DNA of 64,000 nt from Algoriphagus aquaeductus. GTDB taxonomy: Bacteria > Bacteroidota > Bacteroidia > Cytophagales > Cyclobacteriaceae. Within the stretch, counting starts at the first letter, position 1, and the number at the start of each line of letters is the position of its first letter. The translations under genes and the position numbers were made by a program. Under the pieces are notes generated by a model that saw only the letters and a program-made list of their open reading frames with translations, was not told the DNA's origin and did not search any database. Positions 1 through 64,000 of this stretch are shown in pieces. Location: contig NZ_QKTX01000016.1 in NCBI RefSeq assembly GCF_003253485.1, positions 1 through 64,000 of the forward strand. Direction: 5' to 3'.

Positions 1-1
1 G

Positions 2-82
2 ACCAATTTCCTCAACAATCCGGAAAAAGAACTCCAGGAAAGCCTCGCAAAATCCTCCCAAATGAGCATCTTTCCAACTTAG
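2..82 (+). CDS. 3' end of an unidentified gene entering from the left edge
   Basis: An open frame runs from base 2 to a TAG at 80-82, giving 26 hydrophilic residues that end in SQMSIFPT. It is followed by a hairpin (143-170) that could be its terminator, which supports reading it as the tail of a real plus-strand gene. Too little is present to name the product, and a chance open frame is possible at this length. Confidence 0.4.
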   Translation, partial: TNFLNNPEKELQESLAKSSQMSIFPT

Positions 83-142
83 GGGGCTTCACTTTTCAAA
101 ACGTACAGGAAAAACCCGAAATTGGACAGATAGAAAAAGAAA

Positions 143-180
143 TGTCCGACTATTCTATTTTAGTCGGACAGTAGTGATTT
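143..180 (+). terminator. Terminator-like hairpin between convergent genes
   Basis: TGTCCGACTA (143-152) and TAGTCGGACA (161-170) form a perfect 10-bp stem with an 8-base loop, followed by a loosely T-rich stretch (GTAGTGATTTTTATTT). It sits between the gene tail ending at 82 and the converging gene ending at 211, and could serve either. Confidence 0.55.
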
Positions 181-187
181 TTATTTA

Positions 188-220
188 AAACCTTCGAGGA
201 TTTTAAAACCTCAAAGGTTT
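188..220. repeat. AACCTTTGAGG-type palindrome, copy 1
   Basis: AAACCTTCGAGGATTTT faces AAAACCTCAAAGGTTT as an imperfect palindrome. It overlaps the last codons of the oxidoreductase gene on the minus strand, whose stop is at 211-213. Related palindromes occur at 14288-14320 and 21681-21727, so this looks like a dispersed element that may also act as a terminator. Confidence 0.6.
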
Positions 221-3156
221 AATGCCTCCCAAAGTATCTCCACCGGATGCTTGGCTTTTCGGCCAGTCCCATCAGCAATCTGATGACGGCAAGAAGTACC
301 CGGCGCAGCAATAAGTGTATCCGCTTCAGCATTTCTCACCGCAGGAAAGAGCATCAACTCCCCTACCTGCTGAGACAATTCAAAGTGCTCTGCCTCATAA
401 CCAAAGCTTCCAGCCATTCCACAGCAACCACTTGGGATCGTTTCTACACTGTAGTTAGCGGGAAGCGAAAGTATTTTTTGGGTCCAATTCAAGGAGGAAA
501 GTGCCTTTTGATGGCAATGCCCGTGCAGCTTGATCTTTTGGGTTTTGGAGGTGAAAGACTCCGATTTGATGTTTCCGGCAGCCACTTCCTGACCCAGAAA
601 CTCGTCGATCAACTTGACATGAAACTTGAGTTTCTTTGCAGCAGGCACCAAATCCGGACTTACAATCCGCGGATATTCATCTCGGAAACTCAAAATCGCC
701 GAAGGTTCCAAACCAATTAATGGCGTATTCCCATCAATAAGTTTTTCAAAAATCCGCACATTGGCTTCCGCATGTTTTTTGGCTTTGAGCAAAAGTCCCT
801 TGGAAAGTGCCGATCGCCCACTTTCCTCGTGATCAATCACTTTGACTTCGTAACCGAGTTTCTTCAATAGAGAAATCGCCTTGATACCAATTTGGGTATC
901 GTTATGGTTAGTGAATTCATCGATGAAAAAGTACACGGACTTGATCGTTTGGGCGGGTCCGGGAAGAGAAGCATAGTTCTTTTTGTACCACTTTCTCAGA
1001 CTGATCGGGCTGATTTCTGGCAGATTTCGGCTTGGAGCCACATTTAAGATGGACTTCATCAAGCCACCAGTCAGGGAATTACGGAGAAAGAAATTAGCGA
1101 TTCCGGGCACTTTGGCTCCCAATTCATTCAGCTCATTGATGTAAGCAAAAGCTTTGGACCGAAGTGGAACCCCATTGGTTTTTTGGTACTGATAAAGAAA
1201 TTCCGCTTTCATGCTCGCCATATCTACGCCTGAAGGACACTCCGCCGTACATCCTTTGCAACTCAGACAGAGGTCCAAAGCTTCTTTGATCTCTGGATGG
1301 TCGAAGGCATTCTCCTTTTTATCCAAAGTCAAAAACTCCCGCAGGGTATTGGCCCGACCACGAACGGTATCACGTTCGTTCCGAGTAGCCATAAAGCTCG
1401 GACACATCGTCCCTCCCGAACCCGGAAGCTTGCGACAGTCTCCTGAGCCGTTACATTTCTCTGCTAAACGAAGAATACCCCCGTCTGCTGAGTAATCAAA
1501 AACCGTCTCATGCTCCGGAGTGACCATTCCCGGCTCGTAGCGCAGGAACTTATTCATCGGCGCAGCATCCACAATTTTACCGGGATTGAAGATGTTTTTC
1601 GGATCCCAAGTGTATTTGATTCGACGGAAAAGCTCATAGTTCTTTTCCCCCACCATCAAAGGAATAAATGCCGCGCGTACTCGTCCATCCCCATGTTCAC
1701 CAGAAAGCGAACCCTGGTATTTCTTCACCAACTTGGCCGATGCCAAGGAAATCTGATAAAACTCCTCGACATCCTCGGCCTTTTTCAAATCTAAAATCGG
1801 GCGCATGTGGATCTCTCCTGCACCTGCGTGGGCATAGTGAACCGGATTTTGGTTGAATCCTTTCAGAATCTCATCCAACTCGTCGATGTAATCCGCCAAG
1901 TCCTCGATATCTACAGCTGTGTCTTCAATACAAGCCACCGCTTTGGGATCTCCGGGAATATTCCCCAAAAGTCCCAAACCAGCTGCACGAAGCGCCCAAG
2001 CAGAAGCCACTCTTGCAGGCTCAATGATCGGGTAGGCATAGCCATAGCCCCCTGCTTTCAGGTCGGCTACAAGCGCCTCCCCTTTGGCCATGGCCTCTTC
2101 CAGTGTTTTCCCCCGAAACTCGATCATCAAAATCGCCTTAGGATCTCCCTCGACGAAGTAGCGGTTTTTGGAGTATTCGATGCTTTCCTTGGTGCAGTCC
2201 AGGATGATTTTATCCATCAGTTCCACCGCAGTCGCAGGATGCTTCATTGCAACCTGAGCGGATTTCATGCTTTCGTGGATACTTTCAAAATGTGCAGCAA
2301 CGACGATTTCCACCGGATCAGGAAGCGGATCGAGACTGATTTTAATTTCGGTGGTAAAGGCCAAAGTTCCCTCCGAACCCGCCAACAACTTACAGAAGTT
2401 GAATTTTTCCTTTCCTTCAAAAAGTTCGGCCTTTAGCAATTCATCCACTGCATAGCCGGTATTTCGGCGATGGATGGACTTTTTAGGAAATTGGGCATGG
2501 ATTTCCTTCCTGATTTCAGGGTTATTGAGTTCGTCGAAAATCTGCCTATAGATGCTACCTTCGAGGTCTTTTTGCCCACACTTCCGGTCAAAATCGTCTT
2601 GGGAGATCTCTCCAAAAACCACCTTTTTCCCGTCACTGAGAATGGTATTCAGAGAAATCACCTTATCACGAGTCACTCCGTAGACGATGGAAGTTGTCCC
2701 GGAAGAATTATTCCCAACCATCCCTCCGATCATCGCCCGGTTGGCAGTGGAAGTGATCGGACTGAAAAATAGACCATGCGGCTTGAGGTAACGGTTCAGC
2801 TCATCTCGAACCACACCTGGCTGCACGCGAACCCAGCGCTCTTCTTTATTGAATTCCAGGATTTGAGTGAAATGCTTGGAAACGTCAACCACAATGCCGT
2901 TTCCCACGCATTGTCCGGCGAGGGAAGTGCCCGCAGTCCTGGGAATCAGGGAAGTGCCGTGCTCCGCAGCAAAGTGAATGAGTTTTTGGATATCTGACTC
3001 AGACTTGGGAAAAGCGACTGCCAAGGGCATCTCCCGATAGACAGATGCATCGGTGGCGTACAGGGTCCGGGTGAGTCGGTCAAACTGCAAACTACCCTCC
3101 AATTGGGTGGACAGTTTTTCTAAATGAGGTACTAGGTTAGGTTGGTTTGAAAGCAT
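211..3156 (-). CDS. FAD-binding and Fe-S-binding oxidoreductase (D-lactate dehydrogenase / YdiJ type)
   Basis: This protein of about 981 residues fuses a flavin oxidase to an iron-sulfur module, as in GlcD-GlpC fusions and YdiJ-like 2-hydroxyacid dehydrogenases. Visible in order: a PCMH-type FAD-binding region (IPRTAGTSLAGQC near residue 75), the FAD-oxidase C-terminal domain with SGEHGDGR near 490, two cysteine clusters near 580-650 (CRKLPGSGGTMCPSF and CLSCKGCTAECPSG, ferredoxin-like 4Fe-4S) and CCG-type cysteine motifs (HGHCHQKAL, PSGCCGMAGSFG) near the C-terminus. The likely reaction is oxidation of a 2-hydroxyacid such as D-lactate with electrons passed toward the quinone pool; the substrate is inference. 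I prefer the ATG at 3156 over an in-frame TTG two codons upstream. Confidence 0.85.
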   Translation of the reverse strand: MLSNQPNLVPHLEKLSTQLEGSLQFDRLTRTLYATDASVYREMPLAVAFPKSESDIQKLIHFAAEHGTSLIPRTAGTSLAGQCVGNGIVVDVSKHFTQILEFNKEERWVRVQPGVVRDELNRYLKPHGLFFSPITSTANRAMIGGMVGNNSSGTTSIVYGVTRDKVISLNTILSDGKKVVFGEISQDDFDRKCGQKDLEGSIYRQIFDELNNPEIRKEIHAQFPKKSIHRRNTGYAVDELLKAELFEGKEKFNFCKLLAGSEGTLAFTTEIKISLDPLPDPVEIVVAAHFESIHESMKSAQVAMKHPATAVELMDKIILDCTKESIEYSKNRYFVEGDPKAILMIEFRGKTLEEAMAKGEALVADLKAGGYGYAYPIIEPARVASAWALRAAGLGLLGNIPGDPKAVACIEDTAVDIEDLADYIDELDEILKGFNQNPVHYAHAGAGEIHMRPILDLKKAEDVEEFYQISLASAKLVKKYQGSLSGEHGDGRVRAAFIPLMVGEKNYELFRRIKYTWDPKNIFNPGKIVDAAPMNKFLRYEPGMVTPEHETVFDYSADGGILRLAEKCNGSGDCRKLPGSGGTMCPSFMATRNERDTVRGRANTLREFLTLDKKENAFDHPEIKEALDLCLSCKGCTAECPSGVDMASMKAEFLYQYQKTNGVPLRSKAFAYINELNELGAKVPGIANFFLRNSLTGGLMKSILNVAPSRNLPEISPISLRKWYKKNYASLPGPAQTIKSVYFFIDEFTNHNDTQIGIKAISLLKKLGYEVKVIDHEESGRSALSKGLLLKAKKHAEANVRIFEKLIDGNTPLIGLEPSAILSFRDEYPRIVSPDLVPAAKKLKFHVKLIDEFLGQEVAAGNIKSESFTSKTQKIKLHGHCHQKALSSLNWTQKILSLPANYSVETIPSGCCGMAGSFGYEAEHFELSQQVGELMLFPAVRNAEADTLIAAPGTSCRHQIADGTGRKAKHPVEILWEALNL

Positions 3157-3194
3157 GGTCAAAAATAGCTTTCTGGCTAGATTAAAGAAATGAA

Positions 3195-3262
3195 ATGATC
3201 AATTATCAATGAACAAGTTCAATGACCAATTTCCAATGGTCAAAATCAATTATAATTCTTAA
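3195..3262. repeat. CAATGATCAATTATC-type stuttering repeat, copy 1
   Basis: The short gap upstream of the oxidoreductase is made of near-repeats of AATGATCAATTATC, CAATGAACAAGTTCAATGACC and CCAATGGTCAAAATC. The same word family fills 4081-4196. No gene is visible here. Confidence 0.5.
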
Positions 3263-3291
3263 AGGTCACTGAAAATTGAATTAGAACTGAG

Positions 3292-3624
3292 TCATAACTT
3301 CTCCAAAGCAGGGTGATTCTGATCAACCGAATAAAAAATCTTCCCTACTCTTCGGATATGTTCTTTGAGGTTTTCATTTTTGATATCTTTCCAAACCTGA
3401 AGATCGACTGTCAAGGGAAAATCACTCGAATTAACCTCCATCCAGATTTCACCTAAGGTCTTTCGATCTATCTCATCAAGAATCACCAAATCCAAATCAC
3501 TCCGTTCGCTGTGAGTTCCTTTGGCACGCGAACCATAGACTTTTACCTCAGAAATGGCTGGGTAATTCCTAAAAATATCGAGAAGGATTTGGAAGGATTT
3601 ATCAGATAGTCCAAAGGTTTCCAT
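3292..3624 (-). CDS. mntA: MntA-type nucleotidyltransferase antitoxin
   Basis: A 110-residue minimal nucleotidyltransferase. The motif GSRAKGTHSERSDLDLV gives GS (31-32), ten residues, then DxD (43-45), exactly the GSx10DxD signature of MntA antitoxins. In characterised pairs MntA adds AMP to a conserved tyrosine of the HEPN toxin HepT and so neutralises it. The gene lies directly downstream of the HEPN gene, with stop and start overlapping by one base (TAATG at 3622-3626 on the minus strand), implying translational coupling. The family call is firm from motif and neighbour; toxin-antitoxin activity here is inferred. Confidence 0.85.
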   Translation of the reverse strand: METFGLSDKSFQILLDIFRNYPAISEVKVYGSRAKGTHSERSDLDLVILDEIDRKTLGEIWMEVNSSDFPLTVDLQVWKDIKNENLKEHIRRVGKIFYSVDQNHPALEKL

Positions 3625-4031
3625 TAGTGAATTTCTGAAAGTTTTTTTGCCAGTGAGGCTAACAAAGGTGTATAAACAGACTGGATATCAGGAATAACCG
3701 ATTCAAAGGTTTCCAGATCATAACTATGACTTAGTAAGTTCCGATCATTGATCATTTCCAGCCAAACCTCAATTTGATCAATGTACTTGGCCTGAAAGGC
3801 TTCCTTTACGACCACTTTGGGAGAAATACGATCCAAAATCAAGCCATCAGACTCCATTTTATCTTTCAGCGTCTTCCAACCTAACTCTAATGTATATTCA
3901 AATCGCTGGACAATCCCCTCCTTTTCTAATTGAGAAAGTTCGTCCAAATCCATAGATTTTACTTCCACAAGGAGATTTACCGCCTTGAGGAAATTATCCA
4001 AACGCTGAATCCAACGAATATCCTTTTCCAT
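3624..4031 (-). CDS. hepT: HepT-type HEPN toxin (HI0074-like partner of MntA)
   Basis: A 135-residue all-helical protein of the nucleotidyltransferase substrate-binding / HEPN family. The HEPN RNase signature Rx4HxY is intact: R97, H102 and Y104 in RNLLSHSY. Y104 corresponds to the tyrosine AMPylated by MntA in studied systems. First gene of a two-gene unit with mntA. HEPN toxins of this kind cleave RNA when freed from the antitoxin. The intact active-site motif suggests a functional toxin rather than a decayed copy; that remains inference. Confidence 0.83.
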   Translation of the reverse strand: MEKDIRWIQRLDNFLKAVNLLVEVKSMDLDELSQLEKEGIVQRFEYTLELGWKTLKDKMESDGLILDRISPKVVVKEAFQAKYIDQIEVWLEMINDRNLLSHSYDLETFESVIPDIQSVYTPLLASLAKKLSEIH

Positions 4032-4080
4032 AAACTCCTGAATTGATTGTTCAATTTACCACAATTACTTTGAGAGAAAA

Positions 4081-4196
4081 ATCAATGACCAAACGGTCAA
4101 CGCTATTAAGGAATGATCAATAAACAATGACCAAACTCAATGATCAATTATCAAGTATGCCAAACCCTTGATAATTGATCATTGAAAATTGAGTTT
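4081..4196. repeat. CAATGATCAATTATC-type repeat with a 17-bp perfect hairpin, copy 2
   Basis: Between the hepT start and the next plus-strand gene. AATGATCAATTATCAAG (4139-4155) pairs perfectly with its complement at 4167-4183 around an 11-base loop; AAACTC (4133-4138) and GAGTTT (4191-4196) extend the stem after an unpaired stretch. The left part repeats the words AATGACCAAAC and AATGATCAATAAAC. It could be a terminator, a mobile-repeat relic or a regulatory hairpin. Confidence 0.6.
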
Positions 4197-4243
4197 GAAA
4201 ATTCCATCCTTCCCACGTTTATTTGCCCAAAACCTAAGTCCCA

Positions 4244-5014
4244 ATGTTCTTCTACCTCTCCCAGTTTTTGAGTTTTTTGGCCATGCCACTGACGATTGTG
4301 ATGATATTGATCCTCAGCGGAGCTGTTTTTTTCCGGAGAAAGTGGAGTAAAAAGTTGCTGTGGGCAGGTGTTGGACTTCTACTCTTTTTCACCAATCCAT
4401 TTCTTTCCAATTTGGCTTTATTGGCTTGGGAACCCGAATTCAAATCTTTCGAAGAGATCGAAAATCACGAAATCGGCATTGTCCTCACCGGAGTTACCAA
4501 CCTGAGCAAAACTGCCTATGACCGCACCTTTTTCAACAAAGGAGCAGACCGCATCACCCATGCACTACAACTTTATCGTATGGGCAAAATCAAAAAGATC
4601 CTGATCACCGGTGGACAAGGCCTCAACCCAGTCAATCCTCAATCGGAAGCGGAAGTATTAAAGCGGTTTTTACTGATGACTGGAGTTCCGGAATCGGACG
4701 TACTCATCGAGGATCAGAGTAAAAACACGGCCCAAAACGCCCAGTTTACCCGTGATTTTTTAGAGAAAAACGGAATCTCCACTTCTCAGGAATTTGTGCT
4801 GATCACTTCCGCTTTTCACATGACCCGAGCCAAAGGCTGCTTTGATAAAGTGGGGCTGAATACTGTGACTTTTCCCGTGGATTATTATTCCCACGAAGTC
4901 AAATACGATATTCCTGCATTGATTTTCCCCGATGCGGATTCCATTTCCTATTGGCACAAGCTGGTCAAGGAATGGATTGGGATAGTGATCTATCGCTTGG
5001 TTGGATATTTGTGA
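4244..5014 (+). CDS. YdcF/SanA/ElyC-like membrane protein (DUF218)
   Basis: A 256-residue protein with two N-terminal membrane segments (about residues 1-30 and 37-60) followed by a DUF218 domain. Typical features of that fold are visible: a start near GIVLTGV, the RITHALQLYRMGKIKKILITGG segment split around residues 100-125, the acidic EDQSKNTAQNA stretch, and ITSAFHMTRA. Family members in Escherichia coli affect envelope integrity and the undecaprenyl-phosphate pool, but no biochemical activity is settled. It stands alone, divergent from hepT. ATG at 4244 is used because the hydrophobic start follows directly. Confidence 0.75.
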   Translation: MFFYLSQFLSFLAMPLTIVMILILSGAVFFRRKWSKKLLWAGVGLLLFFTNPFLSNLALLAWEPEFKSFEEIENHEIGIVLTGVTNLSKTAYDRTFFNKGADRITHALQLYRMGKIKKILITGGQGLNPVNPQSEAEVLKRFLLMTGVPESDVLIEDQSKNTAQNAQFTRDFLEKNGISTSQEFVLITSAFHMTRAKGCFDKVGLNTVTFPVDYYSHEVKYDIPALIFPDADSISYWHKLVKEWIGIVIYRLVGYL

Positions 5015-5111
5015 TTTTTCGGAAACTTTCAAAGGTTTGAAAATTGCGTAATTTCCGCAACGCAATACACGCAACGTGATGTGCGCAAAAAATCACCAAA
5101 TTAAACAGTAA

Positions 5112-5181
5112 ATGAAAACTCCATTCAATCCTTCCGTAATCAAAGAGCTTTTTCTGTGACAGAAAGAAAGAACTGGAAACT
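5112..5181 (+). pseudogene. Displaced N-terminus of the downstream ATPase (frameshift)
   Basis: An ATG at 5112 opens MKTPFNPSVIKELFL and hits TGA at 5157-5159. The ATPase frame just upstream of its first usable start reads CDRKKELETLIQHI, which is what normally follows this start in the family. Removing one T from the run of five at 5149-5153 would join them as ...VIKELFCDRKKELETL.... So the first codons appear to sit out of frame, through a real +1 change or a sequencing error. Confidence 0.6.
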
Positions 5182-6216
5182 TTGATCCAGCATATCAAAA
5201 ACGATCGGAATATCGTCCTCTATGCCTGGAGAAGATTGGGAAAAACAGCCTTAATTCATCGGCTTTTTGAAGATCTGGAAGGATCTAATGAATTTGAAAC
5301 GATTTACGTCGATCTCCTTGCTACACAAAATTTAGGAGAATCCATACAAGCCATTGCATCAGGTATTTATGAAAAATTTGGCAAGACCAGTTCAGGTATT
5401 GGTGCGGCATTACATAAACTTCTCGCTTCAATTGGTGCATCACTAAATTTCAACCCTCATACAGGTTTTCCTGAAATCAGTGTCAACCTAAGAAAACCAG
5501 AAAAAGCTACAGAATCCTTACATGCTTTGGGGGTATTCCTGAAATCCAGAAAAAAAAGAATTGTCTTGGCAATAGATGAATTTCAGCAAATAAGCGAGTA
5601 TGAACCGCAAGCAGAAGCAATTTTTAGAACTTGGGTTCAAGAAATTCCTGAAGTTAGATTCATTTTCAGCGGAAGCCATAGATCCATGATGGAAGCGATG
5701 TTTACTGAAACTAGGAGGCCATTTTACCAAAGTTCTCAACTAGAAGCTCTTAATCCCATAGATCTAGTCAAGTACACTGATTTTATACGTGATCATTTTT
5801 TGAAAGCAAAAAAAGAAATAACCGATTCATCAATCTCAAAAATCTATGAGCTGAGTAGAGGACAGACCTACACCATCCAACTCTTATGTAATAGACTTTA
5901 TTCGACCTATCAACGAATCAGCGAAACAGAAGTATCCTTAATTTTTCAGCAAATTTTAGATCAACAAAAGGTGATCTATGCCAATTTCCAAAAAATCCTT
6001 ACCCGGACTCAATGGAATGTGCTCAAAGCAATTGCCAAAGAGGAACCCTTGTTCAACCCGTTCGCAAAGGAATTTATAGCAAAGCATGACTTAGGGGCTA
6101 CAAGCTCCGTTCGAACGGCAATCAAGGCCTTAGAAAAACAGGAAATGGTAATCCAAGATCAGGGAGCTTATCTAGTTCACGATGTTCAGCTGGCCAGATG
6201 GCTCACTCAAATTTAG
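5182..6216 (+). CDS. AAA+ ATPase of the archaeal-ATPase-like / STAND group, N-terminus apparently frameshifted
   Basis: A P-loop ATPase with Walker A AWRRLGKTAL near residue 12-21 of the in-frame part, Walker B VLAIDEFQQ near 130, an arginine-rich sensor stretch (FIFSGSHRSMM) and a C-terminal winged-helix-like region (about 260-344). This matches the ATP-binding proteins often called archaeal ATPase or AAA_14/ATPase_2. Function is generally unknown; some members sit in defence or signalling contexts. The only initiator in this frame is TTG at 5182, a poor candidate, because the natural N-terminus lies 24 codons upstream in another frame. If the frameshift is real, the gene is at best weakly translated. 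Confidence 0.7.
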   Translation: MIQHIKNDRNIVLYAWRRLGKTALIHRLFEDLEGSNEFETIYVDLLATQNLGESIQAIASGIYEKFGKTSSGIGAALHKLLASIGASLNFNPHTGFPEISVNLRKPEKATESLHALGVFLKSRKKRIVLAIDEFQQISEYEPQAEAIFRTWVQEIPEVRFIFSGSHRSMMEAMFTETRRPFYQSSQLEALNPIDLVKYTDFIRDHFLKAKKEITDSSISKIYELSRGQTYTIQLLCNRLYSTYQRISETEVSLIFQQILDQQKVIYANFQKILTRTQWNVLKAIAKEEPLFNPFAKEFIAKHDLGATSSVRTAIKALEKQEMVIQDQGAYLVHDVQLARWLTQI

Positions 6217-6289
6217 AAATCGAATTTTAGCGGTTTTTTACAGGCTATTTCCGTAGACAATTACTAGTTAGGGGAAAAAGAATTTGATC

Positions 6290-7633
6290 ATGAATATAGT
6301 CAGCCTTTCCCTGCTTTTCAGCCTGATTTTCCATTTTTCTCAAGCCCAAGTGTCACAGGGTTTCAAGGAGAAGTCTGATAAAGACAAATTTTTGATTCAG
6401 GAGATATCACTCAAATCACCTTTCACCCTGGATCAGGAATTTTTCTTCAACAAAAAATTCTATTTCACTGCCAAAACCTCCGAAGTACAAGTCGATTCCT
6501 ACTTCCTGATGAATACCAAAAATGGCCTGATTGCTATCGACAAGGACATCGCTGAGCAACTCAAGGAGCAAAAAGGGTCGGCACTCTTCAATGAAATGGA
6601 CTTTTCAGTTCGAATGGAAACAGGAGAGTTTTTCACTTATTCCACCCGGCAGCGAACCGGCGATAAAATCTCCTCCATCACCCGGGAAATGCTTTCCTAC
6701 TTGCCCGACTATTTGGATGAAGTATCCGAACCTGAATTTTTCAAAGAGTACATGGAGCGGGATGGAAACAAGACTTATGTCGGTGACAAGTCCCAGTTTC
6801 CTTCGGAGAGTTTTCAGGGCGTGAATCTGGGAGAAGGCGGACACATGCTGGCTTGGTTTTCCAAAAACACGGATTTTCAAATTAATCCGGAAAATAGGGC
6901 GCTGATTCTGAGCCCTTTTGGCATCGGATATGTCTTTTTCGAAAACCGAACCTACTTGGTCACCGGCTGGGAAAGCGATGATTTTGTCTCTCGATTGGAA
7001 AAAATCGAGGATGTCAATATCACGTTCAACGGCAAGGATTACACCCCTATCCAGCAGAAAATAGAAGAGAAAATCGTGGAGACCGGTGAAAAAATGGATG
7101 CCGCACGGGCAAAAGAGGCCGACGCGCTTGCCCGGAGAGAGCGCGAAGCACAACAGCGACTTGCCACTGCTTCCTCCAATGGAAATGATGTCCGAAAAGC
7201 TCAAATCGAGGTAGAAATCACCGAGATCAAAAAGCAGATTTTGGAAAAGCGAAAAACCCTGGAATCCAAAGCCATCAGCAAATCCAAAGATTTCAGCAAA
7301 AAACAGGGCTCGCTGGAATCAGCCAAAGAATCCATGGAAGCCATGTTTGAAGGAAATGAGTTTGTGGAAATCCAAAAACTAGAGCTTAAGGAAAGCATTC
7401 TCAAAGATGAAAAAGCGCTTTTGGGCAATTCGCTGGATTCAAGAGAACGCGACACCAAGCAAAAATCCATAGATTGCCAAAAACGATTGCTGGCCATATT
7501 TGAAGGGATTTATGACAAATTCACGGCAATCGACCGACAATATGGAGCAGACCCTCAGCAGGTCTTTCTCAAAAAAATGAATGTCTACAATCAGGAAATG
7601 ACTCCAGTGTTGACCAATCCCTGTGGAAATTAA
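6290..7633 (+). CDS. Secreted protein with a C-terminal coiled coil, unknown function
   Basis: About 447 residues. A signal peptide is clear (NIVSLSLLFSLIFHFSQA, cleavage before Q21). Residues about 25-245 form a mixed alpha/beta region with no motif I recognise; residues about 260-400 are strongly heptad-like, rich in K, E, R and A, and predict a long coiled coil. I do not recognise the family. ATG at 6290 is preferred to the TTG two codons upstream because the hydrophobic segment starts directly after it. Its stop overlaps the converging hipA stop by four bases (TTAA at 7630-7633). Confidence 0.6.
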   Translation: MNIVSLSLLFSLIFHFSQAQVSQGFKEKSDKDKFLIQEISLKSPFTLDQEFFFNKKFYFTAKTSEVQVDSYFLMNTKNGLIAIDKDIAEQLKEQKGSALFNEMDFSVRMETGEFFTYSTRQRTGDKISSITREMLSYLPDYLDEVSEPEFFKEYMERDGNKTYVGDKSQFPSESFQGVNLGEGGHMLAWFSKNTDFQINPENRALILSPFGIGYVFFENRTYLVTGWESDDFVSRLEKIEDVNITFNGKDYTPIQQKIEEKIVETGEKMDAARAKEADALARREREAQQRLATASSNGNDVRKAQIEVEITEIKKQILEKRKTLESKAISKSKDFSKKQGSLESAKESMEAMFEGNEFVEIQKLELKESILKDEKALLGNSLDSRERDTKQKSIDCQKRLLAIFEGIYDKFTAIDRQYGADPQQVFLKKMNVYNQEMTPVLTNPCGN

Positions 7634-8931
7634 ACCAAAAGCGTAGCCTGAATCGAATCCCTGAGTTTGGGCTCCACCTGGACTTCTTCCGCAAATTGAT
7701 TCCATCGTTTTACCGCTTTTCTGACCCGATCGATCTTCTCCTCCGGTTTTTTGATATTCATCTTTCGGGCAACTTCCAGAAAATCATCTTCAGAGATTCC
7801 TTCTCGCTTTCCATTCACCTGAAGGGATTGACTGCTGACCCACAAGCTTCCCGGTCGATAGGCATGGCAAATATCATAAGCAGGTGAAAGACTCCATTTT
7901 CCGCTCTGATCCATCAGGAAAGCAAAGTTTTTGGTGTGGTCATCACAGTTGCGGGCAAGCACATTGAAGACCATTCTGATGAACATCTGTTCTGCTTCCG
8001 GATACGACAATCTCAGCATCCGCATCGTCTCAAACACTTGCTCGTAGCTATATACTCCCACCTGATTGAAATCAAAATGACGCATTCCGCAGAGACTTTG
8101 CATGTGGATTTTGTCACCGGCATCCGTTCGGTCAAACCGCTTGGTCATAAAGTGCGCCCGTCCATTTTCCTCCAAAATCCGGGATTCATTCATCTCAATT
8201 CCTGCCTCAAGTGCCATTAGATAATAGGCCATTTCCACCCGACCATAACCCACCGATGCACCAAACTGACTGTCCATGACCCCGTCAAACTTGATCAGCC
8301 AGTAAGAAAAACCCGCAGGAGCTTTGACCTGACCGCTTTTTACTTCCCCGGTTTCGGGGTTAAACGCGATCACTGCCTTAGCCCGAGCACCACCCGCGGA
8401 AGTACCGATTTTCAGAATATCGGCCAAGGCAGCTTCTTCTTCCTTAGATAGATCGGTTTGGAAGCTTTCCCGGGTATTAAGGATTTTATTGGCAATCGCT
8501 ACCAAACTGTCCAGCTCCAAAGTGCTTGAAGTGCCGCTCTCGGAACGGAGCGAAGGCTTGATCTCAAGTGCTCCCACTCCTCGCTTCCCGATAAAGCAAA
8601 GCAACTCCACAGGGTTCAGACTATCCGTAGGGCGACCGTTTTGAACCAGCCAGGTATTAATCAATTGATTGCCGTATTTGTCCGGAAGCATATCGGCTAA
8701 AAGTCCGGGAAGGCCTTTGAACGTATCAAAAGCATCATTTCGCCCGCGTCGGATCTCCGGAAAGGTGTATAAGCGCTTTCCTTGCCTTAGCGGCATCATG
8801 ACGGGCGCAATATCCCATCCAGAGCGCAAGAAGCCCTGATCAAACTCAAAGCTTGCCAACTGCTGCGCCTCATCCCACAGGATCGCTCCAGCCAGCCGAT
8901 CCCAAAGCCATACCTCCGCTGCGACTACCAT
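7630..8931 (-). CDS. hipA: HipA-type serine/threonine kinase toxin
   Basis: A full-length 433-residue HipA. Visible: the N-terminal HipA_N region (about 20-130), a GTSAGGARAKAV loop near 195 corresponding to the Gly-rich P-loop-like segment, the catalytic motif NVLARNCDDHTKN near 330 (the N...N.DDH.KN arrangement) and LSPAYDI, the metal-binding motif, about 25 residues later. Known HipA proteins phosphorylate aminoacyl-tRNA synthetases such as GltX and cause growth arrest or persistence. It overlaps its antitoxin gene by seven bases (8925-8931) and lies downstream of it. All catalytic residues are intact. Confidence 0.9.
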   Translation of the reverse strand: MVVAAEVWLWDRLAGAILWDEAQQLASFEFDQGFLRSGWDIAPVMMPLRQGKRLYTFPEIRRGRNDAFDTFKGLPGLLADMLPDKYGNQLINTWLVQNGRPTDSLNPVELLCFIGKRGVGALEIKPSLRSESGTSSTLELDSLVAIANKILNTRESFQTDLSKEEEAALADILKIGTSAGGARAKAVIAFNPETGEVKSGQVKAPAGFSYWLIKFDGVMDSQFGASVGYGRVEMAYYLMALEAGIEMNESRILEENGRAHFMTKRFDRTDAGDKIHMQSLCGMRHFDFNQVGVYSYEQVFETMRMLRLSYPEAEQMFIRMVFNVLARNCDDHTKNFAFLMDQSGKWSLSPAYDICHAYRPGSLWVSSQSLQVNGKREGISEDDFLEVARKMNIKKPEEKIDRVRKAVKRWNQFAEEVQVEPKLRDSIQATLLV

Positions 8932-9260
8932 TCTGAAGGGGGAGGCTCAGCCGCTATATCCATTTTACGAACTCGCTGCCGCTGATATTTCTTTTGGAGC
9001 TTGATGTACTCTAAGGGGCTGATCTGCTGACGCACCTCAAAAGCCTCCAACAGCTGCAGCTCGTCCAAAACCCGAAGTGCCTGAATCAAGGTCAGTAAAT
9101 GAACCTTCTCGCCACGCTCTAGGAGACTGAGGGTAGATCGACTCATGCCCGCCTCCGTGGCCATCTCGTCCTGAGTCTTATTGAGAGCCATACGCTTCTT
9201 TTTGATGAAGTCCCCGATCATCCGGAGAATGGCCATATCTGATAGCTGTGCGATATCCAT
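8925..9260 (-). CDS. hipB: HipB-type helix-turn-helix antitoxin
   Basis: A 111-residue protein with an XRE-type helix-turn-helix at about 14-70 (KTQDEMATEAGMSRSTLSLLE is the recognition region, given here across residues 29-49). First gene of the hipBA unit, overlapping hipA by seven bases. HipB antitoxins bind HipA and repress their own promoter through palindromic operators; repeated ATTCATTA-like half-sites upstream of this gene fit that. The C-terminal tail (about 75-111) is basic and then Pro-rich. Confidence 0.85.
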   Translation of the reverse strand: MDIAQLSDMAILRMIGDFIKKKRMALNKTQDEMATEAGMSRSTLSLLERGEKVHLLTLIQALRVLDELQLLEAFEVRQQISPLEYIKLQKKYQRQRVRKMDIAAEPPPSEW

Positions 9261-9267
9261 GACTTAA

Positions 9268-9456
9268 ATTTCATTCATTAAATCCAAATTTACAAGTTTA
9301 TGAATGATAAATCAATCAAAAATAAGAATCAAGATGATAGACGTAAAACGCTAGACATTAGAATCAAGACTTGCCGATATCCAATATTAATTAATACATG
9401 AATTATCATTCACTATAATTAAAAAATTAAATTAATAAATGAAATCTCATTCATTA
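9268..9456. promoter_or_regulatory. Cluster of TCATTCATTA / TGAATGA half-sites upstream of hipB (candidate HipB operators)
   Basis: AT-rich DNA upstream of hipB carries four related sites: TTTCATTCATTAAAT at 9269-9283, TTTATGAATGATAAAT at 9297-9312, TGAAT-TATC-ATTCA at 9399-9412, and AATGA-AATC-TCATT at 9438-9451. The last two are perfect inverted repeats with 4-base spacers, and the first two face each other. The distribution over 190 bases suggests cooperative autoregulation. Binding is inferred from position and symmetry only. Confidence 0.5.
9316..9366. repeat. AGACATTAGAATCAAGAC-type stuttering repeat
   Basis: The segment reads as variations on AAGAATCAAGATGATAGACGT and CTAGACATTAGAATCAAGAC. 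A reverse-complement relative lies at 9486-9515, and others at 27435-27470 and 49079-49124. No coding potential is seen. Confidence 0.45.
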
Positions 9457-9485
9457 AAAAAGAGTATAGCTATATAAAGACCCAA

Positions 9486-9552
9486 AAGTCTAATGTCTTG
9501 TGTCTTGGCTCTAGAAACGTGATACCAACTATTTGATACCAGCTACTTGATA
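9486..9552. repeat. Reverse-oriented AGACACAAG repeat and GATAC stutter
   Basis: AGTCTAATGTCTTGTGTCTT is the reverse complement of the AAGACACAAGACATTAGACT word family. It is followed by a stutter of ATACCAACTATTTGATACC and AGCTACTTGATACTTC directly downstream of the helicase stop at 9555. Nothing else is visible here. Confidence 0.45.
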
Positions 9553-9554
9553 CT

Positions 9555-12500
9555 TCAAAAATTCCTGCTCCACTTCCACTCCCAATTCCAGCCTTTCTCC
9601 TCAAGCAAAATCGGATGATAGGCCATCGCAGCCTTTGCCGTAGGCGCATCAAAAAATCGCTGGTCATCAGTCAAAATCGCCATTTGATTCCCTTCTTGGT
9701 CGGTTCGGATCAAATCCATCACCGCAGAAGGAATTTCTTTTGAAAAACAACTATCTGACTTCAGAAGTTGATTTTTCAAACTCCAGTGCAGCTCAAAGCC
9801 AGGCACTTTCACTTCGGGGGAAGGGATTTTCCGGGCTTTACTTTGCACTTTCACCCAAGCCAAAAACTCGCGCAGCAAGGCCAAACCCGGATTAGTAAGC
9901 TGACCTGGGCGGAAGTCCTCCGGTTCGATGGAAGAAATCACATGAAGCATTTTCCTTGCCCGAGTGATCGCCACATTCAGCCGGTTTTCAGCACCCGACT
10001 TGCTCAAGAGACCAAAATTCGTCACCAGCTTTCCCTCCCGATTAGGCGCATAGCCCAAAGACAAAATCACCTGATCGAATTCATCTCCCTGCACATTTTC
10101 GATATTGCGGACTTTGATCGAAGCATCTTGAAAGCCAGCTTTCCATAATTCTTCCCGAATCAACTCCATCTGGAAATAATTACCCGTCACTATACCGATG
10201 GAGTCTTGAGGAGCTTCTTTTAGAATGCGCTGAACCCGATTCAAGACCGCAAAGGCTTCCATTCGATTGATCTGATTTTCCCAGATTCCTTCGACTTTTT
10301 CCCAAGAAAAGGGAGTTTTTCCAGCCTTGACCGTGCCATAATCCGGCAAAGTTTCCAGTCGATTTCCATAAAAATGGGTATTGGAAAAGTGAATCAAACC
10401 CGGATCTGCAGATCTGTAATGCCCTCTCAACTGGAGATTCTCAAAAAAATGAGCCGCCAACTCCAGCAGCGATTCGGCTTCGTATTCCATGCCCTCTTCC
10501 TCACTTTCCCATTTCACCTGGTAAAAATCCGAAGGTCGAAGTTGCTTGGAGTCCCCTGCCACAACCACCTGCTTTCCTCTCAGCATCGCGGGCAGGCCGC
10601 GCTCCACAGGACATTGCGAAGCCTCATCGAAAATCACCAAATCAAACACCTGGTCCGTCGGAAACACAGCCGAAACTGTCTCCGGACTACCCAACCAACA
10701 TGGAAGAACGCGAAAAACCTCCACTCCCAATTCCTCGAGCAACTTCCGAATGGGCCATTTTTGGCGCTTTTTGCTCACCTGATGAAGCAAATCCCGATAG
10801 GTCAGCCGATTGCCCAAGCGGTTGTATTCCAAATGCTCGGCTACTTGCTCACGAAGCCTGAGCAAGGCCAAATGCCGGGCATTTTTTCGCTTTTCGAGAA
10901 TTGCAGTTTTGAGCTCGTCCATTTCGTGATGGAGACGCAGGGAACCCAATTCAGGCAACATCGGATGCTGCCGTTCGATCTCCCCGATCCAAGCCAGTCT
11001 CCAACCATTCCAAAAAGCAGAATTGATATCATTAAGATTAGTGGCAGAAAAATTTTCGAACAATCGCTCACCCAAATCCCGGAATTTCCATCCCTCTAAA
11101 AACTGATCAAATCCTTTCAGTTCGGCAAAAACGGAGGGCCAGTTCAGCGGATTTTCTGGAAAAACGGCTTCCAAACTCTTTTCCATCAAATCCAAAAACT
11201 GCGCTTCACTTAACCAAAGTCGATACGCAACCAGATGGGAGGACAAGTCTTCAGACCAAATTCGAATCTGATCCATTGCAGCTCCAAACTCCGAATAGGA
11301 AAGCTTTTTCCAATCCAATAATTCTTGAATTTCCGGAACTGCCTCCCAATGCGCTTTCCAAGTTAAAAGCTGATCCACCTCAATTAAATCATCTGCAAAT
11401 TGTCCGCTTATCTTGATATAGGAAGAAGTTGGTATTCCCTCCAATTCTGCCTGAAGCCGAAGTTTTGACCGACATTCCAGCTGAAGATCAAGCAGATTTT
11501 GGGTATTGAATGACGCGCTACATTGGCTCAAGGCTTGAAAAGCTAAGGGAAATTTGGCCTTTGAAAATTTGGCCTGAAGCTTTCCAAAAAAACTTTGCGA
11601 AAGCGGAATCAAAGCTTTCAATTCCTTGCTCAAGCTCTCCAAATCCGACCCCAGTTCAAACTTCCAGCCTTGGGATGTCTCGATAGCCTGAATCAGAAAC
11701 TTTCGGATTTTGGTCAGCGCTTTTTGCTCTTTGGGTTGAAAAATAAATGCGAGGTCTTTTTCTGGCTTGGATAGGTTTGAAAGCGAAAATTGAAGCTTTT
11801 TAACCTTCTCCAAAAACACCCGATCGGACCAAATTGCTTTGAAAAACGGCTTTGATTTCTCACCAAAAAGGAATTGGCGAAGCTCCTTTCGATAATTTTC
11901 TAAACCAATTAAAGACGCAGAAATCTGACCAAAATTCGAGGGCTGAACCCCAGAAAATGATACTCGCTTTTCCCAAAAGCCTCCCGCAAACCTGTTCTGA
12001 TACCCTGAAAAAATCCTTAAATCCTGTTCAAATCCTTTTGCTTGCTCAACATCCAACTGGGTCAATTTGGTGTTGGAGAAAGCAGGTCGATTCAAATCAG
12101 CTAGGAGGTAAAGGGCTTTGATTGGAATTCCTGCAGGCTTTTCATCGAAGAGAGCTGTTCGCAGTTCCTCAAACTTTGCCGAAAGTCTGGAAATAGTCTT
12201 GGAAAGTTGACTCAGTTCCCGCTCCAACTGAATTGCATCGATTCCCCGGTTTTGGCTTTGGTACTCCTCCACCGATTCGATCTGGCTTTTGATTTTTCCA
12301 AAAAGGTTTTTCTGATCTGCTCGGAAATCATGAACCAAGCCCAAAAATTGACCAAAACCCGCTTTTTCCAATCGCTCAAATACCACATCCAAGGCGGCGC
12401 GCTTTTGGGAAACCACCAATACCTTTTTGCCACGGGCGATATAATCCGAAACCAGATTGGCGATCAATTGAGACTTGCCCGTGCCGGGAGGGCCTTGGAT

Positions 12501-13415
12501 CACCAAGCTTTTTCCTTGACGAACTTTGATCAGCGCACTTTCCTGTGAAGCATCGAGAGGAAAAACGGGAAACAGGTTTTCCTCTCGAATCTGTTTTTCA
12601 CTTTTCTCGGAAAGGAAAAGATGCTGAAACAGATCCTCCAAGGAACTCTCAGAATGATCCTGAATCAATTGCTCATAATCAGAAAACAAAAAACTCCCCT
12701 TTTGGGCAAATTGACCTAAAACAGCGTATGGCTTTAGAATGACTTTTCCCTCAGCAAATCGCTCCTGATCGAGTGAAATTTGGGAATTGGGAAATGGTAG
12801 AATCTGATCTTCTAGCAGATTAGATTGAACCTGAATGGCGAAGAATTCTTGAATTAGCTTAACTAAGGCTGTCCGAAATTCAATTGAATCTTTTGGTAGA
12901 TTTTCCAGGAGTTCATCGGAAAAGGTTTCCGGCATATTCTGCCCAGTGGCATGCCTCCAAGCCAGTAAAAATGCCGGATTCCATTGCCAATTCTCCTCCG
13001 AAACCAAAATCCAAAACCCATTTTCCTTGTGGAGTTGAACCGGTTTCAATAGCAAAGGACTCCTGACGATCTGCCCGTTGATCAGCTTTCCTTCAGCAAA
13101 AAGCCAAGCCAGATACAGACTTTGTTCACCCGTTTCCTCCTGAGTCAGTTGATCCCGAAAAGCCATTCTCGAAAGAACCTTGGAAACCTGATTGGCATCG
13201 CCAGACCTCGGATCAAGATCGGGGGAAAGCGTGATTTTCTTTTTTCCCCCCATCCCTTTTCGAAGAATTTCAAAGGCTGGTTCTCCGGTCAAAAAATCAA
13301 ACTCCCGAACATCCAACATCCCGGTTCCCTCCAATTTCGGCAGGTACAAAGACCTGTTTTTGGTGGACAGGTCAGTGAGCCGATTCAGGTAGGTTTGGAA
13401 GATGGATTCGGGCAT
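9555..13415 (-). CDS. Large superfamily 1 (UPF1-like, DUF4011-type) DNA/RNA helicase
   Basis: A 1286-residue protein. The N-terminus has an LTDLSTKNRSLYLPKL segment like the DUF4011 domain of giant SF1 helicases. Walker A is GPPGTGKSQLIANLV near residue 305; a long coiled insertion (about 370-850) follows; Walker B is VIFDEASQCPVERGLPA near 920; motif III is VVAGDSKQLRPSDF; motifs V/VI are ENVQGDEFDQVILSLGY and RLNVAITRARKMLHVI near 1130-1170. The last 120 residues resemble no nuclease I can name. Related proteins occur in housekeeping and in anti-phage settings; here it neighbours HipBA. Its ATG abuts the stop of the upstream SDR gene (TAAATG at 13413-13418). Confidence 0.85.
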   Translation of the reverse strand: MPESIFQTYLNRLTDLSTKNRSLYLPKLEGTGMLDVREFDFLTGEPAFEILRKGMGGKKKITLSPDLDPRSGDANQVSKVLSRMAFRDQLTQEETGEQSLYLAWLFAEGKLINGQIVRSPLLLKPVQLHKENGFWILVSEENWQWNPAFLLAWRHATGQNMPETFSDELLENLPKDSIEFRTALVKLIQEFFAIQVQSNLLEDQILPFPNSQISLDQERFAEGKVILKPYAVLGQFAQKGSFLFSDYEQLIQDHSESSLEDLFQHLFLSEKSEKQIREENLFPVFPLDASQESALIKVRQGKSLVIQGPPGTGKSQLIANLVSDYIARGKKVLVVSQKRAALDVVFERLEKAGFGQFLGLVHDFRADQKNLFGKIKSQIESVEEYQSQNRGIDAIQLERELSQLSKTISRLSAKFEELRTALFDEKPAGIPIKALYLLADLNRPAFSNTKLTQLDVEQAKGFEQDLRIFSGYQNRFAGGFWEKRVSFSGVQPSNFGQISASLIGLENYRKELRQFLFGEKSKPFFKAIWSDRVFLEKVKKLQFSLSNLSKPEKDLAFIFQPKEQKALTKIRKFLIQAIETSQGWKFELGSDLESLSKELKALIPLSQSFFGKLQAKFSKAKFPLAFQALSQCSASFNTQNLLDLQLECRSKLRLQAELEGIPTSSYIKISGQFADDLIEVDQLLTWKAHWEAVPEIQELLDWKKLSYSEFGAAMDQIRIWSEDLSSHLVAYRLWLSEAQFLDLMEKSLEAVFPENPLNWPSVFAELKGFDQFLEGWKFRDLGERLFENFSATNLNDINSAFWNGWRLAWIGEIERQHPMLPELGSLRLHHEMDELKTAILEKRKNARHLALLRLREQVAEHLEYNRLGNRLTYRDLLHQVSKKRQKWPIRKLLEELGVEVFRVLPCWLGSPETVSAVFPTDQVFDLVIFDEASQCPVERGLPAMLRGKQVVVAGDSKQLRPSDFYQVKWESEEEGMEYEAESLLELAAHFFENLQLRGHYRSADPGLIHFSNTHFYGNRLETLPDYGTVKAGKTPFSWEKVEGIWENQINRMEAFAVLNRVQRILKEAPQDSIGIVTGNYFQMELIREELWKAGFQDASIKVRNIENVQGDEFDQVILSLGYAPNREGKLVTNFGLLSKSGAENRLNVAITRARKMLHVISSIEPEDFRPGQLTNPGLALLREFLAWVKVQSKARKIPSPEVKVPGFELHWSLKNQLLKSDSCFSKEIPSAVMDLIRTDQEGNQMAILTDDQRFFDAPTAKAAMAYHPILLEEKGWNWEWKWSRNF

Positions 13416-14228
13416 TTATTTAAAGGGCGAGTCTTTTTCTTTGGCCATCTGATTATAGACAATTCCGTCCATAATTCCCGGCATCCACTTGTTCAGAAAT
13501 ACGGCCAATTTGCCCTGACCTGTAAGAACCAGATCGCGCTTTCTTTTTAAAACCGCTTTCAAAATATGCTCTGCGACTTCTTCTGAACTCATCATTTTTG
13601 ACTCATCACGGGGAGATTCGCCTTGGGAAGAACCGTCGGCTGTGAGTGCGGTATTGCGGATATTGGAGGAAGTGAAGCCAGGTGCCACCACCAATACATG
13701 AACTCCTTTTTTCATGACTTCGGTTCGAAGGGATTCGAAAAATCCATTCATCGCATATTTGCTAGCCGTATATGCCGTACGGGCGGGAGTCCCTCGATAG
13801 CCGTTAATAGAGGAAATGCCAATGATGGAACCTTTGGATTCCAAAATCGCAGGAAGGCAAAACTTGGTGGCATAGACCGTCCCCCAAAAATTGGTGTCCA
13901 TAACCTTGCGGAAAACCTCCAAATCCAAGTCCTGAAACAGCGCCCTCATGGAGATCCCGGCATTGTTGATCAGGATATCGATCCGACCGTAATGAGAAAG
14001 CGTCTCCTCGGCCATTCTTTGATTATCGGATTCGGAACCCGCATCTGCGAGAATGGAAAGCACTTCAATATGTTGCGACCGGAGTTTAAGCGTAGTTTGT
14101 TCCAGCTTTTGGGAATTGCGTCCGGTGATGGCGATTTTGGCACCCTGCCTACCAAATAGCTCCGCACAAGCCTCGCCAATTCCCGAGGTAGCACCGGTGA
14201 TGATGACGACTTTGTCTTTGAAAATCAT
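13416..14228 (-). CDS. Short-chain dehydrogenase/reductase (SDR)
   Basis: A classical SDR of about 270 residues. Visible: GATSGIGEACAELFG (TGxxxGxG NAD(P)-binding motif) near residue 11, NNAGIS near 88, catalytic Ser in GISSINGYRGTPART and YTASK (Tyr and Lys) near 155-160. Substrate unknown; it probably reduces or oxidises a small carbonyl/alcohol. The start at 14228 (MIFKDKVVIITG) fits the family; a longer in-frame opening to 14402 would run into the divergent rlmD start and adds an unrelated tail. Directly upstream of the helicase with no gap. Confidence 0.82.
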   Translation of the reverse strand: MIFKDKVVIITGATSGIGEACAELFGRQGAKIAITGRNSQKLEQTTLKLRSQHIEVLSILADAGSESDNQRMAEETLSHYGRIDILINNAGISMRALFQDLDLEVFRKVMDTNFWGTVYATKFCLPAILESKGSIIGISSINGYRGTPARTAYTASKYAMNGFFESLRTEVMKKGVHVLVVAPGFTSSNIRNTALTADGSSQGESPRDESKMMSSEEVAEHILKAVLKRKRDLVLTGQGKLAVFLNKWMPGIMDGIVYNQMAKEKDSPFK

Positions 14229-14287
14229 GGGTAAAATTTGGGGGTAAAGATAGGGAATCGGAGGAATTGACGAATTCATTTGAACCG

Positions 14288-14320
14288 AGACCTTCGGGGT
14301 TTTGAAAACCCCAAAGGTCT
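14288..14320. repeat. AACCTTTGAGG-type palindrome, copy 2
   Basis: AGACCTTCGGGGTTTTGAAA faces AACCCCAAAGGTCT as an almost perfect palindrome in the gap between the divergent SDR and rlmD genes. It is related to 188-220 and 21681-21727, with compensatory changes (GGGG/CCCC against GAGG/CCTC) that keep the pairing. Confidence 0.6.
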
Positions 14321-14336
14321 TCTGCCCCATTTTCCC

Positions 14337-14350
14337 TAATTTTGCGCCCA
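14337..14350 (+). promoter_or_regulatory. TAnnTTTG -7 promoter element just upstream of rlmD
   Basis: TAATTTTG at 14337-14344 matches the Bacteroidetes -7 consensus TAnnTTTG. The rlmD ATG at 14350 follows after five bases, which would make the transcript leaderless or nearly so. I do not see a TTTG -33 element at the usual 17-23 base spacing, so this is only a candidate. Confidence 0.4.
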
Positions 14351-15756
14351 TGTCGAGAAAAATGAAAAATAAGGTCATCACCAATCTGCTGATCGATCGC
14401 ATCGCCTCCGAAGGGAAATGCGTCGGCCATCATGAAGGCAAGGTGGTGTTTGTCTCCAATGTAGCTCCGGGAGATGTAGTGGATGTGCGGATTACCAAAG
14501 GAAAAAGCTCCTTTATGGAGGGCGAGGCCATCCGGTTTCACGAATATTCCAAGGACCGGATCGAGCCTTTTTGCTCCCATTTTGGAACATGCGGAGGCTG
14601 CAAATGGCAGCACATTAACTATGACCTGCAGAAAACCTACAAGAGACAGCAAGTTTTGGATCAGTTTCAGCGGATCGCCAAAGTGCCGATTCCTGAAGTG
14701 GCTCCGATCCTGGGCTCCGAAAAAACCCAATACTACCGCAACAAGCTCGACTTTACCTTTTCCAATTCCCGCTGGTTGACCCGGGAAGAAATCAACTCCG
14801 GTCAGGAGTTTGAGCGAAATGCTTTGGGATTCCATATTCCCAAGATGTTTGACAAAATCATCGACATCGAGCATTGCTACCTGCAAGGCGGAATTTCCAA
14901 TGCCGTGCGAAATACACTTCGTGAATTTGCCCGAAGCAATAACCTTAGATTTTACGATATCCGAAATCAGGCTGGCTTATTGAGAAACCTAATCATCCGA
15001 ACAACGAGCACCAACCAAACCATGGTGATTGTTCAGTTCGGAGAAAATGACCCTGAGTCAATCCGATTGGTGATGGAGTTTTTGAAAGGCCGTTTCCCGG
15101 AAATCACCTCCTTACTTTACGTCATCAATACCAAAGGCAACGAAACCTTCCAAGACTTGGAGTTGGTAACTTTTGCAGGTCTTCCTTACATCGAGGAGGA
15201 AATGGAAGGATTGAAGTTCCGCATCGGTCCAAAATCCTTCTATCAAACCAACTCCGAGCAGGCTTACGAACTCTACAAAGTCGCCCGGGATTTTGCCCAG
15301 CTGAAAGGCGAAGAAGTGGTCTATGACCTCTACACCGGCACAGGCACGATTGCCAATTTTGTGGCCAAGCAAGCCAAGCAAGTAATTGGGGTAGAATACG
15401 TCGAAGCAGCCATCGAAGACGCCAAGCTCAACTCCCAAATCAACGGCATTGAAAATACCCTTTTCTACGCCGGTGACATGAAGGATATTTTAAACGATGA
15501 ATTCATCGCCAAGCATGCAAAACCGGATGTGATCATCACCGATCCACCCCGAGCAGGCATGGATGAAAAGGTGGTTCAAATGCTCCTCCAACTCGAGGCT
15601 CCGACCATTGTCTACGTCTCTTGCAACCCTGCTACACAAGCGCGTGACTTGGCACTTTTGGGAGAAAAATACCGAGTGGAAAAAGTCCAGCCAGTTGACA
15701 TGTTTCCGCAAACCTACCATGTCGAAAATGTCGTACGATTAACTCTCAATTCATGA
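14350..15756 (+). CDS. rlmD: 23S rRNA (uracil-C5)-methyltransferase, RlmD/TrmA family
   Basis: A 468-residue enzyme that uses S-adenosylmethionine to methylate C5 of a uridine in RNA, most likely U1939 of 23S rRNA. Visible: an N-terminal TRAM domain (about 5-60), the 4Fe-4S cysteines C75, C81 and C84 in CSHFGTCGGC, the SAM-binding motif VYDLYTGTGTIANF, DPPRAG near 395, and the catalytic cysteine in VSCNPAT. The ATG at 14350 is preferred over an upstream in-frame start because the TRAM domain begins here and a promoter motif lies just ahead. The stop overlaps the next gene by four bases (ATGA). Confidence 0.9.
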   Translation: MSRKMKNKVITNLLIDRIASEGKCVGHHEGKVVFVSNVAPGDVVDVRITKGKSSFMEGEAIRFHEYSKDRIEPFCSHFGTCGGCKWQHINYDLQKTYKRQQVLDQFQRIAKVPIPEVAPILGSEKTQYYRNKLDFTFSNSRWLTREEINSGQEFERNALGFHIPKMFDKIIDIEHCYLQGGISNAVRNTLREFARSNNLRFYDIRNQAGLLRNLIIRTTSTNQTMVIVQFGENDPESIRLVMEFLKGRFPEITSLLYVINTKGNETFQDLELVTFAGLPYIEEEMEGLKFRIGPKSFYQTNSEQAYELYKVARDFAQLKGEEVVYDLYTGTGTIANFVAKQAKQVIGVEYVEAAIEDAKLNSQINGIENTLFYAGDMKDILNDEFIAKHAKPDVIITDPPRAGMDEKVVQMLLQLEAPTIVYVSCNPATQARDLALLGEKYRVEKVQPVDMFPQTYHVENVVRLTLNS

Positions 15757-16130
15757 TCTCAGATTTCAACGATCCCGAACTCAGCGGCAAGTACCTTGGC
15801 ACGATCACGAGTGACTTTGTCAAGATCTGTGATGTACTCAAAGAGGCCTCTTATCAGGTACGCTCCAGGGGATTTTCGGACTATCCGATATTCCCAATTT
15901 CAAAGGACATGCAGCCTATCGGAAAGATCTTTATCGGCAAGGCTGAGAAGGATCTGGACTGGAACTACTTTATCACCTATGTGGATGAATTTGTCCAGCG
16001 CAAACTGATCGCTGAAGAAGCTTTGGAAGACTTCCAAAAAGCCTATAAAGACCCCGATGAATTCTGTTGTTTATTCGTCATTGATGGGGCATTTACCAGT
16101 TTTGTATATATCCCTTATCCGAACGACTGA
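15753..16130 (+). CDS. Conserved hypothetical protein downstream of rlmD
   Basis: A 125-residue soluble protein, translationally coupled to rlmD by an ATGA overlap and followed by a strong terminator, so it forms a two-gene operon with it. No signal peptide and no motif I recognise; it is rich in aromatic residues and has an acidic centre. The tight coupling suggests a shared role in ribosome or RNA maturation, but that is only inferred from position. Confidence 0.75.
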   Translation: MISDFNDPELSGKYLGTITSDFVKICDVLKEASYQVRSRGFSDYPIFPISKDMQPIGKIFIGKAEKDLDWNYFITYVDEFVQRKLIAEEALEDFQKAYKDPDEFCCLFVIDGAFTSFVYIPYPND

Positions 16131-16134
16131 GTAT

Positions 16135-16173
16135 AAAAAAGGCTTTAGCATCGAATTAGCTAAAGCCTTTTTT
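16135..16173. terminator. Intrinsic terminator of the rlmD operon
   Basis: GGCTTTAGC (16141-16149) pairs with GCTAAAGCC (16159-16167) around a 9-base loop; it is flanked by A6 and T6, so it could work in both directions. It follows the stop at 16130 directly. Confidence 0.9.
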
Positions 16174-16295
16174 ATTACTTCTAATCAGCATTTTATATTC
16201 AATCACTTTTAGGTTAATTTGAACCGGAAAACCTTTCTTTTTCATTATCAGAACAAAAGCGATTACATTAGACAAGCATCTCAAAGCCTAAATCC

Positions 16296-17768
16296 TTGAC
16301 TTCCAAAACACTGCTTCAAATCGAAAACGCCCAAGTGAATTATCTGGGCAAAGCCACTTTTGATCAGCTCAATTTCACTTGGAATGAAGGCCAACACTGG
16401 GCAATCACGGGAGATTCAGGCAGAGAATTGACGGCTTTTTTGGAGACCTTGAGAGGCACTACCCACCTACCGGAAGGAAGAATTTGGAGGCCATTTGCTG
16501 CCGATTATATCTCCCAAAAAACCGAGGATGGAAGCGTGCACAGCTTTAGGGATTTGATCGCTTACGTCTCCCAACAGTACCGATTTCGAAATAAATCCAA
16601 CCTCCAGAACTTCTATTTTCAGCAGCGATTTAACAGCTCGGAAGCAGATGAAGCAGCTACAGTCAGGGAATATTTAAAAGAAAATTCCACCACCAATCCT
16701 GGCCCCTGGAAACTCGAAAAAGTTTCCGATTTGCTTCGTCTCACTCCCCTTTTGGACTCCTCGATTTTGAAACTTTCCAATGGGGAAACCCGACGCTTGG
16801 CCTTGGCTTTGGGACTGCTTAGACAGCCCAAAATCTACCTCATGGATCAGCCCATGACAGGCCTCGATCAGGAAAGTAGGGCGGCCTTTGGAGACTTTCT
16901 TCAGGCCATCATTTCAGAAGGAATCCATGTATTGATCACCACATCTTCAGCAGAAATTCCTGAAGGAATCACGCATGTGGGGGGGCTAAAATCCGGTGGA
17001 AAAATGGAGGTTTGGGAACGGGAAAACTACTCTTTGAACAAAGGTCAAAACCTAGATATACATTGGAATCTTAAGCTCCTGAATACACTATTAGAAGGGT
17101 TTCCCAAGATTGAAAATGAGGTTATCCGGCTCGAAAACGTGAGTATCCGATATGGAGAAAAGACCATTCTCAACCAAGTCAACTGGCAGGTAAATGCTGG
17201 TGAACGATGGCAGCTGAAAGGTAAAAATGGGTCCGGAAAATCTACTTTAATCAGCCTGCTTATCGGAGAAAATCCCCAAGCCTATTCACAAAATTTTTGG
17301 CTTTTTGGCCGAAAAAGAGGAAGCGGAGAAAGCATTTGGGAACTTAAACGACCCATTGGATTCGTAGCACCCGAACTAGTTCGTTTTTTCCCTGCCAATC
17401 AAACCGTGCGAAAAGTGATCCTTTCCGGCTTTTTTGATACCATGGGTTTATTCAAAAAAACAACTGCTGAACAAGAGTCAAAAGCAAATCAATGGCTTCA
17501 ACTTTTTCAGTTGGAGACATTTGCAAACCTTCCCATCCAGCGGATTCCCTTGGAGCAACAACGCTGGACGCTTTTGGCTAGAGCACTGATCAAAGCTCCA
17601 AAACTGCTGATTCTGGATGAAGCTTCTCAAGGAATGGATGAACGACAGCGGGTGATTTTCCGGGAAACCGTCCAGAAAATCCTCGAGCTCACGCCGATCA
17701 CACTCATCTATGTAAGTCACTATCAAGAAGATATTCCGGAAAATGTGGATAGAATTTTTGAATTATAG
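16296..17768 (+). CDS. Double-NBD ABC ATPase, ModF-like, with one degenerate ATP site
   Basis: A 490-residue soluble protein with two tandem ABC nucleotide-binding domains and no membrane part, the architecture of ModF/PhrA. NBD1 (about 1-240) has a Walker A reading GDSGRELT, without the Lys, and a Walker B reading YLMDQPMTGLD, with Gln in place of the catalytic Glu; its signature LSNGETRR is good. NBD2 (about 270-490) has a proper Walker A (KNGSGKST) and Walker B (LLILDEASQGMD) but a degraded signature (IPLEQQRW). The start is TTG at 16296, since no ATG lies near the domain start. Role unknown; ModF relatives are linked to molybdate handling, but no mod genes are nearby. Confidence 0.8.
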   Translation: MTSKTLLQIENAQVNYLGKATFDQLNFTWNEGQHWAITGDSGRELTAFLETLRGTTHLPEGRIWRPFAADYISQKTEDGSVHSFRDLIAYVSQQYRFRNKSNLQNFYFQQRFNSSEADEAATVREYLKENSTTNPGPWKLEKVSDLLRLTPLLDSSILKLSNGETRRLALALGLLRQPKIYLMDQPMTGLDQESRAAFGDFLQAIISEGIHVLITTSSAEIPEGITHVGGLKSGGKMEVWERENYSLNKGQNLDIHWNLKLLNTLLEGFPKIENEVIRLENVSIRYGEKTILNQVNWQVNAGERWQLKGKNGSGKSTLISLLIGENPQAYSQNFWLFGRKRGSGESIWELKRPIGFVAPELVRFFPANQTVRKVILSGFFDTMGLFKKTTAEQESKANQWLQLFQLETFANLPIQRIPLEQQRWTLLARALIKAPKLLILDEASQGMDERQRVIFRETVQKILELTPITLIYVSHYQEDIPENVDRIFEL

Positions 17769-17806
17769 TTTTTACATACGATAGCTCTTCGTATAATTGT
17801 AAAAAA
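17769..17806. promoter_or_regulatory. Palindromic operator candidate upstream of vapBC
   Basis: TTTTTACATACGA (17769-17781) is mirrored by TCGTATAATTGTAAAAA (17789-17805): TACGA/TCGTA inner arms and TTACA/TGTAA outer arms, with a few extra bases on the right. It ends 11 bases before the vapB ATG, as expected for a VapBC autoregulatory site. No binding evidence beyond symmetry and position. Confidence 0.55.
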
Positions 17807-17816
17807 ATATAAACCT

Positions 17817-18023
17817 ATGAAAGTCACCGCAATAATCGAAGATGAGCTGATCGAAGAGTTGGTCAGAGAATCCGGCGCAAAAAACATAACCGAAGGATTG
17901 CGCATCGCTATTAAGGAATATTTGTCAAAAAAGAAGATTCGAGATTTCTCGGAGCAGATGGTTGCCGAGCCCCTAGAGTTTGAATACGGAGCTGCTTACT
18001 TACGCGAGCAAAACAGGAAATGA
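17817..18023 (+). CDS. vapB: VapB-type antitoxin (DUF2191-like)
   Basis: A 68-residue protein opening with a beta strand plus helices typical of ribbon-helix-helix VapB (MKVTAIIEDELIEELV, then ITEGLRIAIKEYL) and a disordered toxin-binding tail. It overlaps the PIN gene by four bases (ATGA at 18020-18023). It should bind the upstream palindrome as dimers and inhibit VapC. Confidence 0.8.
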   Translation: MKVTAIIEDELIEELVRESGAKNITEGLRIAIKEYLSKKKIRDFSEQMVAEPLEFEYGAAYLREQNRK

Positions 18024-18415
18024 ACGGAGTCCTGATCGACACCTCGGTTTGGATAGAATATTTCCGTGGGAACAGAAATTTTATCGATCCAGGGTTGGAG
18101 TTGATTGACTTGGGTATGGCCTACAGTCTGGAGGTTGTTTTTGCCGAACTTGCGCAAGGTGCTAAAAGCAAACGTGAATTGGAGATTATTCTTGCTTTCT
18201 TCTCCAATATGAAGCTTTTGGATAGCAATGGGTTGATTTTTAAGGCAGGTGTTTATTCCCAGCAAAATCGATTAATCGAAAAAGGGATAGGCCTGATAGA
18301 TGCCATTTTGATTGTTTGCACGATAGAAAATGATCTTAAGCTCTGGACACTTGACAAGAAAATTCTTTCCTTTTTGAATTCAGAAAGAGTTTTTCATCCA
18401 AAAACAAACTTCTGA
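18020..18415 (+). CDS. vapC: VapC-type PIN-domain ribonuclease toxin
   Basis: A 131-residue PIN domain. The acidic metal-binding residues are present: D7 in LIDTSVW, E43 in FAELAQG, D94 in GLIDAIL and D112 in TLDKKI. VapC toxins are Mg/Mn-dependent RNases that often cleave tRNA or rRNA. Coupled to vapB by a four-base overlap. The full set of catalytic residues suggests it is active. A second, unrelated PIN pair is at 57479-58116. Confidence 0.88.
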   Translation: MNGVLIDTSVWIEYFRGNRNFIDPGLELIDLGMAYSLEVVFAELAQGAKSKRELEIILAFFSNMKLLDSNGLIFKAGVYSQQNRLIEKGIGLIDAILIVCTIENDLKLWTLDKKILSFLNSERVFHPKTNF

Positions 18416-18560
18416 CCTTTGTTCAAAAATACATTTAAATGAAATTTTGAGGATCCTTTACTTTAACTCCTCAATTCCCATAAATACCCCAACCAATTTT
18501 TGACAAGCGGGATAGTTATCAGGATGCGCTTTCCTATTTTTCTGTTATTCGCCAGATCTC

Positions 18561-19829
18561 ATGAATACCAGAAGAAATTTTATTAAGCAATTAGGCTTGG
18601 GAATGGCTATTCCAGCCTTTTCCAGCTTTGATCTACCTACTAAAGTCCTCCCTCCTTTTCCTTCCCCTAACCTAGCTGGTGAAGATTATTGGACCGAACT
18701 GAGAAGGCAATTTCCACTGACTTCAGATCGGGTCTATCTGAATAGTGGCACTTTTGGCCCTGCTCCTTTTTCTGTGCTCCAAGCTATGGAAGCGAGCAAT
18801 CTGCAAATCAATACTTCTGGAGAATATGGCAACTCCGATCAGGAACGCGTGAAATTGGCTGAGTTCTTCCGGATCAAACCGACTGAATTTTCTATCACCC
18901 ACAACACCACCGAAGGAATCAACATCATGGCTTGGGGAGTACCGATGAAGGAAGGGGATGAAGTGATTTTGACTACACACGAACATGCGGGAAATGCCCT
19001 CCCTTGGCTCAATCGGGCCAAATTGGAAGGAATTGTTATTCGGACCTTCGAACCCAAATCCACTCAAGCGGAAAATCTGACTGAAATTCAAAAACTGATT
19101 AATCCTCGAACCAAGGTTATCGCAATACCCCATGTTACCTGTACAACCGGACTGGTTTTTCCGATCAAGGAAATCTGTGACATAGCTCGGAAAAAGGGAA
19201 TTCTGACTGCAATCGATGGGGCTCATGGAGCAGGAACCTTTGATTTGGACTTGTATGATTTGGGCTGTGACTTTTATGCAGGCTGCTTTCACAAGTGGAT
19301 GCTGGGGCCGAGCGGTACGGCTTTTCTTTTTGTGAGAGAAGATGCTTTGGAAAAGCTAAAAGCCGTCATGATCGGAGGACACTCAGACATCGGTTGGGAT
19401 ATGACGGTAAATCCTCCCGAATTCAAAGGCTATGTGCCCTCAGCAAGGCGTTTTGACTACGGGACCCAAAGCAAAACCCTGGCAGTCGGGATGGTTGCTG
19501 CGGCTGACTTCCATACCCAAATCGGTAAGCAAAAAGTAGAAGTTCGGGTCAAAGAATTGAATCAATACCTTTTTGACGGTCTCACTGAATTGGGTTCAAA
19601 ACTTGAAATCTTGACTCCTGCAGAGAAGGAATCTCGGATTTCGGTCATTTCATTTCAGCCAAAAGGCATGGATTTCAATGCCTGTGGCGCGGAATTGGGA
19701 AAGGCAGGTTTCCGTATCCGATTGGTTCATGAAGGTAATGTCAATGTAATCAGAGTATCCACACACATTTATAACACGATAGCCGAATTGGAAGCTTTTT
19801 TGAAAGAATTGAATCGAATTTTGGCTTAG
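18561..19829 (+). CDS. Tat-exported PLP-dependent class V aminotransferase-fold enzyme
   Basis: A 422-residue protein related to cysteine desulfurases and isopenicillin N epimerases. The N-terminus NTRRNFIKQLGLGMAIPAF is a twin-arginine signal, so the folded, cofactor-loaded enzyme is probably exported to the periplasm. PLP-fold features: THNTTEGINIMAWG near 112, DGAHGAG near 219 and the Schiff-base lysine in CFHKWMLGPSG near 240. Substrate is unknown. Its TAG overlaps the converging DUF1801 stop by four bases (19826-19829). Confidence 0.8.
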   Translation: MNTRRNFIKQLGLGMAIPAFSSFDLPTKVLPPFPSPNLAGEDYWTELRRQFPLTSDRVYLNSGTFGPAPFSVLQAMEASNLQINTSGEYGNSDQERVKLAEFFRIKPTEFSITHNTTEGINIMAWGVPMKEGDEVILTTHEHAGNALPWLNRAKLEGIVIRTFEPKSTQAENLTEIQKLINPRTKVIAIPHVTCTTGLVFPIKEICDIARKKGILTAIDGAHGAGTFDLDLYDLGCDFYAGCFHKWMLGPSGTAFLFVREDALEKLKAVMIGGHSDIGWDMTVNPPEFKGYVPSARRFDYGTQSKTLAVGMVAAADFHTQIGKQKVEVRVKELNQYLFDGLTELGSKLEILTPAEKESRISVISFQPKGMDFNACGAELGKAGFRIRLVHEGNVNVIRVSTHIYNTIAELEAFLKELNRILA

Positions 19830-20203
19830 CGCTTCTTTTTTAATTCCGCCCGAAACTTAGCCTCTTCTGCTCTAAACTGAGCAATCTGAGCGATCAGATC
19901 AAGTGGCAATTCTCGATCATAAGGAAACTGAATGGCACCTTTGGAAGTCACGTACTCGGCCAATTCCTTTTTGAATTCCTCCACTCCGGAGTTGGTCGGA
20001 TAATAGCCCAAATGACTTTTTGCGGCAGCATAGTAAACCAATACTTCCGAAGTCTTGAAGGCTGGCATGTGATAGCTGATCACCTCTTTTGCCTCCGGCA
20101 ATGCAGCTCTTAAGGTCTCCCGGATTTGCTGGAGTTTGGCTTGGATATCGGGGGGAAACCAGGAAAAGTATTCTTCGACGGAAGTAGGTTTGGGGTTCAT
20201 CAT
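19826..20203 (-). CDS. DUF1801 / YdhG-like protein
   Basis: A 125-residue protein with the DUF1801 pattern: VEEYFSWFPPDIQAKLQQIR at the start, ISYHMPAFKTSEVLVYYAAAK split around residues 42-63, and a C-terminal PYDRELPLDLI block. Bacillus YdhG/Fra-like relatives have been called iron chaperones, but function in this group is unsettled. Single gene; a second ATG two codons in is an equally likely start. Confidence 0.75.
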   Translation of the reverse strand: MMNPKPTSVEEYFSWFPPDIQAKLQQIRETLRAALPEAKEVISYHMPAFKTSEVLVYYAAAKSHLGYYPTNSGVEEFKKELAEYVTSKGAIQFPYDRELPLDLIAQIAQFRAEEAKFRAELKKKR

Positions 20204-20266
20204 GGGATGATTTTACAAAATCCGGAAATGATTTTTCCATAAATAAAAAACAAAATAGAGCTTGTA

Positions 20267-21214
20267 TCAATCAATCTCCTGACTCTCCTCGGCCATTTTC
20301 ATCCCAAACTCATCATAGATACGGTAAATCAGCTTCTTTTTTTCATGGTCCATGATGGATTCTTGACTTAGGAATCTCCCATAAACCCCCACGGTATACT
20401 CTCTGGAAAAAACCCACTTTCCCTGATCGTCATAAAAAGATTCGCCATGGGGTTTATCTGGAAATTCCTTGGTCCAAAAGTAAGACAACCCCACCTGCAC
20501 TCCATTCTTATAATTCTTTTGGGTCAATCTTGTTCCATCATTGTAATTCCAAGCGTAAAACCCATGTCGAAGTCCGTTTTTGAGGTGTTCTACACCGATT
20601 AAATTTCCGAGTGGAGTGAAATAGTTAAGCTCCACAATTCCATCTTGATCGGATGGAAATTTGACACGTTCAATCTTTCCGTTGGGAAAAAAGAGTGTAT
20701 CCTTGGAAATTTGCATAATGTCCAATTTACCCTGATTAAAAGCACTATCGAGCACCGACAACATCCTGATTCCTCTCTCGCTGCCCCAATCCCGGAAACC
20801 ATCATTTTCCCTATATTTCTCCGAACGGGAACAGGCACCTACCATAAACTCTCCATTTGATTCTTTGGCAAACAAAACCCACTCTTCTCCCACCTCCATA
20901 CCCAGATCACAAGAGGTCACAAATCCCAAATCCCGATGTCCTCCCCTTATTTTTAGCTCCTTCGTGGAATTCCCTTTAAACCGATGAAGCTCCTCGATCT
21001 CCGCCCAGTGAAACCTTTCTTCATAAGTTGTTACCTCACCCTTGGATTCACTTGGTTTCCTTCCTTTTACTTTTACCCATGCTACATAGTCATAGCTTTC
21101 TACCTCGCCAAGGGTAAAATTGACCGGCAATAAACATCTACATGCCAAGACAGGCCCGATTTGGATTAGCAAAAAGCCAATGAGCAAGAAAAACTTAAGT
21201 TTTGATTTAGTCAT
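20267..21214 (-). CDS. Secreted protein with a cysteine-rich NTR/TIMP-like N-terminus and MORN-like C-terminal repeats
   Basis: 315 residues. The signal peptide ends in ALAC-like sequence (GPVLACRCLLP), and mature CRC at the N-terminus followed by an ESYDYVAWVKVKG strand is reminiscent of TIMP/netrin-like modules; CS and CDLG cysteines follow. Residues about 190-290 repeat a pattern of NG..HG.Y..NY.DG, like antitoxin/MORN-type beta-hairpin repeats. Extracellular or outer-membrane location is likely. Function unknown. Confidence 0.65.
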   Translation of the reverse strand: MTKSKLKFFLLIGFLLIQIGPVLACRCLLPVNFTLGEVESYDYVAWVKVKGRKPSESKGEVTTYEERFHWAEIEELHRFKGNSTKELKIRGGHRDLGFVTSCDLGMEVGEEWVLFAKESNGEFMVGACSRSEKYRENDGFRDWGSERGIRMLSVLDSAFNQGKLDIMQISKDTLFFPNGKIERVKFPSDQDGIVELNYFTPLGNLIGVEHLKNGLRHGFYAWNYNDGTRLTQKNYKNGVQVGLSYFWTKEFPDKPHGESFYDDQGKWVFSREYTVGVYGRFLSQESIMDHEKKKLIYRIYDEFGMKMAEESQEID

Positions 21215-21284
21215 TACTCAAATTAATCATCTAGTCGATTTTTTCCAATTTTGAGACTAAGAAAACTTTGGCCAATTTTCACCC

Positions 21285-21623
21285 ATGGAAAAAAATCTCA
21301 CCATCGCCCAAGCCCAAGAACTCGTAGATCAATGGATCAAAACCGTCGGGGTGCGCTATTTCAACGAACTTACCAACATGACCATTCTGATGGAAGAGGT
21401 CGGCGAACTGGCCCGAATCATGTCGCGAACCTACGGAGAACAGTCCTTCAAAGAATCCGACAAAGGCAAAGACCTAGGAGATGAGATGGCCGATGTGCTG
21501 TGGGTATTGATCTGCCTAGCCAATCAGACCGGAGTTGATCTGACTAAAGCTTTGGAGAAAAACTTTGAGAAAAAGAACATCCGTGATCTGGATCGGCATA
21601 AGAATAATGAGAAGCTAAGATGA
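21285..21623 (+). CDS. MazG-like nucleotide pyrophosphohydrolase
   Basis: A 112-residue single-domain MazG-type NTP pyrophosphatase. The EEVGEL and GDEMADVLW blocks supply the metal-binding EExxE and ExxD residues. It likely hydrolyses NTPs or dNTPs to the monophosphate for nucleotide-pool cleaning. It stands alone between a divergent secreted protein and a double terminator. ATG at 21285 fits the family length. Confidence 0.88.
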   Translation: MEKNLTIAQAQELVDQWIKTVGVRYFNELTNMTILMEEVGELARIMSRTYGEQSFKESDKGKDLGDEMADVLWVLICLANQTGVDLTKALEKNFEKKNIRDLDRHKNNEKLR

Positions 21624-21652
21624 CCGAAGTCGGATGTCGAATGTCCGATGAG
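21624..21652. repeat. GTCGGATGTCGAATGTCCGATG stutter
   Basis: Directly after the mazG stop lies CCGAAGTCGGATGTCGAATG followed by TCCGATGAG, a member of the GGATTTCGG/GGATGTCGG word family also found at 28150-28215, 46541-46575, 55876-55905, 56398-56428 and 59500-59536. Confidence 0.5.
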
Positions 21653-21680
21653 TTAACATGCTTACCGAAAGTGTTGGATT

Positions 21681-21727
21681 TTGGAAGAAACCTTTGAGGT
21701 TTTCAAAACCTCAAAGGTTTCTTCCAA
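21681..21727. repeat. AACCTTTGAGG-type palindrome, copy 3: 23-bp perfect hairpin
   Basis: Bases 21681-21703 are the exact reverse complement of 21705-21727 around a single C, giving a perfect 23-base arm that contains AAACCTTTGAGGTTTT. It is the most symmetrical of three copies in the window and lies between mazG and a second, ordinary terminator. Confidence 0.75.
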
Positions 21728-21740
21728 GCTTTAGATCAGA

Positions 21741-21778
21741 AAAAAGCCTGAAACGTATCGTCTCAGGCTTTCATTTTT
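21741..21778. terminator. Bidirectional terminator between mazG and the M81 peptidase gene
   Basis: AAAGCCTGA (21743-21751) pairs with TCAGGCTTT (21763-21771), flanked by A5 on the left and T6 on the right (TTTCATTTTTTC). It serves mazG on the plus strand and the gene ending at 21779 on the minus strand. Confidence 0.85.
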
Positions 21779-23335
21779 TCAATCTTTAAAATCACTTGAA
21801 CTCGGTATCCACTTCACGCTTAAATCAGGTTCGGGCATATCCTTATCTAAAGGAAACATCGGCCGCTTGATCCGCTTATAGCCCAGTCTTTCCAAATCCT
21901 GATCTACTCCGCCCGGCGTCAAAGCCATAACCCAATCTCCACGAAGATCATACAGTTCGGGCACCAAGTATCCAATCTTTACCACCAAGACATCTGTTTT
22001 AGTAGGATCAAGTCCCAATTCGGTGAAATCCTTGACGTAATGGTAAGGTTTCCGCTTTTCGGTCACGATGATCTTCAGCGAACCCAATTGCACGACTACC
22101 TCCGTCTTGGCATCTTGGTCTCCTTCTTTGATAGCCAAGACTTTTCCTTTCAGTGGCACAGGAGGAGCAAAACGGTTATCCACCATTGCACCGGCAAGAC
22201 TTTCTACCCTATTTCCGATTCCCGCAGTTTTTGCTTTCGCTACCAAATCCGGTCCAGGGATCGAAGCATAAATCAACTCAGGGCCTGTTTCGGATTTGAA
22301 TTCAGGCCTTTTTAAGAGTTCGGTAAGCGTCCAAGTCACGTCACCCGCACCACCGGCCGTAGGATTGTCGCCCATATCTGAAATTACAAAAGGCTTCTTC
22401 TCGCTTTTCAGCGCCATTTCCACGCTTTCATCCAAATAGGCAACCGGTGCCACAAATTCAAATTGATTTCGGACATCCCAGAAGCTTTTTGCCAGGTATT
22501 CGGCACTCTCTTTCACTTGCTTTACATCATCTCCGGTTACCATCACCACGGCATGATTTCGAGGCTCATCAGCCCAGGCATATCCAATCCAGATTGCAGC
22601 ATCAATCACACCTTCTTTTTTGGTTTCGGGATCCACTTTTGCATAGAGACCCTTTCCGGGTTCGATGCGAGTGCTTGTCTTTTCACCGGGAAGCAAAATC
22701 GGCACAGGAATCCAAGCCTTATATTTCGGCTTGCCTTTTCCACTTTCGATCCGATCCAAAAGATTGACCAAAGCCCGCTTTTTGGATTCGATCGCATCTT
22801 CATGAGGAGCCATTCGATAGCAGGTAATCAGGTCAGAGTGTCCAGCCAGCCGCGCTGATACGTTCCCATGCAAATCCATGGACGTGGAAATGATTGTCTT
22901 CGAACCGACTACCTCTCGAATTCGGGCGATCATATCTCCCTCCGGATCATCCAAACCTACCACGCTCATCGCGCCGTGGATATCCAGAAACAGCCCGTCA
23001 TAAGGTAGATTTTGCTTCAGCATATCCAGGGTTTTACCCAAGAGTGATTCATACGCCTCTTTGCTCACTATCCCTCCGGGAATCGAATGACCTCGAAGGG
23101 TCGGAAACCATTGTGCGCGGGCGCGGGTGGAGGAATCTTTTTCCATAAAAGGATAATAAGTAAATACCTCCTCTCCCACTCTAGATTTGAATGCTGCTTC
23201 CTCGGTTACGGCCGGTGAAAAAGTACTCGATTCTATGGCAATTCCTGCAATCGCGATACGGGGAAGTAGTTTTTCTTTTTCAGAACAGGAAAATAGACCC
23301 AATAAAAAGAGGCTCAGAACAAATAGTTTTTTCAT
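21779..23335 (-). CDS. M81-family (MlrC-like) metallopeptidase lipoprotein
   Basis: About 518 residues. The N-terminus KKLFVLSLFLLGLFSCSEK is a lipoprotein signal with a lipobox cysteine, so the protein is probably anchored in the envelope. The rest matches the M81/MlrC family (DUF1485): GLFLDIHGAMSV with a likely zinc ligand, SMDLHGNVSARLAG, CYRMAPHEDAIE, and SDMGDNPTAGGAGD at the start of the second domain. MlrC hydrolyses linearised microcystin in sphingomonads; most family members act on unknown amide substrates. ATG at 23335 is chosen since the signal peptide starts there. Confidence 0.82.
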   Translation of the reverse strand: MKKLFVLSLFLLGLFSCSEKEKLLPRIAIAGIAIESSTFSPAVTEEAAFKSRVGEEVFTYYPFMEKDSSTRARAQWFPTLRGHSIPGGIVSKEAYESLLGKTLDMLKQNLPYDGLFLDIHGAMSVVGLDDPEGDMIARIREVVGSKTIISTSMDLHGNVSARLAGHSDLITCYRMAPHEDAIESKKRALVNLLDRIESGKGKPKYKAWIPVPILLPGEKTSTRIEPGKGLYAKVDPETKKEGVIDAAIWIGYAWADEPRNHAVVMVTGDDVKQVKESAEYLAKSFWDVRNQFEFVAPVAYLDESVEMALKSEKKPFVISDMGDNPTAGGAGDVTWTLTELLKRPEFKSETGPELIYASIPGPDLVAKAKTAGIGNRVESLAGAMVDNRFAPPVPLKGKVLAIKEGDQDAKTEVVVQLGSLKIIVTEKRKPYHYVKDFTELGLDPTKTDVLVVKIGYLVPELYDLRGDWVMALTPGGVDQDLERLGYKRIKRPMFPLDKDMPEPDLSVKWIPSSSDFKD

Positions 23336-23444
23336 AGGAAAGGGATTTCCTTCTGAAATACGGGAAAAAATAGCGGAGGCCAAAATTCATATTCAAAGTC
23401 TGGCTAATGAAAAATGAATGGGAATTGAAAAATTACTTTTGAAA

Positions 23445-24152
23445 TCAAATCCGAACCAAGAAGCCTCGGTCATCTACTTTCACTACGTCTTGGTACAAAT
23501 CCAAGGTCAGGCAGAAATCAATATCCGATTCAATGCCGTGATTTTGAAGTCGCTTGGCATGAGAGGCCTTGGAAAGGTAATTTTTCAATTGGTGACCTTC
23601 CCGCTCAAAAAGTGACTTCATAGCCAAAGCTCCGTCTTCATCAGCTTTGTGGGTGGACTCAAGGGATTTTACCAAAGCACCTGCATACAATGAGTCCTCG
23701 AGGTTAAATCTCCCTTTCCAGCCCGCACAGTGAACCAAAACGTCCAAATGTTGACCTTGGATGTAAGAGACCGTTGCCTGAAGATTGGGAAATGCGCCGA
23801 TCAGAATCTCCGCTGCTCCTTTGGATTTTTCGATGGCTTGGGTGCCATTTGTCGTGGTCATCGCCAAACGTCTGCCTTCGTATCCTCCAGAAAGGTAAGC
23901 AACGGGAGAATTTCCCATTTCAAATCCCGGCGCGGTCAAACCGTTTCTTTCCCCACCGATCAAAAAGCCTTCTGCCTGCATGGCGCGACAAGCCTCCAAA
24001 TCCGCAAAGGGAAGGATCTCTGTGACTCCGCTAGCCAAGGCGGCAACCATCGTGGATGTGGCCCGAAAAATATCGACCACAACCACAATTTTGCCTTCTA
24101 CTTCATGGAGATGAATCAGTTCGGGACTAAAGCAGACTTCGATGGAATTCAT
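23445..24152 (-). CDS. comB: 2-phosphosulfolactate phosphatase (ComB family)
   Basis: A 235-residue ComB-family protein: VVVVDIFRATSTMVAAL near residue 25, GERNG, GNSPVAY, MTTTNGTQA near 98 and VHCAGWKGRFNLEDSLYAG near 140 are the conserved blocks. ComB removes phosphate from 2-phosphosulfolactate in coenzyme M synthesis; in Bacteroidetes, which lack that pathway, it may serve sulfolactate/sulfonolipid precursor metabolism (inference). Its ATG overlaps the gcvT stop by one base, so the two are co-translated. Confidence 0.85.
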   Translation of the reverse strand: MNSIEVCFSPELIHLHEVEGKIVVVVDIFRATSTMVAALASGVTEILPFADLEACRAMQAEGFLIGGERNGLTAPGFEMGNSPVAYLSGGYEGRRLAMTTTNGTQAIEKSKGAAEILIGAFPNLQATVSYIQGQHLDVLVHCAGWKGRFNLEDSLYAGALVKSLESTHKADEDGALAMKSLFEREGHQLKNYLSKASHAKRLQNHGIESDIDFCLTLDLYQDVVKVDDRGFLVRI

Positions 24153-25246
24153 TAGGCTTTCAAAAGCGGAAGTTTTTCGACTTGAGCTTTCAGGTTTTTA
24201 TTACGGATTTGGATGAAAATCTCCGTTCCGGCCTTGCTGAACTCAGTTTTCACATAACCCAAACCGATTCCCACGCCCATGCTTGGAGATTGCGTACCGG
24301 AAGTCACCTCACCGATGACCTCGCCGGATGCGTCCACGATAGGATAGTGACCTCTTGGAATGCCTCGCTCCTGCATGATGAACCCAACCAATTTTCGGGA
24401 AACACCTTCTTCTTTGTGCTTTTTGATCGCTTCGGAATTGGTAAAGTCCTTGGTGAATTTGGTAATCCAACCCAAACCCGCTTCGATCGGAGAAGTGGTG
24501 TCTGTGATGTCATTGCCATACAAGCAATAGCCCATTTCCAATCTCAAAGTATCCCTAGCGCCCAATCCAATAGGCTTGATATCAAAGTCTTTTCCGGCTT
24601 CAAAAATGGCCTTCCAGACGTGCTCCGCATCTGCATTTTTCACATAAATCTCAAATCCACCCGCACCGGTGTAGCCCGTACCGGAAATGATCACTTCCTG
24701 TACGCCTGCAAAATCACCAACGGTGAAATGATAGAATTTAACGTCTGAAAGGTTTACTGAGGTAAGGGACTGCACTGCTTCAATTGCTTTTGGACCTTGC
24801 ACGGCAAACAAACAATACTCATCGGAAGCGTTGGTCAACTTTGCTCCCATGGTATTGAATTTATTCACCCATGCCCAATCTTTGTCGATGTTGGAAGCAT
24901 TGACGACAAGCATGTACTTTTCGTCAGAAAACTTATAAACAATCAAATCATCCACGATGCCCCCGGTCTCATTGGGAAAGCAGGAATATTGAGCCTGACC
25001 TACCACTAATTTGGACGCGTCATTGGAGGTCACTTTTTGGATCAGTTCCAAGGCATGTGGACCTTCTACAAAAAATTCACCCATATGGGACACGTCAAAC
25101 ACTCCTACTCCATTTCGCACGCAGAGATGCTCTTCATTGTCCGAACTGTAACGAACGGGCATGTTGAAACCTGCGAAAGGAACCATTTTGCCTCCCAGGG
25201 CAACATGAAGGTCATTTAAAGGAATGTTTTTGACAGTGTTTTCCAT
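24152..25246 (-). CDS. gcvT: Glycine cleavage system aminomethyltransferase (T protein)
   Basis: A 364-residue T protein. It transfers the methylene group from the aminomethyl-lipoyl H protein to tetrahydrofolate, releasing ammonia. Conserved blocks: [22 protein letters not shown] (aspartate near 50), [30 protein letters not shown] and [17 protein letters not shown]. First gene of a gcvT-comB unit; gcvH and gcvP are not in the window. Confidence 0.95.
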
Positions 25247-25336
25247 ATTTGGGTCGTTTTTTTAACGTGGGCAAAGGTAAGGATTGGGGGCGATTTAGGC
25301 GCTGTGAAAACTGATTTTATCCTAAAGTTTTATATG

Positions 25337-25366
25337 AAAAAAGCAGCCATTTTGGGCTGCTTTCAT
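25337..25366. terminator. Intrinsic terminator downstream of the IscA/SufA-like gene
   Basis: AAAGCAGCC (25340-25348) pairs with GGCTGCTTT (25355-25363) around ATTTTG. Read on the minus strand it follows the gene ending at 25392 and runs into T6 (the plus-strand A6 at 25337-25342). Confidence 0.8.
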
Positions 25367-25391
25367 GTAGAGTTTGTAAAACGGAAAGGTA

Positions 25392-25718
25392 TTAAACCGA
25401 GAAGCTTTCCCCACATCCGCAGGTTCGGCTGGCATTTGGGTTGACAAACTGGAATCCTTTGCCATTCAAACCATCGGAAAACTCCAAAGTAGTGCCGGCG
25501 AGGTACAGCAGGCTTTTCCGGTCCACCAGGATTTTGACTCCTTTGTCTTCAAAGACATGGTCTGTATCCGCCAATGTGGCATCAAATCCCAAATCGTACA
25601 TCAAGCCGGAACAGCCCCCGCCTTTCACAGAAACCCGGATGTTTTCATTTTCAGCCCGGCCCTCCTCTTTCTTCAGTTCGAGAATTCTCTCTTTGGCTTT
25701 GTCAGAAACGGTGATCAT
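25392..25718 (-). CDS. A-type iron-sulfur carrier (IscA/SufA/ErpA family)
   Basis: A 108-residue A-type carrier with all three ligand cysteines: one in GGGCSGLMYDLGFD and two in the C-terminal SRTCGCGESF. It delivers Fe-S clusters to apo-proteins. The start at 25718 (MITVSDKAKERI) matches the family; an in-frame extension to 25769 is not supported. Divergent from the epimerase gene. Compare the second A-type protein at 31108, which lacks the C-terminal cysteines. Confidence 0.9.
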   Translation of the reverse strand: MITVSDKAKERILELKKEEGRAENENIRVSVKGGGCSGLMYDLGFDATLADTDHVFEDKGVKILVDRKSLLYLAGTTLEFSDGLNGKGFQFVNPNASRTCGCGESFSV

Positions 25719-25813
25719 ATCTTTTATAACTTTACTTATTGATATTGCTTTCGAATGTGGAGAAAACATACCCCCTTGAAAAAAGATTCAACCCAAAGAT
25801 ACAAAATAACCGC

Positions 25814-26215
25814 ATGAGGAAAATCGAACATATCGGAATTGCTGTCAAAGATCTCGAAAAATCAAACGAACTCTTCCGAAAACTCCTTGGAAAAGAGCAC
25901 TTTAAAACAGAGATCGTCGAAGGCGAAAGAGTGGAAACCAGTTTTTTTCAGGTCGGAGAAACGAAGGTAGAATTGCTTCAAGCTACTCGTCCTGACAGCC
26001 CGATTGCCAAGTATCTGGAGAAAAAGTCTGAGGGAATCCATCACATTGCTTTTGATGTGGAAGATATCCAGTCAGAGGTGGCCCGACTCAAAGCCGAGGG
26101 ATTTGAAATCCTGAATGAAACCCCAAAAGCAGGTGCCGACAATAAATTAGTGGTATTTTTGCACCCCCGCAGTACAAATGGCGTATTGGTGGAATTGTGT
26201 CAGGAGAAGAAGTGA
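25814..26215 (+). CDS. mce: Methylmalonyl-CoA epimerase
   Basis: A 133-residue vicinal-oxygen-chelate (glyoxalase fold) protein. HIGIAVKDL at the start, GIHHIAFDVEDI near 76 and the C-terminal GVLVELCQ provide the metal-ligand His, His and Glu pattern of methylmalonyl-CoA epimerase, which interconverts (R)- and (S)-methylmalonyl-CoA in propionate metabolism. An acyl-CoA carboxylase beta subunit at 36916-38532 may act in the same pathway. The start at 25814 gives the usual length. Confidence 0.88.
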   Translation: MRKIEHIGIAVKDLEKSNELFRKLLGKEHFKTEIVEGERVETSFFQVGETKVELLQATRPDSPIAKYLEKKSEGIHHIAFDVEDIQSEVARLKAEGFEILNETPKAGADNKLVVFLHPRSTNGVLVELCQEKK

Positions 26216-26400
26216 TCAGTGGTCAGTCGGCAAAAAGTCAGAAAGTTGAATTCAGAAGTTTGAAAAGTAGCAATAGTACTTAGAAAAAATCTGCGAAAAC
26301 CTACCTACAGTAGGCAGGTCTGTGTCTTTTTCTGTGAAAACTTGCCTGCTGCAAGCAGGTCTGCGGGAAATAAAAAACGTATTAATTCGAAAATTGTAAA
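26216..26400. repeat. Composite repeat region A (AGTCAGAAAGTTGAA modules plus a 42-base element)
   Basis: No gene is visible between mce and thiL. The left part reads GATCAGTGGTCAGTCGG and AAAGTCAGAAAGTTGAATTC, the right part holds two tandem relatives of CTGCGAAAACCTACC...GGCAGGTCTGTG. The element at 26327-26368 (centred on the palindrome CCTGCTGCAAGCAGG) recurs at 44698-44739 with a single difference, and the left modules recur at 44427-44560 in the same order. Confidence 0.75.
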
Positions 26401-26405
26401 TCCAA

Positions 26406-27434
26406 ATGTCAACTAAGAGAACAGAAATCAGTGAATTGGGTGAGTTTGGCCTAATTGACCATATTAATAACAGAGTACAACTCAAAAACGCCTCCACGCT
26501 GAAAGGCATTGGAGACGATGCTGCGGTGATCGATGCAGGTGACCATGTAAAAGTCGTTTCCACAGACTTGCTTTTAGAAGGCGTGCATTTTGATCTGGCC
26601 TATGCCCCACTCCCTCATGTAGGTTTCAAAGCGGTGGCTGTCAACGTCTCTGACATCGCGGCCATGAATGCCATTCCCAAACAAATCACGGTAAGTATCG
26701 CACTCTCCAACCGATTCTCGGTAGAAGCAGTAGATGCGCTGTACGAAGGAATCAACGCAGCCTGTGAGCACTACGGAGTGGACTTGGTCGGTGGAGATAC
26801 CACGGCGTCCCGAAGCGGGTTAGTGATCTCAATCACCGCCATCGGCGAAGCCAAAAAGGAACAACTCAGCTATCGTTCCGGAGCCAAGGTGAATGACATC
26901 CTTTGCGTGACCGGAGATTTAGGGTCAGCATTAGTGGGTTTGCAGATCTTGGAGCGGGAAAAGCAAGTCTACCTTTCCAACCCTGACATGAAACCCGAAC
27001 TGGACAAATATACCGTGGTGACCAGTCGTCAACTTCGACCCGATGCGCGAATGGACATCATCCATGAACTCCGAGAACTCGGAGTGGTGCCAACTTCCAT
27101 GATGGATATTTCAGACGGATTAGCCTCGGAGATTTTCCATATCTGCAAAGCATCAGGAGTGGGCGCAACGATCTATGAAGACAAACTTCCGATCGATAAG
27201 CAGACTTTTGACACTGCGGTAGAACTGAATATGGACCCGATTACCTGTGTCCTCAATGGAGGAGAAGATTATGAATTGCTTTTCACCATTGATCAAAAGG
27301 ACTTTGCGAAGTTGGAAAAGCATCCGGATATCCATTTTATCGGACACATCACAAAGCCTGAGGAAGGAAAATACCTGGTGACCAGAAGTGGAACTGCCGT
27401 GCAGCTGAAGGCCCAGGGCTGGAAACATTTCTGA
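26406..27434 (+). CDS. thiL: Thiamine-monophosphate kinase
   Basis: A 342-residue ThiL, which phosphorylates thiamine monophosphate to thiamine diphosphate with ATP. Conserved blocks: GDDAAVI near 36, STDLLLEGVHFDLAY near 53, NVSDIAAMNA near 79, LVGGDTTAS near 123, DISDGLASEI near 235 and NGGEDYELLF near 283. The ATG at 26406 gives the expected length. No TPP riboswitch is apparent in the upstream DNA, which is filled by repeats. Confidence 0.95.
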   Translation: MSTKRTEISELGEFGLIDHINNRVQLKNASTLKGIGDDAAVIDAGDHVKVVSTDLLLEGVHFDLAYAPLPHVGFKAVAVNVSDIAAMNAIPKQITVSIALSNRFSVEAVDALYEGINAACEHYGVDLVGGDTTASRSGLVISITAIGEAKKEQLSYRSGAKVNDILCVTGDLGSALVGLQILEREKQVYLSNPDMKPELDKYTVVTSRQLRPDARMDIIHELRELGVVPTSMMDISDGLASEIFHICKASGVGATIYEDKLPIDKQTFDTAVELNMDPITCVLNGGEDYELLFTIDQKDFAKLEKHPDIHFIGHITKPEEGKYLVTRSGTAVQLKAQGWKHF

Positions 27435-27470
27435 AGAGACAAGATTTTAGAAGCGAGAAACAAGACAAAA
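27435..27470. repeat. AGAAACAAGACAAAAG stutter after thiL
   Basis: GAGACAAGATTTTAGAAGCG and AGAAACAAGACAAAAGCC belong to the AGACACAAG word family seen at 9316-9366, 9486-9515 and 49079-49124. Confidence 0.4.
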
Positions 27471-27534
27471 GCCGGATAGAAATATTCGGTTTTTTTTGTT
27501 ACATTTTGCAACTGAAAATAAGTTGCTAAGGTTA

Positions 27535-27792
27535 ATGACAAAGCTGGATAAGTTAAAGGCAAGAATACTTCAGAAGCCAAACGACTTCACATTTCAAGAA
27601 CTGGAGCCCCTTCTTTTTGGGCTTGGGTATGAAGAAAAAAAAACTGGAAAAACCGCCGGATCACGAAAAGCCTATATCCATCCACTAACCAAATCCATTA
27701 TCCGACTCCACAAACCACACCCAGTTCCAATTCTAAAAAAGTATGTCATACTAGAGGTAATTGAAATCCTCACCAATCAAGGATACTTATGA
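27535..27792 (+). CDS. hicA: HicA-like toxin
   Basis: An 85-residue protein with the HicA (double-stranded-RNA-binding-like) pattern: FTFQELEPLLFGLGYEEKK, a GSRKAYIHP strand and RLHKPHPVPILKKYVI, where the His of the HKPHP segment is the probable active residue. HicA toxins cleave mRNA. It is followed by hicB with a four-base overlap. The ATG at 27535 is preferred to an in-frame TTG/ATG-poor extension starting at 27496. Confidence 0.8.
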   Translation: MTKLDKLKARILQKPNDFTFQELEPLLFGLGYEEKKTGKTAGSRKAYIHPLTKSIIRLHKPHPVPILKKYVILEVIEILTNQGYL

Positions 27793-28133
27793 AAAATACC
27801 ATCACTTATAAGAATTTCATTGGCTCCATTTCATTCTCCTCCGAAGACGAAGTTTTCCATGGGAAAATTGAAGGGATTGATGATTTGGTTACGTTTGAAG
27901 GAACCACGGTGGAAGAAATGAAAAATGCATTTCGGGATGCGGTGGAAGATTATCTGGAACTCTGTGCCGAAATCGGGAAGAAACCCGAAAAGTCCTACAA
28001 AGGCACATTCAACGTTCGAATTAAGCCTGAATTGCATCAAAAAATTGCCAGAAAGGCCCTGATCAAAGGCTACTCCCTAAACCAGTTTGTGGAGAAAGCT
28101 TTGGAAGATTTTATGGTCAAAGAGCCGGATTGA
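27789..28133 (+). CDS. hicB: HicB-like antitoxin with a C-terminal ribbon-helix-helix
   Basis: A 114-residue protein: a degraded-RNase-H-like HicB domain (about 1-65; FHGKIEGIDDLVTFEG, VEEMKNAFRDAVEDYL) followed by an Arc-type segment (about 70-110; FNVRIKPELHQKIARKA, GYSLNQFVEKAL) that should bind DNA. Overlaps hicA by four bases (ATGA). The toxin-first order is usual for hicAB. Confidence 0.87.
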   Translation: MKNTITYKNFIGSISFSSEDEVFHGKIEGIDDLVTFEGTTVEEMKNAFRDAVEDYLELCAEIGKKPEKSYKGTFNVRIKPELHQKIARKALIKGYSLNQFVEKALEDFMVKEPD

Positions 28134-28149
28134 CTCCCCATTTTGGACA

Positions 28150-28215
28150 TATGATTTCGGATTTGGGATGTCGGATTTCGGTAAATCCCAAAATCCGACA
28201 TCCGAAATCCCCAAT
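28150..28215. repeat. GGATTTCGG-type repeat forming a long inverted repeat
   Basis: GGATGTCGGATTT (28166-28178) pairs perfectly with AAATCCGACATCC (28191-28203); outside this core the arms remain similar but out of register because both are built from GGATTT/CGGATTT words. It lies between the converging hicB and dtd genes and could terminate both. Confidence 0.65.
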
Positions 28216-28223
28216 CCGAAGTT

Positions 28224-28676
28224 TTAGACCTTATTCTTCGTATCCATCACGATCGTCACCGGTCCATCATTAATCAGACTGACTTTCATATCGGCACCAA
28301 ATTCTCCCGTTCCGATGGATTTACCGAGTTCGGTTTCGAGAGCGACAATCATTTTTTCATAAAGTGGAATGGCTACATCCGGTTTAGCTGCCTTGATGTA
28401 GGACGGGCGATTGCCTTTTTTGGTACTGGCGTGAAGAGTAAATTGAGAGATGAGCAAAATCTCTCCATTGACATCCAAAAGGCTTCGGTTCATCACTTCA
28501 TTCTCATCGGGGAAAATGCGGAGGTTAACGATCTTTTTGGATAGCCAATCAATATCCTCAGGGCCGTCCGCGTCTTCGATTCCCAGGAGAATCATCAGAC
28601 CAAGACCTATTTGGGCTTTTATTTTTCCATCGATTTTCACCGAGGATTCACTGACGCGCTGGATGACGGCTATCAT
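28224..28676 (-). CDS. dtd: D-aminoacyl-tRNA deacylase
   Basis: A 150-residue Dtd, which hydrolyses D-amino acids (and glycine mischarged on tRNA-Ala) from tRNA. SQFTLHA near 78 and the C-terminal NDGPVTIVMD contain the conserved SQFTL and GPVT motifs of the cross-subunit active site. Last gene of a three-gene unit; its start overlaps the upstream stop by four bases. Confidence 0.95.
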   Translation of the reverse strand: MIAVIQRVSESSVKIDGKIKAQIGLGLMILLGIEDADGPEDIDWLSKKIVNLRIFPDENEVMNRSLLDVNGEILLISQFTLHASTKKGNRPSYIKAAKPDVAIPLYEKMIVALETELGKSIGTGEFGADMKVSLINDGPVTIVMDTKNKV

Positions 28677-29392
28677 TTCGAAAGGTCTTGCATTTGGCCG
28701 GAGGAGAGGATTTCAACCGACGAGGAATGAGAAGAAAGGGCAGTTTTTACCATGGCTTTGGCCACCTGATGATCGTAGATCGGACGGATGTTTTTGGCCA
28801 ATTTGAGCCAAACTAAGGGCTTCATAACGATGGAAGCCACTTGCTCTCCAAATCGAAATTCATGTCGGTTCCCCAACAGAAGGGATGGACGAAACAATCC
28901 CAAATAACTGAATTGAAAAGCTTTCAGATCTTCTTCTGTTTCCCCCTTCACCTTATTGTAAAAGATAGCCGATGTCGCATCTGCGCCCATGGCAGAGACA
29001 TACAGGAATTTGGAAGCCCCCAGTTTTTTCACCCAGGCGGCAAACCCAATCACCAAATCATGATCGATCGCATAGAATTTCTCCTTCGAACCCGCCACTT
29101 TGATCGTGGTCCCAATACTGGAAAAGGCATGGATTTCAGCTTTTTTTTCCTTGATCGCATCCAGTAGATCATGGTTCTCACCCCCAAGTGACTCAGAGCG
29201 GACTTTCCCTTCCCAATCCCAAGAAGAAAGTTTAAAAAGGTCCCCGTCAATTTGGATTAGTTTGTTGTGTTTCAAAGCGAGTTTCCTACGCCCCACACTG
29301 AGGATAAAATCATACTGTGCACTTTTCATCAGCTGATGGAGCAATTGCATCCCCACCAGCCCTGAGGTACCTGAAAGTATAGCAATCTTCAT
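28673..29392 (-). CDS. NAD(P)-binding atypical SDR / HTATIP2-like oxidoreductase
   Basis: A 239-residue Rossmann protein: GTSGLVGMQLLHQL near residue 7 gives the glycine-rich GxxGxxG motif; IGTTIKVAGSKEKFYAIDHD and FLYVSAMGAD follow the pattern of atypical SDRs related to HTATIP2 (TIP30/CC3). Substrate unknown. The start at 29392 sits immediately before the Rossmann strand and overlaps the upstream stop by four bases, which supports it over an in-frame extension to 29464. Confidence 0.8.
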   Translation of the reverse strand: MKIAILSGTSGLVGMQLLHQLMKSAQYDFILSVGRRKLALKHNKLIQIDGDLFKLSSWDWEGKVRSESLGGENHDLLDAIKEKKAEIHAFSSIGTTIKVAGSKEKFYAIDHDLVIGFAAWVKKLGASKFLYVSAMGADATSAIFYNKVKGETEEDLKAFQFSYLGLFRPSLLLGNRHEFRFGEQVASIVMKPLVWLKLAKNIRPIYDHQVAKAMVKTALSSHSSSVEILSSGQMQDLSK

Positions 29393-30012
29393 TGAATTAC
29401 AGTCGATTGGATTAAGGGTAACAGCTCCGACTCCAACTCTTGGTTTTTGTTTCGGGCATACCAAAGATGCAAAGTTCCCGAAAACTCTTTATAGCTCAAT
29501 CCTTTGGAATCTCTTTTATATTCCATCACTTGCTCATGGGCAGAAGGGGGTCTTGGCCCCCAGGTGAAAAGCTCACAGGTGAGATCTGCAGTCATTCCGA
29601 TTACTTTTGGGATGGAACGTGTCCCTTGAGTCAGGTATTCATCCATCACTTCAGGATGCTCGTCGCGAAGAATCAAACGCACTTGGATGTGTGGATTGAG
29701 CTCGGCAAGTTTGATGATATAGGGAATATTTTGAGCAGCATCTCCGCACCAAGCCTCGGTAATCACCAACCAGATTTGATCTTCGGTGATCGCTTCCACC
29801 ACTTCCCGCATCGTTTCAGACACTTTAGCAGTCTTATCCCATCGATTCATCCGCTGCACATTCATGCGGGTATAGTCGAGGTAAGCTTCGGAGTGATTTT
29901 GGCCTGTAGTTTTATTTTCTGCCAAAAGCTTATCGATCAATTCCCGGTAAGCTTGGTACGTCATGGCATGATTGATCAGATCACGGGTGATCGATCCCAA
30001 ATGTGGCTCCAT
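29389..30012 (-). CDS. Thioredoxin-fold protein with a single active-site cysteine (WCGDA)
   Basis: A 207-residue protein related to thioredoxins: ITEAWCGDAAQN near residue 88 takes the place of WCGPC, so only the first cysteine is present; GTRSIPKVIGM near 132 has the cis-proline. An N-terminal helical region (about 1-75) precedes the fold. Without the resolving cysteine it cannot act as a dithiol reductase; a monothiol or non-redox role is inferred. First gene of the unit leading to dtd. Confidence 0.78.
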   Translation of the reverse strand: MEPHLGSITRDLINHAMTYQAYRELIDKLLAENKTTGQNHSEAYLDYTRMNVQRMNRWDKTAKVSETMREVVEAITEDQIWLVITEAWCGDAAQNIPYIIKLAELNPHIQVRLILRDEHPEVMDEYLTQGTRSIPKVIGMTADLTCELFTWGPRPPSAHEQVMEYKRDSKGLSYKEFSGTLHLWYARNKNQELESELLPLIQSTVIQ

Positions 30013-30053
30013 AAAATAATTGTTGGTTTGATCTTACTGCCAAACAGAGAAAG

Positions 30054-30467
30054 CTAAACTTGGGTTCGCTCCCATTCCAAAAATTGCTCGACCTCATCTT
30101 TGACTTTGGCATAGACCGCCAAGACCACCGAGAGATCATCTGCAAATCCGATCACTCCCAAAAAATCCGGAATCAAATCGATCGGCGAAAGAAAATACAC
30201 CAAAGCTAAGACGATCAATCCCAAGGTGCTAAATGCGATCTTATGCTCTCCTCTAAAGTGGGCTTTGATCATCCGGATAAAAATCTGAATGGGCTGAATG
30301 AACTTCTGGACCTTGGGGTTATTTGCAACTTTGGAAAGCTTGGCAACCACACTTTGGACCAACTCCACCAACTTTTGCTCTTGTCGGACGATGACTTCTA
30401 CCTGTCTCCCAAAGAGTGCTTTTGCTTTTTCCAATATTCCCGGCTTAGGTTCTGAGTAGGAGTTCAT
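30054..30467 (-). CDS. YkvA-family (DUF1232) membrane protein
   Basis: A 137-residue protein with a helical N-terminal half and a hydrophobic DUF1232 segment: IAFSTLGLIVLALVYFLSP then IDLIPDFLGVIGFADDL near 95-112, the YFxSPxDLIPD hallmark. Function unknown. It lies five bases downstream of the next gene on the same strand, so they are probably co-transcribed. Confidence 0.82.
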   Translation of the reverse strand: MNSYSEPKPGILEKAKALFGRQVEVIVRQEQKLVELVQSVVAKLSKVANNPKVQKFIQPIQIFIRMIKAHFRGEHKIAFSTLGLIVLALVYFLSPIDLIPDFLGVIGFADDLSVVLAVYAKVKDEVEQFLEWERTQV

Positions 30468-30472
30468 GCGTA

Positions 30473-30994
30473 TTAGAAATAAAGTTGGATTTCAGATTTT
30501 ACCTGCTTCAAAGCGAAATTGATCGCGTCATTTTTACGCTCCAAAGAAAGTGCGAAGATCGCTTTTGCCAATTCCATACCAGATGCATCTCCATCCAAAG
30601 ATTGTCTGCTGAGATTGATGATTGTCGTGACTTCCTCCACGGCTCGACGCACCGCTTCCCAGGTTTCCTCGGAGAAATACACCTGCTGACTGAGGTTGTG
30701 ATTGAACTCCTCCCGGACTTCAGAAAGTAACATGGGATGAAGTTCAGAGGCAGTGAATTGAGAAGGATTGGATCTTCTCACCAAGTTGTTGGGCGTGATT
30801 CGCTCCAGCAAAAGGCAAAGCCGCTCGGCAGCCTGAAGCCTGATGGGCAGGATCACTTGAGAATTTTGCGTTTTGAGTTCGACCAGCATTTTCTCCCGAT
30901 CCTTGGACAGAAAGGACATGACTACAAGGTACATCCCATAAAGTACCGCGCCGGCAGGAAGAATAATTTTGAGAAGGTCAAGAAGGTATTCCAT
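30473..30994 (-). CDS. Membrane-anchored hypothetical protein
   Basis: A 173-residue protein with one N-terminal membrane helix (LLKIILPAGAVLYGMYLVVM) followed by a charged helical region (about 35-170). I recognise it only as the kind of conserved hypothetical often found in Bacteroidetes; no catalytic motif is seen. It heads a two-gene unit with the DUF1232 gene. Confidence 0.65.
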   Translation of the reverse strand: MEYLLDLLKIILPAGAVLYGMYLVVMSFLSKDREKMLVELKTQNSQVILPIRLQAAERLCLLLERITPNNLVRRSNPSQFTASELHPMLLSEVREEFNHNLSQQVYFSEETWEAVRRAVEEVTTIINLSRQSLDGDASGMELAKAIFALSLERKNDAINFALKQVKSEIQLYF

Positions 30995-31027
30995 GAGTCG
31001 TTTTTTCTATTCGAATATCAGTAAATC

Positions 31028-31063
31028 TTTGGTGTCAAAAAACCGGCCGAAGTCCTATTTTTG
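31028..31063 (+). promoter_or_regulatory. Candidate TTTG / TAnnTTTG promoter of the second A-type Fe-S gene
   Basis: TATTTTTG at 31056-31063 matches the -7 consensus TAnnTTTG, and TTTG at 31028-31031 lies 24 bases upstream, one base longer than the usual 17-23 spacing. Transcription would start near 31070, leaving a leader of about 38 bases. Confidence 0.45.
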
Positions 31064-31107
31064 ACCCAAAATTTGAACCAAAGCTACCCATTTTTGATTT
31101 TCACCGC

Positions 31108-31422
31108 ATGCTGATTCCCATTCAAATCACCCCAAAAGCTGAGACCGAGATCAAGGACATCATGGCCAACAAAAACATCCCTGCGGGCTATTTCCTCCGT
31201 GTGGGCGTGAAGGGCGGTGGTTGTGGCGGCATGTCTTATGCCTTGGGTTTTGACAAGGCCAAGCCTGAGGATCAGCAGTTTGAGATCAATGGCATTCCCG
31301 TTTTGATCGAAAAAAAACACTACATGTTTTTGATGGGCATGCAGATTGATTTCTTCGAAGGAGACGAGGCAAGGGGATTCACGTTTATAAATCCCGATAT
31401 TCCCAAGCGACATGATCAGTGA
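31108..31422 (+). CDS. IscA/HesB-like protein lacking the C-terminal CxC
   Basis: A 104-residue A-type carrier homologue: ITPKAETEIKDIM, then VGVKGGGCGGMSYALGFD with the first conserved cysteine, and FFEGDEARGFTFINPDI. The C-terminus ends in PKRHDQ, where family members carry the paired cysteines CxC. Either it binds iron or a cluster differently (the terminal H and D could substitute), or it has lost cluster transfer. A complete A-type protein is encoded at 25392-25718. Confidence 0.8.
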   Translation: MLIPIQITPKAETEIKDIMANKNIPAGYFLRVGVKGGGCGGMSYALGFDKAKPEDQQFEINGIPVLIEKKHYMFLMGMQIDFFEGDEARGFTFINPDIPKRHDQ

Positions 31423-31457
31423 TTTTTTGTACCTTCTGAGTCTTAAACCAAAAGAAC

Positions 31458-31952
31458 ATGAAGGCGCTTCTCCCCATTTTCCTTTTTCTGACAATAAGTC
31501 ATTGGTCCTTCGCCCAAGTACGACAGCTTGCTCCCGGGCAAAACCCCGGAAAAGGAACGGTAGCCGAATTTGATTGGCTGGTAGGATATTGGACCGGAAC
31601 CGGACTGGGCGGAGACTGTGAAGAAGTATGGATGCCGGAAGTGGACGGTCATATGATCGGCACATTTCGGTTTTGGGAAAATGGAGCGTTGGTCTTCTCA
31701 GAGTTTATGAATCTGGTCCAAGACGGAGAAAGTGTCACTATGAAACTGAAGCATTTTGGGGCAGACTTCTTGGGTTGGGAAGAAAAAGAAGAATGGACGA
31801 CTTTTGAACTGATTGAATTGGGAAAAAACAAGGCTTTCCTCAATGGCATGACCATCGAACGAAAGGGAGATCAGCTGATTTTTCAGGTGAACATTTCCGA
31901 AGGAGGAGAGCCTAAAATCGAGACCTTTACCTACACCAAAAAATCACTTTAA
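31458..31952 (+). CDS. Secreted DUF6265-like protein
   Basis: A 164-residue protein with a signal peptide (ALLPIFLFLTISHWSFAQ). The mature part starts with FDWLVGYWTGTGLGG, then EEVWMPEVDGHMIGTFRF, the lipocalin-like beta pattern of DUF6265 proteins. Function unknown; a periplasmic small-molecule binding role is only a guess from the fold. Its stop overlaps the converging gene by four bases (TTAA at 31949-31952). Confidence 0.72.
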   Translation: MKALLPIFLFLTISHWSFAQVRQLAPGQNPGKGTVAEFDWLVGYWTGTGLGGDCEEVWMPEVDGHMIGTFRFWENGALVFSEFMNLVQDGESVTMKLKHFGADFLGWEEKEEWTTFELIELGKNKAFLNGMTIERKGDQLIFQVNISEGGEPKIETFTYTKKSL

Positions 31953-32407
31953 TAATCCTCGAACCCCGGTTTTACATTGTCCCAAAACTCATCCAAGGCA
32001 ATGATTCTGGGTTTGAGAAAGGAAATGATCTTCGGCCAGTCTTCTTTCTCGAGTACATTGACACTGGGCAAGATTTTTTCGATTTTGGTGACGGTCTGAC
32101 CAAGCTCGTTTTGAGCATGAAGTTGCCAGTCCCACTCCTCTCCAAGACTGCCTTTAAGTAAATTTTTCAACTCCTTAAACTGATCAAAAAACAACTCCTG
32201 AAGCTCAGGGTCGGAATGTCCAAGCTCTATACCAATAGAAGCAAACCCTCGCTCGGCACGCATTCGAAAGTAAATATCCTTGATTCCTGTCTTGTAATTG
32301 GGCCAGTTGATCTTTCGTCCTTGAGCATTGGGCACGGGCTTCATGTACAGCCCAAAAGCAATCCAGAAGTCAGTCCGGATTTTGGAAAGTTCGGCTCGGG
32401 AATACAT
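31949..32407 (-). CDS. DUF4268-type protein
   Basis: A 152-residue protein matching the DUF4268 pattern: SKIRTDFWIAFG at the start, AERGFASIGIEL near 55, LFFDQFKELK and EWDWQLHA near 96. The domain is known from restriction-associated and predicted nuclease contexts, but stand-alone copies are uncharacterised. It follows folB by five bases on the same strand and is probably co-transcribed with it. Confidence 0.72.
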   Translation of the reverse strand: MYSRAELSKIRTDFWIAFGLYMKPVPNAQGRKINWPNYKTGIKDIYFRMRAERGFASIGIELGHSDPELQELFFDQFKELKNLLKGSLGEEWDWQLHAQNELGQTVTKIEKILPSVNVLEKEDWPKIISFLKPRIIALDEFWDNVKPGFEDY

Positions 32408-32412
32408 GAAAC

Positions 32413-32778
32413 TCAGGCAAAATCTTCAGGGTAGCAAACCGTCACCGCCGAGTACTGTACGATTCCTCCGAGTGCGGGATGATGTTTTTTCAAGGTAAGC
32501 TTTACGCTTTTCACTCTAGGGTAAGCCTTTAAAATATCCGATACGATCCGATGCCCAAGGTGCTCCAACAGCTTGACCTTGACATCCATTCGGGCCTTGA
32601 TCAACTGATAAAGTTTGGCATAATCCACGGTATCTTTCAAGCTATCGTGAAGCATGGCTTCCTTGAAATCGGTCTCCAACTCTAAATCCAAGGTAAACCG
32701 ATTGCCCAAGATGGATTCCTCAGGGTAGGCTCCATGATAGGCGTGAAACTCGATCCCCTCCAATGCTACTTTACCCAT
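32413..32778 (-). CDS. folB: Dihydroneopterin aldolase
   Basis: A 121-residue FolB, which cleaves 7,8-dihydroneopterin to 6-hydroxymethyl-dihydropterin in folate synthesis. EFHAYHGAYPEE near residue 10 and VDYAKLY near 47 carry conserved positions, and the VKLTLKKHHPALGG block contains the catalytic lysine. The start overlaps the stop of the DivIVA-domain gene by one base. Confidence 0.92.
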   Translation of the reverse strand: MGKVALEGIEFHAYHGAYPEESILGNRFTLDLELETDFKEAMLHDSLKDTVDYAKLYQLIKARMDVKVKLLEHLGHRIVSDILKAYPRVKSVKLTLKKHHPALGGIVQYSAVTVCYPEDFA

Positions 32779-33764
32779 CAGTCAAATTGATCAAAAAACG
32801 ACCCTGAAGATTTCTTGGAATCCTCAGATGCAGGTTCTTTTCGAACCGACTCTACTTCAGCTTTGGGAGATTCCGGCAATTCTTCCACGATTTCCTCCTC
32901 CTCTTCCATGGCCGGCTCTTCCTCTACTTTTGGCATGGGTTCTTCTTCCACAATCGTTTCCTCCTCGGCAGGCAACTCGCCCATATCTTCCAGGTCATGC
33001 TCAAATGCCTCAATAGTCTCCTGAGTTTCGTCGTCCAAATGGGCTGAAGCCATATCCTCCTCAAACTGATTTTCGGGTTCGTCCTCTGTGTGGGGCACTA
33101 CGCTCGGGATCGTCGTGGCAAGTGTAGCCACATTAGCGACGGTGAAGTGGCTGGAGCGGCTCAATTCTTCCACTGCTCTTTGATATGCCTTTGCATCTAT
33201 TCTGAAAAAATGTGCATCAGAAAGCTCTATTTGATTCAGGGCATCCTGAGAAAGCCGCTTCAGGCTTTTCACCAAGGCCTCCCTTTGCTCCAACAACCCG
33301 TCATAACTTCGGACCAAGCTCTGCATACTTTCGCGGATTTCTTTGATCGTTTCTTTCGCTTTTGCTTCAGCAGCGGAAGTGATGATTCTGGCGTTTTCAT
33401 CTGCTTGTTTTTTTAACTGTTCCGCATATTGCTGAGCCTGTTTAGTGGTGCTTTCCGCTAGTTGATTGGCTTCACTGATGATCTGATCCGCTGCCTCAGA
33501 GGCTTCGGTGATGATGGCCGCACCTGTATCCTCTGCTGTTTTCAGTGTACGGAAAAGCGAGTCTTCCACATCCTTCAATCTCTTCGCCTCCCCCTCTACT
33601 TGTTGGAGCCGACTTCTCAACTCAAGATTCTCTTGATTGATCTGCTCCATAGCCACACTCATTTCCTCGAGGAAATCGGTGACCTGTTTTTTCTCAAATC
33701 CTCTGAAGGAGGTTTCAAATGCCTTTTGGCGAATAGCGGTTGGGGAAATCTTCATGTGCTTCAC
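32778..33764 (-). CDS. DivIVA-domain coiled-coil protein
   Basis: About 328 residues. The N-terminus (ISPTAIRQKAFETSFRGFEK, then VTDFLEEMSVAME) is a DivIVA membrane-curvature domain; residues about 30-200 form a long coiled coil; the C-terminal third is strongly acidic (E-rich with repeated EEE) and likely disordered. DivIVA proteins mark poles and septa in Gram-positives; in Cytophagales homologues occur but roles are little known. Start may be 33764 or the ATG at 33755. Immediately upstream of folB with a one-base overlap. Confidence 0.82.
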   Translation of the reverse strand: MKHMKISPTAIRQKAFETSFRGFEKKQVTDFLEEMSVAMEQINQENLELRSRLQQVEGEAKRLKDVEDSLFRTLKTAEDTGAAIITEASEAADQIISEANQLAESTTKQAQQYAEQLKKQADENARIITSAAEAKAKETIKEIRESMQSLVRSYDGLLEQREALVKSLKRLSQDALNQIELSDAHFFRIDAKAYQRAVEELSRSSHFTVANVATLATTIPSVVPHTEDEPENQFEEDMASAHLDDETQETIEAFEHDLEDMGELPAEEETIVEEEPMPKVEEEPAMEEEEEIVEELPESPKAEVESVRKEPASEDSKKSSGSFFDQFD

Positions 33765-33862
33765 ATTTTTTTAAAAGCTGTCATCCAAAGGCTAATAAGG
33801 CTTCGGAAGAAATTCCGCATGGTCTGTCCCTTTCTCAAAGGACTAGGTTACCCTACGGGCTA

Positions 33863-34783
33863 TTATAGGTTATCAACTTCGATTTGCCAGATAGCTATCG
33901 TTCGATCATCGGATACCGACACGATATTACCCGAATAAGTACTCCATAGGACTTTATTGATAGAAGTACCATGCCCTGCATTTCTGGCCTTATCGATGAC
34001 TTTCAGGAGCTTGTGATTCTCCACATCCCAAACCTTGATCGACTTATCCATGGAGCAGGTAGCCAAGTATTTTCCGTCCTCCCGGTAAGATAAATAATTA
34101 ATGGCATACATGTGTGCCACGATGTTTTGATCAAGAGTATAATTGACAGAATTCCAAAATTTCAATTGAGCATCTCTGGCCCCGGAGACCAAAAGTGTCT
34201 CATCAGGAGAGAAGCCCAAAGCAAAAATGGAATTGGTATGCCCTGAAAGATTGGCGATGGGATGAAGACCATTGGCAAGATCCAGCACCTTGATGGTGTG
34301 ATCGCTCAATCCTACTGCCATCTGACGCTTGGTCCGCGCAATGGATAGCACCCGGATACTCTTTGAACTCAACTTGATGTGCTTTTTGATCGCACGCTCC
34401 GTCATATCGACCACGACCAAGACTCCGTCACCGGTCCCCACAAAGAGTTCGTTTCCAAAGATCTTGAGATCAAAAATCGCCTGATCGGTCAGTTTAAGGC
34501 TCCAGATTTCTTTGTTTTCATTCAGATCAATGACGTGAATTCCTTCAAAATTATGGCCGATGATTAAGTGATTTTTTTCGCGATCCACTTCGAGGGCATA
34601 TACTGAATGAGGAAGTTTGGCGATCAGCTTTCCGTCCTTGGGGCGGTCAAGGTCCCATTCCACAACCATTCCATCGCCTGCACCTGTATAAAAAAATCGG
34701 GGATCACTCCCCTCTGCCAGCGCATAAATGCAATCGTTGTGACCTGTGAGTGTATGTAATTTATTTACTTGAATTTTTGACAT
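33863..34783 (-). CDS. WD40-repeat beta-propeller protein
   Basis: About 306 residues of consecutive WD40 repeats, the right size for one seven-bladed propeller: HTLTGHNDCIYALAEG, VVEWDLDRP, HSVYALEVD, IHVIDLNENKEIWSL, ANLSGHTNSIFALGFS, LKFWNSV, SIKVWDVENHKLL and IAIWQIEVD. No signal peptide, so cytoplasmic. A protein-interaction scaffold is likely; partner unknown. The start at 34783 begins directly before the first blade. Confidence 0.85.
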   Translation of the reverse strand: MSKIQVNKLHTLTGHNDCIYALAEGSDPRFFYTGAGDGMVVEWDLDRPKDGKLIAKLPHSVYALEVDREKNHLIIGHNFEGIHVIDLNENKEIWSLKLTDQAIFDLKIFGNELFVGTGDGVLVVVDMTERAIKKHIKLSSKSIRVLSIARTKRQMAVGLSDHTIKVLDLANGLHPIANLSGHTNSIFALGFSPDETLLVSGARDAQLKFWNSVNYTLDQNIVAHMYAINYLSYREDGKYLATCSMDKSIKVWDVENHKLLKVIDKARNAGHGTSINKVLWSTYSGNIVSVSDDRTIAIWQIEVDNL

Positions 34784-34819
34784 ATATTGAAAGATCACTC
34801 ATCGGCGCCATTGAGCCCT

Positions 34820-35449
34820 ATGCAAACAAAAATAGAAAAAATTGACTCTTCCTCAGCTTTGGCCGTGAAGATAATCGAAGAGCAAGAGTACAAGGATTTG
34901 GAATTTCTAAGCTTTCGTGAAAAACTTTCCTTCGCAAACATCTCCCACCCGGATAAAAAGAGGGAATGGGCCACGGCCAGATTGGCAATCTTTGATGCCC
35001 TTCAACAACTTCAAATCCCATATCCGGGATTTTTCAAGGATGAACATGGCAAATCCCAATCCATGAATGGTCAGGGGTTTGTCTCCTTAACCCATACACT
35101 TGGATTTGCAGGAGCTATCTTTCATCGAGAACAGCCGGTGGGGATTGACATGGATCTAATCCGTGAAAAAATCCTCGGCATCGGGTTCCGATTTCTAGAT
35201 CCCCAAGAACTTAATTTTCTGGAAAAAGACCCAGCCCACTACACCATGGCCTGGTCAGCGAAAGAATCTATCTTTAAATGCCAGGGTAAACGAGGGGTTT
35301 CCTTTAGGGAAAATATCTTATTGGAACCATTCGCTCCAACCGACCAGGTGATAAAGGGCAAAATTAGAGGTACGGACTTTGCGGACCATCATTATGCCGT
35401 AGAAGTGCGGAGATTAGAAAATGTGATTTTAACCTATACCATTTGGTAA
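34820..35449 (+). CDS. 4'-phosphopantetheinyl transferase (Sfp type)
   Basis: A 209-residue enzyme that transfers 4'-phosphopantetheine from CoA to carrier proteins. VGIDMDLIREKI near 112 and WSAKESIFKCQGKRG near 153 hold the Mg-binding D.D and E and the catalytic Lys of the superfamily. The start at 34820 is preferred; the in-frame opening at 34787 would overlap the divergent WD40 gene's promoter. Divergent from the WD40 gene. No polyketide or NRPS genes are in the window, so fatty-acid ACP or an unlinked pathway is the probable target. Confidence 0.85.
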   Translation: MQTKIEKIDSSSALAVKIIEEQEYKDLEFLSFREKLSFANISHPDKKREWATARLAIFDALQQLQIPYPGFFKDEHGKSQSMNGQGFVSLTHTLGFAGAIFHREQPVGIDMDLIREKILGIGFRFLDPQELNFLEKDPAHYTMAWSAKESIFKCQGKRGVSFRENILLEPFAPTDQVIKGKIRGTDFADHHYAVEVRRLENVILTYTIW

Positions 35450-35462
35450 ACTCCCGAATTTT

Positions 35463-36041
35463 ATGAAACGTCTGACCCTCCTATTTGCCTTGCTTTTGAG
35501 CCTTAATTTTATAGCCAAAAGCCAAAATTACAGTCAATTATCCTCCACCGATGCAGAGACCGGCAAGGTATTGGAGCTTGGAAAAATGGTCAGTGGAAAA
35601 GGGATTGTTTTGATTTTTCACAGCCTAAATTGCCCATTTGCGAAAATGTATGAGGATCGGATCAAATACCTGAGGTCCAATTTTCAGAATCAGGGGATTG
35701 CCTTTGCGCTTATCAATCCTGAAGTAACCAATAGTGAAGCGGACCAGATCCCTCTCCGGGAATACATTGATCAGAGCGGACTCAATATGTCCTATTTGAT
35801 TGATGCCGGACAAGGTTGGACCAAAACCTTTCAAGCTAGTAAAATTCCGGAAGTCATTGTCCTGACACCAAGTGCCAATGGTTTGGAGATCAGATACCGT
35901 GGCGCCATCGACAACAATCCCCAAGCTGAAACTGCCGTAACTGAAAGACATCTTGAGCGTGCCTTAAACCAAATCCTGAAAGGTGAAATGCCGATGGCAA
36001 GCCAAGTAAGAGCAGTAGGCTGTAATATTCGAACCTATTGA
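35463..36041 (+). CDS. Secreted thioredoxin/peroxiredoxin-fold protein
   Basis: A 192-residue protein with a signal peptide (LTLLFALLLSLNFIAKSQ). The fold shows GIVLIFHSLNCPFAKMYEDR near 50-66, an AhpC/TSA-like active-site loop with NCPF instead of a CxxC pair, and KIPEVIVLTP near 130 with a cis-proline. Likely periplasmic redoxin or a non-catalytic relative. Starts 13 bases after the transferase gene and may be co-transcribed. Its stop overlaps the converging gene by seven bases. Confidence 0.75.
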   Translation: MKRLTLLFALLLSLNFIAKSQNYSQLSSTDAETGKVLELGKMVSGKGIVLIFHSLNCPFAKMYEDRIKYLRSNFQNQGIAFALINPEVTNSEADQIPLREYIDQSGLNMSYLIDAGQGWTKTFQASKIPEVIVLTPSANGLEIRYRGAIDNNPQAETAVTERHLERALNQILKGEMPMASQVRAVGCNIRTY

Positions 36042-36880
36042 TTCTCCAGGATAGCGATCATTTCGCGGACCTCTTCAACCTTGCCAGTCTCGCCCAGTTT
36101 TTCAAAGGCATTACCCAAGTTTCTCAATGACCTCAGGATTATATCCATGTGGGAGCAAGGTTCAAAAAACTCCTCTTTGGGCTCCAATTTCAAATGCTCA
36201 AGATAGTTGACAATATCCTGCCTGCTAAAAATCAATCCTTTGTTGAAGGCATTAATATAAAATGTCTGGTCAGCACTTTTATAGGTTAGCACAAATAGGT
36301 TGGGCAAATTGACCCCGTAAATGGGGAGCCCAAGTTTTTTAGCTACCAGCATGTAAATGGCGCACAGGCTGATGGGGTTGCCCTTTTTGGTATCGAGCAC
36401 ATTGGACAGCATGCTATTGCCGGGAGAATGGAAATTTTTGGTATTGGCCGAAAACCGAAGCGTGTTAAACAGAACATTATTGATGGTCCGAACCTGATCA
36501 TAGGGTTGGAGGTCATTGTTAAATGCAGTCCAGACTTCAAAATAAATCTGATGCATTTCTGCATTCAGCTTGGCAAAATCCAGATCAGGATACTGATACG
36601 TATTGACAATCCAAAGGCCCGTGAGCAAGTCACGATCCTCTGAATTTTTCCATTCGGCCAGTCTTTTTTTCAACAATCCAAACTGAAGCTCATGGACCAA
36701 CTCTTCGATTTCCTTTTGAAGTTCCGGATTGAAACTGTTTTCCCATTTTTGCTCCAGAAAAGGAATGATTTCGGCACCAATCGCCATGATTCGGTCCCGC
36801 ACGTGTGATTTCACCTCCCAATCCGGGTCATCCAGCAGAGAAACCAATGCATTCAATTGGGAGGGACTCAATTCATCCAT
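36035..36880 (-). CDS. SirB1/transglutaminase-like protein
   Basis: A 281-residue protein. The N-terminal 90 residues are helical and HEAT-like (LVSLLDDPDWEVKSHVRDR); residues about 95-240 match the SirB1 N-terminal transglutaminase-like region (FHSPGNSMLSNVLDTKKGN, PISLCAIYMLVAKKLGLP, LPNLFVLTY). Members often lack a full catalytic triad; here SLCAIY holds a cysteine. A short TPR-like helical end follows. Function unknown. Confidence 0.78.
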   Translation of the reverse strand: MDELSPSQLNALVSLLDDPDWEVKSHVRDRIMAIGAEIIPFLEQKWENSFNPELQKEIEELVHELQFGLLKKRLAEWKNSEDRDLLTGLWIVNTYQYPDLDFAKLNAEMHQIYFEVWTAFNNDLQPYDQVRTINNVLFNTLRFSANTKNFHSPGNSMLSNVLDTKKGNPISLCAIYMLVAKKLGLPIYGVNLPNLFVLTYKSADQTFYINAFNKGLIFSRQDIVNYLEHLKLEPKEEFFEPCSHMDIILRSLRNLGNAFEKLGETGKVEEVREMIAILENQ

Positions 36881-36915
36881 ATTGGGTAAGTCTGAATAGT
36901 AAGTTAATCAAAAGA

Positions 36916-38532
36916 TCAGGTCTGTATGACGCCTACGTTGAATCTTTCAGTAATAGGGGCATGATTTGCCGCTGCAATCCCTGCGCTGATGACTTTTCGG
37001 GTTTCCCTCGGGTCAATAACTCCGTCCACCCAAAGTCTTGCCGCCGCATAATAAGGACTCAACTCCTCATTATATTTTGCGACGATCTCATCCAACAACT
37101 GTTTTTCCTCTTCGGGAGAAATCTCTTTTCCACTTTTCTTCAAGGATGCCACTTTGATTTGCAGCAGGGTTTTGGCTGCTGATGCTCCGGACATGACGGC
37201 CATTTGAGCAGTCGGCCAAGAAAAGATCAGCCGGGGATCATATGCCTTTCCGCACATGGCATAATTACCTGCCCCGTAAGAATTCCCCACTACAAGGGTG
37301 AATTTGGGAACAACTGAATTGGCCATCGCATTGACCATTTTGGCTCCGTCTTTGATTATTCCCCCATGTTCAGCTTTGGAGCCCACCATAAATCCACTGA
37401 CATCCTGAAGGAAAACCAGAGGGATCTTGCGCTGATTACAGTTCATGATAAACCGAGCGGCTTTATCAGCAGAGTCGGAATAGATCACACCGCCCATTTG
37501 CATTTCGCCTTTGGCAGTTTTCACGATTTTTCGTTGATTGGCGACAATCCCAACGGCCCATCCGTCAATCCTCGCAGTGCCGCAAATCAGTGTTTTGCCA
37601 TAGTCTTTTTTGTACTCCTCCAGTGAACCTTCATCGATCAGCCCTTCGAGTACCTGGTGCATATCGTAAGGTTTGGCCCTGTCTATCGGAAAAATCTCCA
37701 AAAGCTTTTCCTGAGAAAGGGAAGGCTGCTTGGTTCCAATCCGGTCAAAACCAGCTTTGGGTTGGTCTCCAAGAGTTTCAAATATTCTGCGAATCGCGTC
37801 CAGGCATTCCTGATCATTTGCATATTTATTGTCTGTGACACCTGAAATCTCGCAATGCGTGGTCGCGCCACCGAGGGTCTCATTGTCTACATTTTCTCCG
37901 ATGGCCGCTCTGACCAAATAAGATCCGGCCAAGAATATTGAACCCGTCTTATCCACAATCAAGGCCTCATCGGACATGATCGGAAGATAGGCACCTCCGG
38001 CCACACAACTTCCCATAATGGCGGCTACCTGTACGATTCCCATAGCGGACATTTTTGCATTATTACGGAATTGTCGGCCAAAATGCTCTTTGTCAGGGAA
38101 AATTTCATTTTGCATCGGCAGAAAAACCCCGGCACTATCTACCAGATAAATGATGGGTAATCTGTTTTCCATCGCAATCTCCTGGGCCCGAAGGTTCTTT
38201 TTGGCCGTCATCGGAAACCACGCACCGGCCTTCACGGTGGCGTCATTGGCTACGATCACGCACATTCTGCCACTGACCATGCCAATTCCAGTCACTACCC
38301 CGGCTGAAGGGCAGCCTCCTTCTTCCTGATACATGCCATCAGCCGCAAAAATTCCGATTTCCAAAAATTCCGAATCTTCGTCGATGAGGTAATCTATCCG
38401 TTCCCTTGCAGTCAACTTCCCTTTTTCGTGTTCGGCAGCAATTCGCTTAGGGCCTCCTCCTAACTTCACTTGAGTCATTTTGCTCCGGAGCTCCTCCAGA
38501 TAGTTTTCAAAAGTGAGGGTTGTTTGTTCCAT
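36916..38532 (-). CDS. Acyl-CoA carboxylase beta (carboxyltransferase) subunit
   Basis: A 538-residue carboxyltransferase of the propionyl-/methylcrotonyl-CoA carboxylase type, which moves CO2 from biotin to an acyl-CoA. Visible: ERIDYLIDEDSEFLEIG, GRMCVIVANDATVKAGAWFP near 90, SAGVFLPMQNEIFPD near 132, GGATTHCEISGVTDN near 222, and in the second half FLQDVSGFMVGSKAEHGG and GNSYGAGNYAMCGKAYDPR. Methylcrotonyl-CoA is somewhat favoured by the KMVNAMANSVVPK context, but the acyl specificity cannot be settled by eye. The biotin-carrying alpha subunit is not in the window. Confidence 0.88.
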   Translation of the reverse strand: MEQTTLTFENYLEELRSKMTQVKLGGGPKRIAAEHEKGKLTARERIDYLIDEDSEFLEIGIFAADGMYQEEGGCPSAGVVTGIGMVSGRMCVIVANDATVKAGAWFPMTAKKNLRAQEIAMENRLPIIYLVDSAGVFLPMQNEIFPDKEHFGRQFRNNAKMSAMGIVQVAAIMGSCVAGGAYLPIMSDEALIVDKTGSIFLAGSYLVRAAIGENVDNETLGGATTHCEISGVTDNKYANDQECLDAIRRIFETLGDQPKAGFDRIGTKQPSLSQEKLLEIFPIDRAKPYDMHQVLEGLIDEGSLEEYKKDYGKTLICGTARIDGWAVGIVANQRKIVKTAKGEMQMGGVIYSDSADKAARFIMNCNQRKIPLVFLQDVSGFMVGSKAEHGGIIKDGAKMVNAMANSVVPKFTLVVGNSYGAGNYAMCGKAYDPRLIFSWPTAQMAVMSGASAAKTLLQIKVASLKKSGKEISPEEEKQLLDEIVAKYNEELSPYYAAARLWVDGVIDPRETRKVISAGIAAANHAPITERFNVGVIQT

Positions 38533-38611
38533 TTGAAATTGATAAAGTTAATTTGGGTTTACAGCTTTAAAACTCCAAACCAGGGGTTGAAGTTTGCTGG
38601 CTAAGATACAG

Positions 38612-38642
38612 AAAAGCCCTTTCCCAAACGGAAAAGGGCTTA
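38612..38642. terminator. Terminator of the cell-wall amidase gene
   Basis: AAGCCCTTTCC (38614-38624) pairs with GGAAAAGGGCTT (38630-38641) with one bulged A. Located between the amidase stop (38670) and the carboxylase start; on the minus strand it follows the amidase and runs into a short T-rich stretch. Confidence 0.7.
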
Positions 38643-38669
38643 AATCCTTTAGTTTCAAAAAGAAAGAAA

Positions 38670-39470
38670 TCAATTCATTTCAATTTCATTTTTATAATCC
38701 CGAATGGAGCGATAAATCGCAGAAGCCATGTATTCCTGTCCTTCTTTACTCATCAGAAAGCGCTCTTCTTCAGCATTGGACAGAAATCCCAACTCCACCA
38801 ATACACTGGGCATAGAGGGGGTCCAGAGCACATAAAAAGGCCCCTGCTTTACTCCCCGGCTTTTCCGGCCTACCTTATCCCTAAACTGGGTTTCGATATG
38901 ATCCGCCAAAGTAATACTGTTGCCGATGTAGGCTTTTTGCATCAGGTTAAACATCATATAGGATTCAGGAGAGGTCGGGTCAAATCCTTCGTACTCTTCC
39001 TGATAGTTTTCCTCCAGAAGGATCACCGAGTTTTCCTTTTTCACAATGTCAAAGTTGGCCTCAAAATGCTTGGTTCCCATGACAAAAGTTTCGGTTCCAA
39101 AGGCCGACTTGTTTGGGGCAGAATTGGAATGAATTGAAACGAATAGGTCTGCTTTATTGATATTCGCAATGTTTGGCCTTTGTTTGAGGGTAGGAAAGCT
39201 GTCGTCCTTTCGGGTATAGATCACCTCCACATCGGGCATATTTTCCTTGATATATTTTCCGACAAGTAAGGTAACTGCCAGATTGATATCCTTTTCCCGG
39301 GCTCGGGATCCGATATTTCCGGGGTCACTTCCCCCATGCCCGGCATCCAGGACAATTTTTTTCATCCGAAATTTGGGCATCATCGTTTCATTCGGAATAA
39401 AACCACCAAAGAAAAAAGGAATAGCAATAAGAAAACTTAAGAGAATTTTTTTGTTATTGAACCGTTCCAT
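38670..39470 (-). CDS. N-acetylmuramoyl-L-alanine amidase (Amidase_3)
   Basis: A 266-residue zinc amidase that cleaves the stem peptide from MurNAc during cell separation or recycling. After an N-terminal hydrophobic anchor/signal (KKILLSFLIAIPFFFGGF), the catalytic domain shows KIVLDAGHGGSDPGN (zinc His), a zinc Glu region, FVSIHSNSAPN (zinc His) and VLVELGFLSNAEEE (catalytic Glu). The ATG used (39470-39468) overlaps the divergent lptD ATG in the tetranucleotide CATG. Confidence 0.9.
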   Translation of the reverse strand: MERFNNKKILLSFLIAIPFFFGGFIPNETMMPKFRMKKIVLDAGHGGSDPGNIGSRAREKDINLAVTLLVGKYIKENMPDVEVIYTRKDDSFPTLKQRPNIANINKADLFVSIHSNSAPNKSAFGTETFVMGTKHFEANFDIVKKENSVILLEENYQEEYEGFDPTSPESYMMFNLMQKAYIGNSITLADHIETQFRDKVGRKSRGVKQGPFYVLWTPSMPSVLVELGFLSNAEEERFLMSKEGQEYMASAIYRSIRDYKNEIEMN

Positions 39471-42261
39471 GAGGGCAATCGAATTAACTTTACGCGAAAT
39501 ATCAATCAAATTAAACAAAGCGCAAGCAGCAGTGTCGGGTTTTAGAATCCTTTTTTTAATCATCTTGGGACTTTGGATCTTACCCCAAAAGGCGGACGCG
39601 CAACGACCAACTCAGCCTCAGCGAGAACGGAGACTTATAGCCCCTGACACGCTTTCATCGCCCTCTCCCAATTCAAGAATTTCTGACACCCTACTCACCA
39701 AGCAGGACACTTTGGTCAGACTCGACTCGGCAAATATTGTGCCTAGAAGCGATATCCAAACGGATATTCTCTATTTCGCAGAAGATAGTATCATTACTGA
39801 TTTTGTAGAAAACAAGGTCTACCTCTACAAAAAAGCATGGTTTGAATATGGCCAAATGCGCCTTGATGCGGATCGGATTGTCATCGATTGGAAAAACTCA
39901 GAGCTTTATGCCTCGGGCGTAACCGATAGTGTAGGAACGATATCCGGGAATCCGTTTTTCAAGGATGGCAATTCGGTCTATGAAATCCGCAAAGAGATGC
40001 GGTATAATTTCAAAACCCAAAAAGCTATCATCAAAGATGTGGTCACGGAGCAGCAGGACGGTATCCTTCGAGGTACAACCATCAAAAAATCCTCAGATGG
40101 AAGTATCTATATGGACCACGGGTATTACACGACCTGTAAGCTCACCCATCCCCATTGGCACATTTCCTCGTCAAAAATCAAATCCATCTCTGGAAAACAG
40201 GTAGTTTCAGGACCATTCAACCTCTATTTCAATGGAATCCCCACACCCTTGGGATTACCATTTGGGCTTATTCCTGATACACCTGAAGAAAAAGCTTCAG
40301 GCATCATTTTCCCCTCCTATGGCAAGGAACAAGTTCGAGGATTGAGCCTGAGAGACATCGGGTACTATTTTGCCTTCAATGATTACATTCACTTAAGGTT
40401 GACCGCCGATATCTACTCCAAGGGTGGCTGGGGCGTCAAATCTCAATCCGTATATACCAAGCGATACCGATTTAACGGTGGATTTAATTTGGATTTTCAA
40501 AAGTTTGTAAGTCCTGAGACAGAACTCAATCCGGTGGATTACAACACTTTTCGGGTACAATGGAATCACACTCCCCAAAGTAGAGGCACAGGGAGATTTT
40601 CTGCTTCTGTCAACGCAGGTTCGACCAGTTATTTCAACAATATCGTAAACCCCACTAATTTCACCAACAACGTCACCGCGGATCTGAGTTCGAATATTTC
40701 TTATTCCAAATCCTTCACAGGGACACCTTTTTCTCTTTCTGCCAATCTTCGTCACTCCCAAAGTGTTCAAACCGGCGAAGTAAGACTCGATTTGCCCACG
40801 ATTGGGGTGAATATGAACCGTCAGAATCCATTTCGAAATGTCAAATTTGAGCCACTAAAAACCCTAAATGTGGCTTGGAATTTCAATCTTCAAAATTCTA
40901 TATCAAACCGCATTCAGCAACAATTCGGCGTAAACAATCCCGAAGCAGGCTCCAGACCGGAAACCATTCCTTTCAATCTGGATAATTTTGGTCTGTTGCT
41001 CAGAAACGGAAATAACGGTGCCCGAAACACCATTCCTCTTAGTTCCAATTTTACCCTGTTCAATTACTTCACGGGCACAGCCTCAGTCAACTATACCGAA
41101 CTGTGGTATATGCAGCGGTATAATTACTACTATAATCCCGCCACTCAACGGGTGGACCGAATCACACAGGAGGGATTTAATAGGGTAGGATTCTATAATA
41201 CTTCCTTTGCCATGAACACCAACTTCTATGGGTTCTACAATTTCAAAGGGAATGGAAAACTTCAAACGATCCGACATCACATCGCACCGACCTTTTCATT
41301 CAACTTCAATCCTGACTTTTCTGATCCAGCCTACGGGTATTATCAGGAAGTACAAAGTGATGAATCAGGTCGTATCCAGCGGTATTCCCGACATCAGGGG
41401 TTGATTTATGGAGAGGCTCCCCGTGGCGAGTCAAGGGCTTTGAGTTTGGGTATACGGAATGTGGTGGAGGCCAAAATCAAAACTCAAACCGACAGTACTG
41501 AGGGAGAAACGAAAAAAATCCCGCTGCTTGAATCCTTCAATATCAATACGGCATACAATTTTGCCGCGGATTCATTCAAGCTTTCCCCTTTCCAGGTTTC
41601 CGCCCGGACGAGTCTTTTTGACAGGAAGCTATCCGTCAACTTAAGTAGCTCGATCGACCCTTATGCCGTACTTTCCCAAGAGCAAAATGATGGAAGAGCA
41701 AACTTTCGAAGAATCAACGAATTTGCTTGGAGTAGAGGTCAGGGGATTGGGGTAATTCGAAACGCCACGCTTAATCTCAATGCTTCCCTCAATCCACAAA
41801 GTGGTCAAAATCCCGGTCAGGTCCGTGATGAATTAACACAGGACTTCCTTCGCCGGGGAGGAATGATGAATGAGTTTGTAGAAAATGAAATCAACCGTAT
41901 CGTAGCTGACCCCAGCCAATATATCGATTGGAATATCCCTTGGAATCTAACCATAGGCTACAACCTATCCTACGCCAGGCAAATCAACAATACAACGAAT
42001 GTCACCCAAGCAATGAACCTCAGTGGTGATGTGTCCATTTCCGAAAAATGGAAAATCAATTTCAACACAGGCTACAATTTTGACCAAAATGAGATCACCC
42101 AAACCATGATCGGAATTGCCAGAGATCTTCATTGCTGGCAAATGAATGTCAATTGGGTACCCTTCGGTCGATTTACTTCCTACAATATTGACATCCGGGT
42201 CAAGTCCAGCATTCTTCAGGACCTCAAGGTTTCCAGAAGAAGGTCCTTCTTCGATCGCTAA
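39469..42261 (+). CDS. lptD: LPS-assembly outer membrane protein LptD, Bacteroidetes type
   Basis: About 930 residues. A signal peptide (FRILFLIILGLWILPQKADA) precedes a Pro/Arg/Ser-rich linker, then the OstA-like periplasmic beta-jellyroll (DSIITDFVENKVYLYKKA, LDADRIVIDWKNSELYASG) and a long beta-barrel ending WVPFGRFTSYNIDIRVKSS. Alternating aromatic strands and the C-terminal RRRSFFDR fit this group. It inserts lipopolysaccharide into the outer leaflet. ATG at 39469 would overlap the amidase ATG; GTG at 39532, just before the signal peptide, is a plausible alternative start. Confidence 0.87.
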   Translation: MRAIELTLREISIKLNKAQAAVSGFRILFLIILGLWILPQKADAQRPTQPQRERRLIAPDTLSSPSPNSRISDTLLTKQDTLVRLDSANIVPRSDIQTDILYFAEDSIITDFVENKVYLYKKAWFEYGQMRLDADRIVIDWKNSELYASGVTDSVGTISGNPFFKDGNSVYEIRKEMRYNFKTQKAIIKDVVTEQQDGILRGTTIKKSSDGSIYMDHGYYTTCKLTHPHWHISSSKIKSISGKQVVSGPFNLYFNGIPTPLGLPFGLIPDTPEEKASGIIFPSYGKEQVRGLSLRDIGYYFAFNDYIHLRLTADIYSKGGWGVKSQSVYTKRYRFNGGFNLDFQKFVSPETELNPVDYNTFRVQWNHTPQSRGTGRFSASVNAGSTSYFNNIVNPTNFTNNVTADLSSNISYSKSFTGTPFSLSANLRHSQSVQTGEVRLDLPTIGVNMNRQNPFRNVKFEPLKTLNVAWNFNLQNSISNRIQQQFGVNNPEAGSRPETIPFNLDNFGLLLRNGNNGARNTIPLSSNFTLFNYFTGTASVNYTELWYMQRYNYYYNPATQRVDRITQEGFNRVGFYNTSFAMNTNFYGFYNFKGNGKLQTIRHHIAPTFSFNFNPDFSDPAYGYYQEVQSDESGRIQRYSRHQGLIYGEAPRGESRALSLGIRNVVEAKIKTQTDSTEGETKKIPLLESFNINTAYNFAADSFKLSPFQVSARTSLFDRKLSVNLSSSIDPYAVLSQEQNDGRANFRRINEFAWSRGQGIGVIRNATLNLNASLNPQSGQNPGQVRDELTQDFLRRGGMMNEFVENEINRIVADPSQYIDWNIPWNLTIGYNLSYARQINNTTNVTQAMNLSGDVSISEKWKINFNTGYNFDQNEITQTMIGIARDLHCWQMNVNWVPFGRFTSYNIDIRVKSSILQDLKVSRRRSFFDR

Positions 42262-43472
42262 ACCCTGGACCGGCTCAAAGGCATGGTCATACACCTTGGT
42301 CCTCCCAATCCTCTGGAAAGCTCAGAGCTGGGAATCTCCAACACTTCTACCCCCAAGTTTCTCAAGGCGCGGTTAGTGTGAATATTTCGGTTATATGAAA
42401 TCACCCTTCTGGGTCCCACCGCAAATACATTGGCACCGTCAAACCATTGCTCTCGCTGAGAATAATCCGAATTGCCATCACCGGTAGACAACACCTCCAA
42501 ATGCGGAATTTCTCTCCCTAATACGGTCAAAAGCGACTCCTTCAATACTTCTCGCTTGATGTTCACCCGATCTCCATTGACCTCCTTGAGCGTGTAAAGT
42601 GAGGTTTGCAATACCGCATTCATCGCATCCGGATAGGCAAGTACCAAATTTTCATCCAACACGGTGAAAACCGTATCCAAGTGCATGTACTGCCTCTTTT
42701 TGGGCAGGTGGACTTCATACACTCGTTTGACCGTCCCTTCCCCCAGAAGCGCTTTTGCGGCATGGTAGATGGCTTTTTCATCAGTTCGCTCCGAATTGCC
42801 GATCGCTACTGCCTCATGGGAAAGGATGATTACATCTCCTCCTTCAATGCTTGGAGGCGTATCATGCCCATTGATCGGATAGAGCGTATGCACATGCTCT
42901 TTAAACTCGGGATGATTTTCAAAAACGGTTCGTAGCAGATCCGCCTCCCTTTGACGGCCCTCCATTTTCATGGAAGAAAAAATGATCCCTCCCGGAGTTA
43001 AGGCCATCGGATCCCGCTGAAAATAAAGATTGGGACACGGTGCGATAGCAAAAGCCGAATCCATCAGTTCTCCAGCATTAAGTGAAGGAATTTTTCGCTT
43101 GAGTTCATGGATTTTCAATCCGGCAGTCAAGATCGTGGCACATTCAGCCGTAGAATATCTACCCAAAATTTCCTCAGCCAAATAACCCAGCCCGGATCTT
43201 TTGAGTGAATCCTGCATCAATTTGAGCAGAATTGTCTGATCGTACAGAACCCGAATAAGCAGTTCCCGAAGTTGATACACCATGGCACCGGTGGTTTCTT
43301 TGATCAAATTGGAAAAAGTATCGTGTTCTTTTTGGAGAGCCTCAAGATAAGGCACGTCCTCAAACAGTAAGTATTCTTTGTTGTAGGGAGTAAGCCGATC
43401 GATTTCTTTGCCCGGTCGGTGCATCAGCACGGCTTTGAGTGTCCCAAATTCTGAATTGATCCTCAGGTTCAT
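42258..43472 (-). CDS. arcA: Arginine deiminase
   Basis: A 404-residue guanidino-modifying enzyme that converts L-arginine to citrulline and ammonia. Visible: SEFGTLKAVLMHRPGKE at the start, NLYFQRDPMA near 150, IEGGDVIILS near 205, MHLDTVFTVLD (active-site His and Asp) near 256, and the catalytic cysteine in GGPRCMTMPL five to ten residues from the end. No arcB/arcC genes are adjacent, so it may serve arginine catabolism or citrulline/ammonia production alone. Its stop overlaps lptD's by four bases (CTAA). Confidence 0.9.
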   Translation of the reverse strand: MNLRINSEFGTLKAVLMHRPGKEIDRLTPYNKEYLLFEDVPYLEALQKEHDTFSNLIKETTGAMVYQLRELLIRVLYDQTILLKLMQDSLKRSGLGYLAEEILGRYSTAECATILTAGLKIHELKRKIPSLNAGELMDSAFAIAPCPNLYFQRDPMALTPGGIIFSSMKMEGRQREADLLRTVFENHPEFKEHVHTLYPINGHDTPPSIEGGDVIILSHEAVAIGNSERTDEKAIYHAAKALLGEGTVKRVYEVHLPKKRQYMHLDTVFTVLDENLVLAYPDAMNAVLQTSLYTLKEVNGDRVNIKREVLKESLLTVLGREIPHLEVLSTGDGNSDYSQREQWFDGANVFAVGPRRVISYNRNIHTNRALRNLGVEVLEIPSSELSRGLGGPRCMTMPLSRSRV

Positions 43473-43612
43473 ATTTCTATATTTTCAAAAACTCAAGTCA
43501 ATAATTTCCAATTTATAAACAATACCGAAAAAATTTTGACCAATTCGCATTTTTTACACCTTTTTGTTTTCAGACTTTATTATCAAAGAACCAGTGAATA
43601 AAAAAAGAAATG

Positions 43613-43647
43613 GCTTGGTTTTGGCGTGACCAGAAACTCAACCAAGC
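43613..43647. other. Hairpin upstream of the DUF4197 gene
   Basis: GCTTGGTT (43613-43620) and AACCAAGC (43640-43647) form a perfect 8-bp stem, about 40 bases before the ATG at 43685. It is not followed by a T-run, so it is a leader hairpin or an operator rather than a terminator. The remaining gap (43473-43612) is AT-rich without visible genes. Confidence 0.35.
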
Positions 43648-43684
43648 AAATCCAAGTTTAAAACTTAAATCATCCTAACCACAC

Positions 43685-44431
43685 ATGACTATCTGGTCCA
43701 AATTTTCAGCATTTTCTATTCTTTTGATTTTTGTTTTCTCACTTACCTCCTGCCAATCCACCGCGCAAATCGGAAAATTTCTGGAAAAGGCAGGACAAGT
43801 CGCAGGCAATCCAAGTGCCGCTGAGATTACCTCAGGCCTGAAAGAAGCTCTGGAGAAAGGTACCGGAATCAGCACCGATCGGCTATCCCTGGAAAATGGT
43901 TACTTAGGTAACTTGGACGTCAAAATCCTATTCCCTGAAGAAGCCCGACAAGTAGAGCGGACTCTTCGGAATATCGGCTTGGGCAATCTATGCGATCAAG
44001 TGATCACCAGTCTCAACCGTGCTGCAGAGGATGCTGCCAAAGAAGCCAAACCCATCTTCACCGATGCGATCAAGCAGATGAGTTTTCAGGACGTACAGCA
44101 GATTCTTTTGGGGGAAAACAATGCCGCAACGCAATATTTTCAACGGACTACCACCAATTCTCTTTCTGAAAAATTCTCTCCAGTTATCGATGGAAGTTTG
44201 AATAAAGTAAATGCCACCAAATTTTGGACGGATGCCATGACCCAGTACAATAGGGTTCCTTTGGTCAAACCTGTAAATACCGACTTGACTGCTTATGTAA
44301 CTGAAAAAGCCATTCAAGGTCTATTCGTAGAAATCGCAAAGGAAGAGCTTAAAATCCGGCAAAATGTAAACGCCCGAACAAGTCCTTTGCTTCAGAAAGT
44401 ATTTGGCTACGCTGAACGAGAAAAAAAGTGA
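43685..44431 (+). CDS. DUF4197 lipoprotein
   Basis: A 248-residue protein with a lipoprotein signal (FSILLIFVFSLTSCQS, lipobox cysteine at 23) and a DUF4197 domain: ITSGLKEALEKGTGISTDRL, then YLGNLDVKILFPEEARQVE and a helical remainder ending EKAIQGLFVEIAKEELKIR. Widespread in Bacteroidetes and Proteobacteria, function unknown. Monocistronic, with a strong terminator at 44644-44676. Confidence 0.85.
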   Translation: MTIWSKFSAFSILLIFVFSLTSCQSTAQIGKFLEKAGQVAGNPSAAEITSGLKEALEKGTGISTDRLSLENGYLGNLDVKILFPEEARQVERTLRNIGLGNLCDQVITSLNRAAEDAAKEAKPIFTDAIKQMSFQDVQQILLGENNAATQYFQRTTTNSLSEKFSPVIDGSLNKVNATKFWTDAMTQYNRVPLVKPVNTDLTAYVTEKAIQGLFVEIAKEELKIRQNVNARTSPLLQKVFGYAEREKK

Positions 44432-44762
44432 ACAGTAATCAGTCGTAGAACTTGTGCCGAGCTTTGGTCACCGAGTTTTTCGAGGTGGTCGAAGCAGGCA
44501 GGGTTTGAAAGTCAGAAGGTTGAAGTCAGAAATCTGAAAAAGTAAGTAGTCGCAGTAAGCTGTCGCTGAGTGGAGTCGAAGCCTTTTTAGCCGAAAAAAA
44601 TAGAACAATTAATGGCGAGCCTTTAAGGTAAGATCAAAAAGCCGCGGTGAGTGGGGACACTCACCGCAGTTTTTTGAAATCTGTCAAAATCTGTGGATTT
44701 TTCTGCGAAAACTTGCCTGCTGCAAGCAGGTCTGCGGGAGACCCCCAGATACAAAAAAAAGA
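44432..44762. repeat. Composite repeat region B between DUF4197 and lysS
   Basis: About 380 bases without a gene. In order: AACAGTAATCAGTCG; GTCGAAGC-type words (GAGTTTTTCGAGGTGGTCG, GCTGAGTGGAGTCGAAGCC); AAAGTCAGAAGGTTGAAGTC; the terminator at 44644-44676; and the 42-base element at 44698-44739 (palindrome CCTGCTGCAAGCAGG) that also occurs at 26327-26368 with one difference. GAGTGGAGTCGAAG is a common intergenic word in Bacteroidetes genomes. Confidence 0.75.
44644..44676 (+). terminator. Intrinsic terminator after the DUF4197 gene
   Basis: GCGGTGAGTG (44644-44653) pairs perfectly with CACTCACCGC (44658-44667) around GGGA and is followed by AGTTTTTT. It lies some 210 bases after the gene, with repeats in between. 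Confidence 0.9.
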
Positions 44763-44788
44763 AAAGCTGGATTTTGGTCCAGCTTTCT
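44754..44788 (-). terminator. Intrinsic terminator after lysS
   Basis: AAAGCTGGA (44763-44771) pairs with TCCAGCTTT (44778-44786). On the minus strand it follows the lysS stop (44814) and ends in TCTTTTTTTT. Confidence 0.85.
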
Positions 44789-44813
44789 TTGCTTTAAGAT
44801 ATTTGATGCGGTT

Positions 44814-46520
44814 TTAACCTACCAAATCCACTGTCAGGCTCTCCCCTTCCTTGGTCACTTTCACCAAGCCTTTTTGAGAAAGTCCTTTCATAGACACGTC
44901 CCACTTTTTGCCGCTTAGGCCGGATTGGGCTTTGAGGTCAGGCAGGGAAGCCGGATGGTTTTTGCCCAGTAAATCCATAATGACTTTTTCCTCCTCGGTG
45001 AGTTCGACCGCCTTTTTCTCAGGTCTCATCTGAGGGAAAAACAATACTTCCTGAATCGTGGAATTATCCGTCAACAGCATAGTCAATCGGTCAATTCCGA
45101 TTCCCAAACCTGCTGTCGGAGGCATACCGTACTCCAAAGCCCGAAGGAAATCTTCATCCATCGCCATCGCCTCATCATCCCCGCGTGCGGCAAGTTTCAG
45201 CTGCTCCTCGAACCGCTCACGCTGATCAATCGGATCGTTGAGTTCGGAATAGGCGTTTGCAATTTCTTTTCCATTGACAAAAAGCTCAAATCGCTCCACC
45301 AGTCCGGCTTTGCTGCGATGCTTTTTGGCCAATGGCGTCATCTCAATCGGATAATCGGTGATATAGGTTGGCTGCACCAGATTGGCTTCTACCTTGGCAC
45401 CGAAGATCTCATCGATCAGCTTGCCCTTGCCCATCGAAGGATCTACTTCGATACCGAGTTCCGCACAAACTTTCCGCAAACCTTCCTCGTCCATTTCGCT
45501 GACATCCACCCCGGCATATTCCTTAATAGAATCAAACATGGTCAGTCTTCTGTAAGGTCCTGCGAAGTCGATCTCTTTTCCTCCTACCGTCACTTTGGTA
45601 TCCTCATGAATGGAAAGGGTCACTTTTTCGAGCAATTGCTCCACCATTTCCATCATCCAGATGTAGTCCTTGTAGGCCACATAGATTTCCATGGAGGTAA
45701 ATTCCGGATTGTGAGTTCGGTCCATGCCCTCGTTTCGGAACATTTTCCCAAACTCATATACCCCGTCAAAACCACCTACGATCAATCGCTTGAGGTATAA
45801 TTCATTCGCGATCCGCAAGTAAAGCGGCATATCCAGGGTGTTGTGGTGGGTCATAAAAGGCCGCGCAGCCGCACCTCCATGGACTGCCTGAAGAATAGGC
45901 GTCTCCACTTCCAACCAACCCCGATCATCAAAATACCGACGCATGTTGGAAATAATGCGAGACCGGGTGATGAAGGTCTTCTTGAATTCCGGATTGACCG
46001 TCAAGTCCACATAGCGCTGCCGATAGCGCTGCTCAGGATCGGTAAAGCCATCATACACATTCCCTTCTTCGTCTCTTTTCACGATGGGTAGTGGCTTTAC
46101 AGCCTTGGAAAGAACCTTCAACTCGGTCACGTGAAGCGAAATCTCTCCGGTTTGAGTGGTAAAAATGTATCCTTTCAACCCAACAAAATCTCCGATTCCC
46201 AAGAGCTTTTTGAATACGGTATTATACAGGGTCTTATCTTCTTCAGGACAGATATCATCCCGACGAACATAAAACTGAAGACGTCCTGTTGAATCCTGGA
46301 TTTCTCCAAAAGAGGCCGAACCCATGATCCGGCGGCTCATCAATCGACCCGCAATGGAAATGTCCTTATAATCGGTTTTTCTGTTTTCGTAGTTTTTATG
46401 AATATCCTCCGCAGTGACATTGATCGAAAAAGACTCCGCCGGATAGGGATTGATGCCCAAGGCGTAGAGTTCTTCCCGGTCTTTTCTGCGTTCTAGTTCC
46501 TGTTCGCTAAGAAGTTGCAT
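44814..46520 (-). CDS. lysS: Lysyl-tRNA synthetase, class II, with a C-terminal extension
   Basis: A 568-residue class II LysRS charging tRNA-Lys. An OB-fold anticodon domain (about 55-170; [19 protein letters not shown]) precedes the catalytic domain with motif 2 ([20 protein letters not shown]) near 260 and motif 3 ([13 protein letters not shown]) near 480. The core ends near 500; the last 65 residues ([37 protein letters not shown]) look like a small winged helix not found in the E. coli enzyme. Confidence 0.95.
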
Positions 46521-46540
46521 TTATGTTTATTTGTTATTGT

Positions 46541-46671
46541 TGTCCGATGTCTGATGAACGATGTCCGATGATTTCAAACATATCAAAGGACTCTTCATCG
46601 TTTACTATTCACTTTTTACTACTTACAGATTACTACTCACTGAAAACTGAAGACTACTTACTGTCAACTGC
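46541..46671. repeat. GATGTCCGATG and ACTACTTACTG stutters upstream of lysS
   Basis: GTCCGATGTCTGATGAACG and ATGTCCGATGATTTC belong to the GGATGTCGG family. They are followed by a different stutter, TTTACTACTTACAG, ATTACTACTCACTG and AAGACTACTTACTGTC, up to the proline dehydrogenase stop. No gene is visible. Confidence 0.5.
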
Positions 46672-47859
46672 TCACTTCCCACTTCTCCTCCTCTTCATCT
46701 CCCTTTTCACCAGTTCAAACTCCCGGCTGCTTTGTCCGGCAATTGAGGTGTTTTCGGCGGCACGACGGGTGAGGTAAGGCATTACTTTTTCCACCGGTCC
46801 ATAGGGTACATATTTCACCACATGGTATCCGGCCTTGGCCAGATTGAAGGATATCACATCACTCATCCCGTAGAGCTGAGAGAAATAAACCCGATCTGAT
46901 TTGGGTTCTATACCATGCAGATTCATCAGTTCGGTCAGTTGAAGGCTGCTTTTCTCATTATGCGTCGCGCAAACGAGATAAACTCCGCTTTCAACACTGT
47001 ATTTGATCGCCGCATCATAGTCTCGGTCTGTGGCCGCCTTGTTGGGTTGAATCGGGTCAACATAACCCATTTCCTGAGCTCTTTCCCTTTCTTTTTCCAT
47101 GTAGGCTCCACGAACAGGCTTGGCTCCAAAGAGATATCCACTTTCCAAAGCCACTTGATGGGCCTTTTTCAATCTTTCCAAAGAATCATGCCGATACATC
47201 TGATAGGTATTATAGACCACACAGCGCTCACGATTGTATTTTTCCATGGCTTCATAGGCCAGGTCATCGATCACATTTTGGAACCAGGACTCTTCGGCAT
47301 CCACCAAAATTTTCAAACCCAAGTCATGGGCTGCTTTGCAGAGTCGGTCCACACGGCCTTTTAATTTGGAGAAAGCAAGCTCCTCTGCGGCACTCAGCTT
47401 TTCTCCTGCCTGAATCTTTTCCATGATATGGTAATCTCCCAACCCGGTGGTTTTGAACACCCCAAATGGCATGTAGTCCGTTTTGGCAGATTCGACCATG
47501 GTTTGATAAATCTCTTCACAGGTTCGGTCAAAGGACTCCTCATCCCCCTTCCCTTCCACGGAAAGATCCAAAATGGAATGAACCCCATACTTGGCAAGTT
47601 TTCGACATGCTTCGATACTTTCCGCGATGGTTTCCCCACCACAAAAATGGCCAAACATGGTCTTTTTCATGATCCCTTTGACCGGAAGTTTGAGTTTGAA
47701 GGCCAAATTGGCCAATCCAATACCGAGATCAGAGATCAGATTGTTGTTAAGCGTTGCGAAAATCAGGTACATTTTCCGGAGTTCCGCATCAGTTTTGGAA
47801 GCAAAGGCCACTTCCAGATTCTCAAAAGAAATTTTGGGTTTGACGGGCATATCGCTCAT
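46672..47859 (-). CDS. Proline dehydrogenase (PutA/PRODH-type)
   Basis: A 395-residue flavin TIM-barrel enzyme oxidising proline to pyrroline-5-carboxylate. Conserved blocks: HSILDLSVEGKGDEESF near 95, FGVFKTTGLGDYHIM near 133, KILVDAEESWFQNVIDDL near 186, YNTYQMYRHDSLERL near 218, KPVRGAYMEKERERAQE near 248 (proline and FAD contacts) and CATHNEKSS near 296. The partner P5C dehydrogenase is not adjacent. Start 47859 or an ATG four codons in. An intrinsic terminator lies in its 5' leader. Confidence 0.9.
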   Translation of the reverse strand: MSDMPVKPKISFENLEVAFASKTDAELRKMYLIFATLNNNLISDLGIGLANLAFKLKLPVKGIMKKTMFGHFCGGETIAESIEACRKLAKYGVHSILDLSVEGKGDEESFDRTCEEIYQTMVESAKTDYMPFGVFKTTGLGDYHIMEKIQAGEKLSAAEELAFSKLKGRVDRLCKAAHDLGLKILVDAEESWFQNVIDDLAYEAMEKYNRERCVVYNTYQMYRHDSLERLKKAHQVALESGYLFGAKPVRGAYMEKERERAQEMGYVDPIQPNKAATDRDYDAAIKYSVESGVYLVCATHNEKSSLQLTELMNLHGIEPKSDRVYFSQLYGMSDVISFNLAKAGYHVVKYVPYGPVEKVMPYLTRRAAENTSIAGQSSREFELVKREMKRRRSGK

Positions 47860-47878
47860 TTAAGGCTGCAAAGATATC

Positions 47879-47923
47879 AAAAAAACCTCAGGCACTTCCG
47901 CTTTGTTCGGGATTTGCCTGAGG
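47879..47923 (-). terminator. Intrinsic terminator inside the 5' leader of proline dehydrogenase
   Basis: CCTCAGGCA (47886-47894) pairs with TGCCTGAGG (47915-47923), with an inner CCG/CGG stem. Read on the minus strand it is followed by T7 (plus-strand A7 at 47879-47885) and ends about 20 bases before the proline dehydrogenase start at 47859. No minus-strand gene lies upstream for it to terminate, only the promoter region shared with the divergent DAHP synthase. Confidence 0.65.
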
Positions 47924-47963
47924 GAATCAATGGAAAAAACCAGAATTTTTATCCCAAAGAAAC

Positions 47964-47987
47964 TTTGGCCGGAGTACACTAGTTTTG
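47964..47987 (+). promoter_or_regulatory. TAnnTTTG promoter of the first DAHP synthase gene
   Basis: TAGTTTTG at 47980-47987 matches the -7 consensus exactly. TTTG at 47964-47967 is only 12 bases upstream, shorter than the usual -33 spacing. Transcription would begin near 47993, at or just before the first ATG, implying a leaderless or very short leader. Confidence 0.5.
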
Positions 47988-47992
47988 CAGCT

Positions 47993-49078
47993 ATGAACCC
48001 AAGTATGACTAACCTTTTCCCTTTCCCGGAATTAAATTCCGAAAGGCTCCCATTCCTCATTGCCGGCCCCTGCAGCGTAGAAACTCCCGAGCAACTTCAC
48101 GCCACCGTAGCCCAACTGGTGAATAAAGGAATCCAACTTATCCGTGGGGGTGTCTGGAAGCCAAGAACCCGGCCCAATGGATTTGAAGGAGTGGGGACTT
48201 TGGCCTTGCCATGGATAAAGGAGGTCAAAAGGGAGTTTCCTGTCAGGTTTGCCGTTGAAGTAGCTTCTGCCAGTCATGTAGAAGAAGCGCTTAAAGCTGG
48301 TATCGATGTACTTTGGATCGGGGCAAGATCTACCGTAAATCCGTTTACCGTTCAGGAGATCGCCGAAAGCCTGAGAGGAATAGACATCCCTGTGTTAATA
48401 AAAAACCCGGTCAATCCCGATTTGGGCCTTTGGTTGGGAGCTTTTGAAAGACTGGAAAGTGTGGGTTTGAACAGATTGGGAGCCATTCATCGCGGATTTT
48501 CGAATTATCGGGACAAAATCCACCGCAATTCCCCCATGTGGCAAATCCCGATCGAATTCAGGACTATTCGCCCGGAAATCCCCATGATCAACGATCCAAG
48601 CCATATTTCAGGAAGGAGGGATTTGGTTCCATCTATTGCCCAAAAAGCACTTGACCTCAACTTTGACGGCTTGATGATCGAGTCGCATGTTCGGCCTGAT
48701 GCCGCTTGGACCGATGCAGCCCAGCAACTTACCCCTGAGGTACTCGGAGAACTAATCGGAAAACTCAAAACCCGAAAAATCCACTTCGAGGCTCCAGAAA
48801 CCCTCCACCAACTCGAGGAAATCCGTCAACAAATCGATGAGGCGGACAGGGAAATGCTAGAAGCATTTGCCCGGAGAATGCACTTGGTAGAAAAAATCGG
48901 AGAATACAAAAAGCTGAATAATGTAGCTGCATTTCAGCGGGAACGCTGGCAGGAAGTGTTTGAATCCCGACCGGAATGGGGCAAAAAACTAGGTTTGAAT
49001 CCAGAAGCGGTCGAAGAGATATTTCGAATCATCCATCAGGAGTCGATTAGGAAACAAACGGAGATATTGGATCAATGA
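47993..49078 (+). CDS. Bifunctional DAHP synthase / chorismate mutase, paralogue 1
   Basis: About 361 residues. The N-terminal part is a short-type (KDO8PS-like) DAHP synthase, condensing PEP and erythrose 4-phosphate: FLIAGPCSVETPEQ, RGGVWKPRTRPNGFEG, VLWIGARSTVNPF, RLGAIHRGFS and MINDPSHISGRRD. The C-terminal 90 residues form an AroQ chorismate mutase (LEEIRQQIDEADREMLEAFARR split around 270-292). This order, mutase last, is that of Prevotella/Porphyromonas enzymes, in which prephenate feedback has been shown. Starts at 47993 or 48005 are both possible. It has its own promoter and terminator, separate from the operon that follows. Confidence 0.9.
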   Translation: MNPSMTNLFPFPELNSERLPFLIAGPCSVETPEQLHATVAQLVNKGIQLIRGGVWKPRTRPNGFEGVGTLALPWIKEVKREFPVRFAVEVASASHVEEALKAGIDVLWIGARSTVNPFTVQEIAESLRGIDIPVLIKNPVNPDLGLWLGAFERLESVGLNRLGAIHRGFSNYRDKIHRNSPMWQIPIEFRTIRPEIPMINDPSHISGRRDLVPSIAQKALDLNFDGLMIESHVRPDAAWTDAAQQLTPEVLGELIGKLKTRKIHFEAPETLHQLEEIRQQIDEADREMLEAFARRMHLVEKIGEYKKLNNVAAFQRERWQEVFESRPEWGKKLGLNPEAVEEIFRIIHQESIRKQTEILDQ

Positions 49079-49124
49079 GAGGCTAGAGGCGAGAAACAAG
49101 ATGCTAGACATAAGACACAAGTAT
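49079..49124. repeat. GCTAGACATAAGACACAAG stutter
   Basis: AGGCTAGAGGCGAGAAACAAG and ATGCTAGACATAAGACACAAG belong to the same word family as 9316-9366 and, in reverse, 9486-9515. It lies between the gene stop and its terminator. Confidence 0.5.
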
Positions 49125-49136
49125 CAAAACTCAGGT

Positions 49137-49172
49137 AGCTTTTCCAAAAGTCTAAACTTTGGAAAAGCTTTT
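49137..49172 (+). terminator. Intrinsic terminator of DAHP synthase paralogue 1
   Basis: AGCTTTTCCAAA (49137-49148) pairs perfectly with TTTGGAAAAGCT (49158-49169) around a 9-base loop and continues into T4. It separates the first DAHP synthase gene from the attenuated operon downstream. The AT-rich stretch 49173-49370 that follows shows no convincing gene. Confidence 0.85.
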
Positions 49173-49376
49173 AAACCAAACCTTACCGAATATCCTTACA
49201 GTTTGAATTCAGTCGATACAAAAATTTTTAATAAGTCAATTTTCAAAATTTTATATCGATTTAATAAAATAAATCAATACATCATTACAAAACCAGCTTC
49301 TAAAAACCAGTTAATTGAAATATTCGCAAACTTTAAGCCTTTTCAATTGAAAGTCTTCAACAATTTCTTCAAAAAA

Positions 49377-49411
49377 TAATTTTGGATTTAAAAAATCCCC
49401 TTTTACATTTA
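49377..49411 (+). promoter_or_regulatory. Promoter candidates for the aromatic operon leader
   Basis: Two overlapping options: TAATTTTG (49377-49384), an exact -7 element giving a leader transcript from about 49390; or TTTG (49381-49384) as -33 with TACATTTA (49404-49411, one mismatch to TAnnTTTG) as -7 at 19-base spacing, which would start transcription at the leader ATG itself. GGATTT/AAATCC (49384-49398) forms a small inverted repeat between them. Confidence 0.5.
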
Positions 49412-49415
49412 CGGC

Positions 49416-49511
49416 ATGTTAATCACAGCAGCGATCTATTTTACTTTCTTTTACTTTTACTTTCGACAGAAAAATCGAATCGGAGCTGTGTATTGTCTAG
49501 CCAAAAACTAA
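49416..49511 (+). CDS. Phe/Tyr-rich leader peptide of the aromatic operon (31 codons)
   Basis: ATG at 49416, TAA at 49509-49511. The peptide begins MLITAAI, then residues 8-16 are YFTFFYFYF (codons at 49437-49463: five Phe, three Tyr, one Thr), and it ends GAVYCLAKN. Two amino acids fill eight of nine positions, and they are exactly the end products of the operon that follows. It resembles pheL in principle but not in sequence. A terminator starts 17 bases after the stop. The peptide itself is presumably without function; its translation would be the sensor. Confidence 0.82.
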   Translation: MLITAAIYFTFFYFYFRQKNRIGAVYCLAKN

Positions 49512-49560
49512 AAGAAAATAAAAACACAAAAAGCCCGGTTCGAAAGAGTCGGGCTTTTTT
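49425..49560 (+). promoter_or_regulatory. Attenuator RNA: mutually exclusive antiterminator and terminator
   Basis: Four segments can pair alternatively. 1:2: ACAGC (49425-49429) and CGAT (49432-49435) pair with GCTGT (49485-49489) and ATCG (49479-49482), with the Phe/Tyr codons in the loop. 2:3 (antiterminator): TCGAATCGGAGCT (49475-49487) pairs with AGCCCGGTTCGA (49532-49543), 12 pairs including one G-U, one bulged A. 3:4 (terminator): 49528-49537 with 49550-49559. A ribosome stalled on the aromatic codons would cover segment 1 and let 2:3 form, allowing read-through; rapid translation would leave 1:2 and 3:4. Pairings are seen in the sequence; the mechanism is inferred. Confidence 0.75.
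49528..49560 (+). terminator. Attenuator terminator
   Basis: AAAAAGCCCG (49528-49537) pairs with CGGGCTTTTT (49550-49559) around a 12-base loop and is followed directly by T's, a textbook intrinsic terminator. It ends 21 bases before the first structural gene of the operon, so it can only act as a conditional stop. Confidence 0.9.
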
Positions 49561-49581
49561 CATTTAAAACGCTCAAGCCGT

Positions 49582-50679
49582 ATGAAGCCACACAAACAAA
49601 TCAAAGACTGGGGACTGGGATTGACCTCTCCACTGATCATCGCAGGACCTTGCTCTGCTGAGACCCCCGAGCAAATCGAACAGATCTGCAAGGAAATGAA
49701 AGAAGAAAACATGGTTCCGCAGCTTTTCCGAGCCGGAATCTGGAAACCAAGAACCCGACCCGGTTCTTTCGAAGGAGTAGGTGAAGAAGGCCTCAAGTGG
49801 ATGGAAATTGTACGTCACCACTTGAATATCCCCATCACGACAGAGGTAGGAAATGCCGCTCACGTGGAGATGGCACTCAAACACAAGGTCGATGTACTGT
49901 GGATCGGTGCCCGAACCACCGTGAATCCATTCGCCGTACAGGAAATCGCTGAAGCTTTACGTGGTGTGGACGTTCCAGTGATGGTCAAAAATCCCATGAA
50001 CCCGGATTTGGAACTTTGGATGGGGGCTTTGGAAAGAATGTACGCAGTAGGTATCGATAAGCTCGCTGCGATTCACCGCGGATTCTCTGACGCGTACGAC
50101 AAACGCTACAGAAACAAGCCCAACTGGTCCATGCCGATTCACCTCAAGCGGGAGTGGACAGGAATGGAAGTGATCAACGACCCTTCCCACATCGTAGGCC
50201 GCAGAGATGGACTGCTTGAAGTAGCTCAGAGCGCGATGAACTTCGGTTTGGATGGCTTGATGATTGAGACTCACCATGACCCCGACAAAGCGTGGTCTGA
50301 TGCCAAGCAGCAAGTCACACCGCATCGCCTGAAAGAAATGATCGACTCCATTGACTTCAAACAGCCTTTGGAGAACATGAAGCCGGACGAAAGATTGCAG
50401 GACCTTCGCCGTGCGGTAGATCATTTGGACGATCAGTTGTTGGATATCCTTCAGGAAAGATTTGCCGTAATCGATCAGATCGGTGCCCACAAAAGAGAAC
50501 ACCATTTGACCGTATTTCAATCGGATCGCTGGAAAGAAGTGATGGACTCACGTACTCAAAAAGGTGTAAAAAAACACCTCAGCGAGAAGTTTATGAAAGA
50601 ATTGCTCTACTGTATCCATGAAGAATCGGTAAAGCGCCAGGAAAAGCAACTCCGTGAAGCCGAACCTATTAAAAAATAA
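49582..50679 (+). CDS. Bifunctional DAHP synthase / chorismate mutase, paralogue 2 (first gene of the operon)
   Basis: A 365-residue enzyme with the same architecture as paralogue 1: DAHP synthase barrel (LIIAGPCSAETPEQ, FRAGIWKPRTRPGSFEG, VLWIGARTTVNPF, KLAAIHRGFSDAYDKRYRNK, VINDPSHIVGRRDG) followed by AroQ chorismate mutase (LQDLRRAVDHLDDQLLDILQ near 272). It supplies both the first step of the shikimate pathway and the chorismate-to-prephenate step, which fits an operon whose pheA and tyrA have no mutase domain. Preceded by the Phe/Tyr attenuator; aroB follows after 79 bases. Confidence 0.92.
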   Translation: MKPHKQIKDWGLGLTSPLIIAGPCSAETPEQIEQICKEMKEENMVPQLFRAGIWKPRTRPGSFEGVGEEGLKWMEIVRHHLNIPITTEVGNAAHVEMALKHKVDVLWIGARTTVNPFAVQEIAEALRGVDVPVMVKNPMNPDLELWMGALERMYAVGIDKLAAIHRGFSDAYDKRYRNKPNWSMPIHLKREWTGMEVINDPSHIVGRRDGLLEVAQSAMNFGLDGLMIETHHDPDKAWSDAKQQVTPHRLKEMIDSIDFKQPLENMKPDERLQDLRRAVDHLDDQLLDILQERFAVIDQIGAHKREHHLTVFQSDRWKEVMDSRTQKGVKKHLSEKFMKELLYCIHEESVKRQEKQLREAEPIKK

Positions 50680-50695
50680 ATCTGCTCTCAACCTC

Positions 50696-50727
50696 AGGAA
50701 GGCCGTCCCTTTTGGGACCGCTTTCCT
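50696..50727 (+). other. Intra-operon hairpin between the DAHP synthase gene and aroB
   Basis: GTCCC (50705-50709) and GGGAC (50714-50718) around TTTT, extended outward by AGGAAGG and CTTTCCT with two bulged C's, give a stem of about 13 pairs. There is no T-run after it, so it is more likely a processing or stability element than a terminator. Confidence 0.5.
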
Positions 50728-50758
50728 AACTTAGTCCTCTCACCAAATCGGTTAACCC

Positions 50759-51808
50759 GTGGAATCCGTCATTTTCTCAGCTGATATCAAGAAATCTCTT
50801 TCGGAGATTTTATCCAAAATCTCCTATTCCAGGCTGATCGTATTGACAGACTTAAATACCCAAAGACATTGTCTACCGATCATTCAGGAAATTCTACCTG
50901 AAAACGCTGTTTTCATCTCTGTTTCAGCCGGAGAAATCCACAAAAACCTAGATACCTGCTCCCTGATTTGGAGCCGAATGACGGAGGAAGCTTTGGACAG
51001 AAAAGCCCTGATGATCAATCTTGGCGGTGGAGTTATCGGAGATATGGGAGGCTTTTGTGCCAGCATTTACAAAAGAGGCATCCGATTCATCAATTGCCCC
51101 ACCACCCTACTATCACAAGTAGATGCAAGTGTTGGCGGAAAATTGGGAATCGATTTCAACGGGCTGAAAAACCACCTCGGGGTATTCAATGAACCCGAAA
51201 CGGTCATTATCGCACCGGAATTTCTTAAGACATTGCCTCATGCCGAACTCCGATCCGGCTATGCAGAAATCATCAAACATGGTCTTATCCGGGATAAAGC
51301 CTATTTCCAAAAACTTCAAGCTCAAAATTGGGAAAGCCAAGATTGGGAAAGTCTGATCCGCCATTCGGTAGGGATCAAAAAAGCAGTGGTAGAAGCAGAT
51401 CCAAAAGAAAACGGACTTCGGAAAATCCTCAACTTCGGCCATACCATCGGACACGCTTTCGAGTCCTATTTTCTGGACACCCAGAATCACCTGCTTCACG
51501 GGGAAGCCATCGCTTTGGGAATGATCGCTGAGGGATTTCTTTCTTTCGAAAAAGTCGGTTTCAGCTTTGAAGAATTCAGAGAAATGAGCCGTTTTCTTCT
51601 TCAGGTATATGGGAAAGTTGATTTTCCCCTACACGAACTCGATCCCATTCTCGATCTCTGCACCCAAGACAAGAAAAACGAAGGCTCCGTTATTCTATTT
51701 TCCCTTCTCGAATCCATTGGTAACTGTACCTACAACATTCCAGTGACTCGGGAAGAAATCAAACACGCCATTCAGTATTACCACCAAATCCAAGCGGCTC
51801 AGGCCTAG
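50759..51808 (+). CDS. aroB: 3-dehydroquinate synthase
   Basis: A 349-residue NAD- and Zn-dependent enzyme converting DAHP to 3-dehydroquinate. Conserved blocks: INLGGGVIGDMGGFCA near 93, NCPTTLLSQVDASVGGKLGID near 117 (zinc/substrate region), ELRSGYAEIIKHG near 163, LNFGHTIGHAFES near 225 and LLHGEAIALGM near 246, with the zinc-binding Glu and His residues. The start is GTG at 50759. Second gene of the aromatic operon; aroA follows after 12 bases. Confidence 0.95.
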   Translation: MESVIFSADIKKSLSEILSKISYSRLIVLTDLNTQRHCLPIIQEILPENAVFISVSAGEIHKNLDTCSLIWSRMTEEALDRKALMINLGGGVIGDMGGFCASIYKRGIRFINCPTTLLSQVDASVGGKLGIDFNGLKNHLGVFNEPETVIIAPEFLKTLPHAELRSGYAEIIKHGLIRDKAYFQKLQAQNWESQDWESLIRHSVGIKKAVVEADPKENGLRKILNFGHTIGHAFESYFLDTQNHLLHGEAIALGMIAEGFLSFEKVGFSFEEFREMSRFLLQVYGKVDFPLHELDPILDLCTQDKKNEGSVILFSLLESIGNCTYNIPVTREEIKHAIQYYHQIQAAQA

Positions 51809-51820
51809 ACTATTTCCACC

Positions 51821-53053
51821 ATGCAACTCCTTCGCCTTGCTCAAAAAAGCGAATTCGATACCATACGAATACCTCTTCCCTCTTCCAAAAGCGAGTCCAA
51901 TCGGGCCTTGGTCATCGATGCCCTGACTTTAGGAAAAAACGAAATCACCAATCTTGCCGAAGCACGTGACACGCAGACCATGATTCGTTTGTTGGAAAAA
52001 AGTCCGCCGGTTTTTGACGTGCTCGATGCAGGTACGACTATGCGTTTTTTGACCGCCTACACGACGGTGACCAATCAAAAAAAGGTCATGACCGGCACAG
52101 CCCGGATGTGTGAACGTCCCATCGGCATCTTGGTGGATGCACTTCGGGCCATCGGAGCGGAAATCCATTACCTCAACAAAGAAGGTTACCCTCCTCTTGC
52201 AATTCACGGACTTCCCAAGCAGACCACCGACAAGGTGAAAATCCGCGGGGATGTATCCAGTCAATACATCTCAGCCATGCTGATGATCGCACCGATTTTG
52301 CCTTTGGGTCTGGAAATCGAGCTCGAAGGAAAAGTCGGGAGCCGAACCTACATCGAGATGACTTTGGAATTGATGGCGCAATTTGGTATTGCCTACACTT
52401 GGGAAGGAAACAAAATCCAGGTCCCTCATCAATCCTATACCCCTACCCGATTCGCGGTGGAAAGCGACTGGTCCGGAGCAAGCTACTGGTTCAGCCTCTT
52501 GGCCTGTGCGGATTCGGGAGAGCTATTTTTAGAAGGATTAAAAGAAAACAGCCTACAAGGCGACTCGGCCATTGTAGAAATCATGGACCACTTGGGCGTA
52601 AAATCCACCTTCCAAAACGGTGGTGTGCTTCTCCAAAAACAAGCCGTAAAAGGCTTGAAAAACTGGGATTTCACCCATTGCCCTGACCTCGCCCAAACTG
52701 TTGCAGTGACTTGTGCCATCTTGGGACAAAATGCAATATTCACCGGATTGGAAAGCTTGAGAATCAAGGAAACCGACCGGATCTACGCCTTGCAGCAGGA
52801 ATTGGTCAAGTTTAACGCCGAACTGAAGGAAATCAAACCGGAAGTTTTCCAGGTCATTCCTTCGGTTACCATGCCTTGCCAGGTACAAATCCACACCTAC
52901 GACGACCACCGCATGGCCATGGCCTTTATGCCGCTTTTGACCAAAACAGAAGTGGTCATCGAGGAGCCGGACGTGGTAAACAAATCCTATCCAAGCTTTT
53001 GGAAGCATGTGGCGCTGACAGGGGTCCAAGCACATAATCCAAGCGAGGTATGA
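51821..53053 (+). CDS. aroA: 3-phosphoshikimate 1-carboxyvinyltransferase (EPSP synthase)
   Basis: A 410-residue EPSP synthase joining shikimate 3-phosphate with PEP. Visible: PLPSSKSESNRALVID near 20, DAGTTMRFLTAYT near 69 (where classical enzymes have NAGT), GDVSSQYISAMLMIAP near 145, ESDWSGASYWF near 215, CPDLAQTVAVTCA near 287, LRIKETDRI near 315 and YDDHRMAMAF near 362. Slightly shorter than the E. coli enzyme. Overlaps pheA by four bases (ATGA). Confidence 0.95.
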   Translation: MQLLRLAQKSEFDTIRIPLPSSKSESNRALVIDALTLGKNEITNLAEARDTQTMIRLLEKSPPVFDVLDAGTTMRFLTAYTTVTNQKKVMTGTARMCERPIGILVDALRAIGAEIHYLNKEGYPPLAIHGLPKQTTDKVKIRGDVSSQYISAMLMIAPILPLGLEIELEGKVGSRTYIEMTLELMAQFGIAYTWEGNKIQVPHQSYTPTRFAVESDWSGASYWFSLLACADSGELFLEGLKENSLQGDSAIVEIMDHLGVKSTFQNGGVLLQKQAVKGLKNWDFTHCPDLAQTVAVTCAILGQNAIFTGLESLRIKETDRIYALQQELVKFNAELKEIKPEVFQVIPSVTMPCQVQIHTYDDHRMAMAFMPLLTKTEVVIEEPDVVNKSYPSFWKHVALTGVQAHNPSEV

Positions 53054-53874
53054 GCCTGAAAATCGCCATACAGGGAGTTCCGGGCTCTTTCCATCATCAG
53101 GTGGCTTTGAAAACCTTTGGGCTGGATTCTGAGATTTTAGCATTCAATACCTTCGAACCCGTAGCCAAATCAGTCGCTCAGGGTCAGGCTGATTTTGGCG
53201 TAATGGCCATCGAAAACTCCATTGCAGGCGCGATTTTACCCAATTACGACCTGATCGACCGGTATGAACTCTTTATCCGAGACGAATATTACCTGCCCAT
53301 AGCCCATCAACTGATGGCTTTGCCTGGACAGACTATAGGGGAAATCCGAGAAGTTCGATCTCATCCCATGGCTCTGCTTCAGTGCAAGGCTTTTTTGGCA
53401 AAATATCCCCATATTCAGCAAAATGATGATGTAGACACAGCATCAGTGGCCAAACGGATATCGGAGGAAAAACTCACCGGACTTGCCGCCATCGCCAGCG
53501 AAATCGCAGCGGAAATTTATGGCTTGGAGATTTTGGCTCGAGACATTCAGACGGTGAAAGACAACTTCACCCGATTTATCATTTTACAGAAGGAAAAGGT
53601 CCAAACCCAGATTCTTCCAAATAAAGCATCCTTCAAAATCACGATCCGAAATGAAGCCGGGGGTTTGGCCAAATTGCTCACCATGCTGGCGGATAAAGGC
53701 CTGAACCTAAGCAAAATCCAGTCGATCCCGGTCATGGAAAAACCTTGGGAATATGCCTTTTTTATCGATGCAGAATTTGGAGATTACAATCAGTTTAGAG
53801 AAGCCATGAACTTGGTGGTCAAAGATTTTGGCGACTTAAAAATATTCGGAGAATACAGCAGCAGAAAAGGATGA
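53050..53874 (+). CDS. pheA: Prephenate dehydratase with ACT domain
   Basis: A 274-residue enzyme making phenylpyruvate from prephenate. PDT domain (about 1-180): IQGVPGSFHHQVAL, ADFGVMAIENSIAG near 50, EVRSHPMALLQCKAFL near 98, TAIASEIAA-type segment and the catalytic DNFTRFIIL near 173. ACT domain (about 192-270): SFKITIRNEAGGLAKLLTML and NLSKIQSIPV, the likely phenylalanine feedback site. No chorismate mutase domain; that activity is on the first gene. Four-base overlaps on both sides. Confidence 0.94.
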   Translation: MSLKIAIQGVPGSFHHQVALKTFGLDSEILAFNTFEPVAKSVAQGQADFGVMAIENSIAGAILPNYDLIDRYELFIRDEYYLPIAHQLMALPGQTIGEIREVRSHPMALLQCKAFLAKYPHIQQNDDVDTASVAKRISEEKLTGLAAIASEIAAEIYGLEILARDIQTVKDNFTRFIILQKEKVQTQILPNKASFKITIRNEAGGLAKLLTMLADKGLNLSKIQSIPVMEKPWEYAFFIDAEFGDYNQFREAMNLVVKDFGDLKIFGEYSSRKG

Positions 53875-55019
53875 AGGGATTTGCAAACAGAATTAACAGC
53901 GTCGAAGAGTATTACTTCTCGGCCAAACTCCGGGAAGTCAACCAACTCATTGCCGAAGGTAAACCCGTGATCAATTTGGGGATCGGTTCGCCCGACCTCG
54001 CTCCCGATCGCAGCGTGATCGAAGCACTCAAAAACACGGCTGAAAACGGTCAGGCGCATGGCTACCAAAGCTATCAGGGCATTCCTGAATTGCGGATTGC
54101 GATGGCCTCATTTTACCACCGTGAGTTTGGCGTCGAGCTTGTTCCCAACAAGGAAATCCTTCCATTAATGGGCTCCAAAGAAGGGATTCTGCACATCAGC
54201 ATGGCTTTTCTCAATCCCGGCGACCAAGTCCTCATTCCCAACCCTGGCTATCCGACCTATACCTCGGTGACTCGATTGCTGGAAGCCGAACCGATTTTCT
54301 ATTCCTTGGATCTGGAGAAAAAAGGAAGACCCAATCTGGAAGAGCTGGGGCAAAAAGATCTCTCCAAGGTCAAGTTGATGTGGATCAATTATCCGCATAT
54401 GCCAACGGGAGCTGCAGGTTCAATGGAAATCCTGACCGAATTGGTTGCTTTTGCCCAAAAGCATGACATCATCCTCGTCAATGACAATCCCTACAGCCAC
54501 ATCCTGAATCCGCAACCCTTGAGCGTGTTGAGCATTCCGGGTGGAAAAGAGGTCGCTTTGGAGCTGAACTCACTCAGCAAAACCTTCAATATGCCGGGTT
54601 GGCGAGTGGGCATGCTCTGCGGTCGGGAAGACTATGTAGCCGCCGTGCTCAAGGTCAAGTCCAACATGGATTCAGGCATGTTTCTCGGACTTCAAAAAGG
54701 CGCCATAGCAGCCCTTTCTTTAGGTAAAAACTGGTTTGCTGACCAAAACGAAATCTACACCAACCGTCGAAAGCTCATCTGGAAACTTGCCGATCACCTC
54801 GGCCTCAGCTACGATACCAAAGGCACCGGTCTTTTTGTCTGGTGTAAAGTCGAAGGGGAAAAATCCCCTGAGGAACTTGTCGATTGGCTGCTTTACGAAA
54901 AAAACATCTTCATCACTCCGGGTAAAATCTTCGGCACTGCAGGAAATGACTACGTGCGTTTCTCTCTCTGCATGCCCGAATTCAAAATCCTGGAGGCTAT
55001 CAACCGTATCAAACCTTAA
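53871..55019 (+). CDS. PLP-dependent class I/II aminotransferase of the aromatic operon
   Basis: A 382-residue fold-type I aminotransferase: INLGIGSPDLAPD near 35, YQSYQGIPELRIAMA near 64, GSKEGILHISMAFLNPGD near 103, NPGYPTYTS near 125, NDNPYSHILN near 203, SLSKTFNMPGWRVGM near 232 with the Schiff-base Lys, and VRFSLCMPE near 365. Its place between pheA and tyrA suggests it converts phenylpyruvate and 4-hydroxyphenylpyruvate to Phe and Tyr, or prephenate to arogenate. Specificity is inferred from position alone. Confidence 0.9.
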   Translation: MKGFANRINSVEEYYFSAKLREVNQLIAEGKPVINLGIGSPDLAPDRSVIEALKNTAENGQAHGYQSYQGIPELRIAMASFYHREFGVELVPNKEILPLMGSKEGILHISMAFLNPGDQVLIPNPGYPTYTSVTRLLEAEPIFYSLDLEKKGRPNLEELGQKDLSKVKLMWINYPHMPTGAAGSMEILTELVAFAQKHDIILVNDNPYSHILNPQPLSVLSIPGGKEVALELNSLSKTFNMPGWRVGMLCGREDYVAAVLKVKSNMDSGMFLGLQKGAIAALSLGKNWFADQNEIYTNRRKLIWKLADHLGLSYDTKGTGLFVWCKVEGEKSPEELVDWLLYEKNIFITPGKIFGTAGNDYVRFSLCMPEFKILEAINRIKP

Positions 55020-55026
55020 CCTTGCT

Positions 55027-55875
55027 ATGCGAAAAATACACATCATTGGACTCGGACTCTTGGGAGGTTCCTTTGGACTGGGAGCACGACAAAAATTCCC
55101 CGAAATCAGCATCACCGGCCACGACTCCAACCCTCAAAACTTGAAAGATGCCTTGACTTTGGGCATTATCACCGAAGCTAAAGAAACACCTGATGCCGAT
55201 ACCGATTTGGTCATCTTGGCAACACCTGCTGATACGCTTGGTGAGCTTTTGCTTCAGACCTTGGATCAGGTAGGCGAAAACACCCTGATTTTTGATGTGG
55301 GTTCGACCAAGGCCAAGCTCTGCGCCTTGATGGCTGGCCATCCCAAAAGAAGACAGTACTTGGCCGCCCACCCGATTGCGGGAACGGAATATTCCGGTCC
55401 GAAAGCTGCTTTTGCAGACCTGCTTGACCGCAAAGTGATGATCATCTGCGAACTCGAAAAAACGGATCTTCATCTAAAGGAGAAGGCCTACAAGCTCTTT
55501 GATGCGCTCAACCTGAAGTTACGTTTCATGGATCCGGAGGAGCATGACCGTCATTTGGCATTCGTGTCTCATCTTTCCCATGCTTCTTCGTTTATGCTGG
55601 GTCAGACCGTCTTGCAAAAAATGAAGGACGACAAAAACATCTTCGATATGGCGGGTTCGGGTTTTGCATCTACCGTGCGACTGGCAAAGTCAAGCCCGGC
55701 GATGTGGGCACCGATCTTTGTCGAAAACAAGGAAAATGTACTGGCTGCCTTGGATGGCTATATCCAAAATCTGACCGATTTCAGAAACAAAATCGCCGCG
55801 GACGACACGAAGGGATTGTATGATGAAATGGCGGAGATCAATAAAATTCGGGATATTTTGGATTTGGGAAAATAG
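55027..55875 (+). CDS. tyrA: Prephenate dehydrogenase
   Basis: A 282-residue TyrA: IHIIGLGLLGGSFGLG at the start is the NAD-binding GxGxxG motif; DLVILATPAD near 60; DVGSTKAKLCALM near 89; HPIAGTEYSGPKAA near 117 and HDRHLAFVSHLSHASSF near 175 with the catalytic His region. It forms 4-hydroxyphenylpyruvate (or Tyr from arogenate). ATG at 55027 starts directly before the Rossmann strand, seven bases after the aminotransferase stop. Last gene of the operon; a terminator follows at 55913-55945. Confidence 0.94.
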   Translation: MRKIHIIGLGLLGGSFGLGARQKFPEISITGHDSNPQNLKDALTLGIITEAKETPDADTDLVILATPADTLGELLLQTLDQVGENTLIFDVGSTKAKLCALMAGHPKRRQYLAAHPIAGTEYSGPKAAFADLLDRKVMIICELEKTDLHLKEKAYKLFDALNLKLRFMDPEEHDRHLAFVSHLSHASSFMLGQTVLQKMKDDKNIFDMAGSGFASTVRLAKSSPAMWAPIFVENKENVLAALDGYIQNLTDFRNKIAADDTKGLYDEMAEINKIRDILDLGK

Positions 55876-55905
55876 ACGATTTCGGATTTCGGATTTCAGA
55901 TTTCG
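55876..55905. repeat. GATTTCGGATTTCGG tandem stutter after tyrA
   Basis: CGATTTCGGATTTCGGATTT continues into CAGATTTCGG: four near-exact copies of GATTTCGG in a row, directly after the tyrA stop. The family recurs at 28150-28215, 56398-56428 and 59500-59536. Confidence 0.6.
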
Positions 55906-55912
55906 GAAAAAG

Positions 55913-55950
55913 AACCTCAGAGTTATTACCTATTACTTTGAGGTTTTTTG
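55913..55950. terminator. Terminator of the aromatic operon
   Basis: AACCTCAGAGT (55913-55923) pairs with ACTTTGAGGTT (55935-55945), eleven pairs including one G-U, followed by TTTTG and more T's. The right arm overlaps the last codons of the converging four-helix gene (stop at 55933-55935). Confidence 0.8.
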
Positions 55951-56295
55951 ATTTTTTCTCGTAGTATTTATCGTGGAGACTACGATGGCTAACAATTCAT
56001 TGCATTCTTTCCAAAGTGGATCTATTTGTTCCTGATTTGCCAAACCTGAATCAGAAATTAGCTCTAACCAGTAAAGAGTTTCGTCAGATTCCTCTTCCAC
56101 AATTCCTAATTTGGAAAGAAATTCAGCTGTAGACCTACCTCGTAATGCAGATCTGTAATTCGCACCCATAGAAGTAGATGACCTTATGATTTGATTACTA
56201 ATTATAAAAGTCGCATTCCTTTTGGGAAGTAAGTCACAAAGTTGAATAATACTTAAGGCAAATTTCTTGAAACGAATTTTCAATTGCTCTTTCAT
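55933..56295 (-). CDS. Four-helix bundle protein (23S rRNA intervening-sequence / S23 type)
   Basis: A 120-residue all-helical protein with the S23 pattern: FKKFALSIIQLCDLLPKR, IISNQIIRSSTSMGANYRSAL and FLSKLGIVEEESDETLYWLEL. Such proteins were first seen in spirochaete 23S rRNA insertions and are common as single genes in Bacteroidetes, where they may assist transposition or diversity-generating elements; no such element is nearby. Function unknown. Confidence 0.85.
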   Translation of the reverse strand: MKEQLKIRFKKFALSIIQLCDLLPKRNATFIISNQIIRSSTSMGANYRSALRGRSTAEFLSKLGIVEEESDETLYWLELISDSGLANQEQIDPLWKECNELLAIVVSTINTTRKNQKTSK

Positions 56296-56397
56296 AGGGA
56301 TTTGATTTTAAGGTTATAGATTTGAAAAATCAGAAATAAAGTAATATTTAATTTATTATAAATCAATTACTTAAAAAGGTTAATCCGCTTAGGGAAA

Positions 56398-56428
56398 TTC
56401 CGATATCCGAAATCCCACATCCGAAATT
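56398..56428. repeat. TCCGAAATCCCACATCCGAAATT stutter
   Basis: TTCCGATATCCGAAATCCC and ACATCCGAAATTG, the reverse-oriented form of the GGATTTCGG family, about 10 bases upstream of the Kelch-protein start. The adjoining 56296-56397 is AT-rich with no visible gene. Confidence 0.5.
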
Positions 56429-56437
56429 GAAAAACCT

Positions 56438-57406
56438 ATGAAACCCAGCCTAATCCTTCTCTTCTTCCTTCTTTCCACAAGCCTTTTCGCTCAGGAATCC
56501 TGGACGACCATCACTCTAAAAACCGAAGCCACTCCGCGCCATGAAAACTCCTTTGTGGAATGCGGCGGCAAGCTCTATTCCCTCGGTGGCCGTGGGGAAA
56601 GACCGGTGGAGGAATACGATCCCAAAACCAATACCTGGACCAAATTGGCCGATGCCCCCATGGAAATCCACCATTTCCAGGCCATCAGCTACCAAGGGGA
56701 AATCTGGGTGGTAGGCGCTTTGACTGGAAAATATCCCCACGAAACTCCGATTCCAAACATCCTGATTTTTAATCCCAAAACGAAAACCTGGAGAGATGGA
56801 CCAGCGCTTCCCGAAGGACGATTGAGAGGATCTGCGGGTGTTTTTGTTCGGAACAGCAAAATCTACATGGTCTGCGGAATCCAGGATGGACATTATGACG
56901 GATTTGTCTCCTGGTTTGACGAACTCGATCCGAAAACCGGAAAATGGACCTCTCTTACCGATGCGCCCCGTGCACGCGACCATGTAAGCGCAGCCATGGT
57001 GGGAGATCGATTGTATTTGGCTGGGGGCCGAACTTCCCATGCAAAAATCGGCCGCGTCATCGACACTACCATCAAAGATGTGGATTACTACGACTTCAAA
57101 ACCAAGACTTGGCATACCATCGAAAACGGTATCCCTACCGAACGTGCAGGAAACTCCAACCTGGGCATCGGCCCTTATTTGGTCGTGCTAAATGGAGAAA
57201 GCGGCGTGCAGACTCCCGCCCATGCCGAAGTGGAAGTTCTCGATACTCGCACCCACACCTGGAGCAAATTGCCCAATCTCAATCAAGGCAGGCACGGCAC
57301 AGGAGCAGCGTTTTTGGATGGGAAAATCTGGGTTCAGGCAGGTTCAGCTAACCGCGGCGGCGGACCTGAAATCAGTACCATGGAGGTGTTGGAGTGGAGA
57401 AAATAA
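56438..57406 (+). CDS. Secreted Kelch-repeat beta-propeller protein
   Basis: A 322-residue protein with a signal peptide (SLILLFFLLSTSLFAQ) and six Kelch-type blades: KLYSLGGRGERPVEEYDPKT, EIWVVGALTG, KIYMVCGIQDG, RLYLAGGRTSH, LVVLNGESGV and KIWVQAGSANRGGG, each followed by an aromatic strand near KTWxxL. Periplasmic or surface-bound; possibly a sialate-mutarotase-like or carbohydrate-binding role, which cannot be told by eye. Confidence 0.85.
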   Translation: MKPSLILLFFLLSTSLFAQESWTTITLKTEATPRHENSFVECGGKLYSLGGRGERPVEEYDPKTNTWTKLADAPMEIHHFQAISYQGEIWVVGALTGKYPHETPIPNILIFNPKTKTWRDGPALPEGRLRGSAGVFVRNSKIYMVCGIQDGHYDGFVSWFDELDPKTGKWTSLTDAPRARDHVSAAMVGDRLYLAGGRTSHAKIGRVIDTTIKDVDYYDFKTKTWHTIENGIPTERAGNSNLGIGPYLVVLNGESGVQTPAHAEVEVLDTRTHTWSKLPNLNQGRHGTGAAFLDGKIWVQAGSANRGGGPEISTMEVLEWRK

Positions 57407-57478
57407 TACCGCAATCAGCTTAAATCCGCTTCTTGCGAGAGAGAATTCGTATATTTTCAAAAGATAAAAGCGATAGAC

Positions 57479-57721
57479 ATGGCAACCCTAACTGTCAATA
57501 ACAAAATATTAGAAAAGTATTTAAGCGTTTTGGAAGGATTTGACAAGTCTTCAAAGAAAACGATTATTGAAAAACTAAGTAAATCTCTTGAAGATAAAGC
57601 TATTAAAACAGATTTGGAATCCTTATTTGGTGCTTGGGAAGACGAAAAAAGCTCAGACGAAATCATCAAAGAAATTAGAGATTCAAGAGTAGAAAAATCA
57701 GAAAAACTAAGTTTTGAATGA
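57479..57721 (+). CDS. Antitoxin of a PIN-toxin pair
   Basis: An 80-residue, highly charged helical protein (LTVNNKILEKYLSVLEGF, then KKTIIEKLSKSLEDKAI, tail rich in E, K, S). The N-terminal strand-helix arrangement fits a small DNA-binding antitoxin, though it is not clearly one named family. It overlaps the PIN gene by four bases (ATGA at 57718-57721), which is the main support for the call. Confidence 0.72.
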   Translation: MATLTVNNKILEKYLSVLEGFDKSSKKTIIEKLSKSLEDKAIKTDLESLFGAWEDEKSSDEIIKEIRDSRVEKSEKLSFE

Positions 57722-58116
57722 AATACCTTTTAGACACGAATATTTGTGTTCACTTTTTAAGAGGAAACTTTGAATTAATAAACAAATTCAGGCAAATCGG
57801 CATTGAAAATTGCGCTATTTCTGAGATAACATTTGCAGAATTAGTATTTGGAGCTGAAAACAGTTCAAACCCTGAAAAAAATCTTGAGCTGATTGAGGCA
57901 TTTACAAACCAATTGATCATTCTACCGATTTTCAATGCAATTCACCTTTATGCAAAAGAAAAAGCGCGTTTAAGATCAAAAGGCCTAATGATCAGTGATT
58001 TTGATTTGCTAATTGGCTGCACGGCAATAGAAAAAGGCATGATCATGGTAACTGAAAACCAAAAAGAATTTGAAAGAATCACGAATATCAAAATCGAAAA
58101 TTGGGTAGTAAGATAA
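57718..58116 (+). CDS. vapC: VapC-type PIN-domain toxin, second locus
   Basis: A 132-residue PIN domain of the FitB/VapC kind: YLLDTNICVHFLRG (D6), SEITFAELVFGAE (E41), ISDFDLLIGCTAI (D94/D96) and MVTENQKEFERI, all the metal-binding positions intact. It differs widely from the PIN protein at 18020, so the two loci are not recent duplicates. Predicted RNase held in check by the upstream partner. Local base composition is more AT-rich than in the flanking genes, which fits recent arrival. Confidence 0.87.
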   Translation: MKYLLDTNICVHFLRGNFELINKFRQIGIENCAISEITFAELVFGAENSSNPEKNLELIEAFTNQLIILPIFNAIHLYAKEKARLRSKGLMISDFDLLIGCTAIEKGMIMVTENQKEFERITNIKIENWVVR

Positions 58117-58195
58117 CCCTGAATTAACCAATTAGACTGCCAAAAAATTAATTTGGTCTTCTCAAATCAAAACCCTTAAAAATTCTTTTCCCTTA

Positions 58196-59500
58196 GTGAC
58201 CAAACAGCCAAATTCCAATCCCTCTTCCGAAGAAAAACTCCCCCGAAACCTTGGCCTTTGGGGCATTTGGATGCTGGTAGTCAATGGCTTGATTGGCGCG
58301 GGGATTTTTGGTTTGCCAAGTGGGGCAGCAGCTTTAGCAGAAGAATACAGCGTGTTGGTTTACGCCTTCTGTGCCTTGCTGATTCTTCCTGTGATTTTAT
58401 GTTTTGCGGAGTTGGGCAGCTACTTCCGGGGCACGGGCGGACCGATTCGGTATGGCACCTTGGCTTTTGGGCCATTTGTCGGATTTCAAGGAGGATGGTT
58501 GTATTACTTAGCCCGATTGATTTCCTTTTCTGCCAACACGGTTTTGCTCACGGATTCCATCGCCTATTTCATTGCGGGAGCGGGTGAAGGAACAGGCCGC
58601 TTGATCTCTTTGGCCCTGATCTGCATAGGCCTGAGTGTGATCAACGTCTTGGGTTCGGTCGAGTCCATCCGATCCATGACGCTTTTTACAGTCATCAAAT
58701 TTGCCGTTTTGATTCTCCTGCCAGTTGGAGGATTTATTCTACTTGGTCCTTCGGTAATTCCGAGCTTTGACTCTCCCCTACCACCGGTTTCAGATTTGGG
58801 AGCGGCAGCATTGCTGTTGATTTATGCCTTTGTGGGATTTGAAGGCGCAGTGGTGCCGGCAGGCGAAGCCAAGCGACCGGAGCGGGATATGCCTTTGGGT
58901 CTGCTGCTTGGATTGGCGGTGGTAGCGGTGCTGTACATGCTGATTCAGGTCGTGTCTCAGGCTGCAGTACCAACGATCGCGGAGTCTAAAACCCCACTGT
59001 TGGACGTATCCTCCACACTTTTTGGAAGCCCCGGTGCGGTGATTTTGATGATTGGGGTGGCTGCTTCGGTGATTGCCAACTTGATCAGTTCCATGTTTTC
59101 CGCCACTCGGGTGACCTACGCCCTTTCCTTGGAAAAGTCATTACCGCGCTGGTTTGGGGAAGTTCATCCGAAGTTTCTCACTCCCGCCAATTCGGTCATT
59201 TTCTTTGGTTTGGCTGCATTTTTCCTTTCCGCTTTTGGATCGTTTACCGCCTTAGCGGCGATGACTGTCCTTTCCCGATTGTTCCTGTTTATCATGAGTT
59301 GCGCGGCGATCCCAAAGCTGAGACCACAGTTTCGTGGGGAAGGTAGATTTATTTTGAAAGGAGGCTACCTGATTCCCGTTTTGGGGATTATGGCCTGTCT
59401 TTGGCTAATGATGCAGGTAAGCGAGCGCTCGATTTGGATGACTGCGATTTTTGTGGGAATTGGAACGGGCTTGTATTGGGTGGGGAAAAAGCAGAATTGA
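58196..59500 (+). CDS. APC-family amino acid permease
   Basis: A 434-residue inner-membrane protein with about 12 hydrophobic segments. The first helix carries VNGLIGAGIFGLPSG, the substrate-binding unwound helix of APC transporters; LLIYAFVGFEGAVVPAGEAKRP near 202-223 is the conserved helix-6 region. Amino acid uptake or exchange is likely, substrate unknown. Start GTG at 58196: no ATG lies before the first helix in the right place. It stands alone. Confidence 0.88.
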   Translation: MTKQPNSNPSSEEKLPRNLGLWGIWMLVVNGLIGAGIFGLPSGAAALAEEYSVLVYAFCALLILPVILCFAELGSYFRGTGGPIRYGTLAFGPFVGFQGGWLYYLARLISFSANTVLLTDSIAYFIAGAGEGTGRLISLALICIGLSVINVLGSVESIRSMTLFTVIKFAVLILLPVGGFILLGPSVIPSFDSPLPPVSDLGAAALLLIYAFVGFEGAVVPAGEAKRPERDMPLGLLLGLAVVAVLYMLIQVVSQAAVPTIAESKTPLLDVSSTLFGSPGAVILMIGVAASVIANLISSMFSATRVTYALSLEKSLPRWFGEVHPKFLTPANSVIFFGLAAFFLSAFGSFTALAAMTVLSRLFLFIMSCAAIPKLRPQFRGEGRFILKGGYLIPVLGIMACLWLMMQVSERSIWMTAIFVGIGTGLYWVGKKQN

Positions 59501-59618
59501 GGTCGGATTTGGGATTTCGGATTTCGGATTTTCGTCAAAACCTACTTGGCTATTCAACTTTAGGTGTTCAGTGTTCATTCGAACTTCGCTATTCGACATT
59601 CGGTGTTCGACATTCATA
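59500..59618. repeat. GGATTTCGG stutter followed by GGTGTTCAGTGTTC / CGACATTCGGTGTTC stutter
   Basis: GGTCGGATTTGGGATTTCGG then ATTTCGGATTTTCG (59501-59536) is followed by a second word family, TTTAGGTGTTCAGTGTTC and ATTCGACATTCGGTGTTCG (59558-59614). The remaining gap to 59890 holds no gene I can support. Confidence 0.5.
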
Positions 59619-59890
59619 ATTAAAAAAACTGATTATACGCTATTCTGCCAGTTGACGAATATTCCACTGATTTTGGGCTGGAAGACCGATGACCGAAGAC
59701 CGAAGATTCCCCAAAATATGGCGTTAACTTGGTCTTCTGACCTTTAGAAATGCTACTGGCAAGATTCCGTATATTCATTTTAAAAAATTCCCATCTTCTT
59801 TCATTTAATGAAATATCAATCGCTGAATGATGAAGATTCCTTTCCCTCACCATCTCGTAAATCGTCATTCGTAATTCGTACTTTCACGGC

Positions 59891-60757
59891 ATGTCCGCTC
59901 CCAACCTCGCCATTCGAACCGTCATTTTTAGCATGCTTGGAAATGCGGCTTTAGCGGTAATCAAGTTTTTGGCTGGGATCTTTGGCAATTCCTATGCATT
60001 GATTGCAGACGGAATCGAGTCCACGGTGGACATTTTTTCTTCCTTGCTGGTCTTGATTGGTCTCCGCTATGCGGCGCGGCCTGCCGATGAAAACCATCCC
60101 TATGGACACGGAAAAGCCGAGCCTTTGATCACCTTTGCCGTGGTGGTTTTTCTGGTCCTCTCTGCTTTTACCATCGCCTGGCAGTCCATCCAAAACATCC
60201 AAACACCCCATGCCTTACCCGAATCCTGGACACTGTGGGTATTGGCGGGGATTATTCTTTGGAAAGAAATCAGCTTCCAAGTGGTCCTTCGACGAAGCAA
60301 GAAACTGGGGAGTTCCTCCCTTAAAGCTGAAGCTTGGCATCACCGTGCAGACGCCATCACTTCCGTAGCAGCATTTATCGGGATATCTATCGCACTTTTT
60401 GGTGGTAAAGGATTTGAGGTAGCGGATGATTATGCGGCTTTACTAGCCTGTGGGTTTATATTGTACAACTGTTATGGGATATTTAGACCGGCACTGAGTG
60501 AGGTGATGGACGAAAACAACCATGATACCTTGGTCGAGGAAATCCGAAAAGTCGCGCTTACGGTGCCCGGTGTGAGTGATACCGAAAAGTGCTTTATCCG
60601 AAAGGCCGGGATGAAATACCACGTGGACCTCCACGCCCATGTGGATGGCAAACTGACCGTGAAAGAAGGGCATGACATCGCCCACGAACTCAAGGACACC
60701 CTGCGTCGGGAAATTCCTCAGCTAGGTCATGTGCTGATTCATATTGAGCCGAATTAA
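59891..60757 (+). CDS. Cation diffusion facilitator (CDF) metal exporter
   Basis: A 288-residue CDF protein with about six membrane helices (residues 8-200) and a cytoplasmic ferredoxin-like domain (about 205-288). The metal site is visible: ALIADGIESTVDIFSS in helix 2 (D and D, with the usual first His replaced by a Glu/Ser context) and AWHHRADAITS in helix 5 (H and D). Zn2+ or Fe2+/H+ antiport is likely; the metal is uncertain. Confidence 0.85.
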   Translation: MSAPNLAIRTVIFSMLGNAALAVIKFLAGIFGNSYALIADGIESTVDIFSSLLVLIGLRYAARPADENHPYGHGKAEPLITFAVVVFLVLSAFTIAWQSIQNIQTPHALPESWTLWVLAGIILWKEISFQVVLRRSKKLGSSSLKAEAWHHRADAITSVAAFIGISIALFGGKGFEVADDYAALLACGFILYNCYGIFRPALSEVMDENNHDTLVEEIRKVALTVPGVSDTEKCFIRKAGMKYHVDLHAHVDGKLTVKEGHDIAHELKDTLRREIPQLGHVLIHIEPN

Positions 60758-60777
60758 GGTTACCGATCCTTTTTTCA

Positions 60778-60812
60778 CCATTTAGAAATTGAGGGAATTA
60801 AGAAGGGGTGAA
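60778..60812. repeat. CCATTTAGAAATTGAGGGAATTAAG repeat, copy 1
   Basis: ACCATTTAGAAATTGAGGG then AATTAAGAAGGGG, related to 61957-61990 and, in reverse orientation, 62046-62085. The gap up to 60939 holds nothing else I recognise. Confidence 0.5.
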
Positions 60813-60939
60813 TCCAACTTTACGCTTTTCTGGATTCCTTAATTAAACACAAAATTCAGTTGTTGCTGAAAATGCAACAATTACATTCAGCAAAACTACT
60901 CTCTCCATTCAGCTTCCAAAACTCCTATAAAATCACCTT

Positions 60940-61389
60940 CTAAACAGTCTCGGCAGTCCTTTTCGACTTACGGTAAAGGTAGGAATTAAGGATATTCCGG
61001 CGGGCAAAGCGATAAGCATTATCGGCACTGAGAAACTTGGTGTAGGTATTTTTGGAAACCCCAAAATACTCATAGGTATTCCCATCGAGAAAGGTAATTT
61101 CCATCACCTGATTTTTGTAATGGAAATCCGCAATTCCTGATTCGGTAGCGGTTTTAGTGTATTCTTCCAAATTGGCGGCGAGGGTCTCTGGAGCGATGCT
61201 GACCAAAAAGTGGTAACCATCGATGATTTTGGTACTTTTTTCTTCAGCCTCCTTGGCGAGTTCATCCCCTTCTCTAAACTTGTCCGGATGCCATTCCTTC
61301 ACCAGATTTCGGTAAGTGGTTTTCAATTGCTTTAGGTCTATTGGCCCTTCGATGTTAAAAAGTTTCTTGTACTCATTAATCCGCTTCAT
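60940..61389 (-). CDS. J-domain protein with a C-terminal KTSC domain
   Basis: A protein of about 149 residues. Residues 1-65 are a J-domain: LKQLKTTYRNLVKEWHPDKF contains the HPD motif that stimulates Hsp70 ATPase, followed by KSTKIIDGYHFLV. Residues about 85-145 match the KTSC domain (VMEITFLDGNTYEYFGVSKN, FLSADNAYRFARRNIL, YLYRK), a small fold linked to lysyl-tRNA-synthetase-like and RNA contexts. It suggests a DnaK co-chaperone directed to a specific client. I use ATG at 61389; an in-frame opening to 61488 runs into unrelated sequence. Confidence 0.75.
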   Translation of the reverse strand: MKRINEYKKLFNIEGPIDLKQLKTTYRNLVKEWHPDKFREGDELAKEAEEKSTKIIDGYHFLVSIAPETLAANLEEYTKTATESGIADFHYKNQVMEITFLDGNTYEYFGVSKNTYTKFLSADNAYRFARRNILNSYLYRKSKRTAETV

Positions 61390-61523
61390 TGCTTCTTCTT
61401 TTGAACTATCGCCAAATGTAGGGATATAAACTGATTCGAGTAGGTACGCGCCATTTTTCACTGGCCGACCGCGTTCAGGCACAGCCAAGCTGCTGTAAAA
61501 TCCGAAACGCTCAGAACCTCAAA

Positions 61524-61940
61524 TTGATCTGCTTTGGCTGGATCGATGGCATTCGCAGAAAGCTGGACGAGCGTCGGACCATGCAGCTGATTTCCCCGAG
61601 AAGAGTCCAGCACTGGGCCAAAAGCTATAAAGATCGTGCGGCGAAGTTGATCGAAGAAGGAAAGATGCATGCTTCAGGCTTGCGATCGATTGAGCACTCT
61701 AAGCAGGCCGGCTTGTGGGATTTTATGGCCGATGTGGATCGTTTGGAAGTTCCTCAGGATTTGCAGGACGGGCTGGACAAGGTGCCCGGAGCGAGTGATT
61801 TTTTTCATCGCATCAATGACTCGAGCAAGCGCTTTGTCCTCCGCTGGCTCAAACTCGCCAAAACCGAAAAGACTCGAACGGCCCGAATCCAGCAGCTTGC
61901 AGAGTTGTCTGGAAAGGGAGAAAAGTTGAAGGGGAGTTGA
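61524..61940 (+). pseudogene. YdeI/OmpD-associated-like protein, 5'-truncated
   Basis: The frame holds the C-terminal two thirds of a YdeI-family (bacteriocin-protection, DUF1905-associated) protein: ICFGWIDGIRRKLDERRTMQ, ISPRRVQHWAKSYKDRAAKL, and the DVPQDLQ-like LEVPQDLQDGLDKV. Normal members carry about 60 residues before CFGWIDG. Here the open frame upstream (61431-61523) does not resemble that part, and the first initiator is a TTG at 61524. The 5' end thus appears to be lost or replaced, and the gene is probably not functional. Confidence 0.6.
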
Positions 61941-61956
61941 GGAAGAATTGATAGTT

Positions 61957-62085
61957 TTTACCATTTAGAATTAAGGAAATTAAGGTTGCTCACCCGCGTG
62001 AGTGCCTTCCTTTCGGCAGACAGGCATTAACCGGGGCGAAAACACAATAAACCTTAATTCCCTAAACTTCCTTAATGGTTTAAAA
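61957..62085. repeat. CCATTTAGAATTAAGGAAATTAAGG repeats, copies 2 and 3 facing each other
   Basis: ACCATTTAGAATTAAGG and AAATTAAGG (61957-61987) face CCTTAATTCCC and AACTTCCTTAATGGTTT (62051-62084), the reverse complement of the same words, around a more GC-rich centre with TCACCCGCGTGAGTG. Together with 60778-60812 this is a three-copy family at one end of the window. Confidence 0.55.
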
Positions 62086-62154
62086 ATGATTTATCCCAGA
62101 AGTTGCACCACAGGCTAGTACAAAACTCTCCATTGGGCTTGAATCAAAAGCACC

Positions 62155-64000
62155 CTATCTTTTACCCAGCCTGACATCATACTTATCCGGAGTACCCGTC
62201 ATGCGGATATTCACAAACCGCACTTTCTTATCCCCCGCTCTGCTGATGATGGCATCTTCCTGATCGGGATCGACTTCGTTACGGTTTCTTCCACCAAACA
62301 AAGCCCGAAATCCCACTTGCGTCACCATCGACAGCGGCACACTGATCAGGTAATCCATCGTCATATCCAAACCCTGTTTGCCGGACAATTCGATAAATCC
62401 CAACGAAGAACTGATGTCCATTTTGGGAATAAAGAGCGATCCGTCCTTAAGTTCGAACGTATTGCTTAGCGTATCAAACCTTACCCGATTCAGGTTCTTG
62501 TCTGAAAAATACGCCGACATCGCCTGCATGGGAGCAAAGTTGATCAAACTGCCATCATACACCCTGAGGTCCAGCTTGGCCTCCGACTGATCCAAAATCG
62601 GCGTCAGATCCGGATAAACCTTGAATTTACTGCTGATGGTACCCGATATTCTCCCCTTCAGGTTCTCATTGATCAGGTAATCCTGACCAAAATTCTCCAC
62701 TTTGAAAAGCAACTTATCGATATCCAGTTTTTCCGCCTTCAGGTCAGAATAAAAGTAGATGTTGTTGGGATCCGAACCGTTGAAATAGCCTTTCATCCCC
62801 AAACTCCCGTCCGCCACATGCATGGAAAGTGAATCCAGATACAGCATGTGTCCGGGGTCCGTGCGTGCATGCAAGGAGAGTTTTTCCAACCAATACGTAT
62901 GATATTTCAATTTCCCGATCTCAGCCGCAAAGCTCATTTCCGAAAATGGAAGCTCAAAAATATTGAAGGACTCCTGATGATTGGTGTCTTGCTCAATACT
63001 CTTGAAGCCCAGCAAGGCATCCAAGTCCAAGGCCTTTGCCCGAAGGCGAAATTCATTTTTTCGCTCGCTACTATCCTTTTCCCTGCGATACAAAAGGTCC
63101 ACTCTGAAGTCTGATTCCCCCATTTTCCCGCCAAAATCCCGCACACTCAGCCATCCGTTTTCCCAATTCACCCGGCCACTAAACGACTCCAGCTTCAGCG
63201 GATGTAGGCTCAATTTTCCCTTGAACTGCTCCAGATTGAGATCCATGGATTGGAAGCCATTCTGATAGTTCAGATCTATCTTGGCTTTCAGACTAAGATT
63301 TTTCAGGGTCTCCTCCCGGTAGGACTCCGGCAGGTAATTTACCCCATCATAGGTCAGCAGATCGTTGATCCGAAGCTGATTGGAGATCAGGTCGAGCGTA
63401 AAACTCGATTTCCCTGCCAATTCTTCCTGAAACCATTTTTGGTAGTTTTCCACCTTTCCGGTAAACAGAAAATCCGTCTGATCCACCTCTCCCTTGAAGT
63501 CTCGGATGCTCAGGTCATTTTCCTCGATGAGCACATCCGCATGGAAATCATGAAACACATGGGGGAATTTCTCCAGCTTCATATACAAGTCATCGATGAA
63601 AAAATTGCCTTTGGGTAGATAGTCAAACTTAAACAAATCCTTGGCGACGGCATCAAAGGAAAAATTAACGGAAAGATCCCGAACTACTTCCATAGCGGAA
63701 CTATCCCCCATCACATCCCTGAGATCAAAAAGGGTAGAATTCACATTCAGCTTGGCCATTACTGGCTTATCCAACTGATGAAAAACTGCCGGAAAATCGG
63801 TCAAACTTCCCGACAAACTCAAATCCGAAGCCCCAATCCCCAAGTCAAATTGTTCGAGCTTTAAAGCCCCTTCCTGAAGGATGGCCCGTGCATTCATTTT
63901 TTTGATGGGCTGTGCCAAACCGGGCATGGAAAAGCTCAGATTGGAAAGAATCAACTCGCTCTGGATACTTTGCTTGAGCTGAATCAGATCGGCCTGCTCC
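62155..64000 (-). CDS. AsmA-like protein, N-terminal part beyond the window
   Basis: The gene continues past the right edge; its last 614 codons are present. The pattern is that of the AsmA C-terminal region of TamB/AsmA/YhdP-type lipid transporters: long runs of amphipathic beta strands without cysteines (LEQFDLGIGASDLSLSGSL, VDQTDFLFTGKVENY, GWLSVRDFGGKMGESDF, LKGRISGTISSKFKVYPDL) and LDLRVYDGSLINFAPMQAMS near the end, with PLSMVTQVGFRALFGG close to the C-terminus. Such proteins bridge inner and outer membranes and move phospholipids. The local direction is away from the YdeI relic. Confidence 0.82.
   Translation of the reverse strand, partial: EQADLIQLKQSIQSELILSNLSFSMPGLAQPIKKMNARAILQEGALKLEQFDLGIGASDLSLSGSLTDFPAVFHQLDKPVMAKLNVNSTLFDLRDVMGDSSAMEVVRDLSVNFSFDAVAKDLFKFDYLPKGNFFIDDLYMKLEKFPHVFHDFHADVLIEENDLSIRDFKGEVDQTDFLFTGKVENYQKWFQEELAGKSSFTLDLISNQLRINDLLTYDGVNYLPESYREETLKNLSLKAKIDLNYQNGFQSMDLNLEQFKGKLSLHPLKLESFSGRVNWENGWLSVRDFGGKMGESDFRVDLLYRREKDSSERKNEFRLRAKALDLDALLGFKSIEQDTNHQESFNIFELPFSEMSFAAEIGKLKYHTYWLEKLSLHARTDPGHMLYLDSLSMHVADGSLGMKGYFNGSDPNNIYFYSDLKAEKLDIDKLLFKVENFGQDYLINENLKGRISGTISSKFKVYPDLTPILDQSEAKLDLRVYDGSLINFAPMQAMSAYFSDKNLNRVRFDTLSNTFELKDGSLFIPKMDISSSLGFIELSGKQGLDMTMDYLISVPLSMVTQVGFRALFGGRNRNEVDPDQEDAIISRAGDKKVRFVNIRMTGTPDKYDVRLGKR

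Follow-up and report, generated by a model that had tools for sequence, protein, structure and literature searches.

Ribosome-mediated attenuators combine a short open reading frame (ORF), rich in consecutive codons for the amino acids that the operon makes, with a terminator and alternative RNA pairings. In Escherichia coli, pheL follows this plan, with a Phe-rich leader, a terminator and alternative pairings ahead of aromatic pathway genes, and in the trpL layout the leader stop codon lies between segments 1 and 2. Leaderless attenuators have precedents: the mycobacterial polycysteine short ORFs of Canestrari et al. 2020 are reportedly both leaderless and attenuating, and passages on S. meliloti trpL (rnTrpL) describe an attenuator RNA that begins at the ATG of its leader ORF (PMC7298713). 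As far as the authors of a 2010 paper knew, no leader-peptide system had by then been demonstrated beyond Proteobacteria and Actinobacteria (PMC2965389). For Bacteroidetes, leader-peptide attenuation has already been suggested in general terms in parts of two studies (PMC7366714, PMC9723704), one of which speaks of "strong clues" for it before amino acid operons of Flavobacterium psychrophilum (PMC9723704).

Here, we describe a leader ahead of a Phe/Tyr operon in a 64,000-nucleotide stretch of Algoriphagus DNA (the window). It has the sequence features of the trpL/pheL/hisL class, namely a run of product codons, a terminator, an antiterminator and a 1:2 pairing, and we consider it very probably a ribosome-mediated transcription attenuator. 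The elements of the leader region are as follows.

49381 to 49384, + strand: -33 element TTTG; 87 of 101 family leaders have TTTG or TTGG at a suitable distance
49404 to 49411, + strand: -7 element TACATTTA (consensus TAnnTTTG), 19 nt after the TTTG and ending 4 nt before the leader ATG
49416, + strand: predicted transcription start, the A of the leader AUG, from promoter spacing
49416 to 49511, + strand: leader peptide ORF, 31 codons and a stop, translation MLITAAIYFTFFYFYFRQKNRIGAVYCLAKN and stop
49420 to 49435, + strand: segment 1, pairing with 49479-49495 in the 1:2 hairpin (14 pairs)
49437 to 49463, + strand: control codons 8-16, YFTFFYFYF, with 5 Phe and 3 Tyr
49475 to 49487, + strand: segment 2, the antiterminator strand, inside the leader ORF, pairing with segment 3
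49529 to 49560, + strand: intrinsic terminator (3:4), stem 49529-49541 with 49546-49558, loop GAAA, T run 49555-49560
49532 to 49543, + strand: segment 3, the antiterminator partner (2:3 pairing), overlapping the terminator 5' arm and loop

The original prediction, made from the letters of the window, had proposed a 31-codon frame at 49416-49511 with five Phe and three Tyr in nine codons, and translation confirmed it, placing them at codons 8-16. Of the 556 ORFs in the window that start with ATG and span 12-60 codons, this is the sole one with at least six F/Y in nine codons; 30 Markov-1 windows (26,409 ORFs) yielded five such ORFs, one of them with seven and none with eight. The run is well kept: across 76 distinct close-type leaders, codons 8-16 hold eight F/Y in 72 and seven in three, the count covering the genus and first-tier family leaders, with the divergent L148-L176 outside it and L022 (a 6-nt deletion) left out. 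From its codon content, a single leader would sense both tRNA-Phe and tRNA-Tyr. By eye, two changes of frame in L148 (genome G095) replace some of the aromatic residues with LLLL and leave the RIG in segment 2 in place; it is either a degenerate leader or an assembly error.

Behind the leader lie six genes whose predicted order was borne out by domain and family profiles (49582-55875).

49582 to 50679, + strand: DAHP synthase-chorismate mutase (DAHPS-CM), the first regulated gene (PF00793 and PF01817)
50759 to 51808, + strand: aroB, 3-dehydroquinate synthase (TIGR01357, 334.9 bits, cut-off 305)
51821 to 53053, + strand: aroA, EPSP synthase (TIGR01356, 295 bits, cut-off 287.25)
53050 to 53874, + strand: pheA, prephenate dehydratase (PF00800, 200 bits)
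53871 to 55019, + strand: class I/II aminotransferase (PF00155)
55027 to 55875, + strand: tyrA, prephenate dehydrogenase (PRK08507, 325 bits, cut-off 295)

The DAHPS-CM product is 84-98% identical to its closest named Algoriphagus homologues. pheA scored 201.8 against the NCBIfam equivalog PRK11898, under the cut-off of 219, and for the aminotransferase no NCBIfam model among the best 25 listed reached its cut-off; the enzyme is presumably aromatic, its substrate being suggested by its position in the operon. The tyrA start was placed at MRKIHII, and the profile scan used 55045-55872. Directly upstream of the leader, at 47993-49078, is a second DAHPS-CM paralogue (46% identity), followed by an A+T-rich inverted repeat, seen by eye at ~49136-49172, that may end the paralogue's transcript. 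Of the genomes of the genus, 35 gave a DAHPS-CM match, and in seven of them a second match (E <= 1e-80) adjoins the first.

The three pairings proposed for the leader RNA were all recovered, two of them with adjusted limits. The antiterminator (49475-49487 with 49532-49543) forms 12 pairs with one bulged A, exactly as claimed; the terminator, given as 49528-49560, maps to 49529-49560, with 21 bases between it and the ATG at 49582; and the third pairing, claimed for 49425-49435 with 49479-49489, is real and longer, running from 49420-49435 with 49479-49495. Their isolated energies are -11.9 (1:2), -15.4 (2:3) and -17.3 (3:4) kcal/mol, and the region 49380-49582 folds better than 200 of 200 shuffles (z -3.3). 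A generic terminator scan found one site against a shuffle mean of 1.9, so the terminator alone is not significant and the case for it rests on conservation.

Within the genus, conservation of the leader is complete at the orthologous loci, where the ORF was found in 35 of 35 (our own and 34 relatives); G020, a further same-genus genome, gave no orthologue match at threshold. Among 80 named loci the leader is present in 78. One of the two without it, L208, ends at a contig edge, and the other, L215, shares a contig with L019, which has the leader. By eye, an insert of ~95 bp separates the terminator from the DAHPS-CM start in L034, L036 and L208; the L208 sequence ends inside it, and an insert like that of L034 and L036 would push the leader off its contig. 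In the 34 genus leaders, 96.4% of terminator cells are paired, compared with 28-60% (maximum 60.0%) in slid controls; the corresponding values are 98.0% against 6-59% (maximum 58.8%) for the antiterminator with segment 3 and 86.8% against 23-44% (maximum 43.7%) for the 1:2 hairpin. The aromatic codons and the alternative pairings, whose loss in relatives was to count against the prediction, are thus both conserved.

The covarying stems that had been anticipated appeared in permutation tests across distant leaders and failed to appear within the genus for the antiterminator and the 1:2 hairpin. The genus terminators include one pair with a compensatory A-U to G-C change in two leaders, which 10 of 500 shuffles equalled; in the antiterminator no pair has both bases changed (500 of 500 shuffles as good), and in the 1:2 hairpin one has (225 of 500 as good on pairing). 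Taken by itself, the genus gives conservation and not covariation, the case for which rests on the distant leaders. We hybridized in silico the segment-2 region of each leader with its own and with permuted terminator 5' arms. The set of 44 leaders comprised the window, 28 leaders from the class level and 15 that we chose among the available divergent leaders of the family; L359, where the script found no terminator, was out of this test. The summed energy for own arms was -700.7 kcal/mol versus -461.2 +/- 19.0 for permuted arms, with none of 5000 permutations as good (z -12.6). For the 1:2 pairing, in 45 leaders (the window, the 15 divergent family leaders and 29 of class level), own pairs were better than all 5000 permutations (z -8.4), and the 29 class-level leaders alone gave z -6.3. 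These comparisons indicate that the antiterminator pairing is specific to each leader; in L158 and L171, for instance, a GUCCC in the terminator arm is matched by GGGAC in segment 2. Weak cases exist, in which many swaps pair better than the leader's own arm (L324, 13 of 38; L334, 17 of 41; L348, 20 of 42; L163, 17 of 43; L172, 16 of 43). Because single-leader swaps are ambiguous where the partners' terminators are similar (e.g., L154, L157 and L172), the global permutation tests were used.

We also found a promoter motif whose position bears on how the leader would be translated. Exactly 4 nt separate a TAnnTTT(A/G) box from the leader ATG in 85 of 101 family leaders, among them all 35 from the genus and 50 of the 66 others; in the window, 3 of 2090 ATGs have the box at that spacing, the leader's own included. 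The TAnnTTTG box of F. psychrophilum occupies -12 to -5 (PMC9723704), which is where the leader's -7 box falls with the A of the ATG as +1; because of this correspondence with the position mapped in Flavobacterium, the A of the ATG is the predicted start, and the leader mRNA is probably leaderless. Leaderless mRNAs make up only 5.5% in F. psychrophilum (PMC9723704), and 5' UTRs shorter than 10 nt ~3.7% in B. thetaiotaomicron (PMC7366714). In class-level pheA leaders (n = 29), the nearest box within 44 nt is 8-35 nt off in 19 and there is none in 10, so leaderlessness looks like a trait of the Algoriphagus family. Among the leaders inspected in our own genome, only the Phe/Tyr leader matches the leaderless promoter pattern. 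We tried the promoter-ATG unit alone as a leader marker and abandoned it, as only 1 of 14 own-genome matches was a leader (by eye), with 7 matches for a reversed-pattern control.

We infer the following sequence of events, including where exactly transcription starts, that the leader is translated, that ribosomes stall on it, that both tRNAs are sensed and how fast the steps run. RNA polymerase would probably start at the A of the leader AUG and a ribosome would load at the 5' end of the nascent RNA. With ample charged tRNA-Phe and tRNA-Tyr, this ribosome would pass the aromatic codons and segment 2 to reach the stop; segment 2 would be covered and then re-paired with segment 1, 3:4 would form and transcription would terminate near 49560, releasing a leader RNA of a predicted ~145 nt. 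Were either tRNA short of its amino acid, the ribosome would wait at the aromatic codons, covering segment 1 or holding it off segment 2, and segment 2 could pair with segment 3 before segment 4 was made, allowing read-through into the Phe/Tyr operon.

The stop codon after segment 2, which the original prediction had noted as unlike trpL, was confirmed and is the usual arrangement among the leaders compared. From the end of segment 2 to the end of the stop codon there are 23 nt at this site and +23 to -15 across 44 leaders, and the stop lies at or past the antiterminator strand (distance not negative) in 37 of the 44. The terminator starts 18-39 nt past the stop; with the stop placed after segment 2 and the terminator that far on, a terminating ribosome would leave the terminator unmasked, and a passing ribosome would leave 1:2 free to re-form behind it. 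Just after the 1:2 hairpin, at 49485-49495, is a G at -10, T at -1 and G at +1, which we take to be the elemental pause consensus; by eye the pattern is kept in most genus leaders, L008 and L011 being among those that lack it.

Folding the leader with a ribosome at different codons was consistent with these steps and set limits on them. With RNA made as far as the loop and everything up to the ribosome front excluded, the 12-pair antiterminator formed with the ribosome at codons 8, 10, 12 and 14, and 9 of its 12 pairs formed at codon 16. With the ribosome at codon 31 and the RNA complete, the inner 1:2 pairs and the terminator formed; with segment 4 still unmade, the antiterminator beat 1:2 at that codon, so the order of events would matter. 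In every stalled state folded, the terminator was the minimum-energy state of the full-length RNA, and antitermination must therefore be kinetic, as it is in other attenuators. Stalls at codons 13-16 leave segment 1 uncovered, and when only the ribosome footprint was masked at codon 16, 1:2 and the terminator remained; stalls at the last control codons would thus have to act by steric hindrance.

To follow the leader beyond the genus, we built a covariance model (R1) from the 34 genus leaders, which at E <= 0.01 gave matches in 169 of the 295 genomes of the family. An aromatic-run leader was present in 54 of the 60 non-genus matches examined, and the remaining matches without one (L156, L164, L166, L168, L169 and L170) were dropped as chance or terminator-only; L076, with its leader at the locus edge, was excluded, and further same-genus R1 loci were not added. 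The genes behind non-genus leaders encode DAHPS-CM at 77-85% identity or another DAHPS-CM at 54-64%, and the leader also stands before pheA (L158, L161, L162 and L171) and before an aminotransferase followed by tyrA (L155 and L165). In three cases (L159, L163 and L172), a Tyr-run leader precedes a biopterin-dependent aromatic amino acid hydroxylase (PF00351), the bacterial enzyme that converts Phe to Tyr. Tyr-rich leaders, poor in or free of Phe and with a terminator, stand before the hydroxylase in these three and in L276, L291, L297, L300, L310 and L311, and they spread over four families of the order; in L163 and L172 the hydroxylase is followed by a gene for a class-I glutamine amidotransferase that looks hisH-like by eye. 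Tyr-run leaders are a minority among hydroxylase loci: with a terminator, they were found at 4 of 30 and 2 of 20 loci in two sets, with an ambiguous Tyr/His ORF in L309, and none was found at the hydroxylase in our own genome or at seven other same-genus loci.

A class-wide search found pheA matches in 73 of 256 genomes, and 63 of these genomes lie outside the order. We examined 40 of these 63 and found an F/Y leader with a terminator before pheA at 26, compared with 0 of 40 on the opposite strand; a looser count put a leader ORF at 29 of the 40, the other 11 having no such ORF. In family f13, four loci (L095, L101, L104 and L110) have two tandem F/Y leaders before pheA, each with its own terminator; this is four of the five f13 loci read, and on our reading they would be attenuators in series. 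Before DAHPS-CM in other families of the order, 18 loci (L039-L056, L056 offering only 14 upstream bases) gave no convincing leader, and L042, L046 and L053 have an F/Y/W-rich ORF with no terminator seen by eye.

Other amino acid operons of our own genome have leaders of similar appearance by eye: a Trp-run leader (MKTIANKYWWWHSST.., with WWW) and a terminator before a trpE-like gene (L362, contig C3), an Ile/Leu/Val-rich leader (MYPLVVLLSFIILIGFSK) and a terminator before ilvD (L364, C22), and a His-rich ORF, HAHMLHHFHH, with no clear terminator before hisG (L361, C10). Several amino acids thus seem to be under attenuation control in this genome.

We asked whether the conserved ORF might instead matter as a protein. 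Its RIGA-Y-CL-K tail is highly conserved in close leaders, and parts of the S. meliloti work report a trans-acting leader peptide (PMC7298713), so the ORF could encode a small functional peptide, with the hairpin an ordinary terminator or a by-product. We find this very unlikely. In L142, a 1-base deletion past the control codons alters the peptide and destroys the RIGAAYCL tail, yet segment 2 is intact as RNA, and therefore the tail there is kept as RNA; the tail is truncated in L036, L124, L141, L143, L144 and L147, class-level leaders share the aromatic run and not the tail, and segment 2 tracks the terminator sequence. The long stretch of ORF past the aromatic run would also suit a nascent-peptide arrest by free Phe or Tyr in the manner of TnaC, with no role for tRNA charging. 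We judge that idea highly unlikely, because across the class residue order and F/Y identity vary while their density stays, and the tail is not conserved as a peptide outside the family.

Two further readings concern the RNA itself. The predicted RNA of 145 nt, which has a promoter and a terminator to itself, and the leaderless precedent of rnTrpL described in passages of PMC7298713, a by-product of attenuation that can itself act in trans, might point to a mainly trans-acting small RNA with control of the operon secondary; this is highly improbable, as wherever the downstream gene was identified it was a Phe/Tyr gene, which trans action would not need, and a trans role in addition to attenuation is possible. 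That a T-box, a riboswitch or a protein-bound leader controls the operon and the aromatic ORF is incidental is barely credible: we found nothing in its favour, none of the 15 matches to Rfam with E up to 10 is a T-box or riboswitch, and the aromatic run recurs before pheA outside the order. Ribosome-mediated attenuation is strongly supported by the comparison of leaders; computation shows the ORF, the promoter motif, the terminator and the two alternative pairings, which are conserved and co-vary.

More tentatively, and somewhat short of what we would call probable, the leaders may form an aromatic attenuator regulon across the class Bacteroidia, bacteria without a Shine-Dalgarno sequence in their mRNAs. 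In the Algoriphagus family, the leader mRNA would start at the AUG, and the first ribosome would have to load on the 5' end just when this emerges from RNA polymerase; control codons would track the product of the first gene (Phe plus Tyr before the common pathway, a Tyr run before the hydroxylase), and 4 of 5 f13 loci would carry two attenuators in series. If true, a textbook RNA mechanism of Proteobacteria would be widely used for Phe and Tyr synthesis in a large class on which the literature searched offers no more than general hints, and the leaderless start would change the initiation step that normally sets the timing between transcription and translation. The leaders would then offer a natural test of how ribosomes load and are coupled to polymerase where promoters are unusual and Shine-Dalgarno sequences absent, and the Tyr-run leaders predict that the hydroxylase is regulated by its own product through tRNA-Tyr charging.

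A description of a Phe/Tyr leader was not found in the literature searched (titles, abstract starts and passages); two older comparative attenuation studies may list Bacteroidetes cases, Vitreschak 2004, which reportedly covers some, and Lopatovskaya 2010. The original prediction's remark that it knew of no experimentally described case in this group has to be qualified by the clues reported for F. psychrophilum (PMC9723704). Beyond that prediction, we have described the promoter and a probably leaderless start, followed the leader into other families, and noted leaders for Trp and for Ile/Leu/Val in the same genome.

Among known RNAs, no Rfam family reached its gathering score at the site. 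The best-scoring match, the Bacteroides small RNA BTnc231 (RF04180, 28.9 bits vs 80.4), resembles the leader in being U-rich with a terminator, with no shared ORF shown, and was dropped as a U-rich, terminator-driven match. Structured 5' regions also precede amino acid operons in F. psychrophilum, a member of the same phylum as Algoriphagus; the word phenylalanine does not occur in that study's main text (PMC9723704). Leaderless attenuator leaders have precedents in S. meliloti and, reportedly, in mycobacteria. S. meliloti trpL has an RNA start at the leader ATG as predicted in Algoriphagus; it differs in using Trp codons and in belonging to an alphaproteobacterium. The mycobacterial polycysteine ORFs are reportedly alike as leaderless attenuating ORFs and differ in their cysteine codons and actinobacterial host. 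The trpL/pheL/hisL layout invoked in the original prediction fits as to the codon run, the terminator and the alternative pairings, and does not as to the trpL stop position. A close counterpart is pheL, the E. coli pheA attenuator (Phe_leader, RF01859; 28.3 bits against a gathering score of 55, so not a member by score), with which the Algoriphagus leader has in common a Phe-rich leader peptide, a terminator, alternative pairings and aromatic genes, and from which it differs in its combination of Phe with Tyr, DAHPS-CM as the first gene, a stop after segment 2, a probably leaderless mRNA and its place in another phylum.
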